From: Sialis fuliginosa
Taxonomy: Eukaryota; Arthropoda; Insecta; Megaloptera; Sialidae
Direction of reading: 5' to 3'
Length of the DNA stretch: 64,000 nucleotides
Assembly (NCBI GenBank): GCA_961205875.1
Contig: OY540814.1
Span: 28,774,151-28,838,150, forward strand
The notes under the pieces were generated by a model, which saw nothing but the letters and a program-made list of their open reading frames with translations, was not told the DNA's origin and searched no databases. Every line of letters starts with the position of its first letter. Position 1 is the stretch's first letter. Shown here piece after piece: positions 1-64,000 of the stretch. Position numbers and translations under genes: made by a program.

Positions 1-713
1 ATATTACCCAGAGTAATAAAAAAAATAAAGAAATCTTTATAAAAAGCGTATGCAGAAAATTAAATCTTGTGGTCGCAGAATTGTTTTAATTTATTTTATC
101 TTAGAAAATTTATCCGGGAATAAAAAAAAGCTCTTATTATGTCAAGAAGTTTATAGGATTAGAATAAAAAAACTACAATTTTGGCTTTCTGACAGTAACT
201 TTCGCTTGTATAAAACACGTTATTTTTATCTCGCCCATCGCCTGATGCTGGAGCGGAGATGTCCTCTTATTTTCCTAGGCATTTGATAAAAGATTGGATC
301 ACTCGACAATTTCTTCCAAGGCTACCGTGATGTATACATTTACAAAAATGTGCAATAAAAAAGACAACTTATAAAAAATAGATATGGTTGTTATATATTA
401 TGTGAAAGTGTTTTTCTTTCAATTTTGTAAAAACACGAAAAAGTAATTTTTTGTTGTTGTTTAAATGATTACGTTGAATTTTTGGGGGGAGGGGGAGGGA
501 GGGTTTAATTACTATTTAGAAAAATTGTAAGATAAATATCAATATTAAAGAATACTTACAATTAGTTTATACAGTGCTGGATTCAGGATTTTTGTATTGG
601 AGAACGGGGGTTAAAAAAATTATTTTTAAATTTTATATAAAAATATTTTTCATTACTTTTTACAGATTTAATTTTAAATTTTTTTTACGGAGTTAAACAC
701 AAAATATCTATAT
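1..713. other. AT-rich stretch without a gene; one G-quadruplex motif
   Basis: No gene is recognised. A 78-codon plus frame at 50-286 has no recognisable domain and looks like chance. At 484-503 four G-runs (6, 5, 3 and 3 G) separated by single A bases make a strong G-quadruplex motif. At about 574 the text CAGTGCTGGATTCAGG resembles a hAT-type end, but no partner end with matching flanks was found. Confidence 0.5.
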
Positions 714-1088
714 TTTGCAGTTTGTATTCATTTTCGTTCATCACAAACTTAGTAGACTCCTCCCATTTGATTATTATAATATTTAAATCATTTCTCCATG
801 TATCAAACAAAGACAGATATTTTGAAATTCATTTGCTAGATAAAGAACTACTCTTCGTTTATAATACATAGGTACTCATATATATTTGTGCAATTAAATT
901 ATTATGTAATCTATTGAAAATTGTATACGTAAATTTTGTAGCAATAAATATTTGATATTCCGAATTTTAGTATTTAAATATATTAAACTTGATAGAAAAA
1001 GATAACCGATGATGTTTGACTTTAAATTTGGAATCTGTTGTAAGCGATTCTAGCCTTTAGAGTGCCAGACGAGTTCTGCAGGCGACTG
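714..1088 (+). mobile_element. Family G mariner-like MITE, left end missing
   Basis: It matches the copies at 32781-33136 (same strand) and 14611-15010 (opposite strand). The right terminus GCAGGCGACTG is followed by TA, as expected for a Tc1/mariner-type element whose ends read CAGTCACCTGCA. The left terminus is lost; similarity starts at a TTTGCAG. No coding capacity is visible. Family assignment rests on the TA flank and the CAGT terminus. Confidence 0.7.
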
Positions 1089-1093
1089 TACCT

Positions 1094-1820
1094 ACATATC
1101 TAAAATAACACCGATTTCCTTATGTCCCATAGTAAAATTCAACATAAAACTATCATTATTAAACTGACGAAATAATATGTTTTTTTGTTAACTTGTTAGT
1201 CAGTGAATTACGAAATAAGTATTATCAGTTTTTATATCGTATTACTGATTAAAAATATTTATAATGAAGTAGTAACGTCATGTAGATTATATTATGGGTT
1301 AGGTAAAAGCGGTGTTTTATTTTTAACTTAGATTATTTAATTTTAATTACTCACATCCTGATAACGGATGTTTTTAGTTTAATTAAAGACTTACGTGAAA
1401 ATGTATTTATAGAAATGATTTCAGATTTCGGGAATAATGGAACTTGAAAAAAATATTATTTATTGAGGATACGTAAAAATATTTATATATATAAATAAAA
1501 CTTGACTTAAATATTCCCATGATTAATTAATTTAATTCTTCTTTTTCTTATTATTTTCTATTATTTATACCCTATATTTTTTAATATCTCTAATTAATTT
1601 ACCAAAAAAATATTTTAATTTTTCTCCAATATATTTTTAGTTAACCAGAAATATTGTTTTCTATTAATATATAATAATAATATCCTAACTCTTATAAATT
1701 GGCAGGTATGTGACATTTTATGAATCATATTAAAAATTTTTTTACATAATTTTATATACATAAAAAAACTAGTTACCGGCGACTTCATCTGCATAGAATT
1801 AGTATTTTTATATGTAATCA
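1094..1820. other. AT-rich stretch, no gene seen
   Basis: Long A/T runs and no repeat shared with the rest of the window. At 1703-1711 CAG|GTATGT lies 17 bases after a CTAAC, a weak ratchet-like splice pair with a poor pyrimidine tract. A 68-codon minus frame (1615-1821) has no recognisable domain. Confidence 0.4.
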
Positions 1821-1956
1821 ATTTTCAGGACACAATGTTCTTCCTCAGAATACAAGCTATCTCCCTACTAAATTTCACCAAAATCGGTTCAGCAGTTTAA
1901 GTGTGAAAAGATAACAGATATACAGACAGACATAGTTACTTTTAGCATTTATAATA
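1821..1956 (-). repeat. Family Q fragment (ACCGAT/ATGAAA-type repeat)
   Basis: Contains the reverse complement of the phrase 'gctgaaccgattttggtgaaa', then an (ACAG)n-like run and 'gttactttt-gcatttataata', the usual tail of this insect repeat. Other copies are at 7280-7390, 29270-29400, 51065-51180 and 58340-58433. It is the host sequence into which the 141-bp hammerhead element inserted: the tail is split by the insertion and continues at 2111. Confidence 0.6.
1944..1956. repeat. Left 13-bp target-site duplication
   Basis: AGCATTTATAATA, identical to 2098-2110 on the other side of the hammerhead element. Confidence 0.85.
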
Positions 1957-2097
1957 CTACTGGAAAAACGAAGAAACTGTGTTTTGAGTCTGGAACTGTT
2001 AGGCTCCTGATGAGGACTTCTTCTGAAGTCGAAACACGTGTCGAGTGACATTGTTTTATTGTGGTTAAGGTGTATAATAATAATTTTAGTTTAAGTG
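1957..2097 (+). mobile_element. Minimal Penelope-like retroelement (141 bp) with hammerhead ribozyme
   Basis: A 141-bp insertion bounded by perfect 13-bp duplications (AGCATTTATAATA). It opens with a 25-base piece CTACTGGAAAAACGAAG..., continues with the hammerhead segment and ends in a T-rich tail reading GGTTAAGGTGTATAA... to TTTAAGTG. A second copy lies at 31830-31980, where the main body is inverted relative to the same 25-base head piece. No reverse transcriptase is present, so it would need enzyme from elsewhere. Penelope-like elements are known to carry type I hammerheads with a very short stem III; assignment to that class is inference from the ribozyme type and the long target duplication. 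Confidence 0.7.
1996..2052 (+). ncRNA. Type I hammerhead ribozyme motif
   Basis: Core CTGATGA is at 2007-2013. Stem II is GACTTC (2015-2020), loop TTCT, GAAGTC (2025-2030). Core GAAA is at 2031-2034. Stem III is only C2035-G2040 plus A2034-T2041 with an ACGT loop, and the cleavage triplet GTC ends at 2042. Stem I pairs CTC and G (2003-2006) with GAGT (2043-2046), then after an internal loop TGT (1997-1999) with ACA (2048-2050). Cleavage would fall after 2042. One oddity: G2014 is an extra base between the core and stem II. Activity is predicted, not shown. Confidence 0.75.
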
Positions 2098-2110
2098 AGC
2101 ATTTATAATA
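2098..2110. repeat. Right 13-bp target-site duplication
   Basis: Second copy of AGCATTTATAATA, identical to 1944-1956. Confidence 0.85.
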
Positions 2111-3090
2111 TTAGAAAGAATAAACCTAAATATATTGTTAATATTATTTAAACATTAACACTTTAACATAATTATTCAAGAACTGTATATAGAAAAGCCA
2201 CGTGGTGCTATTTGCTGTATAGCCATAAAGTGGATGATAATAAAAAGAAAATAACTGCTTTATGCTAGTAATTTAATTGTAACCCCAAGTACAGTTACAA
2301 ACTTGAAAATCATCGATGTGCGTTGATGATATTACAGCACTTCTTGCAATACTGATTTTTTACTGGTGTGTGTATAATATCGCGGGGTAGAACTTGCCAT
2401 ATCGTCACCCTATCTGTATACATTTATTGTTTCATCTGCAAAGATTTTGATGTGTAGAAATATTAGTCCAGGCTGGCTAGATTAAAAAATAACTAAAATA
2501 GGAATTTTTACGTACAGTTTTAACTTTTAATACTCACAGGATTTGTTACAAATGTGGTGTAGAATATAAAAAAGGAGCTAGCAAAATTTGCTAGCTTGCA
2601 AGCACTTTCAAATGGGGTATTAATTCTGTACTAGTATCTATGGATTAGTTATGGAATTTAGAGCAGTGACACTTCAACCAATTGTAACACAGTTGGCATC
2701 TTTCACCGTACAAAATAATTTTCATAATATCACCACTGTTTTAATACCGTCGGTATTTACCTACAACGCGTGCGCGAAACTTGTCAAAGTCATCAACAAA
2801 CTCTAAAAGAACTGTCATATAAGTTTGATATCTCAACTGTTTTTGTTTTATTAAATTATTAATAATGGAATCATGCTTGTCTTTGATTAGCAATAATAGT
2901 TTTTTTAAATCCCTTCAAAAAAATTAACTCATGTGTATTTAACCCCCCCTAAAATAATTTCTTACTACGCCACTGGATATATGCATTACTTATTGATAAA
3001 TTAAAAAAAATTTCTTGATAATTTACTCATTTTGACTTGATTATAACTTAAATTTTAAATTATTATTTATTTATTAGCATCTTTATTTTT
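2111..3090. other. Non-coding stretch with a hAT-like right end
   Basis: No gene seen. GCTAGCAAAATTTGCTAGC at 2577-2595 is a short perfect inverted repeat. At 2940-2972 a C-run, ACTACGCCACTG and GATATATG look like the right end of a hAT-type element (the CAGTGGCG end class), but its left end could not be found. Confidence 0.4.
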
Positions 3091-3123
3091 ACTAATATTT
3101 TATTTTTTGTTTTTCAGGTAAGT
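3091..3123 (+). promoter_or_regulatory. Recursive splice site (zero-length exon)
   Basis: A complete 3' splice site runs straight into a complete 5' splice site: branch-point-like ACTAAT (3091-3096, branch A at 3095), a T-rich tract, TTTTCAG ending at 3117, then GTAAGT at 3118-3123. The branch A lies 22 bases before the AG. This is the ratchet-point architecture known from long introns of Drosophila, where the intron is removed in steps. If real, the window lies inside a long intron of a plus-strand gene. A second AG|GT (TTTTCAG|GTATTT) follows at 3163/3164 and could serve as an alternative or as the end of a 46-base exon. Confidence 0.5.
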
Positions 3124-3163
3124 TTTCTTGTTAGAAACGAACTTCAGTTCTTCAGATTTTCAG

Positions 3164-4377
3164 GTATTTATTTTATTGATACGGGTGGCATTTTTTAATA
3201 AATTCGGAAATAGTTAATAATAATTTATTAGTTCCATTTCCTACTTCATTCTTTATATATACAAAAAAATATTTTTTAGTGTTGTATTAAATTTGGTACT
3301 GGCTCATTTCTCATATTTTTTTCATAAATATAAACAATTTATTAAAAAAATATGAACTAACATAAATTTTTTATATCAAAAACCAAGCATTTATCAACTG
3401 CTTTCTTTATGGTATATGTTAAACAAAACGGCGTAGAAAAAATAATATAAACTAGCAAAATTGAATGAAAAATTGGCGAGATAAATCCCATTTATTAATG
3501 TACAAAGAAACAAACATGAAAAAATAGGACATAATAATAGAAAACATTTACTAGAACGCGTTCACCTAACATCTTATAAAAGAACTATAAATAGTCATTA
3601 TGTTGGAAGAAAAAAAACCATACCATTAAGCGGAATTTTACTTAAACATCGACAAGTTATAGTCCCATCTCGGTAACCACCCACAAAGATCGCGCCGCTG
3701 GCCACTATACCCCCCCCCTCTCCCCCTACTATTTCACCATACACAGTGCGAGCAACAGGGCCGCAAGATTCAATTGGCTACGGCCCACAATTTTTTTTTT
3801 CAATACTTGAAATTGCTAGTTTCCATTTTTCACCTCTCTAAGGGTTGCATTTACACACCCTGTATTAATGAATGCACAAAGTTGTTACTTTTTGACCTTT
3901 GAAACAAAACCATGTTCTTCAGTTCGCGTGACGGTCGCATCTAGCGGATATTTTTCAAACCACTATACATTTACCAAAAAAATACGTAAAAATATTTAAA
4001 TAAACTGCAAATTTTCTTACTTCTAGTTATCCGATTTGGCTGAGTTTTAAAAAGGGTTCTATTCTGCAAATAGATGAAGCGAATTCAAAAGGTTTAATGT
4101 TGATTTATTACGTATTGCGAGCTGTAGTTTGTTGCCGTGGTGTAAAAATGGGTCTAAAACGACAAATTGAACTTTGTTTATATTTTTATGACAGAAAATT
4201 AAAACCAATCGATATTAAATTAAGTAAATATGGAGACTGTAATGTTCTCTTTCAGAAAATGTAAACTTTTAAGTGGGTTACTGAATAAATTAATATTCAT
4301 TTTATTAATGTATATACGCAAAAAAAATAAGACGATAATAGACCACATTCCAAACTATGCTTGGGGTGTGCAATAAA
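3164..4377. other. Non-coding stretch with a GC-richer islet at 3660-3800
   Basis: No gene recognised. The islet near 3660-3800 holds CGCGCCGCTGG, C-rich runs (3710-3726) and GGGCCGCAAG, and is not shared with other parts of the window. The remainder is AT-rich without repeats I can match. Confidence 0.4.
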
Positions 4378-5300
4378 AATTCACAAAGCTCTCGAATAAG
4401 TTTCCGGTATTATTTTATGGATAAGAAAGTCTTATAGTGTCCACAGGAAAAAAATAGAGTTTCACAAAGCTCCTGAATAAGTTTCCGATATTATTTTATG
4501 TATTATAGTGTCCACAGGAAAAAAATAGAGTTTCACAAAGCTCCCGAATAAGTTTCCGGTATTATTTTAAGTATAAGAAAGTCTTATAGTGTCCACAGGA
4601 AAAAAATAGAGGTTCACAGGAGAACACAGAGCCTTACAAAGCTCCTGAATATGTTTCCGGTATTATTTTATGTATAAGAAAGTCTTATAGTGTCCACAGG
4701 AGAAAAAATAGAGTTTCACAAAGCTCCCGAATAAGTTTACGATATTATTTTAGGTATAAGAAAGTCTTATAGTGTCCACAGGAAAAAAAAGAGCTTTACA
4801 AAGCTCCTGAATATATTTCCGGTATTATTTTATGTATAAGAAAGTCTTATAGTGTCCACAGGAAAAAAAATAGAGTTCCACAAAGCTCCCGAATAAGTTT
4901 CTGGTATTATTTTGTGTATAAGAAAGTCTTATAGTGTCCACAGGAAAAAAATAGGGTTTCTTAAAGCTCCCGAATAAGTTTCTGGTATTATTTTGTGTAT
5001 AAGAAAGTCTTATAGTGTCCACAGGAAAAAAATAGGGTTTCTTAAAGCTCCAGGAATAAGTTTCTGGTATTATTTTGTGTATAAGAAAGTCTTATAGTGT
5101 CCACAGGAAAAAAATAGAGCTTCACAGGAGAACACAGAGCTTTACAAAGCTCCTGAATATGTTTCCGGTATTATTTTATGTATAAGAAAGTCTTATAGTG
5201 TCCACAGGAAAAAAATAGGGTTTCTTAAAGCTCCCGAATAAGTTTCTGGTATTATTTTGTGTATAAGAAAGTCTTATAGTGTCCACAGGAGAAAATATCG
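4378..5300 (+). repeat. Minisatellite, about 11 units of about 81 bp
   Basis: The segment AGTCTTATAGTGTCCACAGG recurs with cores ending near 4441, 4511, 4591, 4691, 4773, 4853, 4935, 5015, 5099, 5199 and 5280. Most spacings are 80-84 bases; one unit is short by about 12 bases, and two are longer because both carry an extra 'ttcacaggagaacacagag'. Because 81 is a multiple of three, the minus strand keeps frames open across units (65 codons at 4825-5022, 62 at 5176-5364) with a 27-residue period. I take these as by-products of unit length: there are no flanking exons and units vary by indels. Confidence 0.9.
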
Positions 5301-5885
5301 GTTTCTCAGGGCTCGCAAATTTGCCGAATCGGGACTGCGTATCGGAGAAGAAACCGTGTCTCATACTCCGGCCAGTATGCGTGTGACATAACTCTTGCTT
5401 GTATTTCTAAACAAAGTGACTGCTATACGAATTGGAGGCACTTATATAAAATATACTCGCAGAATATAAATATACAGCTTAGCCCATATTCGGCTGCTGA
5501 GAGGACTGCGGCGTGGAGCGTCGCCGCGCCGACTGTTCGGCGCCGGCCTTCACATTGTGCGTCCGTCTGCATACGCATGGACGTGTTCGGAATTGTTGAA
5601 TTGAAATTTCGATTTGCGATCTCCTTATCGTGACGTAACGTTTTTCTCTATGTAATTTTTCTTGCTAGTTATTTTTTTGGATGTAGTGTTATATATGTAA
5701 CATAGATACAAATATGTTGATGTGGGGTATTTAGTTTCACGAGGAAACGGTTTTTTGTTTTTTTTACTTGAGGATTCGGTTGCTGAAATGCTTGAGTTTA
5801 TTACATATGGTATTGCGGAGTTTATTTTAGATATTTTTATTTTACACATTTCTTTACTACATTATATTGTTCAATATTTAATTAA
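5301..5885. other. Unique GC-rich islet, unexplained
   Basis: After the minisatellite, 5300-5600 is single-copy in this window and unusually GC- and CpG-rich around 5490-5560 (GGCGTGGAGCGTCGCCGCGC). TATATAAAATA at about 5452-5462 sits upstream of it, so a promoter or a conserved regulatory element is possible. No open frame of note crosses it. The rest to 5881 is AT-rich. Confidence 0.35.
5882..5885. repeat. TTAA target duplication, left
   Basis: TTAA directly before the GGGGGCAGACC terminus; the partner is at 6379-6382. Confidence 0.8.
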
Positions 5886-6378
5886 GGGGGCAGACCCAGT
5901 TAGAATTTTTTTAAAATCAATTTTTTTTTGTATTTTCTCAAAGTAGAATATGTCAAAAGTATTATCTGAAAATTTCAGACAAATGTCCTGTCCATAGACG
6001 ATTCAGTGTAAGTTCTAAAATAAATGCATACAAATCGTACTCAAAACTTTAAACGCGTTTTTCTCGAAACCATGTTTTCGAAGTCGGTGATCACTGTAAC
6101 TTAAGAACGGCTTTGCCGATCGGTTTGAAATTTTTCTCACTTATTCTATACATAATTGTCCTCCGGATGAACGTAGGATTTTTTTTGACGATTATTATTT
6201 TTTTTATAGCCGAAAATGCGAGTGAAATTTTAGTCGAATAAAGAACTTTGACTTTCAATATCCGCCATTTTGTGAAAATTCAAAAATTTTCAAATCCCTT
6301 CGTTCATCTGGAGTATTATGTCATTAGCTAATTATTTTAATACGTGGCCAAAAAAAAGTCCAAACTAGGTCTGCCCCC
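5886..6378 (+). mobile_element. Family E piggyBac-type MITE (493 bp), complete
   Basis: Starts GGGGGCAGACCCAGTT and ends AACTAGGTCTGCCCCC, imperfect terminal inverted repeats of about 16 bp, with TTAA on both sides: the signature of piggyBac-class transposition. The interior has no transposase frame. It contains AAGAACGGCTTTGCCGATCG (from 6101), part of the phrase shared by many repeats here. A partial relative starts at 43503 and a reverse-oriented relative lies at 13256 inside a hAT element. Confidence 0.85.
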
Positions 6379-6404
6379 TTAAAAGTAACAACGTATATAT
6401 TCCA

Positions 6405-6592
6405 ACATGATTTACTATTATCTTCACTGCTTATTCCTTATGTTACCTGACGTAACAAAATATATACTAAAACCTAGCCAAAGGACATTAGTAAAAAAAA
6501 ACACGTAAATCAGATAAGTGGTTCTAGAGTGATAAGCGCACTAACGGACAGACATACAGACGTTGCGTTTTATAATATGTAAAGATAAAAAC
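6405..6592 (+). repeat. Family S fragment (RTE/SINE-like 3' repeat)
   Basis: Matches 49465-49592: both read 'cttcactgcttattcc..., ctgacgtaacaaaatata', then 'cacgtaaatc', then an (ACAG)n run and GACGTTGCGTTTTATAATA. A reversed piece is at 11985-12065 and a short one at 48640-48708. The tail is typical of insect non-LTR or SINE-type 3' ends. No coding region. Confidence 0.5.
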
Positions 6593-7279
6593 ATTTTTAC
6601 CAGCTAACTGCATGAAATTTGTATTTTTTTTATCTAATAAATTTTTCATACGGTTTAGCCGTGAAATAGTTAGGTTAGGTTATAATATTAATATGGATTA
6701 GCTTATAATTAAGGCGTGTGTGGGGTTTAAGGGGGGAGGGGGGAGAAAACATTACTAAATATAATTTGTTGGATCTATATATGAAATTAGTATTAACTAA
6801 AAAACTACTTAACCGATTTTGATGAAACCTGTACCAACGTATTTGTACATATAACCACGCTATCACTAAAAACAGCTGAGCAGTATGCATTGAACCCATA
6901 TCCTAGAAGAGATACATCAAAATGATGTATCAATATAGTTCAATTACTTACAATTTATGTAAAAGTATGGATTTTTTTAACGAATTCAAATTCATACTGT
7001 AATTATTTGCTGATGTTCTTCAAATAGAAATTAAATAGGCTACAACGAGACTTTATTGTACACTTTGTATTGGCCATTGTACGTCCACTATATTGGATTC
7101 ATAACAATTTGTACTGGAAGTTCGCCAATTCTCCGAAACTACACCTACTTTTCATGTTCTGTACCAAGTGGAGCTATGATTATTACTACTGGAGTACAAA
7201 TATATGTCAAAGAAAATTTACTATCAATATTTCTATATCGTATTGAATATTTTTCAATAGAAAATCCATATTATAAATT
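6593..7279. other. Non-coding, a diverged family Q piece near 6770-6880
   Basis: A 'cttaaccgattttgatgaaa' phrase at about 6809-6828 marks a diverged relative of family Q. A G-rich run at 6731-6745 may fold as a quadruplex. The 77-codon plus frame at 7056-7289 has no recognisable domain. Confidence 0.35.
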
Positions 7280-7390
7280 GCGAAGGTAACTATGTTGTTT
7301 TGTTACCTTTTCACGACTAAACTGCTGAACCGATCTTGATGAAATTTGGCAGGGAGATAGCTTGCATCCTGAAGAAGGACATAGTAAGAA
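7280..7390 (+). repeat. Family Q fragment
   Basis: Reads 'gttaccttttcacgactaaa', then CTGCTGAACCGATCTTGATG, then 'gagatagcttgcatcctgaa'. Nearly the same text follows the tandem array at 51065-51180. Confidence 0.65.
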
Positions 7391-7479
7391 TTATGATTTT
7401 AAATAATGAAATAGGTTAAAAAGATTCTAAAAAATGTATTTATTTTTATATTAAAAGCGATGATTTTTGTTAAAATAAA

Positions 7480-7865
7480 AACACAAAATACAGCAATCCG
7501 CCATGTTAGATAAAACACCAGTCAGAGTGGATGACGTCACGGCTACGTAAACGTCATTTTTGTTTCATTAATATTAATTATTTTGTGGTTTTAAATTATC
7601 AATTTGCTCAGTTTTGTATTACCAAAAATAAAACCGAGAAACGTTAGCGATGGAACAAGGATTTATTATTGTTGACAAGGAGTGTTTACATAGGAGTGAC
7701 GTCAAAAATGCGCCATGACACCTGCGAGCGTTTTGGCGTCAAATTCAAAAGGGTTAATTTTTGTGATTAAACCTTTATTTCCTGCAGAATAAGTATTTTT
7801 TTTTTGGAAATAGGAGACACGTAAGAACATCATAAAATAGTTTTTAAAATTAGGCATTAGATGGA
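7480..7865 (+). repeat. Family H repeat
   Basis: From about 7650 it matches 33137-33537: 'ggatttattattgttgacaa', 'cgccatgacacctgcgagcg', 'gattaaacctttatttcctg' and the end 'aaaattaggcat'. This copy is uninterrupted and shows that the 33325-33503 segment in the other copy is an insertion. Its class is unknown; no terminal repeats were identified. Confidence 0.7.
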
Positions 7866-8005
7866 AATCGTCCAAAAAAAATTCAATTTGTCTTACATTC
7901 GTGTTCAGAGCGCCACAATTGCATGTACCAAGTGTACAGAGTATTAAACCGTTAATGTAACCACTACCACACTGTCTCCGTCCTCATAACTCTGTTTTAT
8001 GAATA

Positions 8006-8035
8006 TGTCCCCCCCCCCCCCCCCAAAAAAAAAAT
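8006..8035 (+). repeat. Poly-C followed by poly-A tract
   Basis: About 16 C bases followed by about 10 A bases. One of several long C or G runs in this AT-rich window (others near 9550, 14012, 15766, 22081, 24208, 41380 and 62085). Confidence 0.85.
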
Positions 8036-8389
8036 ACAGTATTTACTTTTTGTATATTGAAGTATTTGCATTACAATGACCGGTACTTTTGCACTAAAAT
8101 GTTTGCAGCAACCTATACTTGCATGTTGTAATGGACTTGGTTTGGAATTTTAAATTACTCGCTGTAAAAAGTGGCGGACTAGTTCAATTTGTTTGTAAAT
8201 GAAATTCGTATGTTTTATAACGCTTAACAGTTTTTTTGTGTATATATATTTTTTTTTTAGAAATTGTTTAAAACGATATTACCATAATTATTTCAGTTAT
8301 TTAAAATTATGAAAACAGTGCAAGATTTATGAAACTTTTCATGAAGTTGTTCTCTATAATGCCGTGTTTAGACCAGAATGACAAAACAG

Positions 8390-8868
8390 CCATACTGGTG
8401 CCCTGGGCGAGATTTATTTTTCCGCCCTCTCTCTCCCTAAAAAAATGTTAAAAAATCACCGAAAATGTCAATTAAAATTGATAAATTAACAAATAAGTTG
8501 AATAATTCATATCTCAGCTTGGCGCGATCCTACAGACTCCAACTTTTTTTTAAATATAGCTTACATCATTAACTTTAAGACTATCAAATGACCTATTATT
8601 ATGAACAAATTAAAATTGATAAATCAACAAATAAGTTGATTAGTTAGTATCTCAGCTAATACCTTATTGAAGGTTTTCTGGGTTGCAGAATAAGGATTTG
8701 TTAGTTAGCAGCTATCAAATAACCGATTTTTCTCGTTTTTTTTTTTACAAATTAACATTGTTTATATTTAACTATATTTTTTGCTTAATCGGGTTTAACA
8801 GATCGACAAAAAATTTAAAGATAAAAAAATTGTTTACACAAAAAATCTTTGTTTTATATCTTTTGTGA
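8390..8868 (+). repeat. Family O repeat, both ends degraded
   Basis: Aligned with 51476-52051 (same strand) and 24197-24792 (opposite strand). Shared landmarks are GCGAGATTTATTT, 'tcagcttggcgcgatcctac', 'gttgattagttagtatctca' and 'ttgcttaatcgggtttaac'. The ends here are diverged and the C-rich right end is missing. Confidence 0.75.
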
Positions 8869-9140
8869 CGTAGTACTTATCATTTTGTAATCATTAGCAA
8901 GTGTCCTTCACTGCGTGGTCATTACTGATTTTATTTTATCCATTACTGGAGAAAAAACATAAAGAAAATAAAAAGCTGTAATTTAAAAAACAAACTATAT
9001 TTGCGGACTTTGGTAATTAAATTGATTTTTATTAGTAACATTAGTTTAAGAAACAAGCCCATTTATCCAAAAAACGAAAACTTGCTCTTATAGCGGCCAT
9101 AACTGGTGCATTTACATTAATGTAGAAAAGTACTGTGTAG
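8869..9140 (+). repeat. Family X repeat, short copy
   Basis: Matches 14585-15640 discontinuously: 'attagcaagtgtccttcact', 'ttatccattactg', 'tatatttgcggac', then 'cttgctcttatagcggccat'. It shows the uninterrupted sequence at the point where the other copy carries the family G MITE. Confidence 0.6.
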
Positions 9141-10713
9141 AATACAAAAATCTAAAATATACCATATATCTAACTTTCATATTTAAGCGAGCGAAGCCAC
9201 GGGCATTAATAATGGTACGAAATTGTTAAAAAAAAAATAGTAAACAAAAAAGTGTCTCTCTGTTCTAAGAACTAAAAACTATCCTAGTACTAATTAACTC
9301 ACATCACGGTATCAAAACAATCAAAATTATCGCGGAATTTTCACCACTGATTGGAATGCACTTACTTATGAGAAACGAAGACAGACATAGTGGCACAGGT
9401 GGGTGAGAATAGACATTAGACAACGGCTCAAGAAGTCAAGAGGGTGACACGGATTAACGTGTAAACCTGGCAGAAGGCGGCCTCTAGGAATCCTAAGATC
9501 TCGTCGTGGCACGCAGATAATTGCGGCTCGCCTGATGCGGGTTATGGGAGGGGGGGGGGGGGGGGCGTTAACAAGACCAATAATAATACGACGATCAGAC
9601 ATTGATGGCATAGCCATCGATTGTTGTGTTAAAAGGTAAAAGGGAACAACTGGATAATTAATTAATTCAGTTAGGTACTTTAATATTAAGATGTTAATTT
9701 ATGTATTTTTGATTTTTAATGAGTTAATATTTTTTTAGATTTCGTAGAAAATTAGAAACCCTTGTGGTTTTGCTCTGTCCGTCTGTCTGTCTGTCTTTAT
9801 ATCACAGCCCTTCCATTCTCTCATTTATATGCCTTTTTAGATGACCCAAAAATAAAAATGAAGAGATTTTTGTAAAAAAAAATATTTTTTGGACCCCCCT
9901 TTCATAGTGTTCTAAAATGCAATAAAAATGTTTTAGGACATTCTGATTTTAACTCTTCAGTCCCGAGATATTTGCTTTCAAAGTCGGTATCAGAGCATCA
10001 CCCGTCTTTAATTTCTAAAATATCGATGCAGAAAATCTGCAAAAATTTCTAGAATTTCGTTTTTATTAGAACTTTCAATAACAATTAGAAAAATAAAATA
10101 TTAAAAATTCCACAATTTGTGAATATTGAAATTTGCAAAGTTGTAAGAAATTTGGCACTAATTAAACATATTAATTTAAAATAAAACTTCACGTCTATTG
10201 TACAATATATCTTCTTGTTAATTAATAAGTTTCGTAATACATTCCGAACAAATATTAATTAATACATTCAACACCTCCACAATGTTGAAGTAAACATAAG
10301 ACCAATTGGATGAAATATTTTGAAGTTTGCAAGTTCGTACCAAAGTTCACAGTTCATGAACCAATAAAACATACAGAAAGAAAGTTTAAACCAAACAAAT
10401 TTCGCGATACAAAACTTAAATTGTTTGTGAAACGTAGAGGAACTGGAGACAATATATCTTGCTTGCTCTGGACACACCAGCAGAAATTAAAACCTCCCCG
10501 CACTAAATCACCCACCTTGACTATAATATTTCTTTTATTTATTTGAGGGCCAGTATCTCGACCTGCTGTTTTGTTCCGCGTTATTTATCTTTAGAACATC
10601 TCTGTTCTTCCTTTACAAGCACAGGTACGGCTTAGAACGTATTTTTATATAACCAATATACATCTCTATACAATAATCAAGAGATAACACATTGATTAAT
10701 ATTGTTAAGTACT
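9141..10713. other. No gene seen; poly-G tract and mixed repeat fragments
   Basis: AGCGAGCGAAGCCACGGGC at about 9186-9204 is a remnant typical of insect non-LTR or Helitron ends. 9370-9610 is moderately GC-rich and single-copy here, with a G-run of about 16 at 9550-9565. At 9776-9800 a (GTCT)n run marks another degraded repeat. 10268-10546 has short frames on both strands without recognisable domains. Confidence 0.35.
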
Positions 10714-11275
10714 AGTAGAGGGAAATTAGCATGCATTCGGGAAGTTGGACTTTCTCTTTATATGTTCGAAGATGAGTTGAAAATCAAAAATTTAAAAAAA
10801 TCGGCCAATTCGAGTGTATCGCTACACTGTTTTTGAAATACCTCCGGTTCTATAGGTCGTAGGAAAATAAAAAATATAATAAAATACTTATAAGTTAATA
10901 GACTATAGAACTGCATAGGTAGCATTACTTTTCAAACGCATCATAACCTCAAAAATAAAAAACTAATCGAAAAACTTAATGATGCTATAATTAACGTAAA
11001 AATAAAGGGATTTTTACGAAAATAAAAGGAAATATGTATTTTTATGTTATAAATACTTGATAAAATTTTCAAAAATAAAATTTGATTTTTACACCCACAA
11101 TCGGTCATTTTTGAAAAAAATGGAAAAGCTCGCCATTTAATGAGAAAACGTTGTAGAGTAAATTAAATTTTTTTTATGTATTTTCTTGTGAACATATGCC
11201 AAAATCTGTTAAATAAGTTAATGATACGTTTGAAAAGTAGCGCTACCTATGCAGTTCTATAGAATGACGCAAGAG
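10714..11275 (+). repeat. Family U repeat, foldback partner lost
   Basis: Starts GTAGAGGGAAAT and shares 'gcattcgggaagttgga', 'tgagttgaaaatcaaaaatt', 'ctataggtcgtaggaaaata' and 'ggaaatatgtatttttatgt' with 58434-59001, in part in opposite order because that copy is a foldback. Here only one outer arm is clear. Confidence 0.65.
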
Positions 11276-11360
11276 TTTAAATAAATAATAAGTTATTAGT
11301 TATAACCTTTTTAGTGCGGTTTCACCCTTAACTTGATGTTTTTCGTATTTAATAATATTA

Positions 11361-11575
11361 CAGGGTGTCCACTTTCTGGAAAGTCAAGGAATTTATTATA
11401 TCAGGGAAGTCAGTATAAATTTAAGTTGACGAGCAAAAAAAAGGTCTTCAAATTTTTTTGCACATTTTGGGAGCTTTTCGATCACTTCTTGCCCCCGAGC
11501 CTCTAGTGATCAGGGAATTTTGAATCTGTGGTCAGGGAAAGTCAGGGAATTTTATTTTCAAAAAACAGTGGATAA
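11361..11575 (+). repeat. Family N repeat ('AGGGTGTCCAC' type)
   Basis: Begins CAGGGTGTCCACTTTCTGG and contains 'gtcagggaattt' units and 'cccccgagcctctagtgatc'. Related copies are at 60932-61216 and (reversed) 62940-63191. Non-coding. Confidence 0.7.
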
Positions 11576-12094
11576 ATATTATTATTAAATATATTTACAA
11601 GTACCCACTAAAATGAAAACAAGTACATGAACGGTAATAGCCAAATAATAATAACAAATGTAGCGTTAAATTGATATAGTTCTGAAAACGGGCCTTGTCG
11701 TTAAGTAAAAGCTGCAGCAGTTCTTGCAAAACAAAACACAGTAGCAGCAGCAATACAATGTATAGACGACGTAGCGGAACAATAAGATATATTGCCTAGC
11801 GGGGACATCTTGCGTATTGATTCTGGCTAAAAGCATCCACTTGGCTCCACCACTCAAACGAACCTGAAAACACGCAGTTTGAATTAAGAGCAATAAGGAG
11901 AAGAAGAATATAAGGTGTGCTACAGTGGCGTCATGTCGAATCTTGTTTGGGGGAGTGCCAAAATCGAATTAAGTGTTACTTTATACTTATATATTATAAA
12001 ACGCAGCAACGTTTTTATGTCTGTCTGTCTGTTAGTGCGCTTATAACTTGAGAGCCACTTATCCGATTTGTGTGTGTTTTTTTTTAATTCATAG
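11576..12094. other. No gene seen; hAT-like left end and family S fragment
   Basis: CTACAGTGGCGTCATG at about 11921 is a hAT-class left terminus without a detected right partner. 11985-12065 is a reversed family S tail (AAAACGCAGCAACG, then a GTCT run). A 75-codon minus frame at 11666-11893 carries no recognisable domain. Confidence 0.4.
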
Positions 12095-12830
12095 AAATGT
12101 TCTTTGCTATATTTTGTATCGTTTCAGATTGAGACAAAAAAAATGTTTTCAAATTTTTAAATTGATCTTTCAGTTTCACGTCAAGATAAACACTTTTCGT
12201 TCCATGTCTGTATGTCCGTCCGTCCGTGCATCCGTCTGTCCCCTGAATCCTTGTCACACGCATAACTTATGAATCACTGAACCGATATTAATGAAACTTG
12301 GTTGGTTGGTTGGGTCTGGCTTGAGGACGGTCCCATTTCAAAATCATCAAAATCGTGTGTAAGGGGGAGGCGTGACACCCTAAAATATTTATTTTTTCAA
12401 TATATCTCAAGAACGACACATGTTACGTGAAAATTTTATAGAATATTTTTTGTAGAGCATTAAATTTCCTATAACATTGTAAAATATTCCCTTACAAAGA
12501 TTTATCTCAATTTATTTTAAAAATTCGTGTTTTGTTTTTCTAAATTGCTATTTGCTTGGACGTACTAAATGTCATTTTGACGTTTGTATAAAAGATTTAG
12601 ATTGGAATTGTAAAAAAATTAAAAATATACGAAAAAATAATCAGGTGCGTTTTAAGAAAAATTTCGAACTAATATTTTTTAGTAAAATTGTATAAAAATT
12701 AAATGGTTAACCGATTCTAAGCAATTTATCTGAGCATCGCTTTTTATTTAAATTGTTGAATAATTAACTACCTTTGGTGAATTTTGCACGAGGAAGCACT
12801 GTTCATTTACTTGACAGATGTTTTTTTTAG
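12095..12830 (+). repeat. Family C repeat, near full length
   Basis: The longest clear copy of an ~800-bp family with eight copies here. Order: 'gtttcagattgagac', CACGTCA, a GTCC/GTCT run, 'cttgtcacacgcataactta', CTGAACCGATATTAATGAAA, a GGGGGAGG block, 'tatctcaagaacgacac', and the end 'cacgaggaagcactg'. The head is diverged in this copy. Other copies start GCTTCCTCGCAAT, which mirrors GTGCTTCCTCGTGCAAA at the end, so subterminal inverted repeats are likely. The class is unknown. Confidence 0.8.
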
Positions 12831-13217
12831 TTTTTTTTTTTTTCTTAAAAAGTTTTTTATATATGTATAGACTTATTTAAGGTATTCAGTATCTCAGTAG
12901 AGGTAAATGGGGGCCGCCTCTGGTTGACAACCTCTTCTTCTGTTGATGGTTATTAGATAGCAGTGTACTCCGGCATTGTTCCGATGCTTTTGCTTTGATT
13001 GATTTTGTCGAACCTCTGGCGTGTAGGTGTGTATTTGAATTAACTATGAGTGTAGAATAAGAAGGTGAGGGAAATTGGTTCACTCGTTGAGGGGCTTCTC
13101 TTTCTGTAATTGGTTTGTTTAATTAACATTTATTTGGGTGTTTTCTTAATATTATTGCTTCTGTACAACGAGTGTTTTGGTTAATATTTGTCAATACTTT
13201 GTCTTATGATATTTTAG
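12831..13217. other. No gene seen
   Basis: Single-copy within the window. The 65-codon minus frame at 12886-13083 has no recognisable domain. Confidence 0.35.
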
Positions 13218-13225
13218 GTTATTAT
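13218..13225. repeat. hAT 8-bp target duplication, left
   Basis: GTTATTAT, identical to 13718-13725. Confidence 0.8.
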
Positions 13226-13717
13226 TAGAGATTGGAAAAATAGTTGTTATTTTAAGGGGGCAGATCCTGTTGGGACTTCCAAAAAAAGTTTTTTTTTGGC
13301 CACGCATTAAAATAATTAATAACAAATGTTTTTCCACATGAAATATATGTATTTACAGAAAACATTGTAATTTTTGTATGGCAAAATATTAAAAAAATAA
13401 GTGGGATACAGCAAATTTGGGAGGGGTCCAAAAAAATGTTTTGCCGTGATCACTGCTGCTCTATTGTAAATTGTAACGGCCTATAACTTATTGTTACCAA
13501 AAAAATCAATATTAATTATTAGAATTATTTGAAACTTTGTCTTTATTATTTTTTTTTTTCAATGTAAAATTTGTAACGTTTGATAAAAAAAATGCAAATA
13601 GTTTATTTCAAATTGGGTTCAATCAAATCAGTTTTCTGAAATCAATGGAGAAATGTTATAAAAATTACAATAGTTGCATTTTTCGCAATAGTTGAAAAAC
13701 TATTTTTCCAATCTCTA
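13226..13717. mobile_element. hAT MITE (492 bp) with perfect 8-bp duplication
   Basis: Termini TAGAGATTGGAAAAATAGTT and AACTATTTTTCCAATCTCTA are perfect 20-bp inverted repeats, flanked by GTTATTAT on both sides. An 8-bp duplication and TAGAG-type ends define the hAT superfamily. No transposase frame remains. The interior starts with TTAA and GGGGGCAGATCC at 13252-13267, text belonging to the piggyBac-type family E. Confidence 0.85.
13256..13470 (-). repeat. Family E fragment inside the hAT element
   Basis: Reverse orientation relative to 5886-6378: GGGGGCAGATCCTGTTGGG, then 'ttttggccacgcattaaaat'. From 13381 'aataagtgggatacagcaaa' matches the far part of the 43503 copy. Preceded by TTAA (13252-13255). 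The opposite GGTCTGCCCCC end is not found. Confidence 0.65.
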
Positions 13718-13725
13718 GTTATTAT

Positions 13726-14160
13726 TTAAACTTTAATAATATTATAAATACTAAAGTAACTCTGTTACCTTTTTACGGTTAACTTTAATAAAATTTTGAA
13801 TTGAATTTTTAAGTGGATTTAAATAAAATTATTCTATATCTATATTATTTTTCCTAATCAAAAATTAGCAAAAACATAAATAAAAAACTTGTTTCAAATT
13901 TTTTTTTAAGCTTCAGTTTCGGCCGAAACTGAAATTAAAACCGAAATTCGATTTCGGTTTCGGCTCAAAAATCAGTTTCGGTCGGTCATTAATTTTTAAG
14001 TATGTATTTAACCCCCCCCCCCCCCCCTCTTAAGACAGAGGTGTATAGTAAATGCACTCTAGATGTAATTATAAAGAAGTTTATACGTAATAGGTAATTT
14101 CCCGCGGTGGTAAACAAGCCATAACAAGTGATATATCAAAGCAGTAAAAGCCTTGTAGGT
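13726..14160. other. No gene; TTTCGG palindromes and poly-C
   Basis: 13914-13931 is a perfect 18-bp palindrome (CAGTTTCGGCCGAAACTG), followed by a second (AACCGAAATTCGATTTCGGTT, 13939-13959) and more TTTCGG words, probably an eroded transposon end. A C-run of about 15 lies at 14012-14026. Confidence 0.5.
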
Positions 14161-14169
14161 GAGCGATGT

Positions 14170-14245
14170 GCACAAAGACGTATTTGCATGATAATATGCA
14201 GCGCTTGAGTGTCCGGGGTTCAGATCCCGCCGGAGATTGTGGCCG
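14170..14245 (+). repeat. tRNA-derived SINE remnant
   Basis: GTCCGGGGTTCAGATCCCGC at about 14211-14230 resembles the T-arm and B-box of a tRNA-type promoter, with one departure from GWTCRANNC. No convincing A-box lies upstream, so this is a fragment rather than a tRNA gene. The minus strand reads as the familiar RRDLNPG stretch translated from SINEs. Confidence 0.4.
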
Positions 14246-14429
14246 TAATGATAATCACACGGAATTTGCATCAGTAATGTGTTTTCAACTTCTCGTCGAT
14301 GGAAATCTTCTATAGAAAATAATCAGGATTCTTATGAAAAATAAAAATGTCATAAATTATTTAATTCAGACTTGGTTAATACACCAGTTGTTTAATTCAA
14401 TGTACTATAAATAATAAATTGAATCATAA

Positions 14430-14608
14430 TCTATAGACATTAACACTCAAACAGCTTAATTTGATGCCAATCGGCCAATGGGTGTCAAAATGGTGAACAT
14501 TTAAACTAATTTTTAGTGTAATTATTCATTAATTATTATTATAATATTAATATAGCATTTTACGATTCATTATTTTATAACTTTTGTTTCATAGTGCTTG
14601 TCATTATG
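14430..14608 (+). repeat. Family X repeat, left part
   Basis: Contains 'cagcttaatttgatgccaat' and 'gtgtcaaaatggtgaacatt'; the reverse copy is at 26495-26735. It runs into the MITE at 14611 and resumes at 15013. Confidence 0.6.
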
Positions 14609-14610
14609 TA

Positions 14611-15010
14611 CAGTCACCTGCAGAACTCGTTTGGCACCCTAAAGGCTAGAATCGCTTACAACAGATTCCAAATTTAAAGACAAACATCATCGGCTATCTT
14701 TTTCTATCAACTTTAATATATTTAAATACATACTAAAATTCGTAATATCAAATATTTATTGCCACAAAATTTACATATACAATTTTCAATAGATTACATA
14801 ATAATTTAATTGCATAAATATATATGAGTACCTATGTATTATAAACGAAGAGTAGTTCTTTATCTAGCAATTGAATTTCTAAATATCTGTCTTTGTTTGA
14901 TACATGGAGAAATGATTTAAATATTATAATTGCACAAATGGGAGGAGCCTACTAAGTTTGTGATAAACGAATATGAATACAAACTGTAAGACCATTAATG
15001 CAGGTGACTG
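14611..15010 (-). mobile_element. Family G mariner-like MITE (400 bp), complete
   Basis: Starts CAGTCACCTGCAG and ends TGCAGGTGACTG, with TA on both sides (14609-14610 and 15011-15012). It interrupts family X precisely: left 'gtgcttgtcattatg' and right 'cataattattagcaag' join to match 8870-8900. No coding frame. Confidence 0.85.
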
Positions 15011-15012
15011 TA

Positions 15013-15640
15013 CATAATTATTAGCAAGTGTCAAACACTGGGTGCCCATTACTGGTTCTGCTTTATCCATTACTGAAGAAAATCATACACAAAATAAAAG
15101 TCTATAATTAAAAAATTAAAAATAAAATTATATTTGCGACTTTACATGAGTTTATGAGAATAACAAATAAACTGTCCTGGTCGGCACAAGACTTTGTTAT
15201 ACATCATGATACAGAAAAAATTACATAAGTTAACACTTTCTGCTAAGAAATTGAATGTAATTAACTACATTACATTAATTGTTGTTTTTGTTGATGTTCG
15301 AGATATATTTTAATTCTATTCTGTGATTTTATTTCAAACGTTTTTATTATATAGTTTTTCTGTTTAAAAAAATGTTGTTTTGTCAATGTTTTCTTATTTG
15401 TTTGATATTTCAACAGTTCAACACGTTTTATATATTTAATTGACAGTTGTAAGAAAAAATGTATTAAATGTGTAATTTCGTTAAAATCTCGAGTTGGAAT
15501 TTTTTCATGATCACAATACTTTATTTATACAATACATTTCATGTATGTTTAAAAAAGTAAAAAGGAGTCCATCAATCCTAAAAAAAACAGTGAACCTTGC
15601 TCTTAAAGCGGCCAAGACTGGTACCAGTACCTTAGTACGA
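15013..15640 (+). repeat. Family X repeat, right part
   Basis: Contains 'attagcaagtgtcaaacact', 'tttatccattactgaagaaa' and 'cttgctcttaaagcggccaa'. The last block recurs at 9081 and, reversed, at 31745. A 67-codon plus frame (15494-15697) lies here but is not conserved with the other copies. Confidence 0.55.
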
Positions 15641-15699
15641 CACATAAATAATACTTGTTATTTCGAGACAGACAAAATATATGAATATAATTTATGATT

Positions 15700-16139
15700 A
15701 TATGTAAAGTTTAGTGAATTCCGCACATCTACACGTGTCCTACGTAAGGGGCAGGGTGGGAGGAAGGGGGGGGGGGGGTTAGTGGAGGGCGCGAGAGGAT
15801 TTCAAAACCTCAAGTGTGGTGGGCGGAATTACCAGCAGTGTCGTGTGAAGTGAGCAGATATCCCACCTCGACTCAATGACAACTCAAAATTCTACAACCA
15901 CTAAAACTTTGGCGGCGACATTGCCAGAAAGTTCCTTCGACTATTCGGTGGCACCTCACGAACTGGTGATATGCGGAGATGGCTTTGTGCAGTATTTTAT
16001 AAGTATATGTCAACAATAGAAAACTAAAAAATATATTATAAAAAATCGTTTTTTTCTAAATTTTGTAGAAAAATGGCCGTAATTTTCGAATTAATAATGG
16101 GAATTGATTTTAGCATGTATATTTTTATTTTAGTTGATA
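15700..16139. other. Single-copy GC-richer stretch with G-quadruplex motif
   Basis: 15748-15778 reads GGGGCAGGGTGGGAGGAA followed by a 13-G run, a strong quadruplex motif. 15790-15990 is moderately GC-rich (TTGGCGGCGACATTGCC) with no recognised gene. Confidence 0.4.
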
Positions 16140-16164
16140 TTTCTATGATAAATTGAAGTTTAAT

Positions 16165-16245
16165 ATGTCAGCTTGGCGCGATCGAGGAGACTCCAGTTTT
16201 TTTTTTTAAATATAGCTTACACTATTATCTTTAAGACTATCTAAT
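16165..16245 (+). repeat. Family O fragment
   Basis: 'tcagcttggcgcgatcgagg' and 'atatagcttacactattatc' match the middle of family O (8516-8590). Confidence 0.65.
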
Positions 16246-16629
16246 GCACGAAGACTTTCGTACCTCCATCGGCTATTCAGAAAATGATTTGTTTAGAAAA
16301 TATGAATTTCTTGAGCCCGCGATATTCCCACACATTCGTGATGTCTACAACGGTGCTATGAGGTGACGTAACAGACACACACACACACTGTGTTGTTTGT
16401 TCATTAGTACGCGAGATTGCGAGTGTGTGTGCGTGTGTGTTGAGCGATCTTTGACGAAAATGCCTCTCGTTGTATACAGGGAGCTTATCGGTGCTTTAAT
16501 TGCACAAAGTTAGTTTGGTCTCATGAGAATTTTCAACTCCCATTTTCTATTTATACGAGTACATACTTATACAAACATACAAATGGTAGACACAAACACT
16601 AGTTATTATGATAATATATAGGTGTAACT
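16246..16629. other. Non-coding; (AC)n and (GT)n runs in hairpin layout
   Basis: An (AC) run at 16376-16389 and GT-rich runs at 16421-16441 could pair as a hairpin around a 30-base spacer. No gene seen. Confidence 0.4.
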
Positions 16630-16855
16630 TTTGCTTCCTCGCTATACATAAGATACGAGAAGCTTTGCGATCATTTTAGAATCAGAAAAAAATATTCTCC
16701 GATTTCGAAATTTTAAATTGATTTCGGAATCCTTGTCACACGCATAACTTATGAACCACTAAACCGATATTAATGAAACTTGGTTGGTTGGTTGAGTCTG
16801 ACTTGAGGACGGTCCCATTTCAAAATCGTGTGTATGGGGGAGGGGTGACATTATC
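16630..16855 (+). repeat. Family C fragment (head and centre)
   Basis: Starts 'gcttcctcgctatacataag', includes CTAAACCGATATTAATGAAA, and stops after the GGGGGAGGGG block. The GTCT run is deleted compared with 12095-12830. Confidence 0.75.
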
Positions 16856-17950
16856 CGATCAATTTAAAAAAGAACTAATATACGAAACACTTTTTTATAT
16901 CAACCATGAATACCCATTCAATGTTGTTTTTTATTAAATAATATAAAAAACAATTCCTGAGTTAAATCTCTACAGCCAGTATTTTCAAGTCCTAAACATT
17001 TCTAGTAAATAAAATTTTATTTTCAAAATACACATTAGTTGTTTCTCTAGTATTTATATATATTTATTGATATTTCCTATTTCGTGATTGTTAGCATTAT
17101 TTTTTATTAACCCCAAATGTAATTGCCTCATTTCGATAAAACTATTCCTGCGATGTCAATACAGAATACGAAAATTTATGCAAATTACGTTAGAATTTGA
17201 AATTCAACTTGAAATACATGTACAAATATTCTCTTCAAACTAAAATAAGTTTAAAAAAATTGAATTGTATGAAAAGGCAGTCGATGGTCTAACTTCAGAG
17301 GAGGTAGACTTCCAGTCTTAATTGCCGAGGCAACAATAATTACGTGGGTTAAAAGCACTATTCATTCGGCCAAACTCTATACCTGAATTTTTAAACAGCA
17401 ATATAAACAATTTAATAAAATTTAAACGAACTTATCTTAACATAAATAATTAAAAATGGGAAATTTCATTAAATTGCCCTCAATGACATATCAGTAATCC
17501 AAACACTGGCATGTCAACTGACGCAGTTAGAGGTGTAAGCTTAATTACAGATTAATTGTGTGTTTATAAAATTTAAAATAGAGCAACAAAAGGAGGTGTC
17601 CATATTACCCGCCTGTTCCATATACATATACCGAGTTTACTCTATACAAAGTAGAAGATCAATTTAACAACGTACATTTACATTACAACAAAGTATTATT
17701 CAGTATTAATGTTATGTTTTCATGAACGACAATAAAAATAATTGAAACATACAAATTAGCAAACAATACGTATAGTTGGAAATTAAAACAGTTTCCAGTG
17801 CTGTTATCTTGAACAGTTTTTGTGACTTTTTGTGGGGACTCGAATGAATCGTTTTACACGTTTTGTTCTTTCTTTCAGGACCGTCTTAATGTTAAAATTA
17901 ATAAAATATATTTACGACCCCTAAAAATATAAATGACTTATTAATTATTT
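16856..17950. other. No gene seen; one strong splice acceptor
   Basis: ACGTTTTGTTCTTTCTTTCAG ends at about 17879 and would be a strong plus-strand acceptor, but no plausible exon with a donor follows. The rest is AT-rich single-copy sequence. Confidence 0.35.
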
Positions 17951-18640
17951 GCTTCCTCGCAATATCGAAGATACGAGAAGCTTTGTGATCGTTTCAGATT
18001 GAGACAAAAAAAATATTCTCCGATTTCAAAATTTTAAATTGTTTTATCCGTTTCACGTCAAAGCAAACACTTTTCGTTCCGTGTCTGTCTGTCTGTGTGT
18101 CCGTCCGTCCGTCTGTCCCCTGAATTCTTGTCACACGCATAACTCATGAACCGATATTAATGAAATTTGATCGGATGGTTGGGGGAGGGGTGACACCCCA
18201 AAATATTTATTTTTGCAAGATATCTCAAGAACGACACGTATTACGTGAAAATTTTATAGAATATTTTTTGTAGAGCATTAAATTTCCTATATTATAGGTC
18301 TACGACATTTGTTGTAAAATATTCTCTTACAAAGATTTATCTCAATTTTTCTAAATTGATATTTGCTTGGACATATGAAATGTCATTTTGGCGTTTTAAA
18401 TGTCATTTTGACATTTGCATAAATTTAGATTTAGATTGAAATTGTCAAAAAATTAAAAATATATGAAAAAATATTCAGGTGCGTTTTAAGAAAAATTTCG
18501 AACTAATATTTTTTAGTAAAATTGTATAAAAATTAAATGGTTAACCAATTCCAGGCAATTTATATAAACACTATCGGTTTTTATTTAAATTGCTAAATTT
18601 CATTAAGATCGATTCGGCAGTTTAGCGGTCAAAATCCTAT
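17951..18640 (+). repeat. Family C repeat, near full length
   Basis: Starts GCTTCCTCGCAATATCGAAG. The GTCT/GTCC run, CATGAACCGATATTAATGAA, 'tctcaagaacgacacgtatt' and 'gaaaaatttcgaactaatat' follow in the family order. The last ~80 bases of the family are replaced by a family Q-like phrase at about 18600-18630. Confidence 0.8.
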
Positions 18641-19247
18641 TTCAAAAAACATGATAGAGTAGGAAGGTTTTTCATGTTCATCATGTAGTTGTGTATACAG
18701 CATACTCTCTCTACCAAAACATCTGATTTTTTTTTTTTTGAGAAGTTGCTAATGGGCCAATCAAGTTCAAAAAACGTAAATATTTATTTAAAATGATTTT
18801 TAGTTCTGGAAGGTATGTTGGATGGTTCGTTGAGACGGTCCTGGATACTTTCACTTTCCGTTGTTGGTTTCTTGTGCACCTCCGTTGTACGTCCTCCACT
18901 CCGCAACACAAACACAATAGAATTGTGTTGAACGAGTGAAGCATGAACGGTGGCCGACAACTGAAGAGTTTCTTCTGATCTAATACGTCTTGGTGTTAGA
19001 GTTGTTGGACCAACGATGTATTTGTTCTAAAGTAGAGTTCTTTAATCTACTCGAATTATACTTATTTTATTATTAGAACTAAAACGTTGGATTTTATATT
19101 ATTGTAGACGTCATTGCCAAATTTTTTTACGGTATTTATAAATGTGTTGCAAATGATTATATTATTTTATTGATTAATACATTGGTAAAAACATTGAATT
19201 GGACCATATTGTTTTATACTATTAATCAGTTTGATATTTATGATGTT
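18641..19247. other. No gene recognised
   Basis: A single-copy stretch with a 77-codon minus frame (18711-18944) lacking any recognisable domain. 18830-18980 is moderately GC-rich. Confidence 0.35.
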
Positions 19248-19375
19248 TAACATGATTTGGATCTTGGCTTCTGGGTGTAAGCCGCGTCGGTTTGGTCGTT
19301 CAAGGCTGTTCTAAAAGTGCACTTTTAGAACAGCCTTGAAGATGTACACTGCAATATGTGACGTAAAGTTGGCCG
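19248..19375 (+). mobile_element. Second Penelope-like family: fragment with a perfect 38-bp palindrome
   Basis: 'ggatcttggcttctgggtgt', then 'aagccgcgtcggtttggtcg', then a perfect 38-bp palindrome at 19301-19338 centred on GTGCAC, then 'cttgaagatgtacactgcaa' and GACGTAAAGTTGGCCG. The same segments occur at 33325-33503. The palindrome looks like a head-to-head junction of two partial copies, as is common in Penelope-like elements. No target duplication could be defined here. Confidence 0.55.
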
Positions 19376-20800
19376 AGAGAGATGCAGTGTAGTTTGGAAT
19401 ATATCTATCTCTTTTCTAAGAATCTGATTGGTAGCTTACTACAGTTCAGGGTAGTATTTCTGTCCGATTTATTTTTGTATATCTATCTTGTGATTTTTGT
19501 GTTATAAGTTTTTTATTAGAAAAGTAAATAATATAAACAATAAACATACTATAATGGTTCATATTTAAAAAAAACCATCAATCTAATTGAAATTTGCAAA
19601 ATTATGAACGGATATTCCGGGAAAATAACATTTTTGCTACCAAAAATATTAAATATATATTAATAACAAATAGTTTTAAATCAATTCCCACGTGATTGCT
19701 TTGCTACAAAATGATGAGGTGGATTGCTACACTTACAAACAGCCCATACAAGATTTACGTAACAAAATTTTAAATATTTTTTATTGATATTAGGTTACAT
19801 TACGAAGCTACGAAAAAAGAACAAGATATTAAAATTGGGTAAAAAAATTCGAAACTTATATTATTTAGAAATCAATAATATTTTTAATGTTCGGGACCAA
19901 GAATGAAATAGTTACACTCCTGTTGAAAAAAAGGACAAGTATATTCCAAACCTGTTTCTATCTCTTTCTTTTGACACGGCTCTGTTTTCGAGTCAGATGC
20001 CTGGTCCATTCTGTATGTCTATGAATCTGAGTGACATTTTAGAATTTCTAGCCAGGTAGCAATAATACAATATCAACATAACTTAATACAGAAAACATTT
20101 TAATTAATGCACGAACAAGAATCAAACCCACTTGACGTTGTGCCATTGTAGATAATTTTCCACTCTGTTTGATAGAAGAAGGGTCCGTTCGCGCAAAACA
20201 TTACAAAAAGAATATTATTGCGGCATCTCATTGTCTGTGATGTCTCAATAGCATTGCATAACGAGATCAGTTCACTTACCCCCCTCCCTCCGCCCTGACA
20301 ACCCCATATCTCACCCCTCTCGCCACCGATGGCGCCGTCTTACGGTGCCTTCCCTGTTCCCCCCACTCCAGTATCGGGCAGTTCTTTCTTTTATTACTTC
20401 CTCGCGCTCTCCCATTGTTTGAATACATTGTAGATAAATTTGTTTTATTGTTGATTGTTTTTATTTTATTAATTGTTACTTTTTCGAGGCTTTCGTGATT
20501 TTTTTTTTACTACAAGAAATTTTTATCTGATTTATATTTGCACGTTGTAAAATTTTAATTTTCGTAGTTATTTGCTGAAGTTATTTGTTCACAAATAAAA
20601 TTCCGTTTTCAAATATTAATTCTGAATATTTTATATATTAAAGCATTACCCCTTCTCTTCTAAGAATATCACTACCTCTTCTTTTTTTTGTTAAAAGTTT
20701 TTTTTTCATTTAAATAAAATATCAAATCAATATAATTATAATTTATTTTAAAAAACTGAAAGAATTAAAATTTTCGTAAAAAATTAAACTATATCTATAA
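19376..20800. other. No gene seen; C-rich islet at 20275-20400
   Basis: Mostly AT-rich. 20278-20375 is C-rich (CCCCCCTCCCTCCGCCC, later GTTCCCCCCACTCC), so the minus strand could form quadruplexes. It contains GCCACCGATGGCGCCGTC but no supported exon. Confidence 0.4.
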
Positions 20801-21548
20801 TCTACGTCTTATTTTCTTGTATTTTACTCGTTATTTGTATGGCGAGTTGAAGTTCACTGCAGGAAATTTCACTAAAAAATTTCGAATTTTTGATTTCGTT
20901 AAAAGTATGTTTATTGTACAGAAAATGACGTGAAAAGTTGTTTGTTTCAAACCGCAGGTCTGTATCTCAAACCGTTCTCAAGATATAGCCTCTCAAAGTT
21001 TTAGTTTTTTCAAATTTTTGGAGAAAAAAGGCCATAACTTTTGAACGTGTGGTCGGAATTGATTTTAGTTGACGGATTTGAAATCAGCGTGTCAAAATCT
21101 ATATAATGATATGTATAATACCTTAAAACTCGGGAAAAAAAATTTCGTGAAAAATCGAAAAAATTCAAAGGGGTATACCTTAAAAAAATGTCGATTTTCA
21201 ACGAAAATTTTTTTGTCGGATTTTAAAGTATTATACATGTCATTATATAGATTTTGACACGCTGATTCCAAATCCGTCAACTAAAATCAATTCCGACCAC
21301 GCGTTCAAAAGTTATGGCCTTTTTTCTCCAAAAATTTGAAAAAACTAAAACTTTGAAAGGCTATATCTCGAGAACGGTTTGAGATACAGACCTGCGGTTT
21401 GAAACACACAACTTTTCACGTCATTTTCTATACAATAAACATACTTTTAACTAAATTAAAAATTCGAAATTTTTTAGTGAAATTTCCTGCAGTTAACTTC
21501 AACTCGTCATATAAATATCGACTAAAATACAAGAAAATAAGACGTAGA
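20801..21548. mobile_element. Family F foldback element core: 748-bp near-perfect palindrome
   Basis: Left arm starts TCTACGTCTTATTTTCTTG and right arm ends CAAGAAAATAAGACGTAGA. The arms pair with few mismatches around a centre near 21180 with only some 40 unpaired bases. Shared words in both arms include 'cagcgtgtcaaaatctatat', CCGCAGGTCTGTATCTCAAA and 'ggccataacttttgaacg'. Short frames on both strands read almost the same protein because of the symmetry; they are not genes. The second copy is 52810-53558, inverted at the centre. Confidence 0.9.
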
Positions 21549-21677
21549 ATCATTTAGTCACTATATAAATATTTATATTAGAATTTAAAAAAGTAAAAGC
21601 TTGAATTTAAGGTGATTCATAACTAGTTTTTTTTGTTAATAGGAGGGGGAGGATTGACAAAATATGCTTTCCCTTTT
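21549..21677 (-). repeat. Family F flank, truncated
   Basis: Reverse complement of the sequence left of the other foldback copy (52590-52809): 'gggaaagcatattttgtcaa', 'aactagttatgaatcacctt'. It shows that the palindrome is the inner part of a larger element. It stops where family C begins. Confidence 0.65.
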
Positions 21678-21993
21678 TTTGAGATAAATCTTTGTAAGGG
21701 AATATTTTACAACTGACGTAGACCCATATTATAGGAAATTTAATGCTCTACAAAAAATATTCTATAAAATTAACCCCTCCCCCTTACACACAATTTTGAT
21801 GATTTTAAAATGGAACCATCCTCAAGCCAGACCCAACCATTCGACCAAGTTTCAACAATATCGGTTCACTGGTTCATGAGTTATGCGTGTGACAAGAATT
21901 CAGAGGACAGACGGACGGACAAACAGACATCACGGAACGAAAAGTGTTTGGATCACAAAGCTTCTCGTATCTTCAGTATTACGAGGAAGCAAT
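21678..21993 (-). repeat. Family C repeat, truncated
   Basis: Minus orientation: GAGATAAATCTTTGTAAGGG at the left through TTCATTAATATCGG-type text (here 'caatatcggttcactggttc') to 'cttctcgtatcttcagtatt' and GAGGAAGC at the right. The tail end of the family is missing, cut at the family F flank. Confidence 0.8.
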
Positions 21994-22370
21994 AAAATTA
22001 AAATTGAACGATAAAATTAGAAAATGTGGGTAAAACTTAGCTACTACAATCAATCAGAAATTATTTGGTCTACTTAGAAGGGGGGGGGGGTCTAGGAATC
22101 AGTACGTATTGCAATTACATAACACATGAAGGGTTAAAATATTTAAAAAGGCGAACATTAGAACAAATTACTTTCATTACGCAAAATAAAACTCAAATTG
22201 TCGAAACAATAAATAACTCAAGGTCAGAATTAGATCGATACGATTTTAATTAAACGAAAATAAACGTTTCTCTGAAACACACATACGCACGCACCTTATA
22301 TCTTCGATTAACAATTAAATTAATCCCCGTAGAGAGAGAGAGAGATAGAAAAAACAACGATAATAATCAA
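21994..22370. other. No gene seen
   Basis: G-run of about 10 at 22081-22090 and a GAGAGAGAGAGAGA run at 22332-22345. The 62-codon plus frame at 22065-22253 has no recognisable domain. Confidence 0.4.
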
Positions 22371-22600
22371 TTCTATTTCGGGAAGCCATCAAAATGGCGG
22401 GCACGTGATTGCGACCTGTCTAAATGGATGTGACACGTAACTTAATGCACACTTCAGTAACGGCAAATTATCTTCTCATCAATGCCACGTGTGCTTATTA
22501 CTTGTAGCAGTAATCTCGTGACACGTGGATGGATGTCGAACGCTTCGTGATGGCCGGGGTGGAGATATGTAACATATTATGTCAAATGTCGTACATGCAG
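22371..22600. promoter_or_regulatory. Candidate regulatory island: three CACGTG E-boxes
   Basis: Single-copy sequence with perfect E-boxes CACGTG at 22402-22407, 22486-22491 and 22522-22527, plus GACACGTAA at 22432-22440, inside about 130 bases. CACGTG is the canonical bHLH and bHLH-PAS site, bound for instance by CLOCK-CYCLE. Regulatory function is inference from site density and the absence of repeats. Confidence 0.35.
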
Positions 22601-22639
22601 TGTGTTTGTTAAGTTTTCTTTGGGGCAAAACCACTTTTA

Positions 22640-22789
22640 AACTATGTATAAAAATATCGTTCTTAATATCTTTTTAAATAATTTTGAAAAAAAAAAATTT
22701 TATTTATGTAACCTACTACTATGAATATAAATTTCGTAATACATAAAAACATATACTTACGACGGTTATAGCAGTTATTGCCATTTGTA
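22640..22789 (-). repeat. Family P repeat, outer part
   Basis: Reverse complement of the right part of 59550-60284: 'aatatctttttaaata', 'taacctactactatgaata', 'gccatttgtata'. It is split from the rest by a mariner-like MITE at 22792. Confidence 0.7.
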
Positions 22790-22791
22790 TA

Positions 22792-23168
22792 CAGTGTATT
22801 CCAAGTTGATTAAGGCATAGGAAATTTAACATGGGGGCAATTAGAAGTGTTGTAGTAACCTTTGGTCAAATTTAACGATGTGTGATTGGTGCATTTTGAA
22901 ATGCCGCCACAAAATTTAGTAAAATAGTAATTAGTATTTTGTTTTCAAAATATCTGCCAAAAAATATTATTATAATTTTATCTAGGATGCTTAAATTAAT
23001 GAAATTAAAGATGAAAACAAAATACTGTTGATTAATTTAAAATTTATCAGTTAGTTTCGAGGCGGCATTTCAAAATGCACCAATCACACATCGTTAAATT
23101 AAATCAAAGGTTACTACAACATTTCTAATAGTCCCCATGTTAAATTTCCTATGTCTAATCAACTTGAG
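22792..23168. mobile_element. Family D mariner-like foldback MITE, inserted in family P
   Basis: Starts CAGTGTATTCCAAGTTGATT after TA. The right end is slightly eroded (CAACTTGAG, then TA). The arms, including 'ggaaatttaacatggggg-caa' and 'gtgattggtgcattttgaaa', recur inverted on the other side, making a long foldback. Removing it joins 'catttgta' to 'taaatattag', as in the intact family P copy. Confidence 0.85.
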
Positions 23169-23600
23169 TATAAATATTAGTTTTCTAATGCCCTAATATC
23201 AAAAACACAATACACATTCGTAGAATAACTAATTTGACAATTTGAATTTAGTTGCATTTGTTTCCAAGGCAACATGAATTAATGACGTATTAAATTAGTA
23301 TTTATAATTTAAATTTTGAGGGTGGTTTTCACCCCTTAAATAGCTGTTTGGGCACGTAATCTTATCAAAACGTAAATCTTATCAAAATTAGTGAGATAAT
23401 ACTCGCAATGTTCACTTTTTAGACGAAAAAAGTTACAAAATTTCGAATATTTTCAAAACCCCTAATCCGATTAGCACCAAAATCAATAGGTCTGGAGTAC
23501 TCACTGAGACAAACATTTTCCCCAAAAATAATTCACAGTAGTTATCGTGAACGAAAGAAAAATCTATGCGGATAGACACACAGACACGCGCACAGCCGCT
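23169..23600 (-). repeat. Family P repeat, inner part
   Basis: 'atttgtttccaaggcaacat', 'ggtctggagtactcactgag', 'ttatcgtgaacgaaagaaaa' match 59720-60120 reversed. The ACTTCCATGTTCT terminus is missing; similarity fades after the CACACAGACACGCGCACAG run. Confidence 0.75.
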
Positions 23601-24196
23601 TTGATCAGACTTAATCCAGACTTAGCAAAGCCTGACTTAAGTTAAATACGGTGTAAACGGGCATAAATAAATTAACTTATTAAGTAACCTGTATTTGAAT
23701 TGAAACGGATTAAAATCAGTTTTGAACAAAAATACAAAATTTATGTATATCTTTGTAAAAGTTAATAAAAACAGTACAGCCTAAATTTTCGGAAGAAAAA
23801 GCGAGTTCTTTGTTATTCAAAGAATGCGCAATTCATTATTCACTCACAGCGCAGACAGTATTATAACTTGAATTTTCAATACCACATAAAAAGTCGATTA
23901 AAATTCGAAAAGAAAAACAAGCCGTAATCATAAAATAGCAGAAGAATTTTGATATTTCTATCTACTTCCTGTTCTTTATTGCCGTAAGACGGGACCCCGT
24001 TCCCATAAAGATTCTACACACAGGACAATTAGCCCGTGACACATAAAAATTATTTAAAATAGGTACAGGATAAATTATGTCCCTTGTACGTTAGCTTAAG
24101 GTGACCAGAAAGTTTCCATACAACCATTTTTTATAATATTCAGATTAATATAAAAGTACTACAACACATGACATTTTAGTATGCAATGTTTTCCCT
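23601..24196. other. No gene seen
   Basis: AT-rich single-copy sequence. 23604-23650 has repeated AGACTTA/TGACTTAAG words but no clear element. Confidence 0.4.
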
Positions 24197-24792
24197 TTTG
24201 AGTACCGGCTTTAGGGGGGGGGGCGACCACCCGGGGCTCCAGGCCAGGTGGGGCGGCGCACAATGGAGCATAAGTCACTTTTTTGGTTCAAATCAGTGTA
24301 ATTTTTGAGTAAACTTTTTTTTTATCTTTAAATTTTTTGTCGATCAGTTAAACCCAATTAAGCAAAAAATATAGCTAAATATAAACAATGTTAGTTTGTA
24401 AAAAAATCGATTATTTGATAGCTGCTAACTAACAAATACTTATTCAGCAACCCAGAAAACCTTTAATAAGGTATTAGCTGAGATATATACTAACTAATCA
24501 AACTTATTTGTTGATTTATCAATTTTAATTTGTTCATAATAGGGGAAGGAGGTCTCGACGGTCTTAGGGCATTTGATAGTCTTAAAGTTAATGATGTAAG
24601 CTATATTTAAAAAAAAAAGTTTGAGTCTGTAGGATCGCGCCAAGCTGAGATATGAATTATTCAACTCATTTGTTAATTTATCAATTTTAATTGACATTTT
24701 CGGTGATTTTTTAACATTTTTTTAGGGGGAGAAATAAAAGGCGGGAAAATAAATCTCGCTCAGGGCGTCAGATTTGCTAAGGCCGACACTGG
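24197..24792 (-). mobile_element. Family O element, near full length
   Basis: The left end AGTACCGGCTTTAGGGGGG and the right end GCTAAGGCCGACACTGG are inverted versions of each other (CCAGT.TCGGCCTTAGC), giving imperfect terminal inverted repeats. The interior is shared with 8390-8868 and 51476-52051. A hAT-like origin is possible. No target duplication is convincing. A 67-codon minus frame is repeat-derived. Confidence 0.7.
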
Positions 24793-25345
24793 AGAGTATT
24801 TCCAATCTCAACATTTTAAGTACCGTACATTGAATATAATTATTTTGTAAAATTTTAAATATTATTTTTACATAACAAAATTTTATTAAAATAAACATCC
24901 AACAGGAAAAAAGTCCAACGTTATAAAATATTGATATAGCTGCATAGAAAACACTTGTTCTTTTTATGTAAACTATACCTAACACTATGGAAACTAGCAT
25001 GAAAGAAAATAAAATAATGAAAAATAAAACTCACATTTCCATTGTAAAACTGTTGTATTTTTGTACTCGTATGGTACAGACTTGTTGAACATTCTGTAAC
25101 AATTGCGAAAGAATTAATATTATTCCCGATCCGTATGAACGCGGTGCTTAGTGGAGCAAAAGCAAATCTTAGAGAAGAAGAAACAGAAGAAACCGGACTG
25201 CTTTTACATAATTTAAAAATGCTTGATCGCTATGTTCAAAGTAGCTATATTTACATTTTCATTTGCTTCTTTCTATGAAAAGCAAAACTACGTTCAAAAG
25301 AACAAAGAAATATCATATTTATCTTATATACATATGTGTACATTA
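24793..25345. other. No gene seen
   Basis: AT-rich. The 92-codon minus frame at 24722-25000 has hydrophobic stretches but partly overlaps family O and has no recognisable domain. Confidence 0.4.
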
Positions 25346-25735
25346 GAGTGTTTTTTTTCGGTCCCGCAGGTCTATGTTTTAGCTTTGGATCAAAAGTTAA
25401 TTGTCCCAAAATTTCAGACTCATAGATCAAACCTGTGGATGGCGCAAAACCATTTGATTAACATGGGAAAAATTACTTTTTTACTTATACGTGAATATCT
25501 CATTGAAAAATTTATTTATTTTAATTTCTTACAGCAGCATATCATAGAGAATTAAATTTCTTACAAAAAAGATTCCAACTGCTCAATTCATAGATCGAAT
25601 ATTTTTAAAGATATGTTCGTTTAAACATTATCATAAAAAGTAAAATACAATTTTTATGATAATTTTTAAACAAACATTTATTGGATTTATGAATTGAGCA
25701 CTTAATTCTCCACAAAATATTCCCCTGATATATAA
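25346..25735 (+). mobile_element. Family J foldback MITE, right end missing
   Basis: Left end AGAGTGTTTTTTTTCGGTCCC matches the intact copy at 56196-56745. Shared words: 'ttttagctttggatcaaaag', 'ccaaaatttcagactcatag', 'tatgaattgagcactt'. The 110-codon frame at 25223-25555 runs across the left boundary of this element and so is not a gene. Confidence 0.75.
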
Positions 25736-25795
25736 TATTCCTACGATAAGATAAACTTGTGAGATCGACGTAAAATTTACGTTTGAAGCGTTTTC

Positions 25796-25925
25796 TATAG
25801 AGATTCCACATCACACAACAAATCCCCCCCAAGAATCCTCAAACTAGAGTAGTGTACAAATAAACTTTAAATCATTTATCCACCGGCCAATGCATTAATA
25901 GGTACCCTTATGTGGCTATATGTCC
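25796..25925 (-). repeat. Family W repeat
   Basis: Reverse complement of 62222-62358: 'tctatagagattccacatca', 'tagagtagtgtacaaataaa', 'ccggccaatgcattaatagg'. Class unknown. Confidence 0.75.
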
Positions 25926-26092
25926 CAAACTCAACAACAACCGGATGTGTTATTTACTGTAGACAACCACTTGTGGCGGACATCGTAGGAAGTACCAGCA
26001 TTATTGCACTCAAGAAGCACCTACTACTAGTGTAGCTTTCTGATGATGCGTCGCTATTGCTTGACCTAATGCAATGCAGGCCTGCATTAGGA

Positions 26093-26410
26093 TATATAGA
26101 AAATTTAACATGGGGACAATTAGAAGTGTTGTAGTAACCTTTGGTCAAATTTAACAATGTGTCATTGGTACATTTTGAAATGCCGCTACAAAATTTAATA
26201 AAATAGTCATTAGTGTTTTGTTTTCAAATTTATATCTGCCAAAAAATATTATTATAATTTTATCTAGGATGCTTACTTTAATTTCATCAATGTATTTTAT
26301 TGTTGAAAACAAAATACTGTTGATTAATTTAAAATTTATCAGTTAGTTTCGAGGCGGCATTTCAAAATGCACCAATCACACATCGTTAAATTTGACCAAA
26401 GGTTACTATA
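26093..26410. mobile_element. Family D foldback MITE, ends lost
   Basis: Inner arms are intact ('ttaacatggggacaattaga', 'caccaatcacacatcgttaa') but both CAGTGTATTCC termini are missing. The right arm stops after 'aaaggttacta' and joins a family P end. Confidence 0.75.
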
Positions 26411-26414
26411 CTAT

Positions 26415-26456
26415 AGTATTACTATTTTACTTCCATTTCTTTCAGAACATGGAAGT
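26415..26456 (-). repeat. Family P terminal hairpin
   Basis: ACTTCCATTTCTTTCAGAAC plus ATGGAAGT at 26429-26456 is the reverse of the hairpin that starts the full copy at 59550. It is a solo end next to a truncated family D. Confidence 0.6.
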
Positions 26457-26494
26457 AAAAAACAAAATCGCTCGCCGCGTCTATCTGCCTGTGC

Positions 26495-26735
26495 ATAATT
26501 AATAAATAAATTATACTAATAATTAGTTTAAATGTCCACCATTTTGACACCTTTGGTCGATTGACATCAAATCACGCTATAAGACAGTTAAATGTATATA
26601 GATTTATATTCAGAAATGGTAGTAATCAAATATCAACAAATATTTCTAATTCAGTACATTTAATTAAAAAATAGCCATTACTGGGGTCATGTCCAACACT
26701 GGTGCTGGTGCTTTAGGCATATATATGTATAATAA
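26495..26735 (-). repeat. Family X fragment
   Basis: 'aatgtccaccattttgacac' and 'cgattgacatcaaatcacgc' are the reverse of 14450-14520. The later text 'gccattactggggtcatg' is related in wording to 15043-15060. Confidence 0.5.
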
Positions 26736-27244
26736 GTATATCATTACTTACGTTGATTAAACTCTCAAAATTGTCAGGTCATTGTACGTATACACATAAT
26801 TCCAATATTTAAAACAAGGTCTGTAGGGTTTAATGAAATAATTAATGATTGAGAGGCAAGGTGAATCTGATACAGGCCTGTTAATGGCTGCCGGGACCTT
26901 CACTGTTAGCCACAACATAGGGTTGTTGACAGAACGCCCTTTGCGGACGTTGATTAACCGTCATACAGTCACACAGCGGTTCCAAAACTTTTGTTAATCT
27001 TGTTACACTTTTTGACTCTAATACCAAAGTATCTATTTATTTCTAGAATCACTTTGTTGTCTGTCAATATCTTTTTTCTCTAGAGATATCAAGTTGAAAT
27101 TAATATCAAATAATAAGATCGAAAGTCATATAGTCCTGTAAAAAAATTGATTTTCTAAATTAATGCAATAAAAAGATACGACCTTTCAATACCCCCCCAT
27201 TATATATCATCAATGGATCTGTGCGAAGATGTATATATATATTT
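26736..27244. other. No gene seen
   Basis: Single-copy. 26875-26990 is somewhat GC-richer (CAGGCCTGTTAATGGCTGCC) with no supported exon. Confidence 0.4.
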
Positions 27245-27863
27245 CCCCACCAAAGGTAGTTCATTATTCAACAATTTAAATAAAAACCGATAGTGTTTAT
27301 ATAAATTGCCTGGAATTTGTTAACCATTTAATTTTTATACAATTTTACTAAAAAATATTAGTTCGAAATTTTTCTTAAATCACACCTGAATATTTTTTCA
27401 CATATTTTTAATTTTTTAACAATTTCAATTTAAATCTAAATTTATGCAAATGTCAAAATGATATTTAAAACGTCAAAATTTACATTTAATATATTCAAGC
27501 AAATTTTTTTAAAATAAATTGAGATAAATCTTTGTAAGGGAATATTTTACAACAAACGTTGTAGGAAATTTAATGCTCTACAAAAAATATTCTATAAAAT
27601 TTTCACGTAACATGTGTCGTTCTTGAGATATCTTGAAAAAAAATATTTTGGAGTGTCACCCCTCCCCCTTACATACGATTTTGATGATTTTGAAATGGGA
27701 CCGTCCTCAAGCCAGACCCAACCATCCGACCAAGTTTCAATAATATCCATTCAGTGGTTCATGAGTTATGCGTGTGACAAGGATTCAAAAATCGGAGAAC
27801 ATTTTTTTTGTCTCAATCTGAAACGATCACATAGCTTCTCGTATCTTCGATATTGCAAGGAAG
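27245..27863 (-). repeat. Family C repeat, near full length
   Basis: From 'ccaccaaaggtagttcatta' through 'aaccgatagtgtttatataa', 'tcttgagatatcttgaaaaa', 'tttcaataatatccattcag' and 'tagcttctcgtatcttcgat' to GCAAGGAAGC. The GTCT run is deleted. The 135-codon plus frame at 27614-28021 is this repeat read backwards and continuing into the tandem array, so it is rejected as a gene. Confidence 0.85.
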
Positions 27864-27873
27864 CTATATTTTT

Positions 27874-28141
27874 TTGTCAATTATTGAAATACGATTTGGA
27901 ACACCTGTTTTGGAAACACCGCAGTAAGCAAGGGTTAATTTTAGTTTCACTTAATTCTACCAATATTTGTTTGTCAATTATTGAAATACGATTTGGAACA
28001 CCCGCAGTAAGCAAGGGTTAATTCCAGATTCACTTAATTCTACCAATATTTTTTTGTCAATTATTGAAATACGATTTGGAACACCTGTTTTGGAAACACC
28101 GCAGTAAGCAAGGGTTAATTCCAGTTTCACTTAATTCTACC
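27874..28141 (+). repeat. Tandem repeat, three units of 83-97 bp
   Basis: Units start TTGTCAATTATTGAAATACG at 27874, 27971 and 28054 and end 'cacttaattctaccaata'. The middle unit lacks a 14-base 'tgttttggaaacac' segment. Directly abuts the head of a family C copy. Confidence 0.9.
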
Positions 28142-28600
28142 ATACCACACGACCACTCGGTGAATTTTAAACAATGATCCAATATATGTTGTCAATATTA
28201 TGATTGACGATGATGCTTCCTCCACTTGTGAATTTATGATAGCACACGATGCTAACCAGATAATGTAATTCAATAACCCGCGTCTTGCTCTAGATTGACT
28301 GCGTAGATACATACGGTTCATAGTAATTTTAATCACAAAATAATAGATGATGAGAAGTCACTTTATATTATGTTTTTAGCAGTTTGTTTGATTTTTCAAA
28401 TTTGATGAATATTCGCACACTAACACACTTGCTAACTCTCACAAGCCAAGTGATTGATTATGCGGTCTGTTATATTTTTATTAGCTAGATTAATCTACGT
28501 GCTTTTTTTTATTTATTTTTTTTAATTATTTTATGTATATTTTACGTAGATTTGTGTGTTTTTGTTGCTGCTGATAATTAGTTTTCCCGTCAGATCAATA
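28142..28600. other. No gene seen
   Basis: AT-rich single-copy sequence; the 69-codon minus frame at 28127-28336 has no recognisable domain. Confidence 0.4.
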
Positions 28601-28602
28601 TG

Positions 28603-29262
28603 TTTTTGCTTCCAAGCAATATCGAAGATACGAGAAGCTTTGTGATCGTTTTAGAATGAGATATAAAAAATGTTCGCGATTTCAAAATTTTAAATTAATT
28701 TTTCCGTTTCACGTCTGTCTCCTGAATCCTTGTCACACGAATAACTCATGAACCACTGAACCGATATTATTGAAACTTGGTCGGATGGTTGGGTCTGGCT
28801 TGAGGACGGTCCCATTTAAAAATCATCAAAATCGTGTGTAAGGGGGAGGGGTGGCATTCCAAAATATTTATTTGTTTGAGATATCTCAAGAACGACACAT
28901 GTTACGTGAAAATTTTATAGAATATTTTTATAGAGCATTATATTTTTTATAATATGGGACTACAACGTTTGATGTAATTCGTGTTTTGTTTTTCTAAATG
29001 GATATATGCTTGGACATATTAAATGTCATTTTGACGTTTGCATAAATTTAGAATTAGATTTAAATTGTCAAAAAATTCAGATGCGTTTTAAGAAAAATTT
29101 CGAAGAAATATTTTTTAGTAAAATTGTATAAAAATTTAATGGTTAACCAATTCCAGGCAATTTATCTAAACACTACCGGTTTTTATTTAAATTATTCAAT
29201 AATTAACTACCTTTCACGAATTGCGCACGAAGAAGCACTGTGCATTTACTTGGCAAAAAATT
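28603..29262 (+). repeat. Family C repeat, near full length
   Basis: Starts 'gcttccaagcaatatcgaag', carries CTGAACCGATATTATTGAAA, GGGGGAGGGG and 'cactaccggtttttatttaa', and ends 'gaagaagcactgtgcattta'. A short deletion removes part of the GTCT run. Confidence 0.85.
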
Positions 29263-29269
29263 TTCGAGA

Positions 29270-29400
29270 TATAAAGTAACACATTTCCTTCCTAAAGATG
29301 TAAACTATCTCTCTGCCAAAATTTCAACAAAATCGGTTCAGCGGTTTAACCGTGAAAAGGTAACAAACAAACAGAGTTACTTATTTTCACTTTTATAATA
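29270..29400 (-). repeat. Family Q fragment
   Basis: 'tctctctgccaaaatttcaa', 'aaatcggttcagcggtttaa', 'aaacagagttacttattttc' and 'cttttataat'. This tail is the same context into which the hammerhead element (1957) inserted. Confidence 0.65.
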
Positions 29401-29688
29401 TCGATTTCCGAAGTCAAGTCCTAGAAAAATAATACAAATAAAAAAAATCACTTTAAATTATCTCCATAAAATGTAAACCAAGGTACTGCATATTTATAAT
29501 CTTAACGAATGAAGCCATAAATTATACAAACAACGGAAGTATAAGATTTTAAACGCTATCCAAATATTTATATCAATTTTATAGGAAGCCCATCTCATAA
29601 ATTTAATCATATTTATTAGTTAGTGTACATATGTATTATTTGTCTTGTCGAACATTGTTTTACATGCACCATCCCCCCCATATCTATG

Positions 29689-29720
<32 letters not shown>

Positions 29721-30059
29721 CAAACATATCTAATACTGACTAATAAATTTTCGCCACAAGATGAACAGTCAATATGATTTCTTAAGACGATGATATAGTT
29801 CGCACAAAAATAAGCTCTGGTCACTTGGCATTAAGATGATTGATACACACATGTATGTGAATGTCTTGTACTCAATCTTTACCCCTTCTTCAGTGGCGTT
29901 ACCAAATAAAAAAGAATTTAAAATATAATTTTAATTTACAAAAAAAAAAATCAGCTAAATTTTGTATGCTTACCTGGCTATAGCCTTTGAGAAAATTTCA
30001 TCAAGTATTATAAGGTCAAAATGGTATATTTCATGTTTAGACAACAATCAAGGCGACTT
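29401..30059. other. No gene; (CA)n microsatellite
   Basis: CA repeat at 29693-29718. CAGTGGCGTTACC at about 29892 resembles a hAT-class end; GACGCCACTG at 30989 could be an opposite end, but the flanks do not match. Confidence 0.45.
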
Positions 30060-30350
30060 AGGCGGCTATTACACTATCAAATAAATATGTCAAAGATCTT
30101 TGACAAAGATTTGATCATATTTCTTTGATAAAATATGAGATTTTGTTCTATTACACTACATAAAATATTTGATAATATTTTCTCAATATTATCTAGGGAT
30201 ATTTTCTTCTTTTTTGGTGCATTTTGAATATCAGTGCGTGGATGTTCGTCAATTGACGCGATCGAGGTTTGAATTTATAACCGTGTATTGTGGTTTTTAT
30301 AATCAATAAGAAGATTATCATATAATACTGGATTTTGTTGATATTTCCAG
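30060..30350 (+). mobile_element. Family B MITE, left half
   Basis: Left terminus (T)TAGGCGGCTATTACACTAT is intact, then 'gatctttgacaaagatttga', 'cgcgatcgaggtttgaattt' and 'atactggattttgttgatat'. The right half, present at 36150-36359, is missing and the sequence changes at about 30350 into a truncated Helitron. Confidence 0.8.
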
Positions 30351-30942
30351 CATCATGAAATTTTCACAAAATATCCACAAATTATACACCTAAACTTAAC
30401 CTATCCATTAGTGAAAACCGGAATAAAATCCATTCAGTAGTTATTGAAAAAATCGTGTAAAATTATATTTTCTCCCAGGAAACACCAGGTCTTATCTTAG
30501 AATTTGTATGAAAATCAAAAATAAATAAATAGGTTACCTTTCTTGAAAGTTCTTTATTTTAATTTATAAAAATCCGTTTATTTATATTGTAAAATGCATA
30601 TTTTTTCATTCAAATTCATGGTGAAAAGATATATATTTGTAGGTATCATGATTCAAACTGACATTCACATATAGTAATTGTTTTCAGCGTCTTATATTCC
30701 ATGGCTACTGTGTTTTTATATAAATTACAGTTTTATGCTCTGACATCATGGAAACAAAAGACGCTATGCAAAAGAATCTCTTTAATCTTTTGATGTTAAA
30801 TCTTAGATTTTCATAAAATATTATTAGCCACGATACTGCTCGTAAAAATTATCTAAGTGAAAATCGCATTGAAATCGGTTCAGTAATTCCGGAGTCTATA
30901 AGTCACACACAAACGAACATTCATTTTTATATAATATATAGA
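30351..30942 (-). mobile_element. Helitron, 3' end truncated
   Basis: Minus-strand copy of 47704-48425. The 5' start TCTATATATTATATAAAAAT (ending at 30942) is preceded on that strand by A, as for Helitron insertion between A and T. The interior matches: 'cattgaaatcggttcagtaa', 'agcgtcttatattccatggc', 'aggttacctttcttgaaagt'. The 3' hairpin and CTAG are lost at the junction with family B. Confidence 0.75.
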
Positions 30943-31720
30943 TTATATAGTAATTTAATTCGCAAATATTGTACTTATATTATATATATGACGCCACTGT
31001 TCTCCACATCTTGGCACACACAGTAAATCTCCCAAATTAAATGCACGTGCGTGTGTGTTGTGGGGTTGCAACGGGCGGCAATGTTACAACAATAATTGTT
31101 AATATATCACCACGATTCGCAACGTATTCAATTTCAAATCGAATGTTTATCTTTTATACATTCGGCACGGCAACAAATGTATGTATATATCTGAAATGGC
31201 ATGATTGTAGATTGTTACGCTCATATTTACTTTAGAACTTTACTATATCTTCTGAATGGGTTTTCTGTTGTCATTGCGGTGCTTGTAGGAATGTACCCTG
31301 TATGTTGTCGGGGGTACGTGCATGGGCGTCGCTGAAAGGGTGAATGGGTACCTTATCTAGTATCCGCCCCCCTCCCTAAAGGTGATATACACTCGTCGAG
31401 ATGTATTTTTTTAAATGAAATTATTTTTATAATCATCTAAAAAAGTTGGAGGTAAAAAAAATTGCGCCTATTTTTATTTTATTTTTTTTTTTACTTTGGT
31501 AGCGTGCGCCGAGTGTAAAACAATTATTATTTGAAAGTTTAAAAAGTTTTTTTTCTGCGTTTTTTTCATAGTTATTGAATATTTCATAAAAGAATAATTT
31601 CTTTAATTTTAATAGAAAAAAAATACATTTTGCCGAACCCTAAGTAATTTTCTTATTGGTTCTACTTAAGTCTTTAATAAAAATTATTTGGATCTGATGT
31701 TTTTCTATAATTTAAAATCT
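30943..31720. other. No gene seen
   Basis: 31035-31090 is GC-richer (GTTGCAACGGGCGGCAATG) and 31300-31385 carries GGTACGTGCATGGGCGTCGC; both are single-copy. The 64-codon plus frame at 31041-31235 shows no recognisable domain. Confidence 0.4.
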
Positions 31721-31721
31721 A

Positions 31722-31800
31722 CATATAAGGTACTGGGAGCAGTCTTGGCCGCTTTAAGAGCAAGATAAGATATACAGTTTTTTGGGATTTTTTTGTAATT
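31722..31800 (-). repeat. Family X fragment
   Basis: 'gcagtcttggccgctttaag' followed by 'agcaagataagatatac' is the reverse of 15595-15625. Confidence 0.55.
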
Positions 31801-31829
31801 TTCATGAACTCAGGGTACTAATAAAACAA

Positions 31830-31980
31830 ATACCTCTTTCTACTGGAAAAACGGAGAAACTGTGATTTCTTAGTCACTTAAACTAAAAATATACACCTTA
31901 ACCACAATAAAACAATGTCACTCGACACGTGTTTCCACTTCACAAGAAGTCCTCATCAGGAGCCTAACAGTTCCAGACTC
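31830..31980 (-). mobile_element. Second hammerhead Penelope-like element
   Basis: Head piece CTACTGGAAAAACGGAG, on the plus strand as in the 1957 copy, is followed here by the main body in reverse: CACTTAAACTAAAAATATAC, then 'ttaaccacaataaaac', then the hammerhead on the minus strand to 'gttccagactc'. The inverted arrangement of head and body is a Penelope-like habit. No clear target duplication was found. Confidence 0.65.
31911..31970 (-). ncRNA. Hammerhead ribozyme motif, stem II weakened
   Basis: On the minus strand the core CTGATGA is 31959-31953 and GAAA is 31935-31932. The cleavage triplet GTC and the short stem III (CACGTG) are unchanged. Stem II reads GACTTC, loop TTGT, GAAGTG: the outer pair next to the core is G opposite G instead of G-C, so activity may be reduced relative to 1996-2052. 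Confidence 0.65.
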
Positions 31981-32560
31981 TTGTAATATTTATTTTTTCA
32001 TTTTTCAATTGATTTTTTCGAAAAACTATAAAAACTTCGCAAAATTCATTTTACAAAAAATAAACAAAACCATTTTTTTATTTTTATAAAAAAAATTCCC
32101 TGGTGTGCCATTTACCATTAAAATAAATAAAAGCACAAATATTTTTTTAAAATTATAACTACACTATTAACTTATTATAATTATTTACCTTCCCCCCCAC
32201 GAATCAATTTCCGGGGACGCTAATGTTCGTGGATAAATAGAACTGGAAGTACACTATATGGGAGGCCGTTCAAATCTGATGTTTTAATATTTTCAAAGAT
32301 GCGTGCGTATATATTTAATTGATGAATGCATTTATGAAACAGTTACGTCATCACGTATATGTTTATCCACAGTTATCGTTGCTGTGTCTACAGAGTGGAG
32401 AGTTTGTAGTGTCAACACTAATCATTATTTAACATTATTTGTGGATGTTTGTCGTCGTGAAGGGTGTGTATTAAAATAATGGCCGCATGATTTACTCTTT
32501 CTTCGTGATTCGAATGTACTGGTTCGATTCGATTTAACCCATTAACGTCCAAAACAAAAC
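31981..32560. other. No gene seen
   Basis: AT-rich to 32190, then mixed single-copy sequence. The 69-codon minus frame (32418-32627) runs into family C and is rejected. Confidence 0.4.
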
Positions 32561-32564
32561 AAAA

Positions 32565-32774
32565 AAAACATCTGCCAAGTAAATGCACAGTGCTTTTTCG
32601 TGCTAAATTCACCAAATTATTCAACAATTTAAATAAAAACCGATAGTGTTTATATAAATTGCCTGGAATTGGTTAATTAATCAATTTAAAATTTTGAAAT
32701 CGGAGAACATTTTTTTTGTCTCAATCTGAAACGATCACATAGCTTCTCGTATCTTCGATTTTGCGAGGAAGCAA
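32565..32774 (-). repeat. Family C repeat with large internal deletion
   Basis: Both ends are present ('tctgccaagtaaatgcacag' at the left, 'cttctcgtatcttcgatttt' and GAGGAAGC at the right) but some 550 bases between 'ggttaattaa' and 'tcaatttaaaattttg' are missing. Confidence 0.8.
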
Positions 32775-32780
32775 CATGTA

Positions 32781-33136
32781 CAGTCACCTGCATTAATGGT
32801 CTTGCAGTTTGTATTCATTTTCGTTTATCACAAACTTAGTAGGTTCCTCCCATTTGATTATTATAATATTTAAATCATTTCTCCATGTATCAAACAAAGA
32901 CAGATATTTTGAAATTCATTTGCTAGATAAAGAACTACTCTTCGTTTATAATAGGTACTCATATATATTTGTGCATTTAAATTATTATGTAATCTATTGA
33001 AAATTGTATACGTAATTTTTGCGGCAATAAATATTTGATATTCCGAATTTTAGTATTTAAATATATTAAACTTGATAGAAAAAGATAACCGATGATGTTT
33101 GTCTTTAAATTTGGAATCTGTTGTAAGCGATTCTAG
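32781..33136 (+). mobile_element. Family G mariner-like MITE, right end missing
   Basis: Starts CAGTCACCTGCATTAATGG after TA (32779-32780). It matches 14611-15010 reversed up to 'gcgattctagcct' and then switches into family H, so the last ~35 bases of the element are gone. The 63-codon frame at 32809-33000 lies within it. Confidence 0.85.
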
Positions 33137-33311
33137 CCTAGGATTTATTATTGTTGACAAGGAGTGTTTACATAGGCGTGACGTCACAAATGCGCCATGA
33201 CACCTGCGAGCGTTTTGGCGTCAAATTCAAAATTAGTTTTAAAAGAGTCAATTTTTGTGATTAAACCTTTATTTTCTGCAGAAATAAACATATTTTTTTG
33301 GAATAAGAGAC

Positions 33312-33324
33312 ACGTAAGATCATA
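33312..33324. repeat. 13-bp target duplication, left
   Basis: ACGTAAGATCATA; the right copy at 33504-33516 is ACGTAAGGTCATA, one mismatch. The uninterrupted family H copy has this site once. Confidence 0.75.
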
Positions 33325-33503
33325 CAAGTCTTGAGGCTTCTGCGGTGATCTTGATATGGATCTTAGCTTCTGGGTGTAAACCGCGTCGGTTTGGTCGTGT
33401 GTTTAGAAGAGCCCTGAAGATGCGTCCACTGCAATGTGTGACGAAACGTTGACCGATAACACGACCAAACCGACGCGGCTTACACCCAGAAGCCAAGATC
33501 CAT
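33325..33503 (+). mobile_element. Second Penelope-like family, 179-bp copy with 13-bp duplication
   Basis: An insertion in family H flanked by 13-bp direct repeats. Two ~43-base inverted arms ('tggatcttagcttctgggtg' ... 'cacccagaagccaagatcca') enclose GCCCTGAAGATGCGTCC, a hairpin GTC-CAC...GTG-T-GAC and GAAACGTTGACCG. This CTGAAGA-hairpin-GAAA order recalls a hammerhead core (CTGANGA...GAAA at 33414-33420 and 33443-33446), but the stem III and cleavage triplet are not recognisable. Confidence 0.6.
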
Positions 33504-33537
33504 ACGTAAGGTCATAGTTTTTAAAAATTAGGCATCA

Positions 33538-34092
33538 TGCCTATTGTGCAAGTATTGCTAATTTTTTTATACGACTATAATATAAATTTAACATATCCAA
33601 AATGTCTTTTTAGCCATCACTGCTGCAGTACATAGGTATGTATATATGTACAATATTCTCAATAATGTTGGACCGAAATACCGCCAATGAAAGTGATATG
33701 ATGATGATTCTGTTAGAGAGCAAGAACCAATGTCAGCAGTTTCTCTGTTTATGTGGTGCCGGCGGGCGGCTGCGGCGCTCACGAGTGTAAATGTGTGGTT
33801 TTATGATTCTGCAATGTCGTATAAACATTATAGATACATTCTCTCACATTGCTATTTCTCCAGGCGATTGGGAACAATTTTCACAACTGTTTGTGTATTG
33901 ACGTGATGGTGGTGATAGCGCGGTACGAACTAGGGTTGCCAAGAATTAAAACGTATAAACTATTATAAGGAAACGAACAACACAAGCCAAATGGTTTTAA
34001 AACATCTTTATGTAACCTAGGATGATAGAATATAAGTAAGAACTTCTTATGTCGCCGTTATTCTATTAATAGGTATCTTAAACATTGCCAAT
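33538..34092. other. No gene seen; GC islet
   Basis: 33755-33785 is GC-rich (GTGCCGGCGGGCGGCTGCGG), single-copy. The 64-codon minus frame at 33588-33782 has no recognisable domain. Confidence 0.4.
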
Positions 34093-34100
34093 AGATCTGA
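34093..34100. repeat. hAT 8-bp target duplication, left
   Basis: AGATCTGA, identical to 34886-34893. Confidence 0.85.
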
Positions 34101-34885
34101 CAGGGCCGTAACTACTAACTACCACCGCGGTAGCCGGGGCTAAGCCCCGGGGCCCCGAAAAAGGAAGGTATTTTTTACGAAATCGGATTAAAAAAGTTTT
34201 GAATTTTTCAAAAACAAAAACATACAAAACAAAAAAATAAATTTATAGAATTATCTTTAGCGCCATCGCATAGTACCTACATAATTTTTTTTACAATAAA
34301 AAATAATGTCCCTCTACCATTTGTTGCTCACAAGATATCAACGCGTCAATTTTTATTTTTAAATGTCTTTTAGCCGTTTTGATTTGGAACTTGTCACACT
34401 TACATATTCTTAATCATAAGGAATATCTTTCCCCAACATTTGTAAACGTTGTAAATTGGTTTTGTAATAAAATTATAAGATTTTTTAAAATTTTGTTTTA
34501 TAGGGATATTCATAACATGAATTTTTATTTTTGCAATCCGGCCAATAGAATTGAAGATATTTTAAAAAAATCGTACACGAAAAACCGTAAAAATGGTCGT
34601 TTTTTCAACAAGGTACAAATAATTTCGCTAATATGACAGCACTGTAAATCGAGTTTTATGCAGCTCGATATGAGAAATTATTGTTTGTTTTTTCAAAAAA
34701 TTTATTTACTGGTGTAGTTTTCATTGTTTACAAATAATATCAACAATTAAAATTTGAAAGCATTCACATTTTTATTGAAAAACTTATTTTTTTGAAAACA
34801 GTTACTTTACTTCAAAATTGTTAAAAAGGGGGGCCCCTCGATCACCTGCTGCCTCGGAGCCCCCGAGCCTCTAGTTACGGCCCTG
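34101..34885. mobile_element. hAT non-autonomous element (785 bp) with perfect 8-bp duplication
   Basis: Termini CAGGGCCGTAACTA and TAGTTACGGCCCTG are perfect 14-bp inverted repeats flanked by AGATCTGA on both sides. GC-rich subterminal blocks (AGCCGGGGCTAAGCCCCGGG at the left, GGGGGGCCCCTCGATC at the right) enclose an AT-rich interior. An 85-codon plus frame at 34379-34636 shows no transposase motif. Confidence 0.9.
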
Positions 34886-34893
34886 AGATCTGA

Positions 34894-35809
34894 AAATGTC
34901 AGGTTTTTGAGGTAATCTAAACTAAAGGTCCCAATTGACAATGTTTAAAGAATTTATTACCAAGTGGGTAATTTTTTTCTTTCACCGAAACAAATAGTAC
35001 TATATTTTCCTTTAACATTTCAATATACGATTTGTTTTCGCTGAGATATATGTACTAGTATGAAGCTATAATATTTTTAATAATACAGTACAGCCACAAT
35101 ACCTTCAAACTAGTAAATTTCGGCAAAAATAAATCGTACAGGGAAATGTATAAATTATTTTAAAGAGAGAAGACAATAATTACTATTTGTTTATTTTGTC
35201 GATTTGATATTTTTAGTGACAAAACTTACTTTTTTTGAACGCAAGACATACTTTCGATAAAAATTGTCAACCCTATGTATTTATATGAGGGAATACCATT
35301 TGTCGTTTACAAATTTCTAACGTTGATTATTTACTCCGACGCTTTATGTGTGTGTGTGTGTGTGCAAGGTGTATTCTTCTTCTACCCGTTCACTGTTAAA
35401 TTTAATGTGATGTAATGATAATAATAACAACGTTTTATTGAGGTTGCTATTCACGCGCGATTGTTGTAGTTATGGTTTGGTAAAATCGTCTATTACGTGC
35501 TGGAAAATTTGTCATTTCCCTTTGATGAAAATGTAAATAGTTCTTGTAATTGTTATATAAAGTTACATTTAATTTTAATTGATTTTTGGGATATATTTTT
35601 ACGAAAATTACAAGAAATAAATACAGTCGAAATGTTTTCTCCTCCTTCACCTCCCATCATTCATGGCGTAAACGAACATATTTTTGAAATTTTTGTAGAA
35701 TTAATTAGAGACACTTATCACCGTCGTCACTCGTCACCTTGCTCATATTCGAAATTAAATGTAAAGTAAAATTATTTTACTATCACGATTAACTATTATC
35801 AATAATAGT
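34894..35809. other. No gene seen; (TG)n microsatellite
   Basis: TG repeat at 35348-35364. Frames of 67 and 90 codons overlap at 35447-35769 on opposite strands, without recognisable domains. Confidence 0.4.
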
Positions 35810-35875
35810 AGTGACGTTAAAATATTCACTTTAAATCTACATCGTGAGTTCCGGTCGGAATTCCGGTACACCTCT
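35810..35875 (+). repeat. Family Y repeat
   Basis: 'gacgttaaaatattcacttt', 'catcgtgagttccggtcgga' and TTCCGGTACACCT also occur at 55050-55112. It abuts a family B MITE here. Confidence 0.75.
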
Positions 35876-35876
35876 A

Positions 35877-36359
35877 AGGCAGCTATTACATTATCAAATA
35901 AATATGTCAAAGATTTGATCATATTTCTTTGATAAAATACGAGATTTTGTTTTATTACACTACATAAAATATTTGATAATATTTTCTCAATATTATCTAG
36001 GGATATTTTCTTCTTTTTTGGTGCCTTTTGAATATCAGTGCGTGGATGTTCGTCAATTGACGCGATCGAGGTTTGAATTTACAACCGTGTATTGTGGTTT
36101 TTATAATCAATAAGAAGATTATCATATAATACTGGATTTTGTTGATATTCATATATTAATAATTATGTAACTGTAACTGTCAGTGATAACTTGGTAGTCG
36201 CCATTTTGTTTTTGACGTCAAAAAACTTTGATCAAATATAAGAGACTGTCATTAACTATGATCATAGAATATTATGAAGGTAAGTTGACTTATTACACTG
36301 TCATATTTCTTTGATCAAAGAGATTTTATCATATTTCTTTGATAGTGTAATAGCCGCCT
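35877..36359 (+). mobile_element. Family B MITE, complete (483 bp)
   Basis: Termini AGGCAGCTATTACATTATCA and TGATAGTGTAATAGCCGCCT are near-perfect inverted repeats of about 22 bp. Other copies: 30060 (left half) and 55477-55991 (reversed). AAGGTAAGTTGAC inside is not taken as a splice site. No safe target duplication. Confidence 0.85.
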
Positions 36360-36884
36360 AATAGATATGTAATTTCTTTTGATTTCATTCGACTCATAAA
36401 AGAGAATTTTCTTACATATGCGTATATATATAATATAATACCTATACTCTTTTTTATTTTCAAGTTCAAAATGTCTACACATTTGTATGACAGTGCTATA
36501 AAAGGCAATGTCATAAAACAGATCGACGACAACAACAAAAGTTGACGGTATAGTAAGGTTGTATAAATACTGTATATAACAATTTTTCTCCCAGTGGTCG
36601 GTTGAGTTTCATTTGCATGCATAGCGCTCCACCTCCAGCGACACGAAAAAGGTGTTACTGTGTGCGTCAGGCGTCTGGAGACGACGCGCGACCTCCCAGG
36701 AGTGTCTCGCGGGGAAATCGTAACCCCCGCCACTGTACCTGGCATTCGCTACCCCTCGATACCTTGAAAAATGTCCACGCGTTCAAGATAAATAAAAAAT
36801 AATCATAATTTTTTTTTCGCATAAAATAAGGGGGGAGGGGCAGTCAAAGAGTTTTTTTAAGTGAGGTTTCTGTTTTTAATTTAT
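36360..36884. other. Single-copy GC-rich island at 36600-36780
   Basis: GCGCTCCACCTCCAGCGACA, GGAGACGACGCGCGACCTCC and GGGGAAATCGTAACCCCCGC lie in about 180 bases between AT-rich arms. A 138-codon minus frame (36329-36745) crosses it and continues into the family B end; the part over the island is basic and compositionally plain, with no recognised domain. A regulatory or structural role is possible; no gene is supported. Confidence 0.35.
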
Positions 36885-36959
36885 TATTATTAGGGGGAGG
36901 ATCGCAATGAGGGAAAAAATCGTTTATTTTATTTAATTTTTTTAAAAATTTACTAAAAA

Positions 36960-37546
36960 ATATTAATTTTTCTTAAAACGCACCTAATTATTTTTAATTT
37001 TTTGACAATTTGAATCTAAATCTAAATTTATGCAAACGTCAAAATGACATTTAAAACGTCAAAATGACATTTAATATGTCCAAGCAAATATCAATTTAGA
37101 AAAACAAAACACGAATTTTTAAAATAAATTGAGATAAATCTTTGTAAGGGAATATTTTACAACAAACGTTATAGACCCATATTATAGAAAATTTAATGCT
37201 CTACAAGAAATATTCTATAAAATTGTCGTTCTTGAGATATCTTGAAAAAATAAATATTTTGGGATGTCACCCCTCCCCCTTACACACGATTTTGAAAAGG
37301 GACCGTCCTCAAAGCACACCCAACCATCCAACCAAGTTTCAACAATATCGGTTCAGTGGTTCATGAGTTATGCGTGTGACAAGGATTCAGGGAACATACG
37401 GACGGACAGACAGACACGGAACGAAAAGTGTTTATCTTGACGTGAAACGGAAAGATCAATTTAAAATTTTGAAATCGGAGAACATTTTTTGTGTCTCAAT
37501 CTAAAACGATCACAAAGCTTCTCGTATCTTTGACATTGCGAAGAAG
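36960..37546 (-). repeat. Family C repeat
   Basis: From 'tactaaaaaatattaatttt' through 'aaacgtcaaaatgacattta', 'tcttgagatatcttgaaaaa', 'aacaatatcggttcagtggt', a GACAGACAGACA run and 'cttctcgtatctttgacatt' to GAAGAAGC. The tail end is missing. Confidence 0.85.
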
Positions 37547-40500
37547 CAATAATAAAATAGGCGCCCTTAAATCAACTAAATCATTCAATAAAAAAAAATA
37601 AAAGAAAAACAGACAAATTTCATTTGTAACAAATTTCCTGAAGGTATACTTAAAGTATTTCCTTTTGCAAGATTGAACCTGATATTAATTTTCCGTGGAA
37701 TCACCGTCATCTCCCCGCCCAGATGCTGGGGGTGGACTTAGGTATAAAATTAATGAATCGGCTGTCGGTGAACGGGATGCAAAGTAATCTCAAACTCATT
37801 TTTTATCGGCCTATTGTTTTCATTGCCTGTCAGAGCCCGCCAGATCGATTTTACCTTCGCTTACCTAAGTATTTCGTCACAAGCTTTGTATAAAATTCAC
37901 GTTTTTTTATCAGAATGTTGCGTATTGAAAATTATAAAATTTATGATGTGTGTAATAATATTCTTTTTATTTTTGTGTTTATTTATTACCTTATTCTAAT
38001 ATTTTTAGTAAAAATTGTGAAGTAAAAATACAAACATATTTTTATTTGTAAATTGAAGTTTAGTTTTTGAATACAAATTACATTAAACTTTGTGTTAATT
38101 TTGTTTAAAAAACACCATGTTTCTGTTTCGTCAGTTGAATACAAAACAGATATTAAATATATAGTATTTAATTATTTGCAATATACATGCATAATATCAA
38201 AAATAATATAATCAATAAATAAACGTTTGTATGCCAACGTTTATTATAGATTTTGATGAATTTTCATTCTTTATAATCTTCCGGATAAAATCGGGTATAT
38301 CACATTACACTATCGGGTGAGTAGTAAAAAAAAATGTAACGCAAGTTGGAGAAAATTTTTTGTTAAAATTGCATAAGAATTGAATGGTAATTAAATCGAT
38401 TTATGTATTCCATAATCGCTAAGGTTAAGCGGTTAGATCGGCCATTAATAATTTATTTATTAAGGTATTTCTCGGGGAGAAACAAGGTACGCTATATGTT
38501 AGAAAAGGAAAAAAAAGTGTAGCATAAAATCAAGATAGCCATGGTATAAATTAAAATAAAATTTGGCAACGTTGAGTATATATTTTCTATTGCGTTTTCG
38601 ACTTTTGTATTCCCGATGACAGCTACATATTAGTTAATGTTTTGATGTGATAACGTGTACTATTATTTGCAGCTGAATTTGTTATATATTATAAGTTTAT
38701 AATTAAGAAATAGTTTTTATTATTTTTATTATTCCTTGAAATTAAAAGAACAATATATTCAGCACGTACGATTTTTAAATACCGCGGCAATTGTCAATAT
38801 TTTGCGGCGTTGTCATAGCTAGTACCATGATATTTTTTATCAGAAAATAAATTTTTATTTTACTTATAACTTAAAACGGGGTGGTGAAAATACTTGAGAT
38901 TTTTTTAATTAATTTAGTTTTTCTCAAAATTTCATAAATTTCTTGATCTTCCTTCGCATAAAATTATTTACTTTTTCATTGAAAATATCGTAATCCCTAT
39001 ACTCGCAATGTTAAATTTTGTATTTTATTTTGACGATATCTTCACTCACAGATGGTCAATTATTTTAAGATTTTGAATGGATCTTCTAATAACCTTTTTT
39101 TATTTTTTTACAAAATTTGAGCTTACTCTTGAATCTTTAAATTTTTCCGAGAAATACCTTAAAGAATCTCAAGTAATTTTGAACAAAACATTAGTGCGTG
39201 AATCGGCTATATATATAAAAGCTATCCGCGAAAGGTGTGTAGAAAGTATAAGTACTTGCGAATGACACCGAGATGGATGGAGGCCCGCGGAAAGAGGTTG
39301 CCGCCTTTTCTCTGTAGCACAGTCCGCCGCAGCACCTTACGGGGCTAAGCGATTGCATGCATATTAATGAACTAGGAACAACTACCTATATACTATATAG
39401 TCTACCCTCATCATATCGTTATGCGCTGCTTGCCTTTGCTGCTGTGTGATCGAACGATGTTTATTAACACGATACAATTTACAATGGATCTAATACATAT
39501 ATCCATATTAATTGGTAATATGTTATCAATTCAGTTTATCAAAAATAACTATGAGATTTATAGACATAGACATGCTCATATATACTTATGTTACATATTA
39601 TATAATAAATATGGCATCCAAAGCTTCTAAAAAGATTTTTTTAAATTGATTTTTACTATGAAAAATCCGAGATGCAATTTTTTTAATTTTTGCATATTTG
39701 CGAAAATGGATTTTTCGCAATATTTCGTAAACAAAAGCTGATTGACCAAAACCATGGTAATTTTCGGATTCAGTGGACCAAAATTACCCTAAACTGAGAA
39801 CCCTGCACCAAAAACAATTTTTCTCTGTAGTTCTGTGTTATCTTTGAGATTAAGTTATGTATATATTCATCTTATTTGTATTTTAAATCAACGTTTTGTC
39901 ATATATTTCATCGAATATTTATTATACTGTAGGGTTAACTGGGGTAAAAGTGAAACAAAATACAAATCTTTCATGTTTTTGACAATTAACGATACAAATT
40001 CACACTTTAATTTTTTCTACTAGATGCGCTTATGAATAACCATTTTAAATACTTACGTCATTTGAACTGTACAGGCCTCTAATGGGAAATATTTCTCGAA
40101 AAATTAAAAGAAAAGCTACTTTGACAACTTTGATTTATCTTCTTTGTGGCATATTAATGTGAAATTGCAACTTTAATTAATATCTGAGCTATACAGAAAG
40201 TTATGTGCAAAGAATTCAAATTTAATTCACACGTTTTGACATCGACTAACAGGGCAATCTGTAGGGGTGACACATCACTTATTAGGCGATTCATATTTTC
40301 AGGTCGCTTTAACAAACCTTTAATGATGATGTCAGTTTTTATAATTCTCCTATAAACAAATTAGTTTTTTAGTTGCAAGCTTGTTTCAAGCTTTTACCCC
40401 ATTTTTTGGTGTTTCATATTTACCCTCCTCGACCCTATTGTATAGACTTTGTAAATATAAATCGAAACGTAAATACAATTTAAAAAATTTGTTAAGAATA

Positions 40501-41225
40501 ATATTAATAACAATTCTGCGAAGAAAGACATGAAAAATATCTCATAACGACTAGAATATAAAACGCCTCTTTTACAAATTTATCTTCCCTTTCATCGAGA
40601 TGAAATCAGAAGCTTAAAAACGATAATATGACATCTAAAAATTCAAATGAATAAAAGGTTAAAAATTACTGTACGTAAAAGGTATGAAAAATTTATAATC
40701 TGTAGCGATAAAAACTGGTATACAGTTATCTCATCTTATGCTGTTACATTGGATTCGTGTATAATTTATCTCTTTTCTACACGCTAGCATGAATTCTGCG
40801 ATCCGTGTTTCTAATGGAGCTGGGGTCGCAGCAAGGTTGATGTTGACATTAAAGTGGGCTAAGGTGTGGGGTTGGATACAGATTATTTTAAGAACTCTTC
40901 AAAACGAAGGATTTACCACTTACTCGTTAAGAAACAGTTGAAAATAAACGGAAAGATTTTAGAATTGGGGTAAGAAGTAATTGTGAAATAATTGGATGTC
41001 TTAAAAATATATTAATTTCACTGAGAAAACGTTTTTACTTTCCTTAATTGAAAAGGTAATTTCAAGTTAAATATTTAGAAAAATATTTTCATGTCTGCTG
41101 TGATTAAATGTTAAAGAGGGACATTAGTTTAAAAGGTTTACTTCAAATTAATTTTATTCATTATTTTTATGTATATAAAAGTTGATTATAAATTGTCTTA
41201 AAATTTATTTTTATAATAAATTACC
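37547..41225. other. Long stretch with no gene seen and few repeats
   Basis: The least repeat-dense part of the window. GC-richer islets: 37690-37860 (CCCCGCCCAGATGCTGGGGG, and TTTTCATTGCCTGTCAG resembling an acceptor ending near 37832), 39275-39350 (GAGGCCCGCGGAAAGAGG, AGTCCGCCGCAGCACC) and 40785-40890. 39640-39830 and 40240-40470 are AT-rich. Frames of 61-69 codons show no domain. Confidence 0.35.
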
Positions 41226-41345
41226 CGGAGATATAAATATAATCTGCCATAAACCTATTAGCACACGCAAAGACGAAATTAAATTTTAAAAAAAATCTAC
41301 AAATTACACACCTAAATCTTTCTCGTTTAACAAAGCCTCCAGTGT
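41226..41345 (-). repeat. Helitron/non-LTR-like fragment
   Basis: 'tctacaaattacacacctaa' followed by ATCTTTCTCG is a recurrent phrase of insect Helitron-type repeats and resembles the 'ccacaaattatacacctaaa' segment at 30377. Confidence 0.4.
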
Positions 41346-41378
41346 TAACTTTGATAACTCGTTTGAAGGAGGAACATA

Positions 41379-41398
41379 CCCCCCCCCCCCCCCCCCCC
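41379..41398 (+). repeat. Poly-C tract of about 19
   Basis: A long uninterrupted C-run in AT-rich surroundings. Confidence 0.85.
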
Positions 41399-42080
41399 GA
41401 AATATTCAGTATTCTAAAAAAACGTGTTTTCAGAAAATATCAGTTGAAAATACCTTAAAAAAATTGACTCAAAGTATTTATCCCCCCTTTTGAAATCGGT
41501 GCCAAGCCAATAAAAAACTTTTTAGTAAAAGAAAAAGAAAACTGACTTCAAAAACTGTTAAATTTAATTATTAGGTATACATATATTATTAGGATATTCC
41601 AAATAAGGTACCTCTAGTTTTTCTTTTTGATTCTAAAAACAATGTATTTTATTTTTTAAATCGTAGAATCCTTTTAGCGTTGTGTTATGTGTTAATATTC
41701 ATTATTTTATTATTATAAGATTTTTTTTTTAATTATCCGATAAGGGCCGCACCAAAGATACTCGCGGGCCGCGGGTTGGACAAGCTTAATATAAATGATC
41801 GTAAAACGAAAACAACACGTGCAAAACCGCTAGTGGGTAAAAAGTATTATATAAAACACAAAAAATATATTTTCAATTTCTAATAAAAATTAAAATAAAA
41901 ATAAAAACTCAAGTTATAATTAAGTTTATTTAGTAGGTGTATACACGTTAAAGAAGTATAAAGAAATATAGTACACTGTAATGAGTTTAAGTTCTCCTCA
42001 GCAGCTGCGGAATCTAGACTACAAAAAAAATATACCGAGTGAAATTGGAAGCCGGGTAAATCGAGCCAGAATTACATCAA
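41399..42080. other. No gene; hAT-like end fragment
   Basis: AGGGCCGCACCAAAGATACT followed by CGCGGGCCGCGGGTTGGACA at about 41744-41790 is a phrase typical of a hAT-type terminus; 'ggttctaaaacttttttggt' at about 42360 looks like the other end of such a family. No matching flanks. Confidence 0.4.
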
Positions 42081-42084
42081 ATGG

Positions 42085-42260
42085 CGGTGAGAAAAATGTA
42101 TAACGTAATTACGGAAAATTTAATTAGAACTAATTAAAGGCGAAGCTTCTGGCGATGGCCGGGCTGCCGCAAGGCCGTTAGCGGCGACGCGGCCACTCAC
42201 CGTGCAAAAGTTTATCTGGGTTGGAAATGTTACGTGGTAAATACGAACGCGGCCTACCTT
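42085..42260. promoter_or_regulatory. Candidate regulatory island: TAATTA sites beside a GC block
   Basis: TTAATTAGAACTAATTAAAG (about 42119-42138) holds two TAATTA-type homeodomain sites a half-turn apart. It is followed at once by a GC-rich block (GCGATGGCCGGGCTGCCGCA, GTTAGCGGCGACGCGGCCAC). Single-copy in the window. Function is inferred only. Confidence 0.3.
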
Positions 42261-42458
42261 GCTCAAATATTATTGAAAATGTTATTATTAGTATTTTTTT
42301 TTTCAAAAACACTTATCACAATTATATTTTAAAGTATTTCTCTATACAATAGAATCAATGGTTCTAAAACTTTTTTGGTGTAGGGTCTTTATATATAAAT
42401 TTTAAATCGTCGGGTCATTATTTTTAATTTTTTAATTTAGGGTCATTTAAAAGTATTA

Positions 42459-43041
42459 TTTTTCTACAACCGTGTAAAAAAAGTAGGCTTTTTCATTGAT
42501 ATTTCGGTGTGCAAAGTAGTACTTTTGCGCTCGCCGTGCGTAAAAGTGTTTCCATAGTAACACATATGTACATTTTTACATTTTTTTACGATTAATGAAT
42601 TTTATAAAATATACTATTGTATTATAATATTAAACAAATTACTAAAATTTAAGTACTATATTAATTATTGTAATAAACAAAATTTTAATAAAATTAAATA
42701 AAATGTAAATATTGGCACAATTCATAGTATTATGTGTAATTTTCATATATCAATTTAGATTTTGCAGATTGTAAATTTAAAATTACAGAATTTGCAGCTC
42801 CTGCATGATATCTTTGGTGGTGCACACTTATGTTCTTTCTCAGTATCACCACTTATCCATCTTTTATTATAGAATAACAAATTATGAAACACATTTGAAT
42901 GTAAATAGAACTGTCAAAAATTTTGTCCAAAGCTTACTAGAGTTGAATTTTAATATTAATATAGCAAAATACAAAGTATATAAATTAATTATTATATTAT
43001 ATTATTGTTAATATTATATAATAAATAGGGTTGTAGAAAAA
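42459..43041. mobile_element. Candidate MITE with 13-bp inverted ends
   Basis: TTTTTCTACAACC at 42459-42471 and GGTTGTAGAAAAA at 43029-43041 are perfect inverted repeats 583 bp apart, with related GTGTAAAA words just inside both ends. No second copy in the window and no clear duplication, so confidence is moderate. Confidence 0.4.
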
Positions 43042-43369
43042 ATATTGTATGCACCTCGGGTGTAAAATGCGTTTTTCGCGCCCTAGATACACAAATAACT
43101 ATTTGATACCTTTTCTAATATTGAAATGAATGAATACTATGTTAATAAACATAGATCTAATATTAGTTACTAATGTAAAATATAAAATCCGAATGGAGTA
43201 AACGGATACTGGCTGTATAATAAATCACAATTTCAATATTTGAGCACATAAATTCAAACCTCATCTTATTTGCATACGCGATAAGCAGCAATCAGGCCGG
43301 ACGAATCTAATAGATATATTTACACACGCGGGCCAGTGCAAACCTGACTAGGATTTGTTGTCCTTGCAG

Positions 43370-43440
43370 TGGGGAGGTAACTGCCGACCACCATCGCCGC
43401 GATCACCAGGAATTAACTCAGAGCCAACATCTTACAGTTT
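43370..43440 (+). other. Candidate 71-bp exon
   Basis: A good acceptor precedes it: CTGAC (43344-43348, branch A 43347), then GGATTTGTTGTCCTTGCAG ending at 43369, 22 bases on. A GTAAGG donor follows at 43441. Two reading frames are open: from 43370 it reads WGGNCRPPSP..., from 43371 GEVTADHHRR.... The third frame has a stop. The stretch is GC-richer than its flanks and single-copy here. I do not recognise the peptide. It could be an internal exon of a plus-strand gene or a chance match. Confidence 0.3.
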
Positions 43441-43498
43441 GTAAGGGCTCGTATTAAAAGTTACACCATCAAAATTCAAAAAGAAACAAAATATTTAC

Positions 43499-43502
43499 TT
43501 AA
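43499..43502. repeat. TTAA before family E
   Basis: TTAA directly before GGGGGCAGACCCAATT. Confidence 0.7.
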
Positions 43503-44051
43503 GGGGGCAGACCCAATTAGAATTCTGAAAAAATCCATTTTTTTTTCATTTTCTCGAAGTAGAATATTTCAAAAGTATTCTCTGAAAATTTCAGACAAAT
43601 GTCCTGTTCATAGACGATTCAGTGTAAGTTCCAAAATAAATTTTTTATCTGCATGCAAATCGTAATCAAAACTTTAAACTCGTTTTTCTCGAAACCATGT
43701 TTTCGAAGTCGGTGATCACTGTAACTTGAGAACGGCTTTGCCGATCGGTTTGAAATTTTTCTCACTTATTCTATACATAATTGTCCTCCGGATGGACGAA
43801 GGATTTTTTTTGGACGATTATTTTTTTATAGCCGAAAATGCGAGTGAAATTTTAGTCAAAAATAGAACTTTGACTTTCAACAAATCAAATCCCTTCGTTC
43901 ATCCGGAGCATTATGTCATTAGCTAATGATCCCTTTTGTTTTTATTTTTTATTTCAGATGATCTAGTGACGAGCAGCAGTGATTACGGCAAAGCACTTTT
44001 TTTTGGACCCCTCCCAAATTTGCTGTATCCCACTTATTTTTTTAATATTTT
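43503..44051 (+). mobile_element. Family E piggyBac-type element, right end missing
   Basis: Matches 5886-6378 to 'cattatgtcattagctaat', then 'gagcagcagtgattacgg' and 'cccaaatttgctgtatccca', which match 13381-13460 reversed, showing a longer family variant. It ends in a truncated junction with family D. TTTTTATTTCAG near 43955 is acceptor-like but lies within the repeat. Confidence 0.75.
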
Positions 44052-44382
44052 TCCAATTAGAAATGTTGTAGTAACCTTTGGTCAAATTTAGCGATGTGTG
44101 CCTCGAAATTAACTGACAAATTTTAAATTAATCAACAGTATTTTGTTTTCAACTTTAATAAAAAATAAAATACATTAATGAAATTAAAGTAAACATCCTA
44201 GATAAAATTATAACAATATTTTTTGGCAGATATAAATTTGAAAACAAAATACTAATTACTATTTTATTAAATTTTGTGGCGGCATTTCAAAATGCACCAA
44301 TCACACATCGTTAAATTTGACCAACACTTCTAATTACCCCCATGTTAAATTTCCTATGTCTTTATCAACTTGGAATACTCTG
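44052..44382. mobile_element. Family D mariner-like MITE, left end missing
   Basis: The right terminus TTGGAATACTCTG is followed by TA. The left arm starts at 'ccaattagaaatgttgtagt'. The foldback arms are shorter than in 22792-23168. Confidence 0.8.
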
Positions 44383-45354
44383 TATAGTCGAATTTAAAAC
44401 TTCGTCCTTTTTTGAAGTCAGTTAAAAAAAGAAACGCAAAATTGATTTTAAAATTGTCGACAAAAAAATAAAAATAAATAAAAATACAAAATGTAATAAA
44501 AACGAGTTAATTTTTGCGATATGTAATTGTAAGTAAGGCCGTTCCTGTAGGTAGGTACTCACTGACCATCGTGCCTCAAGGAGGAAGTTGTGTATAGATA
44601 GAAAATTAGCAATTTCCCTTTGTGAGGTGCCTCCGCCGATGTCTGTTCCCGCAGACCGGTGTTGCGGCATTAGAAGACGACCTTTGGTTAAGGATTTATT
44701 TGCATAAATAATCAGAGAGCATGCAAATACTTGAGGTCGCCGTATTAATTACCTAAGCATGTATATTATCCCCTGGCTAAAATGCAGTTTGTGGCTTCGG
44801 GTGTTCTTCGTTTTATCTCGACTCTCTATTGATCTAGTTTGCATCTTTAATTGCTGTTTAATAACTGTGGAAGGTGTGGTTTTCATTCAAATTTTAAAAT
44901 TTATTGATTTTACTTTTTTTATATAGGCTGTCCCGTAAACATACCGATAAAAGTTGCCGAGGATATTAAAACAATCGATATTTGTTAATAAACCCATGTT
45001 CAGAAATAAGCCCTTTAGCATGTTTTTGAAAAATTAATTGCATTATCTTTTTTTTAAATGGAGTTTTTCATTTTTTGTCAATTTTTCAAACTCAAAATAT
45101 ATGCCTTGGGAATCACGGGACTTTCTTATACTTAATCCTAACAGTGAATAGTATACGTGATTCTTATTTTATTCTCTACATTATATATATAACAAATGAT
45201 TTTTTAACGTAATAACTGAAAACGGATGTTTACTCTTGTAAATTTTTTAATATTCGAATTATTTTTGAAATAAGAAAAAAATGTTTTAGATAAAAAATGT
45301 CGAGTATGTTATTATCTATATATAGAACATAAATTATAGATATAGATATTACCT
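44383..45354. other. No gene; POU-site island at 44640-44870
   Basis: ATTTGCAT (44698-44705) and its reverse ATGCAAAT (44721-44728), both perfect octamer sites, lie 23 bases apart in single-copy sequence with ATTAATTA nearby. A regulatory island is possible. The 82-codon minus frame at 44422-44670 shows no domain. 45215-45300 contains a diverged family L phrase. Confidence 0.35.
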
Positions 45355-45459
45355 ATAATTTTTAACTTGACCATTTTTCTCTATTTCGAAAAATTTAAAA
45401 ATCGAAGTAGGTAAACATCCGTATCCGGTTGAAAGATCGTTTTAAAAAATAGGACGTTT
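45355..45459 (-). repeat. Family L fragment
   Basis: 'aacttgaccatttttctcta' and 'aacatccgtatccggttgaa' are the reverse of 46905-47015. It ends at GGACGTTTT, where a truncated family D begins. Confidence 0.7.
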
Positions 45460-45775
45460 TAATGGGGACATTTAGAAATGTTGTAGTAACCTTTGGTCAA
45501 ATTTAACGATGTGTCATTGGTGCATTTTACAAAATTTAATAAAATAGTCATTAGTATTTTGTTTTCAAATTTATATCTGCCAAAAAATATTAGTATAATT
45601 TTATCTAGCATGCTTACTTATTAATTATTAAAACAAAATACTGTTGATTAATTTAAAATTTATCAGTTAGTTTCGAGGCGGTATGCATTTGTTAAATTTG
45701 ACCAAAGGTTACTACAACACTTCTAATTGTCCCCATGTTAAATTCCCTATGTCTTAATCAACTTGGAATACACTG
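45460..45775. mobile_element. Family D mariner-like MITE, left end missing
   Basis: Right terminus CAACTTGGAATACACTG followed by TA (45776-45777). The left terminal ~30 bases are missing; the first shared text is 'aatggggacatttagaaatg'. Confidence 0.8.
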
Positions 45776-45777
45776 TA

Positions 45778-46690
45778 TAAAATATGTTGAACATTTCTTT
45801 ATAAAATGTTTGTTATTGAAGGCAATTCATTAAAAGATAAGAAAACCGTCAGACAAAAATAATATTCAAAAGCCATTAGTAATACACCGTCTCCATGATT
45901 GCACTTAATTACCATCTAAAAACACACAAAGTTCTTTTCCGAAATGTGTTTTCCTTAATTAAAATAATCCATTCTTAATTTCGTCGCCGCACCTAGTGCG
46001 TCTAATATCGCCTAATTTAAATCTTGAGAAAATGACAATTTAATTCCATCAAACCAAACTTTTTAGAGATCCGCTATGTTCATTTTAAACCCTCCATTTA
46101 CCCTTTGCTGCCAAGTAATAAGATCATCATAGATCAGCGCCACCCCCTCCCGTTGTAAAGTGTAGTAGTGGGGGGAGGGGGGGGGTGCCTACCACGAAGC
46201 GAGTCGTGTCGGACTTTGGTAACGTTAATTAAACTTAATTAAAAGAAGTCCCAAGTACGAGGCGAAGGATGCATGGCTAATCTTTGGACAAATTAATTGC
46301 CTTTTGGTGGAAGTAAATGTAGTCGAGGTTGCGGATTCTTGGGGGGTTTGGCGACAGGTCTTTCACAAATCTTTACTTTCTTTGATTAGTCTTTAAGCAA
46401 TTTATAGATTTATTTTTATTCTAATTGCGTCGTTTCTTTTATAAATTCAACTCGCATTCTTACTTGGTAATTATAAACATTATACATTGTATATAATTTT
46501 AAAACGTTTTTTAAAAGTTATTGAACATATTTTTTTCATGTCTGACTGCGAAATGCCTTCATTAAAATTATTTTTTCCACCAACCATACATGGATGTCTG
46601 AGAGGACTGGGAAATAACATGGATAATCAGGGTAAAACTATTTTTACTTTCTTATACCATGTATATGATATATACATTAGTATAAGTAAG
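45778..46690. other. No gene; GC/homeobox-site island
   Basis: 45960-46340 is single-copy with GTCGCCGCACCTAGTGCG, AACGTTAATTAAACTTAATT (46221-46240), CAAATTAATTGCC and a C-block (46141-46150) facing a G-block (46170-46186) that could pair as a hairpin or fold as a quadruplex. The 89-codon frame at 46487-46756 has no recognised domain and runs into family L. Confidence 0.35.
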
Positions 46691-47020
46691 TATAGCGAAG
46701 CCGATTTTTTTCGAACTCCGGATTTTGACGGAATTATCTATTTTGACCTTCCCTGAATCCATTCTGACTATTTTCGCCATGATGTCTGTGTGTCCGTCTG
46801 TCTGTCTGTCTGTCTGTCTGTAAGCGCTGTAACTCAAATACGACAAATCGTAGAAGGCTGATATTTTATATTTAAGATTAATTTTTGGCTGGAAAGAAAA
46901 CGTCCTATTTTTGAAAACGATCTTTCAACCGGATACGGATGTTTACCTACGTCGATTTTTTAATTTTTCGAATTACTCTGAAATAGTGCAAAATAGAGAA
47001 AAATGGTCAAGTTAAAAAAT
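46691..47020 (+). repeat. Family L repeat
   Basis: 'gcgaagccgatttttttcga', a (TCTG)n run at 46795-46822, 'tgtaactcaaatacgac' and 'caaccggatacggatgttta'. The second part occurs reversed at 45355-45459. It has the general layout of family Q and C (tetranucleotide run, then a 'gtaactcaa' phrase). Confidence 0.6.
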
Positions 47021-47023
47021 TAT

Positions 47024-47250
47024 TATCAACACAAATAGTAATTTTTTGGTTAAAGTTCTAAAATAACAGTCAATAATGGAAAATAAAGTTTTAAACAAAT
47101 GTATTTTTATAGTTTATGAAGTATATAAACCAATTTGACTTTCTTATAAGCATTTAAAGTGAATAATTCATAATTTGATTTTGATCGTTCATTGCATCTA
47201 GATTTACATTATTTCTGACTCAGACTGTACGTGCCATACATCCTTAATTC
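47024..47250 (-). repeat. Family K repeat
   Basis: Reverse of 62365-62590: 'aaaataacagtcaataatgg', 'aagcatttaaagtgaataat', 'actgtacgtgccatacatcc'. Class unknown. Confidence 0.75.
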
Positions 47251-47703
47251 AAAGAATATTAGCAACCAATTAATTATAAAAGATACAAATGAAATGTATA
47301 GAGAACAAAATAAATAACACAGAAGGGGAAAGGGTGGAACAACATGTATCTGTTGGAAGTTTTTAATTTAAAAAATAAACTAAAAGTCCGTTGTGTTTTG
47401 CGGGGGAGGAGGGGGTTGTAACAACGCGCGCACCAGATGTGCGGGATATTCATCGCGCTAATGTAATTTATAACTTGACGATTCGTATGCAATATTGTGA
47501 CAGTGTTGACCGTCGTTGCTGACCGGGCCAAGGAATTCCATTTCAGCGGAGTACAAGGTATGTTACAACCTTATCCCGCTAGAACACTACGATTCACTGG
47601 AAAATAACACGTAAGTTCTTGGCTTCTGGAGATAAACTACACGTGTCGTCATAGATAGATAGATAGATAGAAAAATATTTATTCATCTATCTATCTATAT
47701 ATA
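47251..47703. other. No gene; GATA microsatellite pair
   Basis: TAGATAGATAGATAGATAG at 47652-47670 faces CTATCTATCTATCTATATAT from 47685 and can form a hairpin. The 85-codon minus frame at 47274-47531 has no domain. Confidence 0.45.
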
Positions 47704-48425
47704 TCTATATATATATAAAAATGAATGTTCGTTTGTGTGTGGCTTATAGACTCCGAAATTACTGAACCGATTTCAATGCGGTTTTCACCAATAGTCAGAT
47801 AATTTTTACGAGCAGTATCGTGGCTAATAATATTTTATGAAAATCTAAAATTTAACATCAAATGATTAAACAGAATCTTTTGCACAGCGTCTTTTGTTTC
47901 TATGATGTCAGAGCATAGAACTGTCATTTATAGAAAAACACAGTAGCTATGGAATATAAGACGCTGAAAACAATTACTATATGTGAATGTCAGTTTGAAT
48001 CATGATACCTACAAATATATATCTTTCCACCATGAGTTTGAATGAAAAAATATGCATTTTACAATATAAATAAACGGATTTTTATAAATTACAATAAAGA
48101 ACTTCCAAGAAAGGTAACCTATTTATTTATTTTTGATTTTCATACAAATTCTAAGATAAGACCTGGTGTTTCCTGCGAGAAAATATTATTTTAGACGATT
48201 TTTTCAATAACTACTGAATGGATTTTATTCCGGTTTTCACTAATGGATAGATTAAGTTTAAGTATATAATTTGTGGATATTTTGGGTAAATTTAATGAAG
48301 CCGGAAAAAACAATTCGTGGTGAACCGTATGTTGTTAGCATGTTGGGTGGGCATGTCGGGTGGGCATAATTACTTTATGTTTAAATAAATTAATATCCCC
48401 GGGTAACACCGGGCCAATGCGCTAG
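47704..48425 (+). mobile_element. Helitron, non-autonomous, complete (722 bp)
   Basis: Begins TCTATATATATATAAAAATG and ends GGGCCAATGCGCTAG. It is preceded by A (47703) and followed by T (48426), as expected for A/T insertion without duplication. A hairpin CCCGG-GTAACA-CCGGG lies about 9 bases before CTAG, the usual Helitron 3' signal. No Rep/helicase frame. The interior has CTGAACCGATTTCAATG. A truncated copy is at 30351-30942. Confidence 0.85.
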
Positions 48426-48639
48426 TAAAATATATAGAACAAGTCAAAGAAAAAGAAAAAAGGAAATACAAATTCATAACATATACATACGTAAACATAA
48501 ACATACATATAAACACATATTAAATAAACTAAATTCTAATTTAACAATACAAATAATTAAAGGAATAAAAAAGAAAAAAAGAAAAATATAAATTATAGTA
48601 TTAATTATTAAATAAATTATTTAAAAAAATATAAATAAG
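48426..48639. other. A-rich stretch
   Basis: Long A-rich text with AAAGAAAAAGAAAAAAGG-type words and ACATACGTAAACATAAAC; possibly a degenerate poly-A tail region. No gene. Confidence 0.4.
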
Positions 48640-49592
48640 TGATTCTCGAGTGATATAGTACTTACGTACAGACAGACAGACAGACGTTGCGTTTTATAAT
48701 ATGTAAGACTAGCTGGGCCCGCGCGGCTTCGCTCGCGTAGACTACGTAAAAACTGTATAGGATTTTAAAAATATATAGTTGAATTAAAACAAAAACGAAT
48801 CAGAACAAAAAGTAAAAATAATTTTTGTTCTATTTAAATTTAAAAGTTAATTATTGAAAACAAAATAAACAATTGACAATCAAAAGAATACCTTCCCTCT
48901 ACCCTGCGTCTACTCGGCACGCCGCAACACATAGTTGAATTAAAACAAAAACGAATCAGAACAAAAAGTAAAAATAATTTTTGTTCTATTTAAATTTAAA
49001 AGTTAATTATTGAAAACAAAATAAACAATTGACAATCAAAAGAATACCTTCCCTCTACCCTGCGTCTACTCGGCACGCCGCCATCTTACCGCACGCCGCG
49101 ACACGGGTCGCCATATCGCGCGAATAATATGTTCCCGTATGTATATTTCACGATATTTTCTAAACTGTACGATCAAATTGGATGCTGTAAAGGGCAAATT
49201 ATATCTACATGACGATGAAATAATTTATTTCGATAAATATTAATGTTTTGCAGGTTATAAGTCCACGTAAAAAAATTTTCTTTGTAACATAAAAGCAGCC
49301 ATTGTGGCTTGAATATAAAAGTTAGACATATGGTGTCGCTGACTTTATTGTAGATCTTTTGATTCTACACAATTCTTAACTACATTATTTTGTTCAATAT
49401 TGAACGGTTTAGGCAGCGTACTGCAAAATAGCGCGCCGACGGCAAATTTTTTCCGACTTGATTTACATTATCGTCACTGCTTAGTTGTTATGATACCTAA
49501 CGTAACAAAATATAGCCTATAACCTGAATTAAAAAAGAAATCACGTAAATCTGATAACGGACAGACGGACAGACGTTGAGCTTTATATATAT
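48640..49592 (+). repeat. Family S region (RTE/SINE-like) with internal duplication
   Basis: (CAGA)n and GACGTTGCGTTTTATAATA, then CTAGCTGGGCCCGCGCGGCT at about 48711, an insect RTE/SINE-type phrase, then a 156-bp tandem duplication, then 'tatgatacctaacgtaacaa' and a second (GACA)n with GACGTTGAGCTTTATA. No reverse-transcriptase frame is present. Confidence 0.5.
48775..49086 (+). repeat. 156-bp tandem duplication
   Basis: Two nearly identical units, 48775-48930 and 48931-49086, starting 'atagttgaattaaaacaaaa' and ending TACTCGGCACGCCGC. Confidence 0.9.
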
Positions 49593-50213
49593 TAAGGATT
49601 AAGGAAGATATGTACTTGATATATATATTCCAGTGAATCATAGTAAGTAAACGGTATAACATCGCAGCAGCCGTGCGAGATACGAACCCACTGCCAGCGG
49701 TGGACACAGAGGTCGCAACTAAATTGAGTTAGCGAAACGTCTGCAACGTTCAACCAATAAAACGAGTATAAACCGTACATTTTCAGTCACCTCAGTGACG
49801 AAATACAACCTCGTTCCTATTCTCGAGCAATATTTCACGATAACGAACGCAAAATGGTATAAATAAACACACAACATGTCTTATACCAATTCCAGTTATC
49901 AGTTAGATCGGAACATATATAACCGTGGAGTTTATGTCAATCTTTATACATGAAATTGTATATGAAGTCGTCGACGCAACAGCTCTACGGTTCTCCAGAG
50001 TGTCTTTGGCTCGGCACAAATTGGTTCAATTTCGGAATTGTTGATTCTTTGATAAGAACGCCCCGCCGAAATCTTGTGTGCCCGTTCACATGCGTGTTGA
50101 TAGAAATGATAAGACTTCCTCCCCCGGGAGACTCTGCTGCGGCATTCTGTTCTTCAAACGACGGGGATTTCAACAAATACATTACGTTCTGATATACATT
50201 GATAAACTCAACC
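49593..50213 (+). promoter_or_regulatory. Single-copy island with TATA- and CCAAT-like words
   Basis: CCAAT at about 49753, TATAAATA at 49858-49865, TATATAA at 49916-49922 and an initiator-like TCAGTT at 49899-49904 occur in one 170-base stretch. Spacings do not match a standard TATA-initiator pair (43 bases). Downstream, frames are open on both strands (80 codons plus at 49950, 65 minus at 49985) without a recognised domain. A promoter is only a possibility. Confidence 0.2.
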
Positions 50214-51065
50214 AGTTATTCTGATATTCCAATGTCTAAAGGAATGCTTTTGTTATATGTATCGTGTAGAATAATATATTTATATACAGATATAGCGCAC
50301 TTTTTTTTTATCTCGTTAATTAATTTATCCATACTAATATTATAAATGCGAAAGTGTGTCTGTCTGTCTGTCTGTCTGCAGTTATTCTGCTATTCCAATG
50401 TCTAACTAAAGGAATGCTTTTGTTATATTAGAAATGTATCGTGTAGAAAAATATATTTATATACAGATATAGCGCACTTTTTTTTATCTCGTTAATTAAT
50501 TTATCCATACTAATATTATAAATGCGAAAGTGTGTCTGTCTGTCTGTCTGTCTGCAGTTATTCTGATATTCCAATGTCTAAAGGAATGCTTTTGTTATAT
50601 TAGAAATGTATCGTGTAGAAAAATATATTTATATACAGATATAGCGCACTTTTTTTTATCTCGTTAATTAATTTATCCATACTAATATTATAAATGCGAA
50701 AGTGTGTCTGTCTGTCTGTCTGTCTGCAGTTATTCTGATATTCCAATGTCTAAAGGAATGCTTTTGTTATATTAGAAATGTATCGTGTAGAAAAATATAT
50801 TTATATACAGATATAGCGCACTTTTTTTTATCTCGTTAATTAATTTATCCATACTAATATTATAAATGCGAAAGTGTGTCTGTCTGTCTGTCTGTCTGCA
50901 GTTATTCTGATATTCCAATGTCTAAAGGAATGCTTTTGTTATATTAGAAATGTATCGTGTAGAAAAATATATTTATATACAGATATAGCGCACTTTTTTT
51001 TATCTCGTTAATTAATTTATGTATACTAAAAATAATAAATGCGAAAGTGTGTCTGTCTGTCTGTT
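50214..51065 (+). repeat. Tandem array, five units of 166-176 bp
   Basis: Units start AGTTATTCTG at 50214, 50380, 50556, 50728 and 50900. Each ends CTAATATTATAAATGCGAAA then GTGTGTCTGTCTGTCTGTCT. Units 2 to 5 differ by only a few bases, so expansion is recent. The last unit runs into a family Q body, so the array has grown from the 5' end of such a repeat. Confidence 0.95.
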
Positions 51066-51180
51066 TGTTACCTTTTCACGGCTAAACCACTTAACTGATC
51101 TTGATGAAATTTGGCAGTGAGATAGTTTACATCCCGAGGACGGACATAGGCTACTTTATATCTCGAAAATTCAACCCCTA
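51066..51180 (+). repeat. Family Q repeat
   Basis: 'gttaccttttcacggctaaa', 'cttaactgatcttgatgaaa', 'gagatagtttacatcccgag'. Continuous with the fifth array unit. Confidence 0.75.
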
Positions 51181-51475
51181 ATGAATTGCAAGGGGGTGGA
51201 AAATTATTATTTTTTTTAGTAAAATTTTCGCGTCAAAAGGGTTAAAATGATCTGTATCACTTGCTTGAAATTGTGAGCCAATCTACGGATACGATAAATT
51301 ATTTACTTAAAAAAAAGAAAAATTTACAGCCATAGAAGCATCACACTTCCCCGTACAATGATATACGATCTGTATGAAATACATCCATTAAAAACAGTGC
51401 AGAATGACTTTCGGACACTCGCGAACCTTTGATCTTGCACACTATATATCTGGCGATCCGACTATTCACTTCCTC
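51181..51475. other. No gene seen
   Basis: Mixed single-copy sequence, possibly the eroded body of family Q. Confidence 0.4.
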
Positions 51476-52051
51476 CAGAGCCGGCCTTAGCAAGTTTGGC
51501 GCCCTGTGCGAGATTTATTTATCCGAACTTCTCCCTAAAAAATGTTCAAAAATCACCGAAAATATAAATTAAAATTGATAAATTAACAAATAAATTGAAT
51601 AATTCATATCTCAGCTTGGCGCGATCCTACAGACTCAAACTTTTTTTTAAATATAGCTTACATCATTAACTTTAAGACTATCAAATGCCCTAAGACCGTC
51701 GAGACCTCCTTCCCCTATTATGAACAAATTAAAATTGATAAATCAACAAATAAGTTGATTAGTTAGTATCTCAGCTAATACCTTATTAAAGGTTTTCTGG
51801 ATTGCTGAATAAGTATTTGTTAGTTAGCAGCTATCAAATAATCGATTTTTTTTACAAATTAACATTGTTTATATTTAGCTATATTTTTTGCTTAATCGGG
51901 TTTAACTGATCGACAAAAAATTGAAAGATAAAAAAAAAGTTTACTCAAAAATTACACTGATTTGAACCAAACTTATGCTCCATTGTGCGCCGCCTCACCT
52001 GGCCTGGCGCCTTTCTTCTAACCCCCTCCCACCCCTAAAACCGGTACTGGC
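51476..52051 (+). mobile_element. Family O element, complete
   Basis: Starts CCAGAGCCGGCCTTAGC and ends TAAAACCGGTACTGG, imperfect inverted ends. Flanks CACTTCCT and CACCACCT agree at 6 of 8 positions, which might be a decayed 8-bp duplication (hAT-like). GTGCGCCGCCTCACCTGGCC near the right end is shared with 24230-24260 reversed. Confidence 0.65.
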
Positions 52052-52565
52052 ACCACCTCTATCAGCGAGTGAGTGAACCCCATTCCCACGGCTACTAACT
52101 ACTCTACTTCTATACCATCCGTCATCGCAATCACAACACTTAGTCTCCGCTGAGACTAGGTGGTTGGGCCAAGTAAAAGTTTTTCTGAAACAAAACACCG
52201 CCGCAAGAACATGGTTAACAATCGGGATTAAAAGTTATACCGCGCAAACATCTATCATGTAATGTTGTCAAATAAACTACAAACATGTGTACTGCTATTT
52301 ATTAGGTTTATGTATTAATGCTTCGCTCGATTCTTTTGTTAACACTTTTGTCTCGAAGACAAGAATATTCATTATACAGGCGTGAGGAAACTCTTCGTAC
52401 CTTTAGGTTATTGAACAGCTCAGTGGGGAGGGTGATATGACCCTGCCTCCTTTAAAAAATAATCATTTAAAATTAAAATTACATTAAGCCACATATTCAA
52501 AATCTCGAGTTCGATTATATACAAACTTTAATAGATTTCGTTCTATTTAATAAATTTATATAGAA
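52052..52565. other. No gene seen
   Basis: Single-copy. The 67-codon minus frame at 51995-52198 is partly family O. Confidence 0.4.
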
Positions 52566-52809
52566 CAGTGGCGAGGCGTGAAATTTTCAATAAGGGAAGC
52601 ATGTTTTGTCAATCCTCCCGCTCCTATTAACAAAAAAAAACTAGTTATCAAACACCTTAAATTCAAGCTTTTACTTTTTTTAATTCTTATATAAATATGT
52701 ATTTATATAGTGACTAAATAATTCTACTAAACTAGTTATGAAACACCTTAAGTTTAAGCTTTTACTTTTTTTAATTAATTCTTATATATTTATATAATAA
52801 CTAAACGAT
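52566..52809 (+). repeat. Family F outer flank with internal duplication
   Basis: Starts CAGTGGCGAGGCGTG, a hAT-like terminus, then 'gaagcatgttttgtcaatcc'. The ~90-base segment 'aactagttatcaaacacctt ... gactaaataattct' is repeated once with changes (52643-52737 and 52733-52815). The single version is at 21549-21677 reversed. Confidence 0.7.
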
Positions 52810-53558
52810 TCTACGTCTTATTTTCTTGTATTTTAGTCGATATTTGTATGACGAGTTGAAGTTCACTGCAGGAAATTTCACTAAAAAATTTCAAATTTTT
52901 GATGTCGTTAAAAGTATGTTTATTGTATAGAAAATTACGTGAAAAGTTGTCTGTTTCAAACCGCAGGTCTGTATCTCAAACCGTTCTCGAGATATAGCCT
53001 CTCAAAGTTTTAGTTTTTTCAAATTTTTGGAGAAAAAAGGCCATAACTTTTGAACGCGTGGCCAGAATTGATTTTAGTTGACGGATTTGAAATCAGCGTG
53101 TCAAAATCTATATAATGACATGTATAATACTTTAAAATCCGACAAAAAAATTTTGGCCAAAAATCGACATTTTTTTAAGGTATACCCCTTTGAATTTTTT
53201 CAATTTTTCGTGAAAATTTTTTTTTTCGAGTTTTAAGGTATTATACATGTCATTATATAGATTTTGACACGCTGATTTCAAATCCGTCAACTAAAATCAA
53301 TTCCGACCACGCGTTCAAAAGTTATGGCCTTTTTTCTTCAAAAATTTGAAAAAACTAAAACTTTGAGAGACTGTATCTCGAGAACGGTTTGAGATACAGA
53401 CCTGCGGTTTGAAACAAACAACTTTTCACATCATTTTCTATACAATAAACATACTTTTAACGAAATACAAAATTCGAAATTTTTTAGTGAAATTTCCTGC
53501 AGTGAACTTCAACTCGTCATACAAATATCGACTAAAATACAAGAAAATAAGACGTAGA
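52810..53558. mobile_element. Family F foldback element core: 749-bp near-perfect palindrome
   Basis: Same arms as 20801-21548, from TCTACGTCTTATTTTCTTG to GACGTAGA. Its centre (AAATCCGAC ... GGTATACCCC ... CGAGTTTTAAG) is the reverse complement of the other copy's centre, and its outer flank is on the opposite side, so the two elements are in opposite orientation. A transcript would form a ~350-bp duplex. Confidence 0.9.
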
Positions 53559-53699
53559 GGTATTATAGTTTTATAATTGAACATGTAAATTAATATTAAA
53601 TGCTATTTTTGATTTTTGGTAAAAATAACATTTGAAAAAATCAACATTTCTTGGAAAAATATACGTATTATTAAAATTGTATCCACTACTGAATTTGGA

Positions 53700-54090
53700 A
53701 ACAATATCCATCCTACTTTAACGATTCCGGCAGATTATTTCAACGGTGTCGGTTATCTGCGGAGGACGCTGATGACTCACTACCCCCCCCCCCCTCCCTC
53801 CCCAACTTACGTCTTGCAGGCCGAGTGAGATGTTATCTGGCGCATCTCCGGAAGTCCATCAGAGCCCACAGGGACATTGCCGGTTGCCGAAGGTGATTTC
53901 AGGCCAAGACAATGGCCGCAGTATCTATGCTGTGCTCTGCCTCTACGGACCGGTTTACGATCACCGCTCCGCGAACCGCATTATGCCGTCTGTGTTGTCT
54001 CGGTTATCTCTCACACGATGTGTTTGTTTCCTTCACATGTGTTTGCAGGCACGGGCTTAACTAAATTCGAACCGAATAAAATAGTTTAAA
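53700..54090 (+). other. GC-rich single-copy island with exon-like features
   Basis: A C-rich tract, then CCAACTTACGTCTTGCAG ending at 53820, then sequence open in more than one frame. One frame gives RVRCYLAHLRKSIRAHRDIA from just after the acceptor and stops about 25 codons on; another is the 76-codon frame 53830-54060 starting MLSGASPEVH. A second acceptor-like TTTCCTTCACATGTG-TTTGCAG ends near 54048, and AATAAA follows at about 54076. No strong donor is seen (AAG|GTGATT at 53889 is weak). I recognise no domain. It may be an exon, a conserved element or neither. Confidence 0.3.
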
Positions 54091-54239
54091 ATATTCCCGA
54101 TAAAAAACTTTAAAATTAAAAATAAAACCGACATCAACAAAAAAATAAACAAGTTTTGGTAGAGATGAGACCCTTTAGGTCCACACAATCAACTTCCCAA
54201 CATGGTATGATTATAAATACTTGAATAATGATTATTTAT

Positions 54240-54720
54240 CAGAAATAAAACTCACCTTTGTATTATGAATATTAGTTTTCTAATATCCTAATGTCAATAA
54301 TATAACACACATTTTTAGAATAACTAATCTGACAATTTAAATTTAATTGCATTTGTTTCCAAGGTAACATGAATTGTAGACTTATTTATTAGTATTTAAA
54401 ATTCAAATTTTGAGGGTGGTTTTCGCCTTTCACCCATTTTATAGCTGTTTAGGCACGTATAACAACAAAAATACTGAAATACATTTTTCATTATTTGTAT
54501 TGTAGAATATTTATACAAAGTTTCAAGTAAATCCGACCAAAAAAAAACTTTACACTTCTTTTTACCCCCTTAGGGGTTGAATTTCGAAAAATCCTTTCTT
54601 TCAGATCATATTCACATCAAGACGTTTCGATTGGCATCCCAACGAAGTCTATTTTATTTACGAAATTTCGTGAACGTAAAAAATGACACGCACATACGTA
54701 CACACACGCAGACATTTTTC
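54240..54720 (-). repeat. Family P repeat, diverged and truncated
   Basis: 'tgaatattagttttctaata', 'gcatttgtttccaaggtaac' and 'gagggtggttttcgcc' match 23180-23340. From about 54470 it diverges into other text ending with ACGTACACACACGCAGAC. Confidence 0.65.
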
Positions 54721-55049
54721 TGAAAATAGTGTAAATATACTATAGTGACCTTAAAACATACAAATATTTTTTATTTTGATTTTCGGACCGATTACAATAA
54801 CTTCCAGTTGGGAAGTTAAAAATGAACAGACATTAATGTAGAGGTTAAAAAATGACATCGGAAGACTTAAAACGTTACAGGGTATTCCATTTAAAAAAAA
54901 AATTGTTTTTGTTATAGCGCAAAAATGGGACACCGAAATAATTTTACGACGTTGATCTTTTCCAACCAATAATATTATGTACCAAACTTGTTTTTCTATC
55001 TCCTACGAGAAGTGCGCGCTAGGAAAGCCGAACGCACTATTGATATAAT
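54721..55049. other. No gene seen
   Basis: AT-rich single-copy sequence. The 72-codon minus frame (54751-54969) has no recognised domain. Confidence 0.4.
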
Positions 55050-55112
55050 AGTAGAGACGTTAAAATATTCACTTTAAATCTACATCGTGAGTTCCGGCCG
55101 GAATTCCGGTAC
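55050..55112 (+). repeat. Family Y repeat
   Basis: Matches 35815-35875, including TTCCGGCCGGAATTCCGG, which contains the palindrome TTCCGGCCGGAA. Confidence 0.75.
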
Positions 55113-55476
55113 ACCTATATTTTTAAGGTCCATTTTTTTTTAGACCAGCCCACCCCTGCATGTGTCCAGCTCCCTGCGGAAGGCCGTTATTGTTATCGCA
55201 CTAATCTTATAGAACGAAGGTGCATCATAAACTTGTGCTATGGCAATTTATCCTTTCGTCGGACGATGCCTCGAGGTGACTTGACGAGATCTCCTACGTC
55301 GTATTCTTATTCCTTTCGTTGCACCTATCATCGAGACGGTTTCTGATAACGGCGTTGGTACAGAAACTCTAAAGTATTCAGACGGATTTCATTTACGTTG
55401 TATCGGAAATGTGATTGTTTTATTTTTATTTTTGTACCTTTATAAAATTGCATTATTTAAATTTTATTAATGTATA
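55113..55476. other. Single-copy stretch, unexplained
   Basis: 55160-55400 is moderately GC-rich (GACGATGCCTCGAGGTGACT, TTTCTGATAACGGCGTTGG) and shows no repeat match and no gene I recognise. It is a candidate for a conserved non-coding element. Confidence 0.35.
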
Positions 55477-55991
55477 AGGCGGCTATTGCCTATTACACTA
55501 TCAAATAAATATGATAAAATTTATTTGATCAAAGAAATACGACAGTGTAATAAGTCAACTTTTATAATATTTACCTTCATAATATTTCTATGATCATAGT
55601 TAATGACAGTCTCTTATATTTCATCAAAGTTTTTTGACGTCAAAAACAAAATGGCGACTACCAAGTTATCACTGACAGTTACAGTTATATAATTATTAAT
55701 ATATGAATATCAACAAAATCCAGTATTATATGATAATCTTCTTATTGATTATAAAAACCACAATACACGGTTGTAAATTCAAACCTCGATCGCGTCAATT
55801 GACGAACATCCACGCACTGATAATCAAAATGCACCAAAAAAGAAGAAAATATCCCTAGATAATATTGAGAAAATATTATCAAATATTTTATGTAGTGTAA
55901 TAAAACAAAATCCCGTATTTTATCAAAGAAATATGATCAAATCTTTGTCAAAGATCTTTAACATATTTATTTGATAGTGTAATAGCCGCCT
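55477..55991 (-). mobile_element. Family B MITE, complete (515 bp)
   Basis: Termini AGGCGGCTATT and AATAGCCGCCT. The left terminus contains a small internal duplication (GGCTATTGCCTATTACACTA). With TIRs read as TAAGGCGG/CCGCCTAA, GTA flanks both sides. The interior is the reverse of 35877-36359, including GACGTCAAAAACAAAATGGC. Confidence 0.85.
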
Positions 55992-56195
55992 AAGTAATTT
56001 ATAAAATTTTTATGATACACAAGATCAGTTGTAAATCTGATTAAATCTTAATTTTGGTATTTTATTAATACGAAGAAAATTTTAAAATCGTTCAATAGTT
56101 TATTCTCTAAGAAATGTCAGGTGGACTTTTTTATGCAAAATATAGTCGTGTGGAGATGAGTAAAACCGTACGTACTCTATGCGGGCGAGTGTATA

Positions 56196-56745
56196 CTAGG
56201 GTGTTTTTTTTCGGTCCCAAAAGTTAACTGTCCCAAAATTTCAGACTCGTAAATCAAACCGAATATTTTTCCCAATTTTATTTACGCGTTAATAGCTAGT
56301 TGAAAAAAAAATTGAAAATTTCTCAGAGAAATATTTTGTAGAGAATTAAGTGCTCAATTCATAAATCCATTAATTTAAAAAATATGTTTTTTTTTATCAT
56401 AAAAATTGGATTTTATTTTTTATGATAATTTTTAAACGAATATATCTTTAAAAATACTGGATCTATGAATTGAGCACTTGGAATCTTTTTTGTAGGAAAT
56501 TTAATTCTCTATAATACGCTGTTGTAAAAAATTGAAATAAATAATTTTTTAACGAGCTAGTCACGCATAAGTAAAAAATTAAATTTTCCCAAGTTAATCA
56601 AATGGGAAAAAGACTCGGTTTACGCCGTTAGGTTTGATCTACTAGTCTGAAATTTTGGGACAGTTAACTTTTGATCCAAAGCTAAAACATAGGCTAATGG
56701 GACCGAAAAAATAAAAATAAAAAATAAATTTAAAAAACACCCTAG
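56196..56745. mobile_element. Family J foldback MITE, complete (550 bp)
   Basis: Starts CTAGGGTGTTTTTTTTCGGT and ends AAAAAACACCCTAG, flanked by TATA (56192-56195 and 56746-56749), of which TA may be the true duplication. The interior is palindromic ('ctgtcccaaaatttcagact' occurs inverted near 56645). Non-coding. Confidence 0.8.
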
Positions 56746-56749
56746 TATA

Positions 56750-57477
56750 CTAGTTACGAAATTCATTTCTTGGGTAAATTATCAATTTCAAAAAGTACCA
56801 CACCATAGAGACATAATTTTTAGCCATTTTGTATATTGTACATAACTAATATCTGTTAAGTAAGATTTTAAATGCATTTCTACGAAAATATTAAGTATAT
56901 AGGTACATTAATTAACTATTGAATCTTGAATACATTACTTAAATTAAATATATGAATACTTTAGATTTTTAATTTGGCTGCAGATGGAGTTAAGAATTGT
57001 TTCAATTTTGGTATGTAAATTATTAATTATAGCAAGAAAATAAAAAGACTATAAAAATATCCATTAAAAGTTTAAAAAATAAAACCGGTGAGTTTATATT
57101 TCAAACTGATTAAAGTGGTTATCCGTTTTCATGGAATTTTGGGGATTTGAGTGAAATATAAAAATGCAAATACGGTTAAGGTGGATCACGAGGTTTCCAT
57201 TTTAAAATGAAGATTTGCGAAAATCGACCACCGAGGGATAAAATTACATTAAAATGTGTTGCAATTGGACCGAATTTAACAAAAAAAACATATCATTGAA
57301 TAGTTTCAATTACAACGTTTGGCATCTGAGATGTACTTTAATTATTTTAAATGGAAAATGAACAAGCCGCCGTATTCTTTTAAGTGAGGGTATAAATTTT
57401 ACATACTGTACTGCTTTTCTATGAGGTAATTTCTTTATATAGTAATAGCACATTTAATTTTCTAATATGTAGTTATA
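56750..57477. other. No gene seen
   Basis: AT-rich. 57090-57370 is single-copy with a longer low-repeat text but short frames only. Confidence 0.4.
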
Positions 57478-57783
57478 AGACATAGGAAATTTAACATGGG
57501 GACAATTAGAAATGTTGTAGTAAGTGATTGGTGTATTTTGAAATGCCACCTCGAAACTAACTGATAAATTTTAAATTAATCAACAGTATTTTGTTTTCAA
57601 CTTTAATAAGTAAGCATCCTAGATAAATTTTTTTGGCAGATATAAATTTGAAAACAAAATACTAATGACTATTTTATTAAATTTTGTGGCGGTATTTCAA
57701 AATGCACCAATCACACATCGTTAAATTTGACCAAAGGTTACTACAACACTTCTAATTGTCCCCATGTTAAATTTCCTATGTAT
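57478..57783. mobile_element. Family D foldback MITE, short copy
   Basis: From GACATAGGAAATTTAACATG to 'catgttaaatttcctatgt'. The outer CAGTGTATTCC ends are missing, and the left arm has a ~20-base deletion after 'gttgtagtaa'. Confidence 0.8.
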
Positions 57784-58339
57784 AGGATGGTATTCATATT
57801 TTGTGAATATTTTTTATCAATATTATAAGCAATTTTGAAGGTGCTTGTATAAAAATCCATTTATACATAGAGGCTATAAATTTGACATTTTTATGTGATG
57901 TTTTTGAAATATACATAATCATATTATAGGATTTAACTTTGATAATGTCTTCTTCTGAAGGTAGAGGAATAGGAAACAGATTTGACCGTAAGCCGTCTTT
58001 GAGGATTTTAAAGATATCTAATATTAAATTTATATTTTCTCTGTAATATAATATTCTTGAATGCTACCTACTTGAGAGTTTTCTCGTATTGATTGTATTT
58101 GATATTATAGTCAACAACAAAATTGAATATGTATAATAAAAATAAATAAACTGTCGTCCTTCTAGACTTCCATGTCTGGTTGGATTGTTATTTTTTATTA
58201 TTATTTAAAGACAAAATTAACTTTTTACATTTTACTGTTTTTTTTTTTTTTTTTTATATTAAGTAGGTACCATGCGTTCGTATATTAAATAAAAATACAT
58301 AAAGATCGAATCAATATATGCCTCTATAATATATATAAT
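57784..58339. other. No gene seen
   Basis: AT-rich, with a T-run at 58238-58254. AATAAAAATAAATAAA at about 58136 is polyadenylation-like but not near any coding sequence. Confidence 0.4.
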
Positions 58340-58433
58340 ATAAGCTATCTCTATGTTAAATTTCATCTAGATCGGTTCAGCAGTTTAATCGGAAAAAGGT
58401 AAGAAACAAATAGACAGACAGAGTTACTTTATA
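58340..58433 (-). repeat. Family Q fragment
   Basis: 'aagctatctctatgttaaat', 'tagatcggttcagcagttta' and 'agacagacagagttacttta'. Its tail appears to resume at about 59012 (GCGTTTATAATATT), so family U may have inserted into it. Confidence 0.6.
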
Positions 58434-59001
58434 GTAGAGGGAATATGCATTTTTTTTTGATTTTCTCTTTATATGTTCCAAGATTAGTTGAAAATCAAAA
58501 ATTTGGGAAAATCGTCCATGTGCGTCCTGAGAAAATTGCATAATTGATAAAATAAAATAAAATTTACCCTACGACATTTTCTCATTGAATGGCGATTTTA
58601 TTTTTGAAAATTTTATCATGTATTTATAACATAAAAATACATATTTCCTCTTATTTTCGTAAAATTCCCTTCATTTTTACGTTATTTATTGAATTATTAG
58701 TGATAAAAAAAAGTTTTTTTTATTTTTGAGGTTATGATGCGTTTGAAAAGTAACGCTACCAATGCAGTTCTATAGTCTATTAACCTATAAGTATTTTAAT
58801 ATTTTTTTTATTTTTCTACGACCTATAGAAGCAGAGATATTTCAAAAACAGTGTAGCGATTCACTCGAAATGTATCAAAAATGCACAATTATGCAATTTT
58901 CTCGGGACGCACATGACCGATTTTTCTAAATTTTTGATTTTCAACTCATCTTCGAACATATAAAGAAAAAAACTAAAAAAAATCCAACTTCCCGAATGCA
59001 T
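58434..59001. mobile_element. Family U foldback element
   Basis: The left arm ('ctctttatatgttccaagat', 'gttgaaaatcaaaaatttgg', CATGTGCGTCCTGAGAAAAT) is repeated inverted at the right (ATTTTCTCGGGACGCACATG, 'tttttgattttcaactcatc', 'cttcgaacatataaag'). Arms are about 120 bp. The centre matches 10850-11240. Non-coding. Confidence 0.75.
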
Positions 59002-59549
59002 CACTTCAAAATGCAGCGTTTATAATATTTATAATAATAATAATAATTAATAAATCATATGTACATAATATAATACAATTAAGAACTACCTAAAGTGATA
59101 AAAGTTTTTCTTCCTCGCGCAAACAATAGCAGTTAAAACTGAATCATCATCATACGACCATCGCAACACAATATAAAATGATATATCTATTCTGTGCAGT
59201 ATTTACTGTTATATTTTCTCATAAATCTGGCCGCGTACTCGTGGGAGTAGGAGTGGTGGGGGGAGGGGAATAAAGAGGGGTGGGGGCAGTGGTGGCTAGG
59301 TGGATACAGATAAAAAACAAGAGGCCCAGGTACGGCCAGTCGCGTATTCCTCAGAGATACACGATCAAATCAAATGTTCGCGCGCATTGTGAATACTGAT
59401 CGTGTCCAGGTCGGACGTGGGAGGGGGTAGGGGGGTGGAGGGGGGGGGCATGTATAGCGTTCTACCTATGGATGGTTCTGGTCGGATTCTCGTGTTGTGG
59501 AGGTGTTCGGTTGGCTCCTCCTTGGAAATGTTATGGCGATTTAATTTTT
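59002..59549. other. Single-copy G-rich island
   Basis: 59240-59300 and 59415-59448 are dense in G-runs (GTGGTGGGGGGAGGGG, GTGGGAGGGGGTAGGGGGGT) and are strong quadruplex candidates. CAGTCGCGTATTCC and GTTCGCGCGCATTG lie between. A 60-codon plus frame (59402-59584) is glycine-rich because of the G-runs and is not taken as a gene. Confidence 0.45.
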
Positions 59550-60284
59550 ACTTCCATGTTCTGAAAGAAATGGAAGTATTGTAATACCATCGAAAAATCG
59601 TGTCCGAGAAAATGACAAATTCTGATTGTACTAACTTCAAAACTTAAAGAAAAGTTAATTTCCGCATGGCGGCTGTGCGTGTGTCTGTGTGTCTGTGTGT
59701 CTGTGCGGATGTAGAATTTTCTTTCGTTGACGATAACTACTGTAAAAATGCACCGATCTGAATTATTTTTGGGGAAAATGTTTGTCTCAGTGAGTACTCC
59801 AGACCTATTGATTTTGGTGCTAATCAGATTAGAGGTTTTGGAAATATTCGAAATTTTGTAACATTTTTCGTCTAAAAAGTGAATATTGCGAGTATTATCT
59901 CACTAATTTTGATAAGATTTGGTACATTTGCAGTTCAATTGAATCTAAGGGACATTTATTATTTGTACGTGCCTAAACAGCCATTAAAGGGGTGAAAAAC
60001 ACACTTAAAATTTGAATTTTAAATACTAATATGTCATTAATTCATGTTGCCTTGGAAACAAATGCAACTAAATTCAAATTGTCAAATTAGTTTTTCTACG
60101 AATGTGAATTATGTTTTTGACATTAGAAAACTAATATTTATATACAAATGGCAAAAAGTGCTGTAACCGTTGTAAGTATATATGTTTTTTTAATGTATTA
60201 CGATATTAAATTCATAGTAGTAGGTTATATAAATAAAATATTTAAAAAAATGTATATTTAAAAAGATAGAAAGAACATGGAAGT
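59550..60284 (+). mobile_element. Family P element, complete (735 bp)
   Basis: Termini ACTTCCATGTTCT and AGAACATGGAAGT are perfect 13-bp inverted repeats. The left end also forms a hairpin with AGAAATGGAAGT. The interior holds GTGTGTCTGTGTGTCTGTGT and 'tactccagacctattgattt'. Other copies: 22640-23600 (reversed, interrupted), 54240-54720 and a solo end at 26429-26456. No transposase frame; no clear duplication. Confidence 0.8.
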
Positions 60285-60931
60285 CATGTATGGTTCTCCA
60301 TACCGATATTTAATCTATACAATACACCTATCCCCCGATTTACACGGTAGATACGTTCTGCACAAAACTGTGTAAACTGAAATCTTGGATTTTGCTAAAT
60401 AAAATCGTGTAAAATGAAGAAAAAAAATGTGCATGATTCAGTAATTTATTTAAGTAAAACAAAAGTCAGACATCTAGGAAAATTCAAAATTGTTCTTAGT
60501 TCATAAAACACTTGTATTGTGAAATACATACGCACAGATTACCGGGATTCCCCTAAGTGTATATTTTACAAGCCCGGGAATCCCCTGTTCTTTTCATCAG
60601 GTTACTGAAGGAAAAAAAATCAAAAATGCCATCAAATGTTTGTATAGGCGTATATGGAGCGGAATAAACATTTTTACTAGTTTTTTGAAAATTGTCAATT
60701 TATAAATCGTGCCATGGCTAAACCGCTGTACCGATTTTAATGAAATTTCGACAGGAAGATATAATAATAATATTTTTTTTATCAACTGTGGTACAGTGGA
60801 AAATAACACGACAAAAAAAAGAGAGAGAAAAAAGAAATTACAATGCTAATATAAAGAGAGAAAACAAATAATAAATTTTACAAAATTAGAATAAACAATG
60901 AAATATAACTAAAACATGATATGTTAAATTA
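60285..60931. other. No gene; a family Q-like phrase
   Basis: 'ggctaaaccgctgtaccgat' with TTTAATGAAATTTCGACAGG at about 60716-60755 is a further copy of the ACCGAT/ATGAAA phrase. 60340-60420 has several GTGTAAA words. The 70-codon minus frame (60597-60809) overlaps this. Confidence 0.45.
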
Positions 60932-61216
60932 TAGGGTGTCCACCTTTTTTTTTTAAATAAAATTCCCTGACTTTTCCCTGACATTCCCTGACCACTAGAG
61001 GCTCAGTGGCAAGAAGTGATCGAAAGGCCCCCAAACGTGAAAAAAAAATTTAAGGCGTTTTTTTTTTGCTCGTCAACTTAAATTTTTTATTATTTATTTA
61101 TTTTCTTCTTCACTGACTTCTAAGATATAATAAATTCCCTAACTTTCAAAAAAAAATTTATAAATTCCCTGACTTTTCCTGACCACTTTAGGCTTCCCCG
61201 ACTTTCCAGAAAGTTG
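60932..61216 (+). repeat. Family N repeat
   Basis: Starts AGGGTGTCCACC, then 'tgacattccctgaccactag', GGCAAGAAGTGATCGAAAGG, and ends 'gactttccagaaagttgat'. Related to 11361-11575. Confidence 0.7.
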
Positions 61217-61883
61217 ATAGAATTCTTCAAACTGTAGAACTGTATTTCAAACCGTTTTCGACACGACCTTCTCGTACAATTTTTTACTCACAATAAAACC
61301 AGACCACCCTGTATATCAAAATTTAAAAATTAGCGAATAAAATGTCTACTCAATTTTTTTATTTGCACAAACTTAAAAAATTGAAAATTCACAAAAGTCT
61401 CCACAAATTCACAATCAACATTTATATCTATAGTAAACAAATCCAGAAAAGGGGGGGGGTACCACGTTGACGCACTTTTTTACGGTTTGTGTTATTTATT
61501 GTACCTACACACATATTTTGAAGGGTGCATTTATATTTGATAAGGCCGCGGTATATTTGTGAGAATCACCGCGCGTGAGTCGAATCGCAAACTCTCTACC
61601 ACCGCACACCCCACCCGACGGCTCCCACCCCACACTCGTCGACGAGTCTTTTTCTATACACCGAAAACGTGAGGATTTGAATTTATCCGTTTTATGGCAC
61701 AGGTGTTGTTGTGTTTGATGCAGTCAATGCTAGATTTGTTTCTGTTGTTCTATTTTTAATGCGCATTTGCTTGTCGAAGCAGATGGAGGTGTTTAGAATA
61801 CAGGTTTGTTTTTTTTTTATTTGCGTGTGACAGATGTCTAGGTATTTATTAGTGGTTAAGAAAATGTCGATATTGTATTTAAA
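61217..61883. other. No gene; GC-rich islet
   Basis: 61550-61640 is GC-rich and single-copy (CACCGCACACCCCACCCGAC, CACTCGTCGACGAGTC). The 97-codon minus frame (61692-61985) runs into the hAT element and is rejected. Confidence 0.4.
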
Positions 61884-61891
61884 TATGTATG
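61884..61891. repeat. hAT 8-bp target duplication, left
   Basis: TATGTATG, identical to 62215-62222. Confidence 0.85.
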
Positions 61892-62214
61892 CAGTAGCGT
61901 AGTAAGAAAAATTTTCGGTGGGGGTTAAGTTTGGAATTCCGAAAATATGTGAAATTATTATTAAACTTATTAATCGAATAAGCAAAAATTTTATTTTTAT
62001 TTAATTTTATGACTATATAATCAAAAAAAGGTCATTCAATTCAAAATACTTATTTCGCATATTTTAATAACATTGAATATTTCGGGGGGGGGGGGGGGGG
62101 GGTGATTATCACAAAAAAGTTATTTAATTCAAAATTGTTATACTAATTTCATATCTTTTAAAATTTTGGGGGGGGTGTTCGATCCCAAAACCCCCCCCCG
62201 TTCCTACGCCACTG
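61892..62214. mobile_element. hAT MITE (323 bp) with perfect 8-bp duplication
   Basis: Ends CAGTAGCGTAGTAAG and CCTACGCCACTG form imperfect inverted repeats of the CAGTGGCGTAG hAT class, flanked by TATGTATG. It contains an uninterrupted run of about 18 G (62085-62102) and a C-run near the right end. No coding capacity. Confidence 0.88.
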
Positions 62215-62222
62215 TATGTATG

Positions 62223-62358
62223 GGACATATAGCCACATAAGGGTACCTATTAATGCATTGGCCGGTGGACAAATGATTTAAAGTTTATTTGTACACTACT
62301 CTAGTTTGAGGATTCTTGGGGAGATTTGTTGTGTGATGTGGAATCTCTATAGAAAACG
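62223..62358 (+). repeat. Family W repeat
   Basis: GGACATATAGCCACATAAGG through 'ctctatagaaaac', the reverse of 25796-25925. Starts right at the hAT duplication. Confidence 0.75.
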
Positions 62359-62364
62359 TTTAAG

Positions 62365-62590
62365 GATGTATGGCACGTACAGTCTGAGTCAAAAATAATG
62401 TAAATCTAGATGCAATGAACGATCAAAATCAAATTTTTAATTATTCACTTTAAATGCTTATAAAAAGTCAAATTGGTTTAACATAAATACATACTACATA
62501 AACTATAAAAATACTTTTGTTTAAAACCTTATTTTCCATTACTGATTGTTATTTTAGAATTTTAGCCAAAAAAGCAATATTTGTGTTGAT
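62365..62590 (+). repeat. Family K repeat
   Basis: GGATGTATGGCACGTACAGT, 'atctagatgcaatgaacgat', 'aaaaagtcaaattggtttaa'; the reverse of 47024-47250. Confidence 0.75.
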
Positions 62591-62939
62591 AATACGAAAA
62601 AATTTTATTCTGAATTCATCTGTCAGATATAAAAACAAAAGAAGTATTTTATTGTTATAAATGACATAAATTAAAATATTTTTAAATAACTATTTAGAAC
62701 ATAATAATATGTGGAACATACAAATGTAATGAAAATAATAATATTAGTACTTCATATGCTTACATATATGAAAAAATATGTAATAAAAACAAATCATTAC
62801 ATTTCAGTACGCCATTTTTTTTTTTTTTTAATATTTTTCACCAATAATTTTTTTTTCTCACAATTTAGTTCTGTATGCGTATAATTTTTTTTATGAAACT
62901 TGTTGCTGAATATGTAAGTGACGTGTTGTGAAAATTTCA
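62591..62939. other. No gene; AT-rich
   Basis: Long A and T runs, nothing recognised. Confidence 0.4.
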
Positions 62940-63191
62940 GAAGGAGCAAGAAGTGATCGAGAGGCCCCCAGAATGTGACCTTTTTTTTGCTCGTCAACTT
63001 AAATTTAACACTTTTTGCTTCTTCACTCTGACTTCCCAGATATAATAAATTCCCTGACTTTCCAAAAAAATTTAATAAATTCCCTGACTTTTCAGAATTT
63101 TAAAGAAATTCCCTGACTTTTGATAATTTTAAAGAAATTCCCTGACTTTTGAGAATTTTAAAGAAATTCCCTGACTTTCCAGAAAGTGGAG
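62940..63191 (-). repeat. Family N repeat with a tandem of about 31-bp units
   Basis: GCAAGAAGTGATCGAGAGGC, then from 63040 five iterations of 'aaattccctgacttt' spaced by 'tgagaattttaaag'-type linkers, ending 'ctttccagaaagtgga', the reverse of the start of 11361. Confidence 0.8.
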
Positions 63192-64000
63192 ATCGTTATT
63201 ATTGAACGTTTATTAGCGATGCAAGTGTTTATTAAATTGGTACAAAGTAATAACATTTATTTTATGAATACTTAAGATTGATCCATATAGAATCCAATCA
63301 ATGGGACAAATTTAATATGTTGATCTTATTCTCCTTCCATGGTACATATACGTGTTGGCGAAAATTGGGCACGCGTCTATTTAATCACGGCCACAAAAAT
63401 ATAATAATGCCTCGTGTGTTTTTATCTTCAGATTATATTGTACATATAGCACACAAAGCAGCGGTACTTAAAATGTTATGTAGAATTATTATGAAAATTA
63501 CCATTTTTAATAAAATTTGTATTTTTGTTTTCGAGGTTTTAGGTCATTTTTTTAATAAAAAAACGAGTTTCGTAAATGTGTGTAATAAGTAAGTAACTAA
63601 GTTATTCCCTAAAATATCGAACGCAATGAAAATAGCGTATTTTTTAATCTCAATTCGACTCTTACTTTGTAAAATATCGAATGAAAATTTTATTTGTTTG
63701 TTTATGTTTTAATATACATTTTTTTTTTCAAATGGAGGTTGTAGGGAATTTTATAACGAACAACTTTTATTTGAAACTTTTTTTGTATAATACTTATATT
63801 AGAATTTTATATTATTTTTATACTAGAATTTTGTAACTGAACCATGGTTTAGGATATTATTGTAAACCAATTTTGTAACAAATCCTGTGAGTAGCCAAAC
63901 TGTACCTTAAAATAACCTGTTTTAGCCTCCACAGTACAATACACAAACTAAATTTGCTCTCGGCAAAATAATCACGCGAACTATCCTATTTCTAATAATC
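63192..64000. other. No gene recognised
   Basis: A 104-codon plus frame at 63278-63592 has no recognisable domain, no repeat match and no flanking splice sites that I would trust. The rest is AT-rich. Confidence 0.35.

What the first reader, a model, noticed from the sequence alone, without database searches (positions are those of the whole stretch)
1944..2110. A 141-bp ribozyme retroelement with a perfect 13-bp target duplication
The whole insertion is only 141 bp, consists almost entirely of a hammerhead domain and a tail, and is bounded by exact 13-bp repeats. It was placed inside the tail of another repeat. This looks like a minimal mobile unit of a Penelope-like element that moves without coding anything, comparable in concept to retrozymes.
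Basis: partly seen in the sequence, partly recalled or inferred. Interest (0 to 1): 0.8.

Follow-up and report, generated by a model that had tools for sequence, protein, structure and literature searches.

The report
Run-off insertion of a Penelope retrotransposon
A tiny 141-base genomic insertion carrying a self-cutting RNA motif proves to be the front end of a larger jumping gene (a Penelope-like element), apparently copied from near the start of its messenger RNA and pasted in, as were many similar pieces in the same genome, which may help explain why many animal genomes are littered with such motifs.

Summary
In detail: 141 bp (1957-2097) between exact 13-bp repeats, with a minimal type I hammerhead (cleavage expected after 2042), inside an older repeat's tail. 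It is not a self-contained retrozyme-like unit. Its hammerhead 36-mer has 1891 places (<=3 mismatches) in the window's own genome, where the same sequence ends a Penelope-like element (PLE): the insert is a solo PLE pseudo-LTR. Among 48 sampled loci most insertions are head-to-head, with outer ends at one of two sites, A or B; 35 of 40 two-ended cases have one of each. 5' ends pile up at one point (37 of 65 arms within 8 nt), a TCAGT initiator 31 nt below a TATA box. I infer a run-off product: PLE protein starts reverse transcription internally, about 100-138 nt from the cap of its own mRNA, on both cut strands, and runs to the cap. No excess of ends marks the ribozyme cleavage site. Two PLE families keep the hammerhead by compensatory changes. 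Pseudo-LTRs, tails, inverted copies and PLE hammerheads are known; I found no paper with the start-site border or the A-plus-B count, but key papers were not held.

The parts
1944..1956 (+). left target-site duplication AGCATTTATAATA (13 bp)
2098..2110 (+). right target-site duplication AGCATTTATAATA (13 bp)
1957..1985 (-). short B arm: the PLE 3' 'tail' (CACAGTTTCTCCGTTTTTCCAGTA in most sampled copies) in inverted orientation; read as a cDNA begun at site B on the other DNA strand
   Evidence: the cDNA reading is inference
1986..1986 (+). extra G before AGTCTGG; the parent PLE has C there (TATC|AGT); possibly copied from the RNA cap
   Evidence: cap origin is inference
1987..2097 (+). A arm: solo PLE pseudo-LTR from the inferred transcription start (AGTCTGG) to RT start site A (TTTAAGTG)
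2003..2050 (+). minimal type I hammerhead; cleavage expected after C2042
31840..31980 (-). second copy of the unit in the window, single-armed, from start to site B, no clear target duplication by eye; it has G in place of the C before GAAA (GAAGTGGAAA), so its ribozyme is probably dead
1881..2140 (+). host repeat tail that received the insertion; sister copies in the window show the target site once

Best explanation
The 141-bp insert is a solo pseudo-LTR of a Penelope-like retrotransposon. SHOWN: it matches the 3' pseudo-LTR of a PLE in the same genome; insertions of this kind often have 12-13 bp duplications; their outer ends lie at one of two fixed sites, A or B, mostly one of each; the inner 5' end is most often one fixed point, where the parent has a TATA/TCAGT core-promoter layout. 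INFERRED: PLE protein bound to its own mRNA makes a staggered cut of 12-13 bp and starts reverse transcription internally on both cut strands, at A on one and B on the other. Both sites lie about 100-138 nt from the mRNA cap, just upstream of the ORF, so RT on an mRNA lacking a downstream second pseudo-LTR soon runs off the cap. The two cDNAs are joined head-to-head and filled in. Here the B cDNA is 29 nt (less than the A-B distance) and the A cDNA spans site A to the cap. Only a transcript with a second, downstream pseudo-LTR can give an ORF-bearing copy. The hammerhead is carried along and probably serves the parent element; it does not set the ends of this insert.
For: PLE origin: in L028 an ORF C-terminus with GIY-YIG lies directly upstream of the unit (Pfam GIY-YIG E 0.002, 18.9 bits against a cut-off of 22.6); its relatives include proteins of the beetles Aromia moschata and Holotrichia oblita, some with GIY-YIG, some with RVT_1 plus PF26215. 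L083 has an 854-codon stop-to-stop frame with RVT_1 (E 6e-15; Pfam reports no GIY-YIG there at 0.01) and 89% identity to the L028 fragment over its C-terminus; it ends in the same pseudo-LTR at site A, has an inverted tail at the other end, an in-frame ATG just after site B and a 13-bp duplication. Two ends: of 75 arms in 48 loci, 40 end at R97-112 (A), 34 at R131-137 (B), one at R125 (arms ending before R91 or under 80% identity were dropped). One A plus one B in 35 of 40, five A+A, none B+B, P 1.4e-6. 5' border: 37 of 65 hammerhead-spanning arms start within 8 nt; genome-wide 1040 places span R0..37, 204 span R-21..16, 124 span R-46..-9. TATA at -31 and TCAGT at the border in 6 of 7 hand-picked extended arms from 5 loci. 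Arms of one insertion share variants (3.2% differences against 5.5% between insertions, 22 pairs, 0 of 2000 permutations). Internal initiation at two adjacent sites delimiting the 'tail' was shown biochemically for an Anolis PLE (PMC11167929, parts 1-2 of 4).
Against: No RNA data: the start site is inferred from motifs and borders. Five of 40 two-ended insertions score A+A (L048, L049, L070, L071, L075; L048 looks by eye like a deleted B), and a B end with a decayed tail would be scored A. In the Anolis work RT start sites did not differ between top and bottom strands, so A on one strand and B on the other is not shown there. -1 bases are C in 19, G in 11, A in 2, T in 1, so a cap origin covers only part. 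28 of 65 hammerhead-spanning arms start outside -3..+4, so truncation and read-through also occur. Places fall from 1891 (36-mer, R20-55) to 1040 (R0-37) already, which pattern tolerance and subfamilies may explain in part. One of the 7 extended arms (L011) has no TATA at -31. The test on family 2 could not be run: the search machine was busy on all 20 tries.
Confidence: 0.72

Rival explanations
1. Retrozyme-like unit: hammerhead-cut, circular RNA monomers of a non-coding family are mobilised in trans by PLE protein.
For: Small, AT-rich, non-coding, type I hammerhead; two direct tandem arrays of hammerhead units exist: 103 bp x3 (L008) and 176 bp x4 (L084).
Against: Arm starts show no excess at the cleavage site (2 of 75 in R50-62, one exactly at R56). 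Direct arrays are rare: among the 98 exact-core places listed on C1 there is one array of four, against 8 head-to-head and 0 tail-to-tail pairs within 500 bp (counted by eye). Solo units share the variant classes of ORF-bearing copies. The 103-bp array includes part of the inverted tail, so it probably grew at DNA level from one insertion (inference).
Confidence: 0.08
2. Solo-LTR recombination: a full-length PLE inserted and its two direct pseudo-LTRs recombined, leaving one copy and the duplication.
For: Would also give a solo unit with a duplication and a start-site border; PMC3846280 invokes recombination or deletion for some rotifer solo pLTRs lacking duplications (passages).
Against: A steady decline at that rate would leave about 1% or fewer full length. 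Arms truncated inside the unit also occur. Homology is only 104-138 bp.
Confidence: 0.12
3. Random 5' truncation of longer PLE cDNAs, with a strong RT stop (structure or modified base) at AGTCTGG instead of an RNA end.
For: Truncation elsewhere clearly occurs (11 of 65 arms start at R5-20).
Against: The stop coincides with TCAGT 31 nt below a TATA box, and a G not present in the parent precedes 11 of the 33 AGT starts left after setting aside parent-upstream and palindromic contexts.
Confidence: 0.08
4. For the head-to-head step only (not exclusive with the above): self-priming by fold-back, on an antisense template as proposed in PMC3846280 or on the first cDNA, instead of priming on both cut strands.
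For: Several junctions here are palindromic by eye; the L046 junction (AGTTCCAGACTGTTAGG) is what a fold-back of the cDNA end would give. PMC3846280 infers self-priming from such palindromes (passages).
Against: A cDNA that folds back and copies itself should end at the same site on both sides, but 35 of 40 have A on one side and B on the other.
Confidence: 0.1

Closest known systems
Penelope/Poseidon-clade PLEs with pseudo-LTRs and optional 'tail' (Adineta vaga, PMC3846280, passages; Anolis PAc, PMC11167929, parts 1-2 of 4 and passages)
   Same: RT + GIY-YIG ORF, short pLTR (with promoter motifs in Adineta, with a hammerhead in Anolis), inverted pLTRs, about 31-bp tail on one of the inverted pLTRs, target duplications, two adjacent internal RT start sites.
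   Different: Here, by pattern counts, arms that stop at the predicted transcription start outnumber those reaching upstream (1040 against 204 places), the A and B sites lie just before the ORF ATG (in PAc RT starts 111-118 bp into the ORF), and one-A-one-B was counted (35 of 40).
Dispersed minimal type I hammerheads of animal genomes, some in PLE pLTRs (Cervera & de la Pena 2014 and Lunse 2017: not held, known to me through passages of PMC7761336)
   Same: Minimal hammerhead with very short helix III, thousands dispersed in non-coding DNA.
   Different: Those passages call activity and role in vivo a mystery; the run-off insertion model would explain the dispersal.
Metazoan retrozymes (PMC7229834: abstract, introduction, part 1 of 3 of the results, discussion)
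   Same: Small, AT-rich, non-coding, type I hammerhead, duplications longer than 4 bp.
   Different: Retrozymes are tandem repeats of about 150-450 bp, expressed as hammerhead-processed linear and circular RNAs; this insert is single, with inverted arms, bounded by an inferred start site and RT sites.

Membership tests
Penelope-like element (solo pseudo-LTR) | same sequence forms the pLTR of an element encoding RT and GIY-YIG | tested here: met
   GIY-YIG in L028 (below Pfam's cut-off), relatives, RVT_1 in L083, whose C-terminus is 89% identical to the L028 fragment; layout
Penelope-like element (solo pseudo-LTR) | optional 30-40 bp tail between two RT start sites, inverted pLTR arrangement | tested here: met
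   ends and arrangement seen; that they are RT start sites is by analogy to PMC11167929
Penelope-like element (solo pseudo-LTR) | short target-site duplication | tested here: met
   31 of 48 loci at 8 bp or more, 21 of 938 in control pairs
Penelope-like element (solo pseudo-LTR) | insertion catalysed by the PLE protein | not testable with these tools
   needs biochemistry
hammerhead ribozyme (type I, minimal) | conserved core and three helices supported by covariation | tested here: met
   98.8% of cells paired against 29.8-33.3% when slid; 7 of 14 pairs changed on both sides (45 of 500 shuffles reach that; 0 of 500 reach the covariation score); six sequences, two families; helix III never varies. 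Rfam score is below cut-off and the monomer's minimum-energy fold is another one (-14.5 against -7.9 kcal/mol)
hammerhead ribozyme (type I, minimal) | RNA self-cleavage | not testable with these tools
   none
metazoan retrozyme | tandem repeats of hammerhead units of about 150-450 bp | tested here: not met
   single 141-bp insert; direct arrays rare in the family
metazoan retrozyme | units processed by hammerhead cleavage | tested here: not met
   no excess of arm starts at the cleavage site; speaks to insert ends only, RNA processing itself was not tested
metazoan retrozyme | circular RNA intermediate | not testable with these tools
   no RNA data
independent SINE-like family | own lineage separate from the coding element | tested here: not met
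   the three commonest indel variants occur in both extended and unit-only arms: 5 and 17, 3 and 17, 3 and 17; no tree was built

The most novel reading that the evidence does not exclude
Strong-stop insertion as a regular outcome of Penelope retrotransposition: because the enzyme starts internally near the cap of its own mRNA, at site A on one cut strand and site B on the other, monomeric mRNAs yield cap-bounded, ribozyme-bearing solo inserts instead of new elements. This would account for the large load of dispersed minimal hammerheads in animal genomes and for why PLEs need tandem copies to propagate.
Probability: 0.55. Interest if true: 0.72.

Novelty: new variant of a known kind. Interest (0 to 1): 0.55.

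Why it matters
PLEs are described as a third class of eukaryotic retroelements whose integration is largely open (PMC11167929). This family is a natural record of many such reactions (1891 hammerhead-bearing places): it suggests that both cut strands are primed, usually at different RNA sites, and offers a testable reason why minimal hammerheads are dispersed through non-coding DNA: they hitch-hike on run-off products. It also predicts that the inner border of solo inserts maps PLE transcription starts in other genomes.

Tried and rejected
Rfam at gathering level found nothing; the weak match needed a small search space. Pfam GIY-YIG over the genome gave two matches: L081, not a PLE (SLX1-like by my recall), and L082, another PLE-like element; so a fragment from L028 was used. 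The PDB search with the L083 frame found nothing. Hammerhead-core conservation against the rest of the unit was uninformative because the loci were chosen on that sequence (core 1.1%, helix III 3.7%, 3' part 3.0% mismatches). The minimum-energy fold of the isolated hammerhead does not form the ribozyme and is little better than shuffles (z -0.86 and -0.68). The L086 structure string was misaligned and is not used. Cap origin of the extra G is kept as a possibility only. A short intron ending at site B was considered and not tested. Fold-back self-priming was rejected as the main route to head-to-head copies, though one junction (L046) fits it. Rows dropped: one search left out arms ending before R91 (L038, L051, L070), one arm under 80% identity (L073) and upstream-only pieces (L033, L069). 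The reference used there follows the parent only to about R-97, where L028's own junction lies, so the two arms scored as starting at -97 extend further. One search left out L094 (core mutated) and the family-2 loci identical to L086.

Full report
1. What is there. AGCATTTATAATA stands at 1944-1956 and again at 2098-2110, enclosing 141 bp. The insert holds CTGATGA (2007-2013), a 6-bp helix II with a 4-nt loop, GAAA and a palindromic ACACGTGT, giving a minimal type I hammerhead with expected cleavage after C2042. Rfam sees it only below its cut-off. It sits in the tail of an older repeat; sister copies of that tail in the window, 77-80% identical, read through the site once.

2. Copies. The window lies in G000, an unnamed 392-Mb genome in 20 contigs, probably an insect: the named protein relatives are beetles, which is inference. 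The 36-nt hammerhead core has 941 + 950 places with up to 3 mismatches, 0 for the reversed control. As a sample not chosen on flanks I took the first 54 of the 98 exact-core places listed on contig C1 (L031-L080): 50 loci, 48 after removing two that repeat a neighbour. The first 30 loci were chosen on the whole unit (40 of 1258 candidates scored) and are not used for the counts below, except (-1 base).

3. Anatomy. I call the first A of AGTCTGG position R0. A full unit runs from R0 through the hammerhead to TTTAAGTG (site A, about R104) and on through ACTAGAAACCACAGTTTCTCCGTTTTTCCAGTA to site B (about R137). Most insertions are two such arms head to head, with outer ends at A or B. Of 75 arms in the 48 loci, 40 end at R97-112, 34 at R131-137 and one at R125 (arms ending before R91 were left out: L038, L051, L070). 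Scored automatically, 40 of the 48 have both ends called: 35 are one A plus one B, 5 A plus A, none B plus B (P 1.4e-6 against even odds). By eye one of the A+A cases (L048) is a B end with a deletion; a B end whose tail has decayed would be scored A. Direct repeats of 8 bp or more flank 31 of 48, 12-13 bp in 21 of 48, against 21 of 938 mismatched pairs with 8 or more.

4. The finding read in this light. Its first 29 nt (CTACTGGAAAAACGAAGAAACTGTGTTTT) are the A-to-B tail, inverted; then comes a G, then AGTCTGG to TTTAAGTG. It is a two-armed insertion with a short B arm and a full A arm. The second window copy (31840-31980, minus strand) is a single arm from start to B.

5. The parent. In L028 the sequence directly upstream of the unit is the C-terminus of an ORF with GIY-YIG; its relatives include beetle proteins, some with GIY-YIG, some with RVT_1 plus PF26215. 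Copies of this fragment are numerous and mostly partial (152 matches, 150 of 1043 candidates scored). One copy on C9 (L083) has an 854-codon stop-to-stop frame with RVT_1 and 89% identity to the fragment at its C-terminus, an inverted tail at its left end, an in-frame ATG just after site B, the unit at its 3' end stopping at A, and a 13-bp duplication. So A and B lie just before the ORF, near the start of the PLE mRNA. A second PLE family (mostly 54-57% identity) has a hammerhead at the same place. Of 12 family-2 loci fetched, five end at one site, two at another about 34 nt earlier, one (L086) runs on into the ORF, two are unclear and two did not match the probe.

6. The 5' border. Of 65 arms spanning the hammerhead in the 48 loci, 37 start at R-3..+4, 11 at -19..-4 (several are alignment run-on through palindromic junctions, by eye), 11 at +5..20 and 6 at -20 or beyond. 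Genome-wide, 38-nt windows at R0..37, R-21..16 and R-46..-9 have 1040, 204 and 124 places, control 0 each. The count already falls from 1891 (36-mer at R20-55) to 1040, so tolerance and subfamilies matter too. In the parent, R0 is the A of TCAGTC, with TATAAATA or TATATATA starting at -31, in 6 of 7 extended arms that I picked from 5 loci. That TATA at about -31 and TCAGT are insect core-promoter elements is recalled knowledge. A G not present in the parent precedes AGT in 11 arms, C in 19, A in 2, T in 1; 27 starts were not AGT, 13 continued into parent sequence and 4 were palindromic (of 77).

7. Mechanism. Shown elsewhere for an Anolis PLE: RT starts internally at two adjacent sites that delimit the tail, both DNA strands are cut and extended with no difference in start site between strands, hammerhead mutants do not change insertion in vitro, and that hammerhead cuts only when the protein is added (PMC11167929, parts 1-2 of 4). 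Put together with the mRNA layout here, internal initiation near the cap must give short run-off cDNAs unless a second pseudo-LTR lies downstream in the transcript. That predicts the ends, the sharp 5' border, the absence of ORF and the excess of solo units. Arms of one insertion resemble each other more than arms of other insertions do (3.2% against 5.5%, 22 pairs with enough overlap out of 48 loci, 0 of 2000 permutations), as expected if both are copied from one RNA or one source locus; later correction between arms could add to this. The A-B region folds alike in two families (a stem carrying an apical hairpin with site A in or beside its loop; z -2.1 and -2.7).

8. The ribozyme. Between the two families 7 of 14 hammerhead pairs change on both sides and 98.8% of cells pair, against 29.8-33.3% when the partner is slid; 0 of 500 shuffles reach the covariation score, but 45 of 500 reach the number of pairs changed on both sides (six sequences, two families, so about one evolutionary comparison). 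The fold is therefore probably kept by selection in the parent elements. It is not the minimum-energy fold of the isolated monomer; an extra base separates A9 from helix II in both families. Arm starts show no excess at the cleavage site (2 of 75 in R50-62, one exactly at R56), so most of these templates were probably uncut.

9. Rivals. Retrozyme-type circles: two direct arrays exist (103 bp x3; 176 bp x4) but they are exceptions, and solo units carry the same common variants as ORF-bearing copies. Solo-LTR recombination: would need full-length insertions to be common, which one search does not suggest. A strong RT stop in place of an RNA end: not excluded, but the promoter placement makes it less likely. 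Fold-back self-priming, proposed on an antisense template in PMC3846280, could make some head-to-head junctions (L046) but does not predict A on one side and B on the other.

10. Novelty. Pseudo-LTRs, inverted copies, tails, hammerheads and two RT start sites are in print (PMC3846280, PMC11167929, PMC7761336: passages and sections seen). In the listings of paper searches for Penelope with strong-stop, solo pLTR, transcription start and non-autonomous I saw no run-off model and no start-site border for solo pLTRs; several key papers are not held, so this is not a claim of priority.

Noticed in passing
L008:1514-1822 (G000:C10:2455280-2455608): Three near-perfect 103-bp direct tandem copies of the hammerhead unit, including part of the inverted tail; transcription could give 103-nt self-cleaved monomers.
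   Followed up: partly
L084 (G000:C1:39236050-39237050): Hammerhead unit with about 94 bp of other DNA amplified as a direct array, four units at 176 bp spacing.
   Followed up: partly
G000:C10:3223639-3253527: The same PLE fragment five times at about 7.37-kb spacing, suggesting a large tandem duplication.
   Followed up: no
window 48775-49081: A perfect two-copy 156-bp tandem repeat (100% matches).
   Followed up: no
window 50213-51068: A 172-bp five-copy array containing the same kind of repeat tail that served as target for the insertion.
   Followed up: no
window 27448-27489 and 37034-37074: The same 20-bp unit AAACGTCAAAATGACATTTA occurs as a two-copy tandem at two distant places.
   Followed up: no
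L082 (G000:C4:31455496-31455699 and flanks): A further element with GIY-YIG over Pfam's cut-off and, by eye, an RT-like frame; the one hammerhead pattern match in this locus has an imperfect core.
   Followed up: partly
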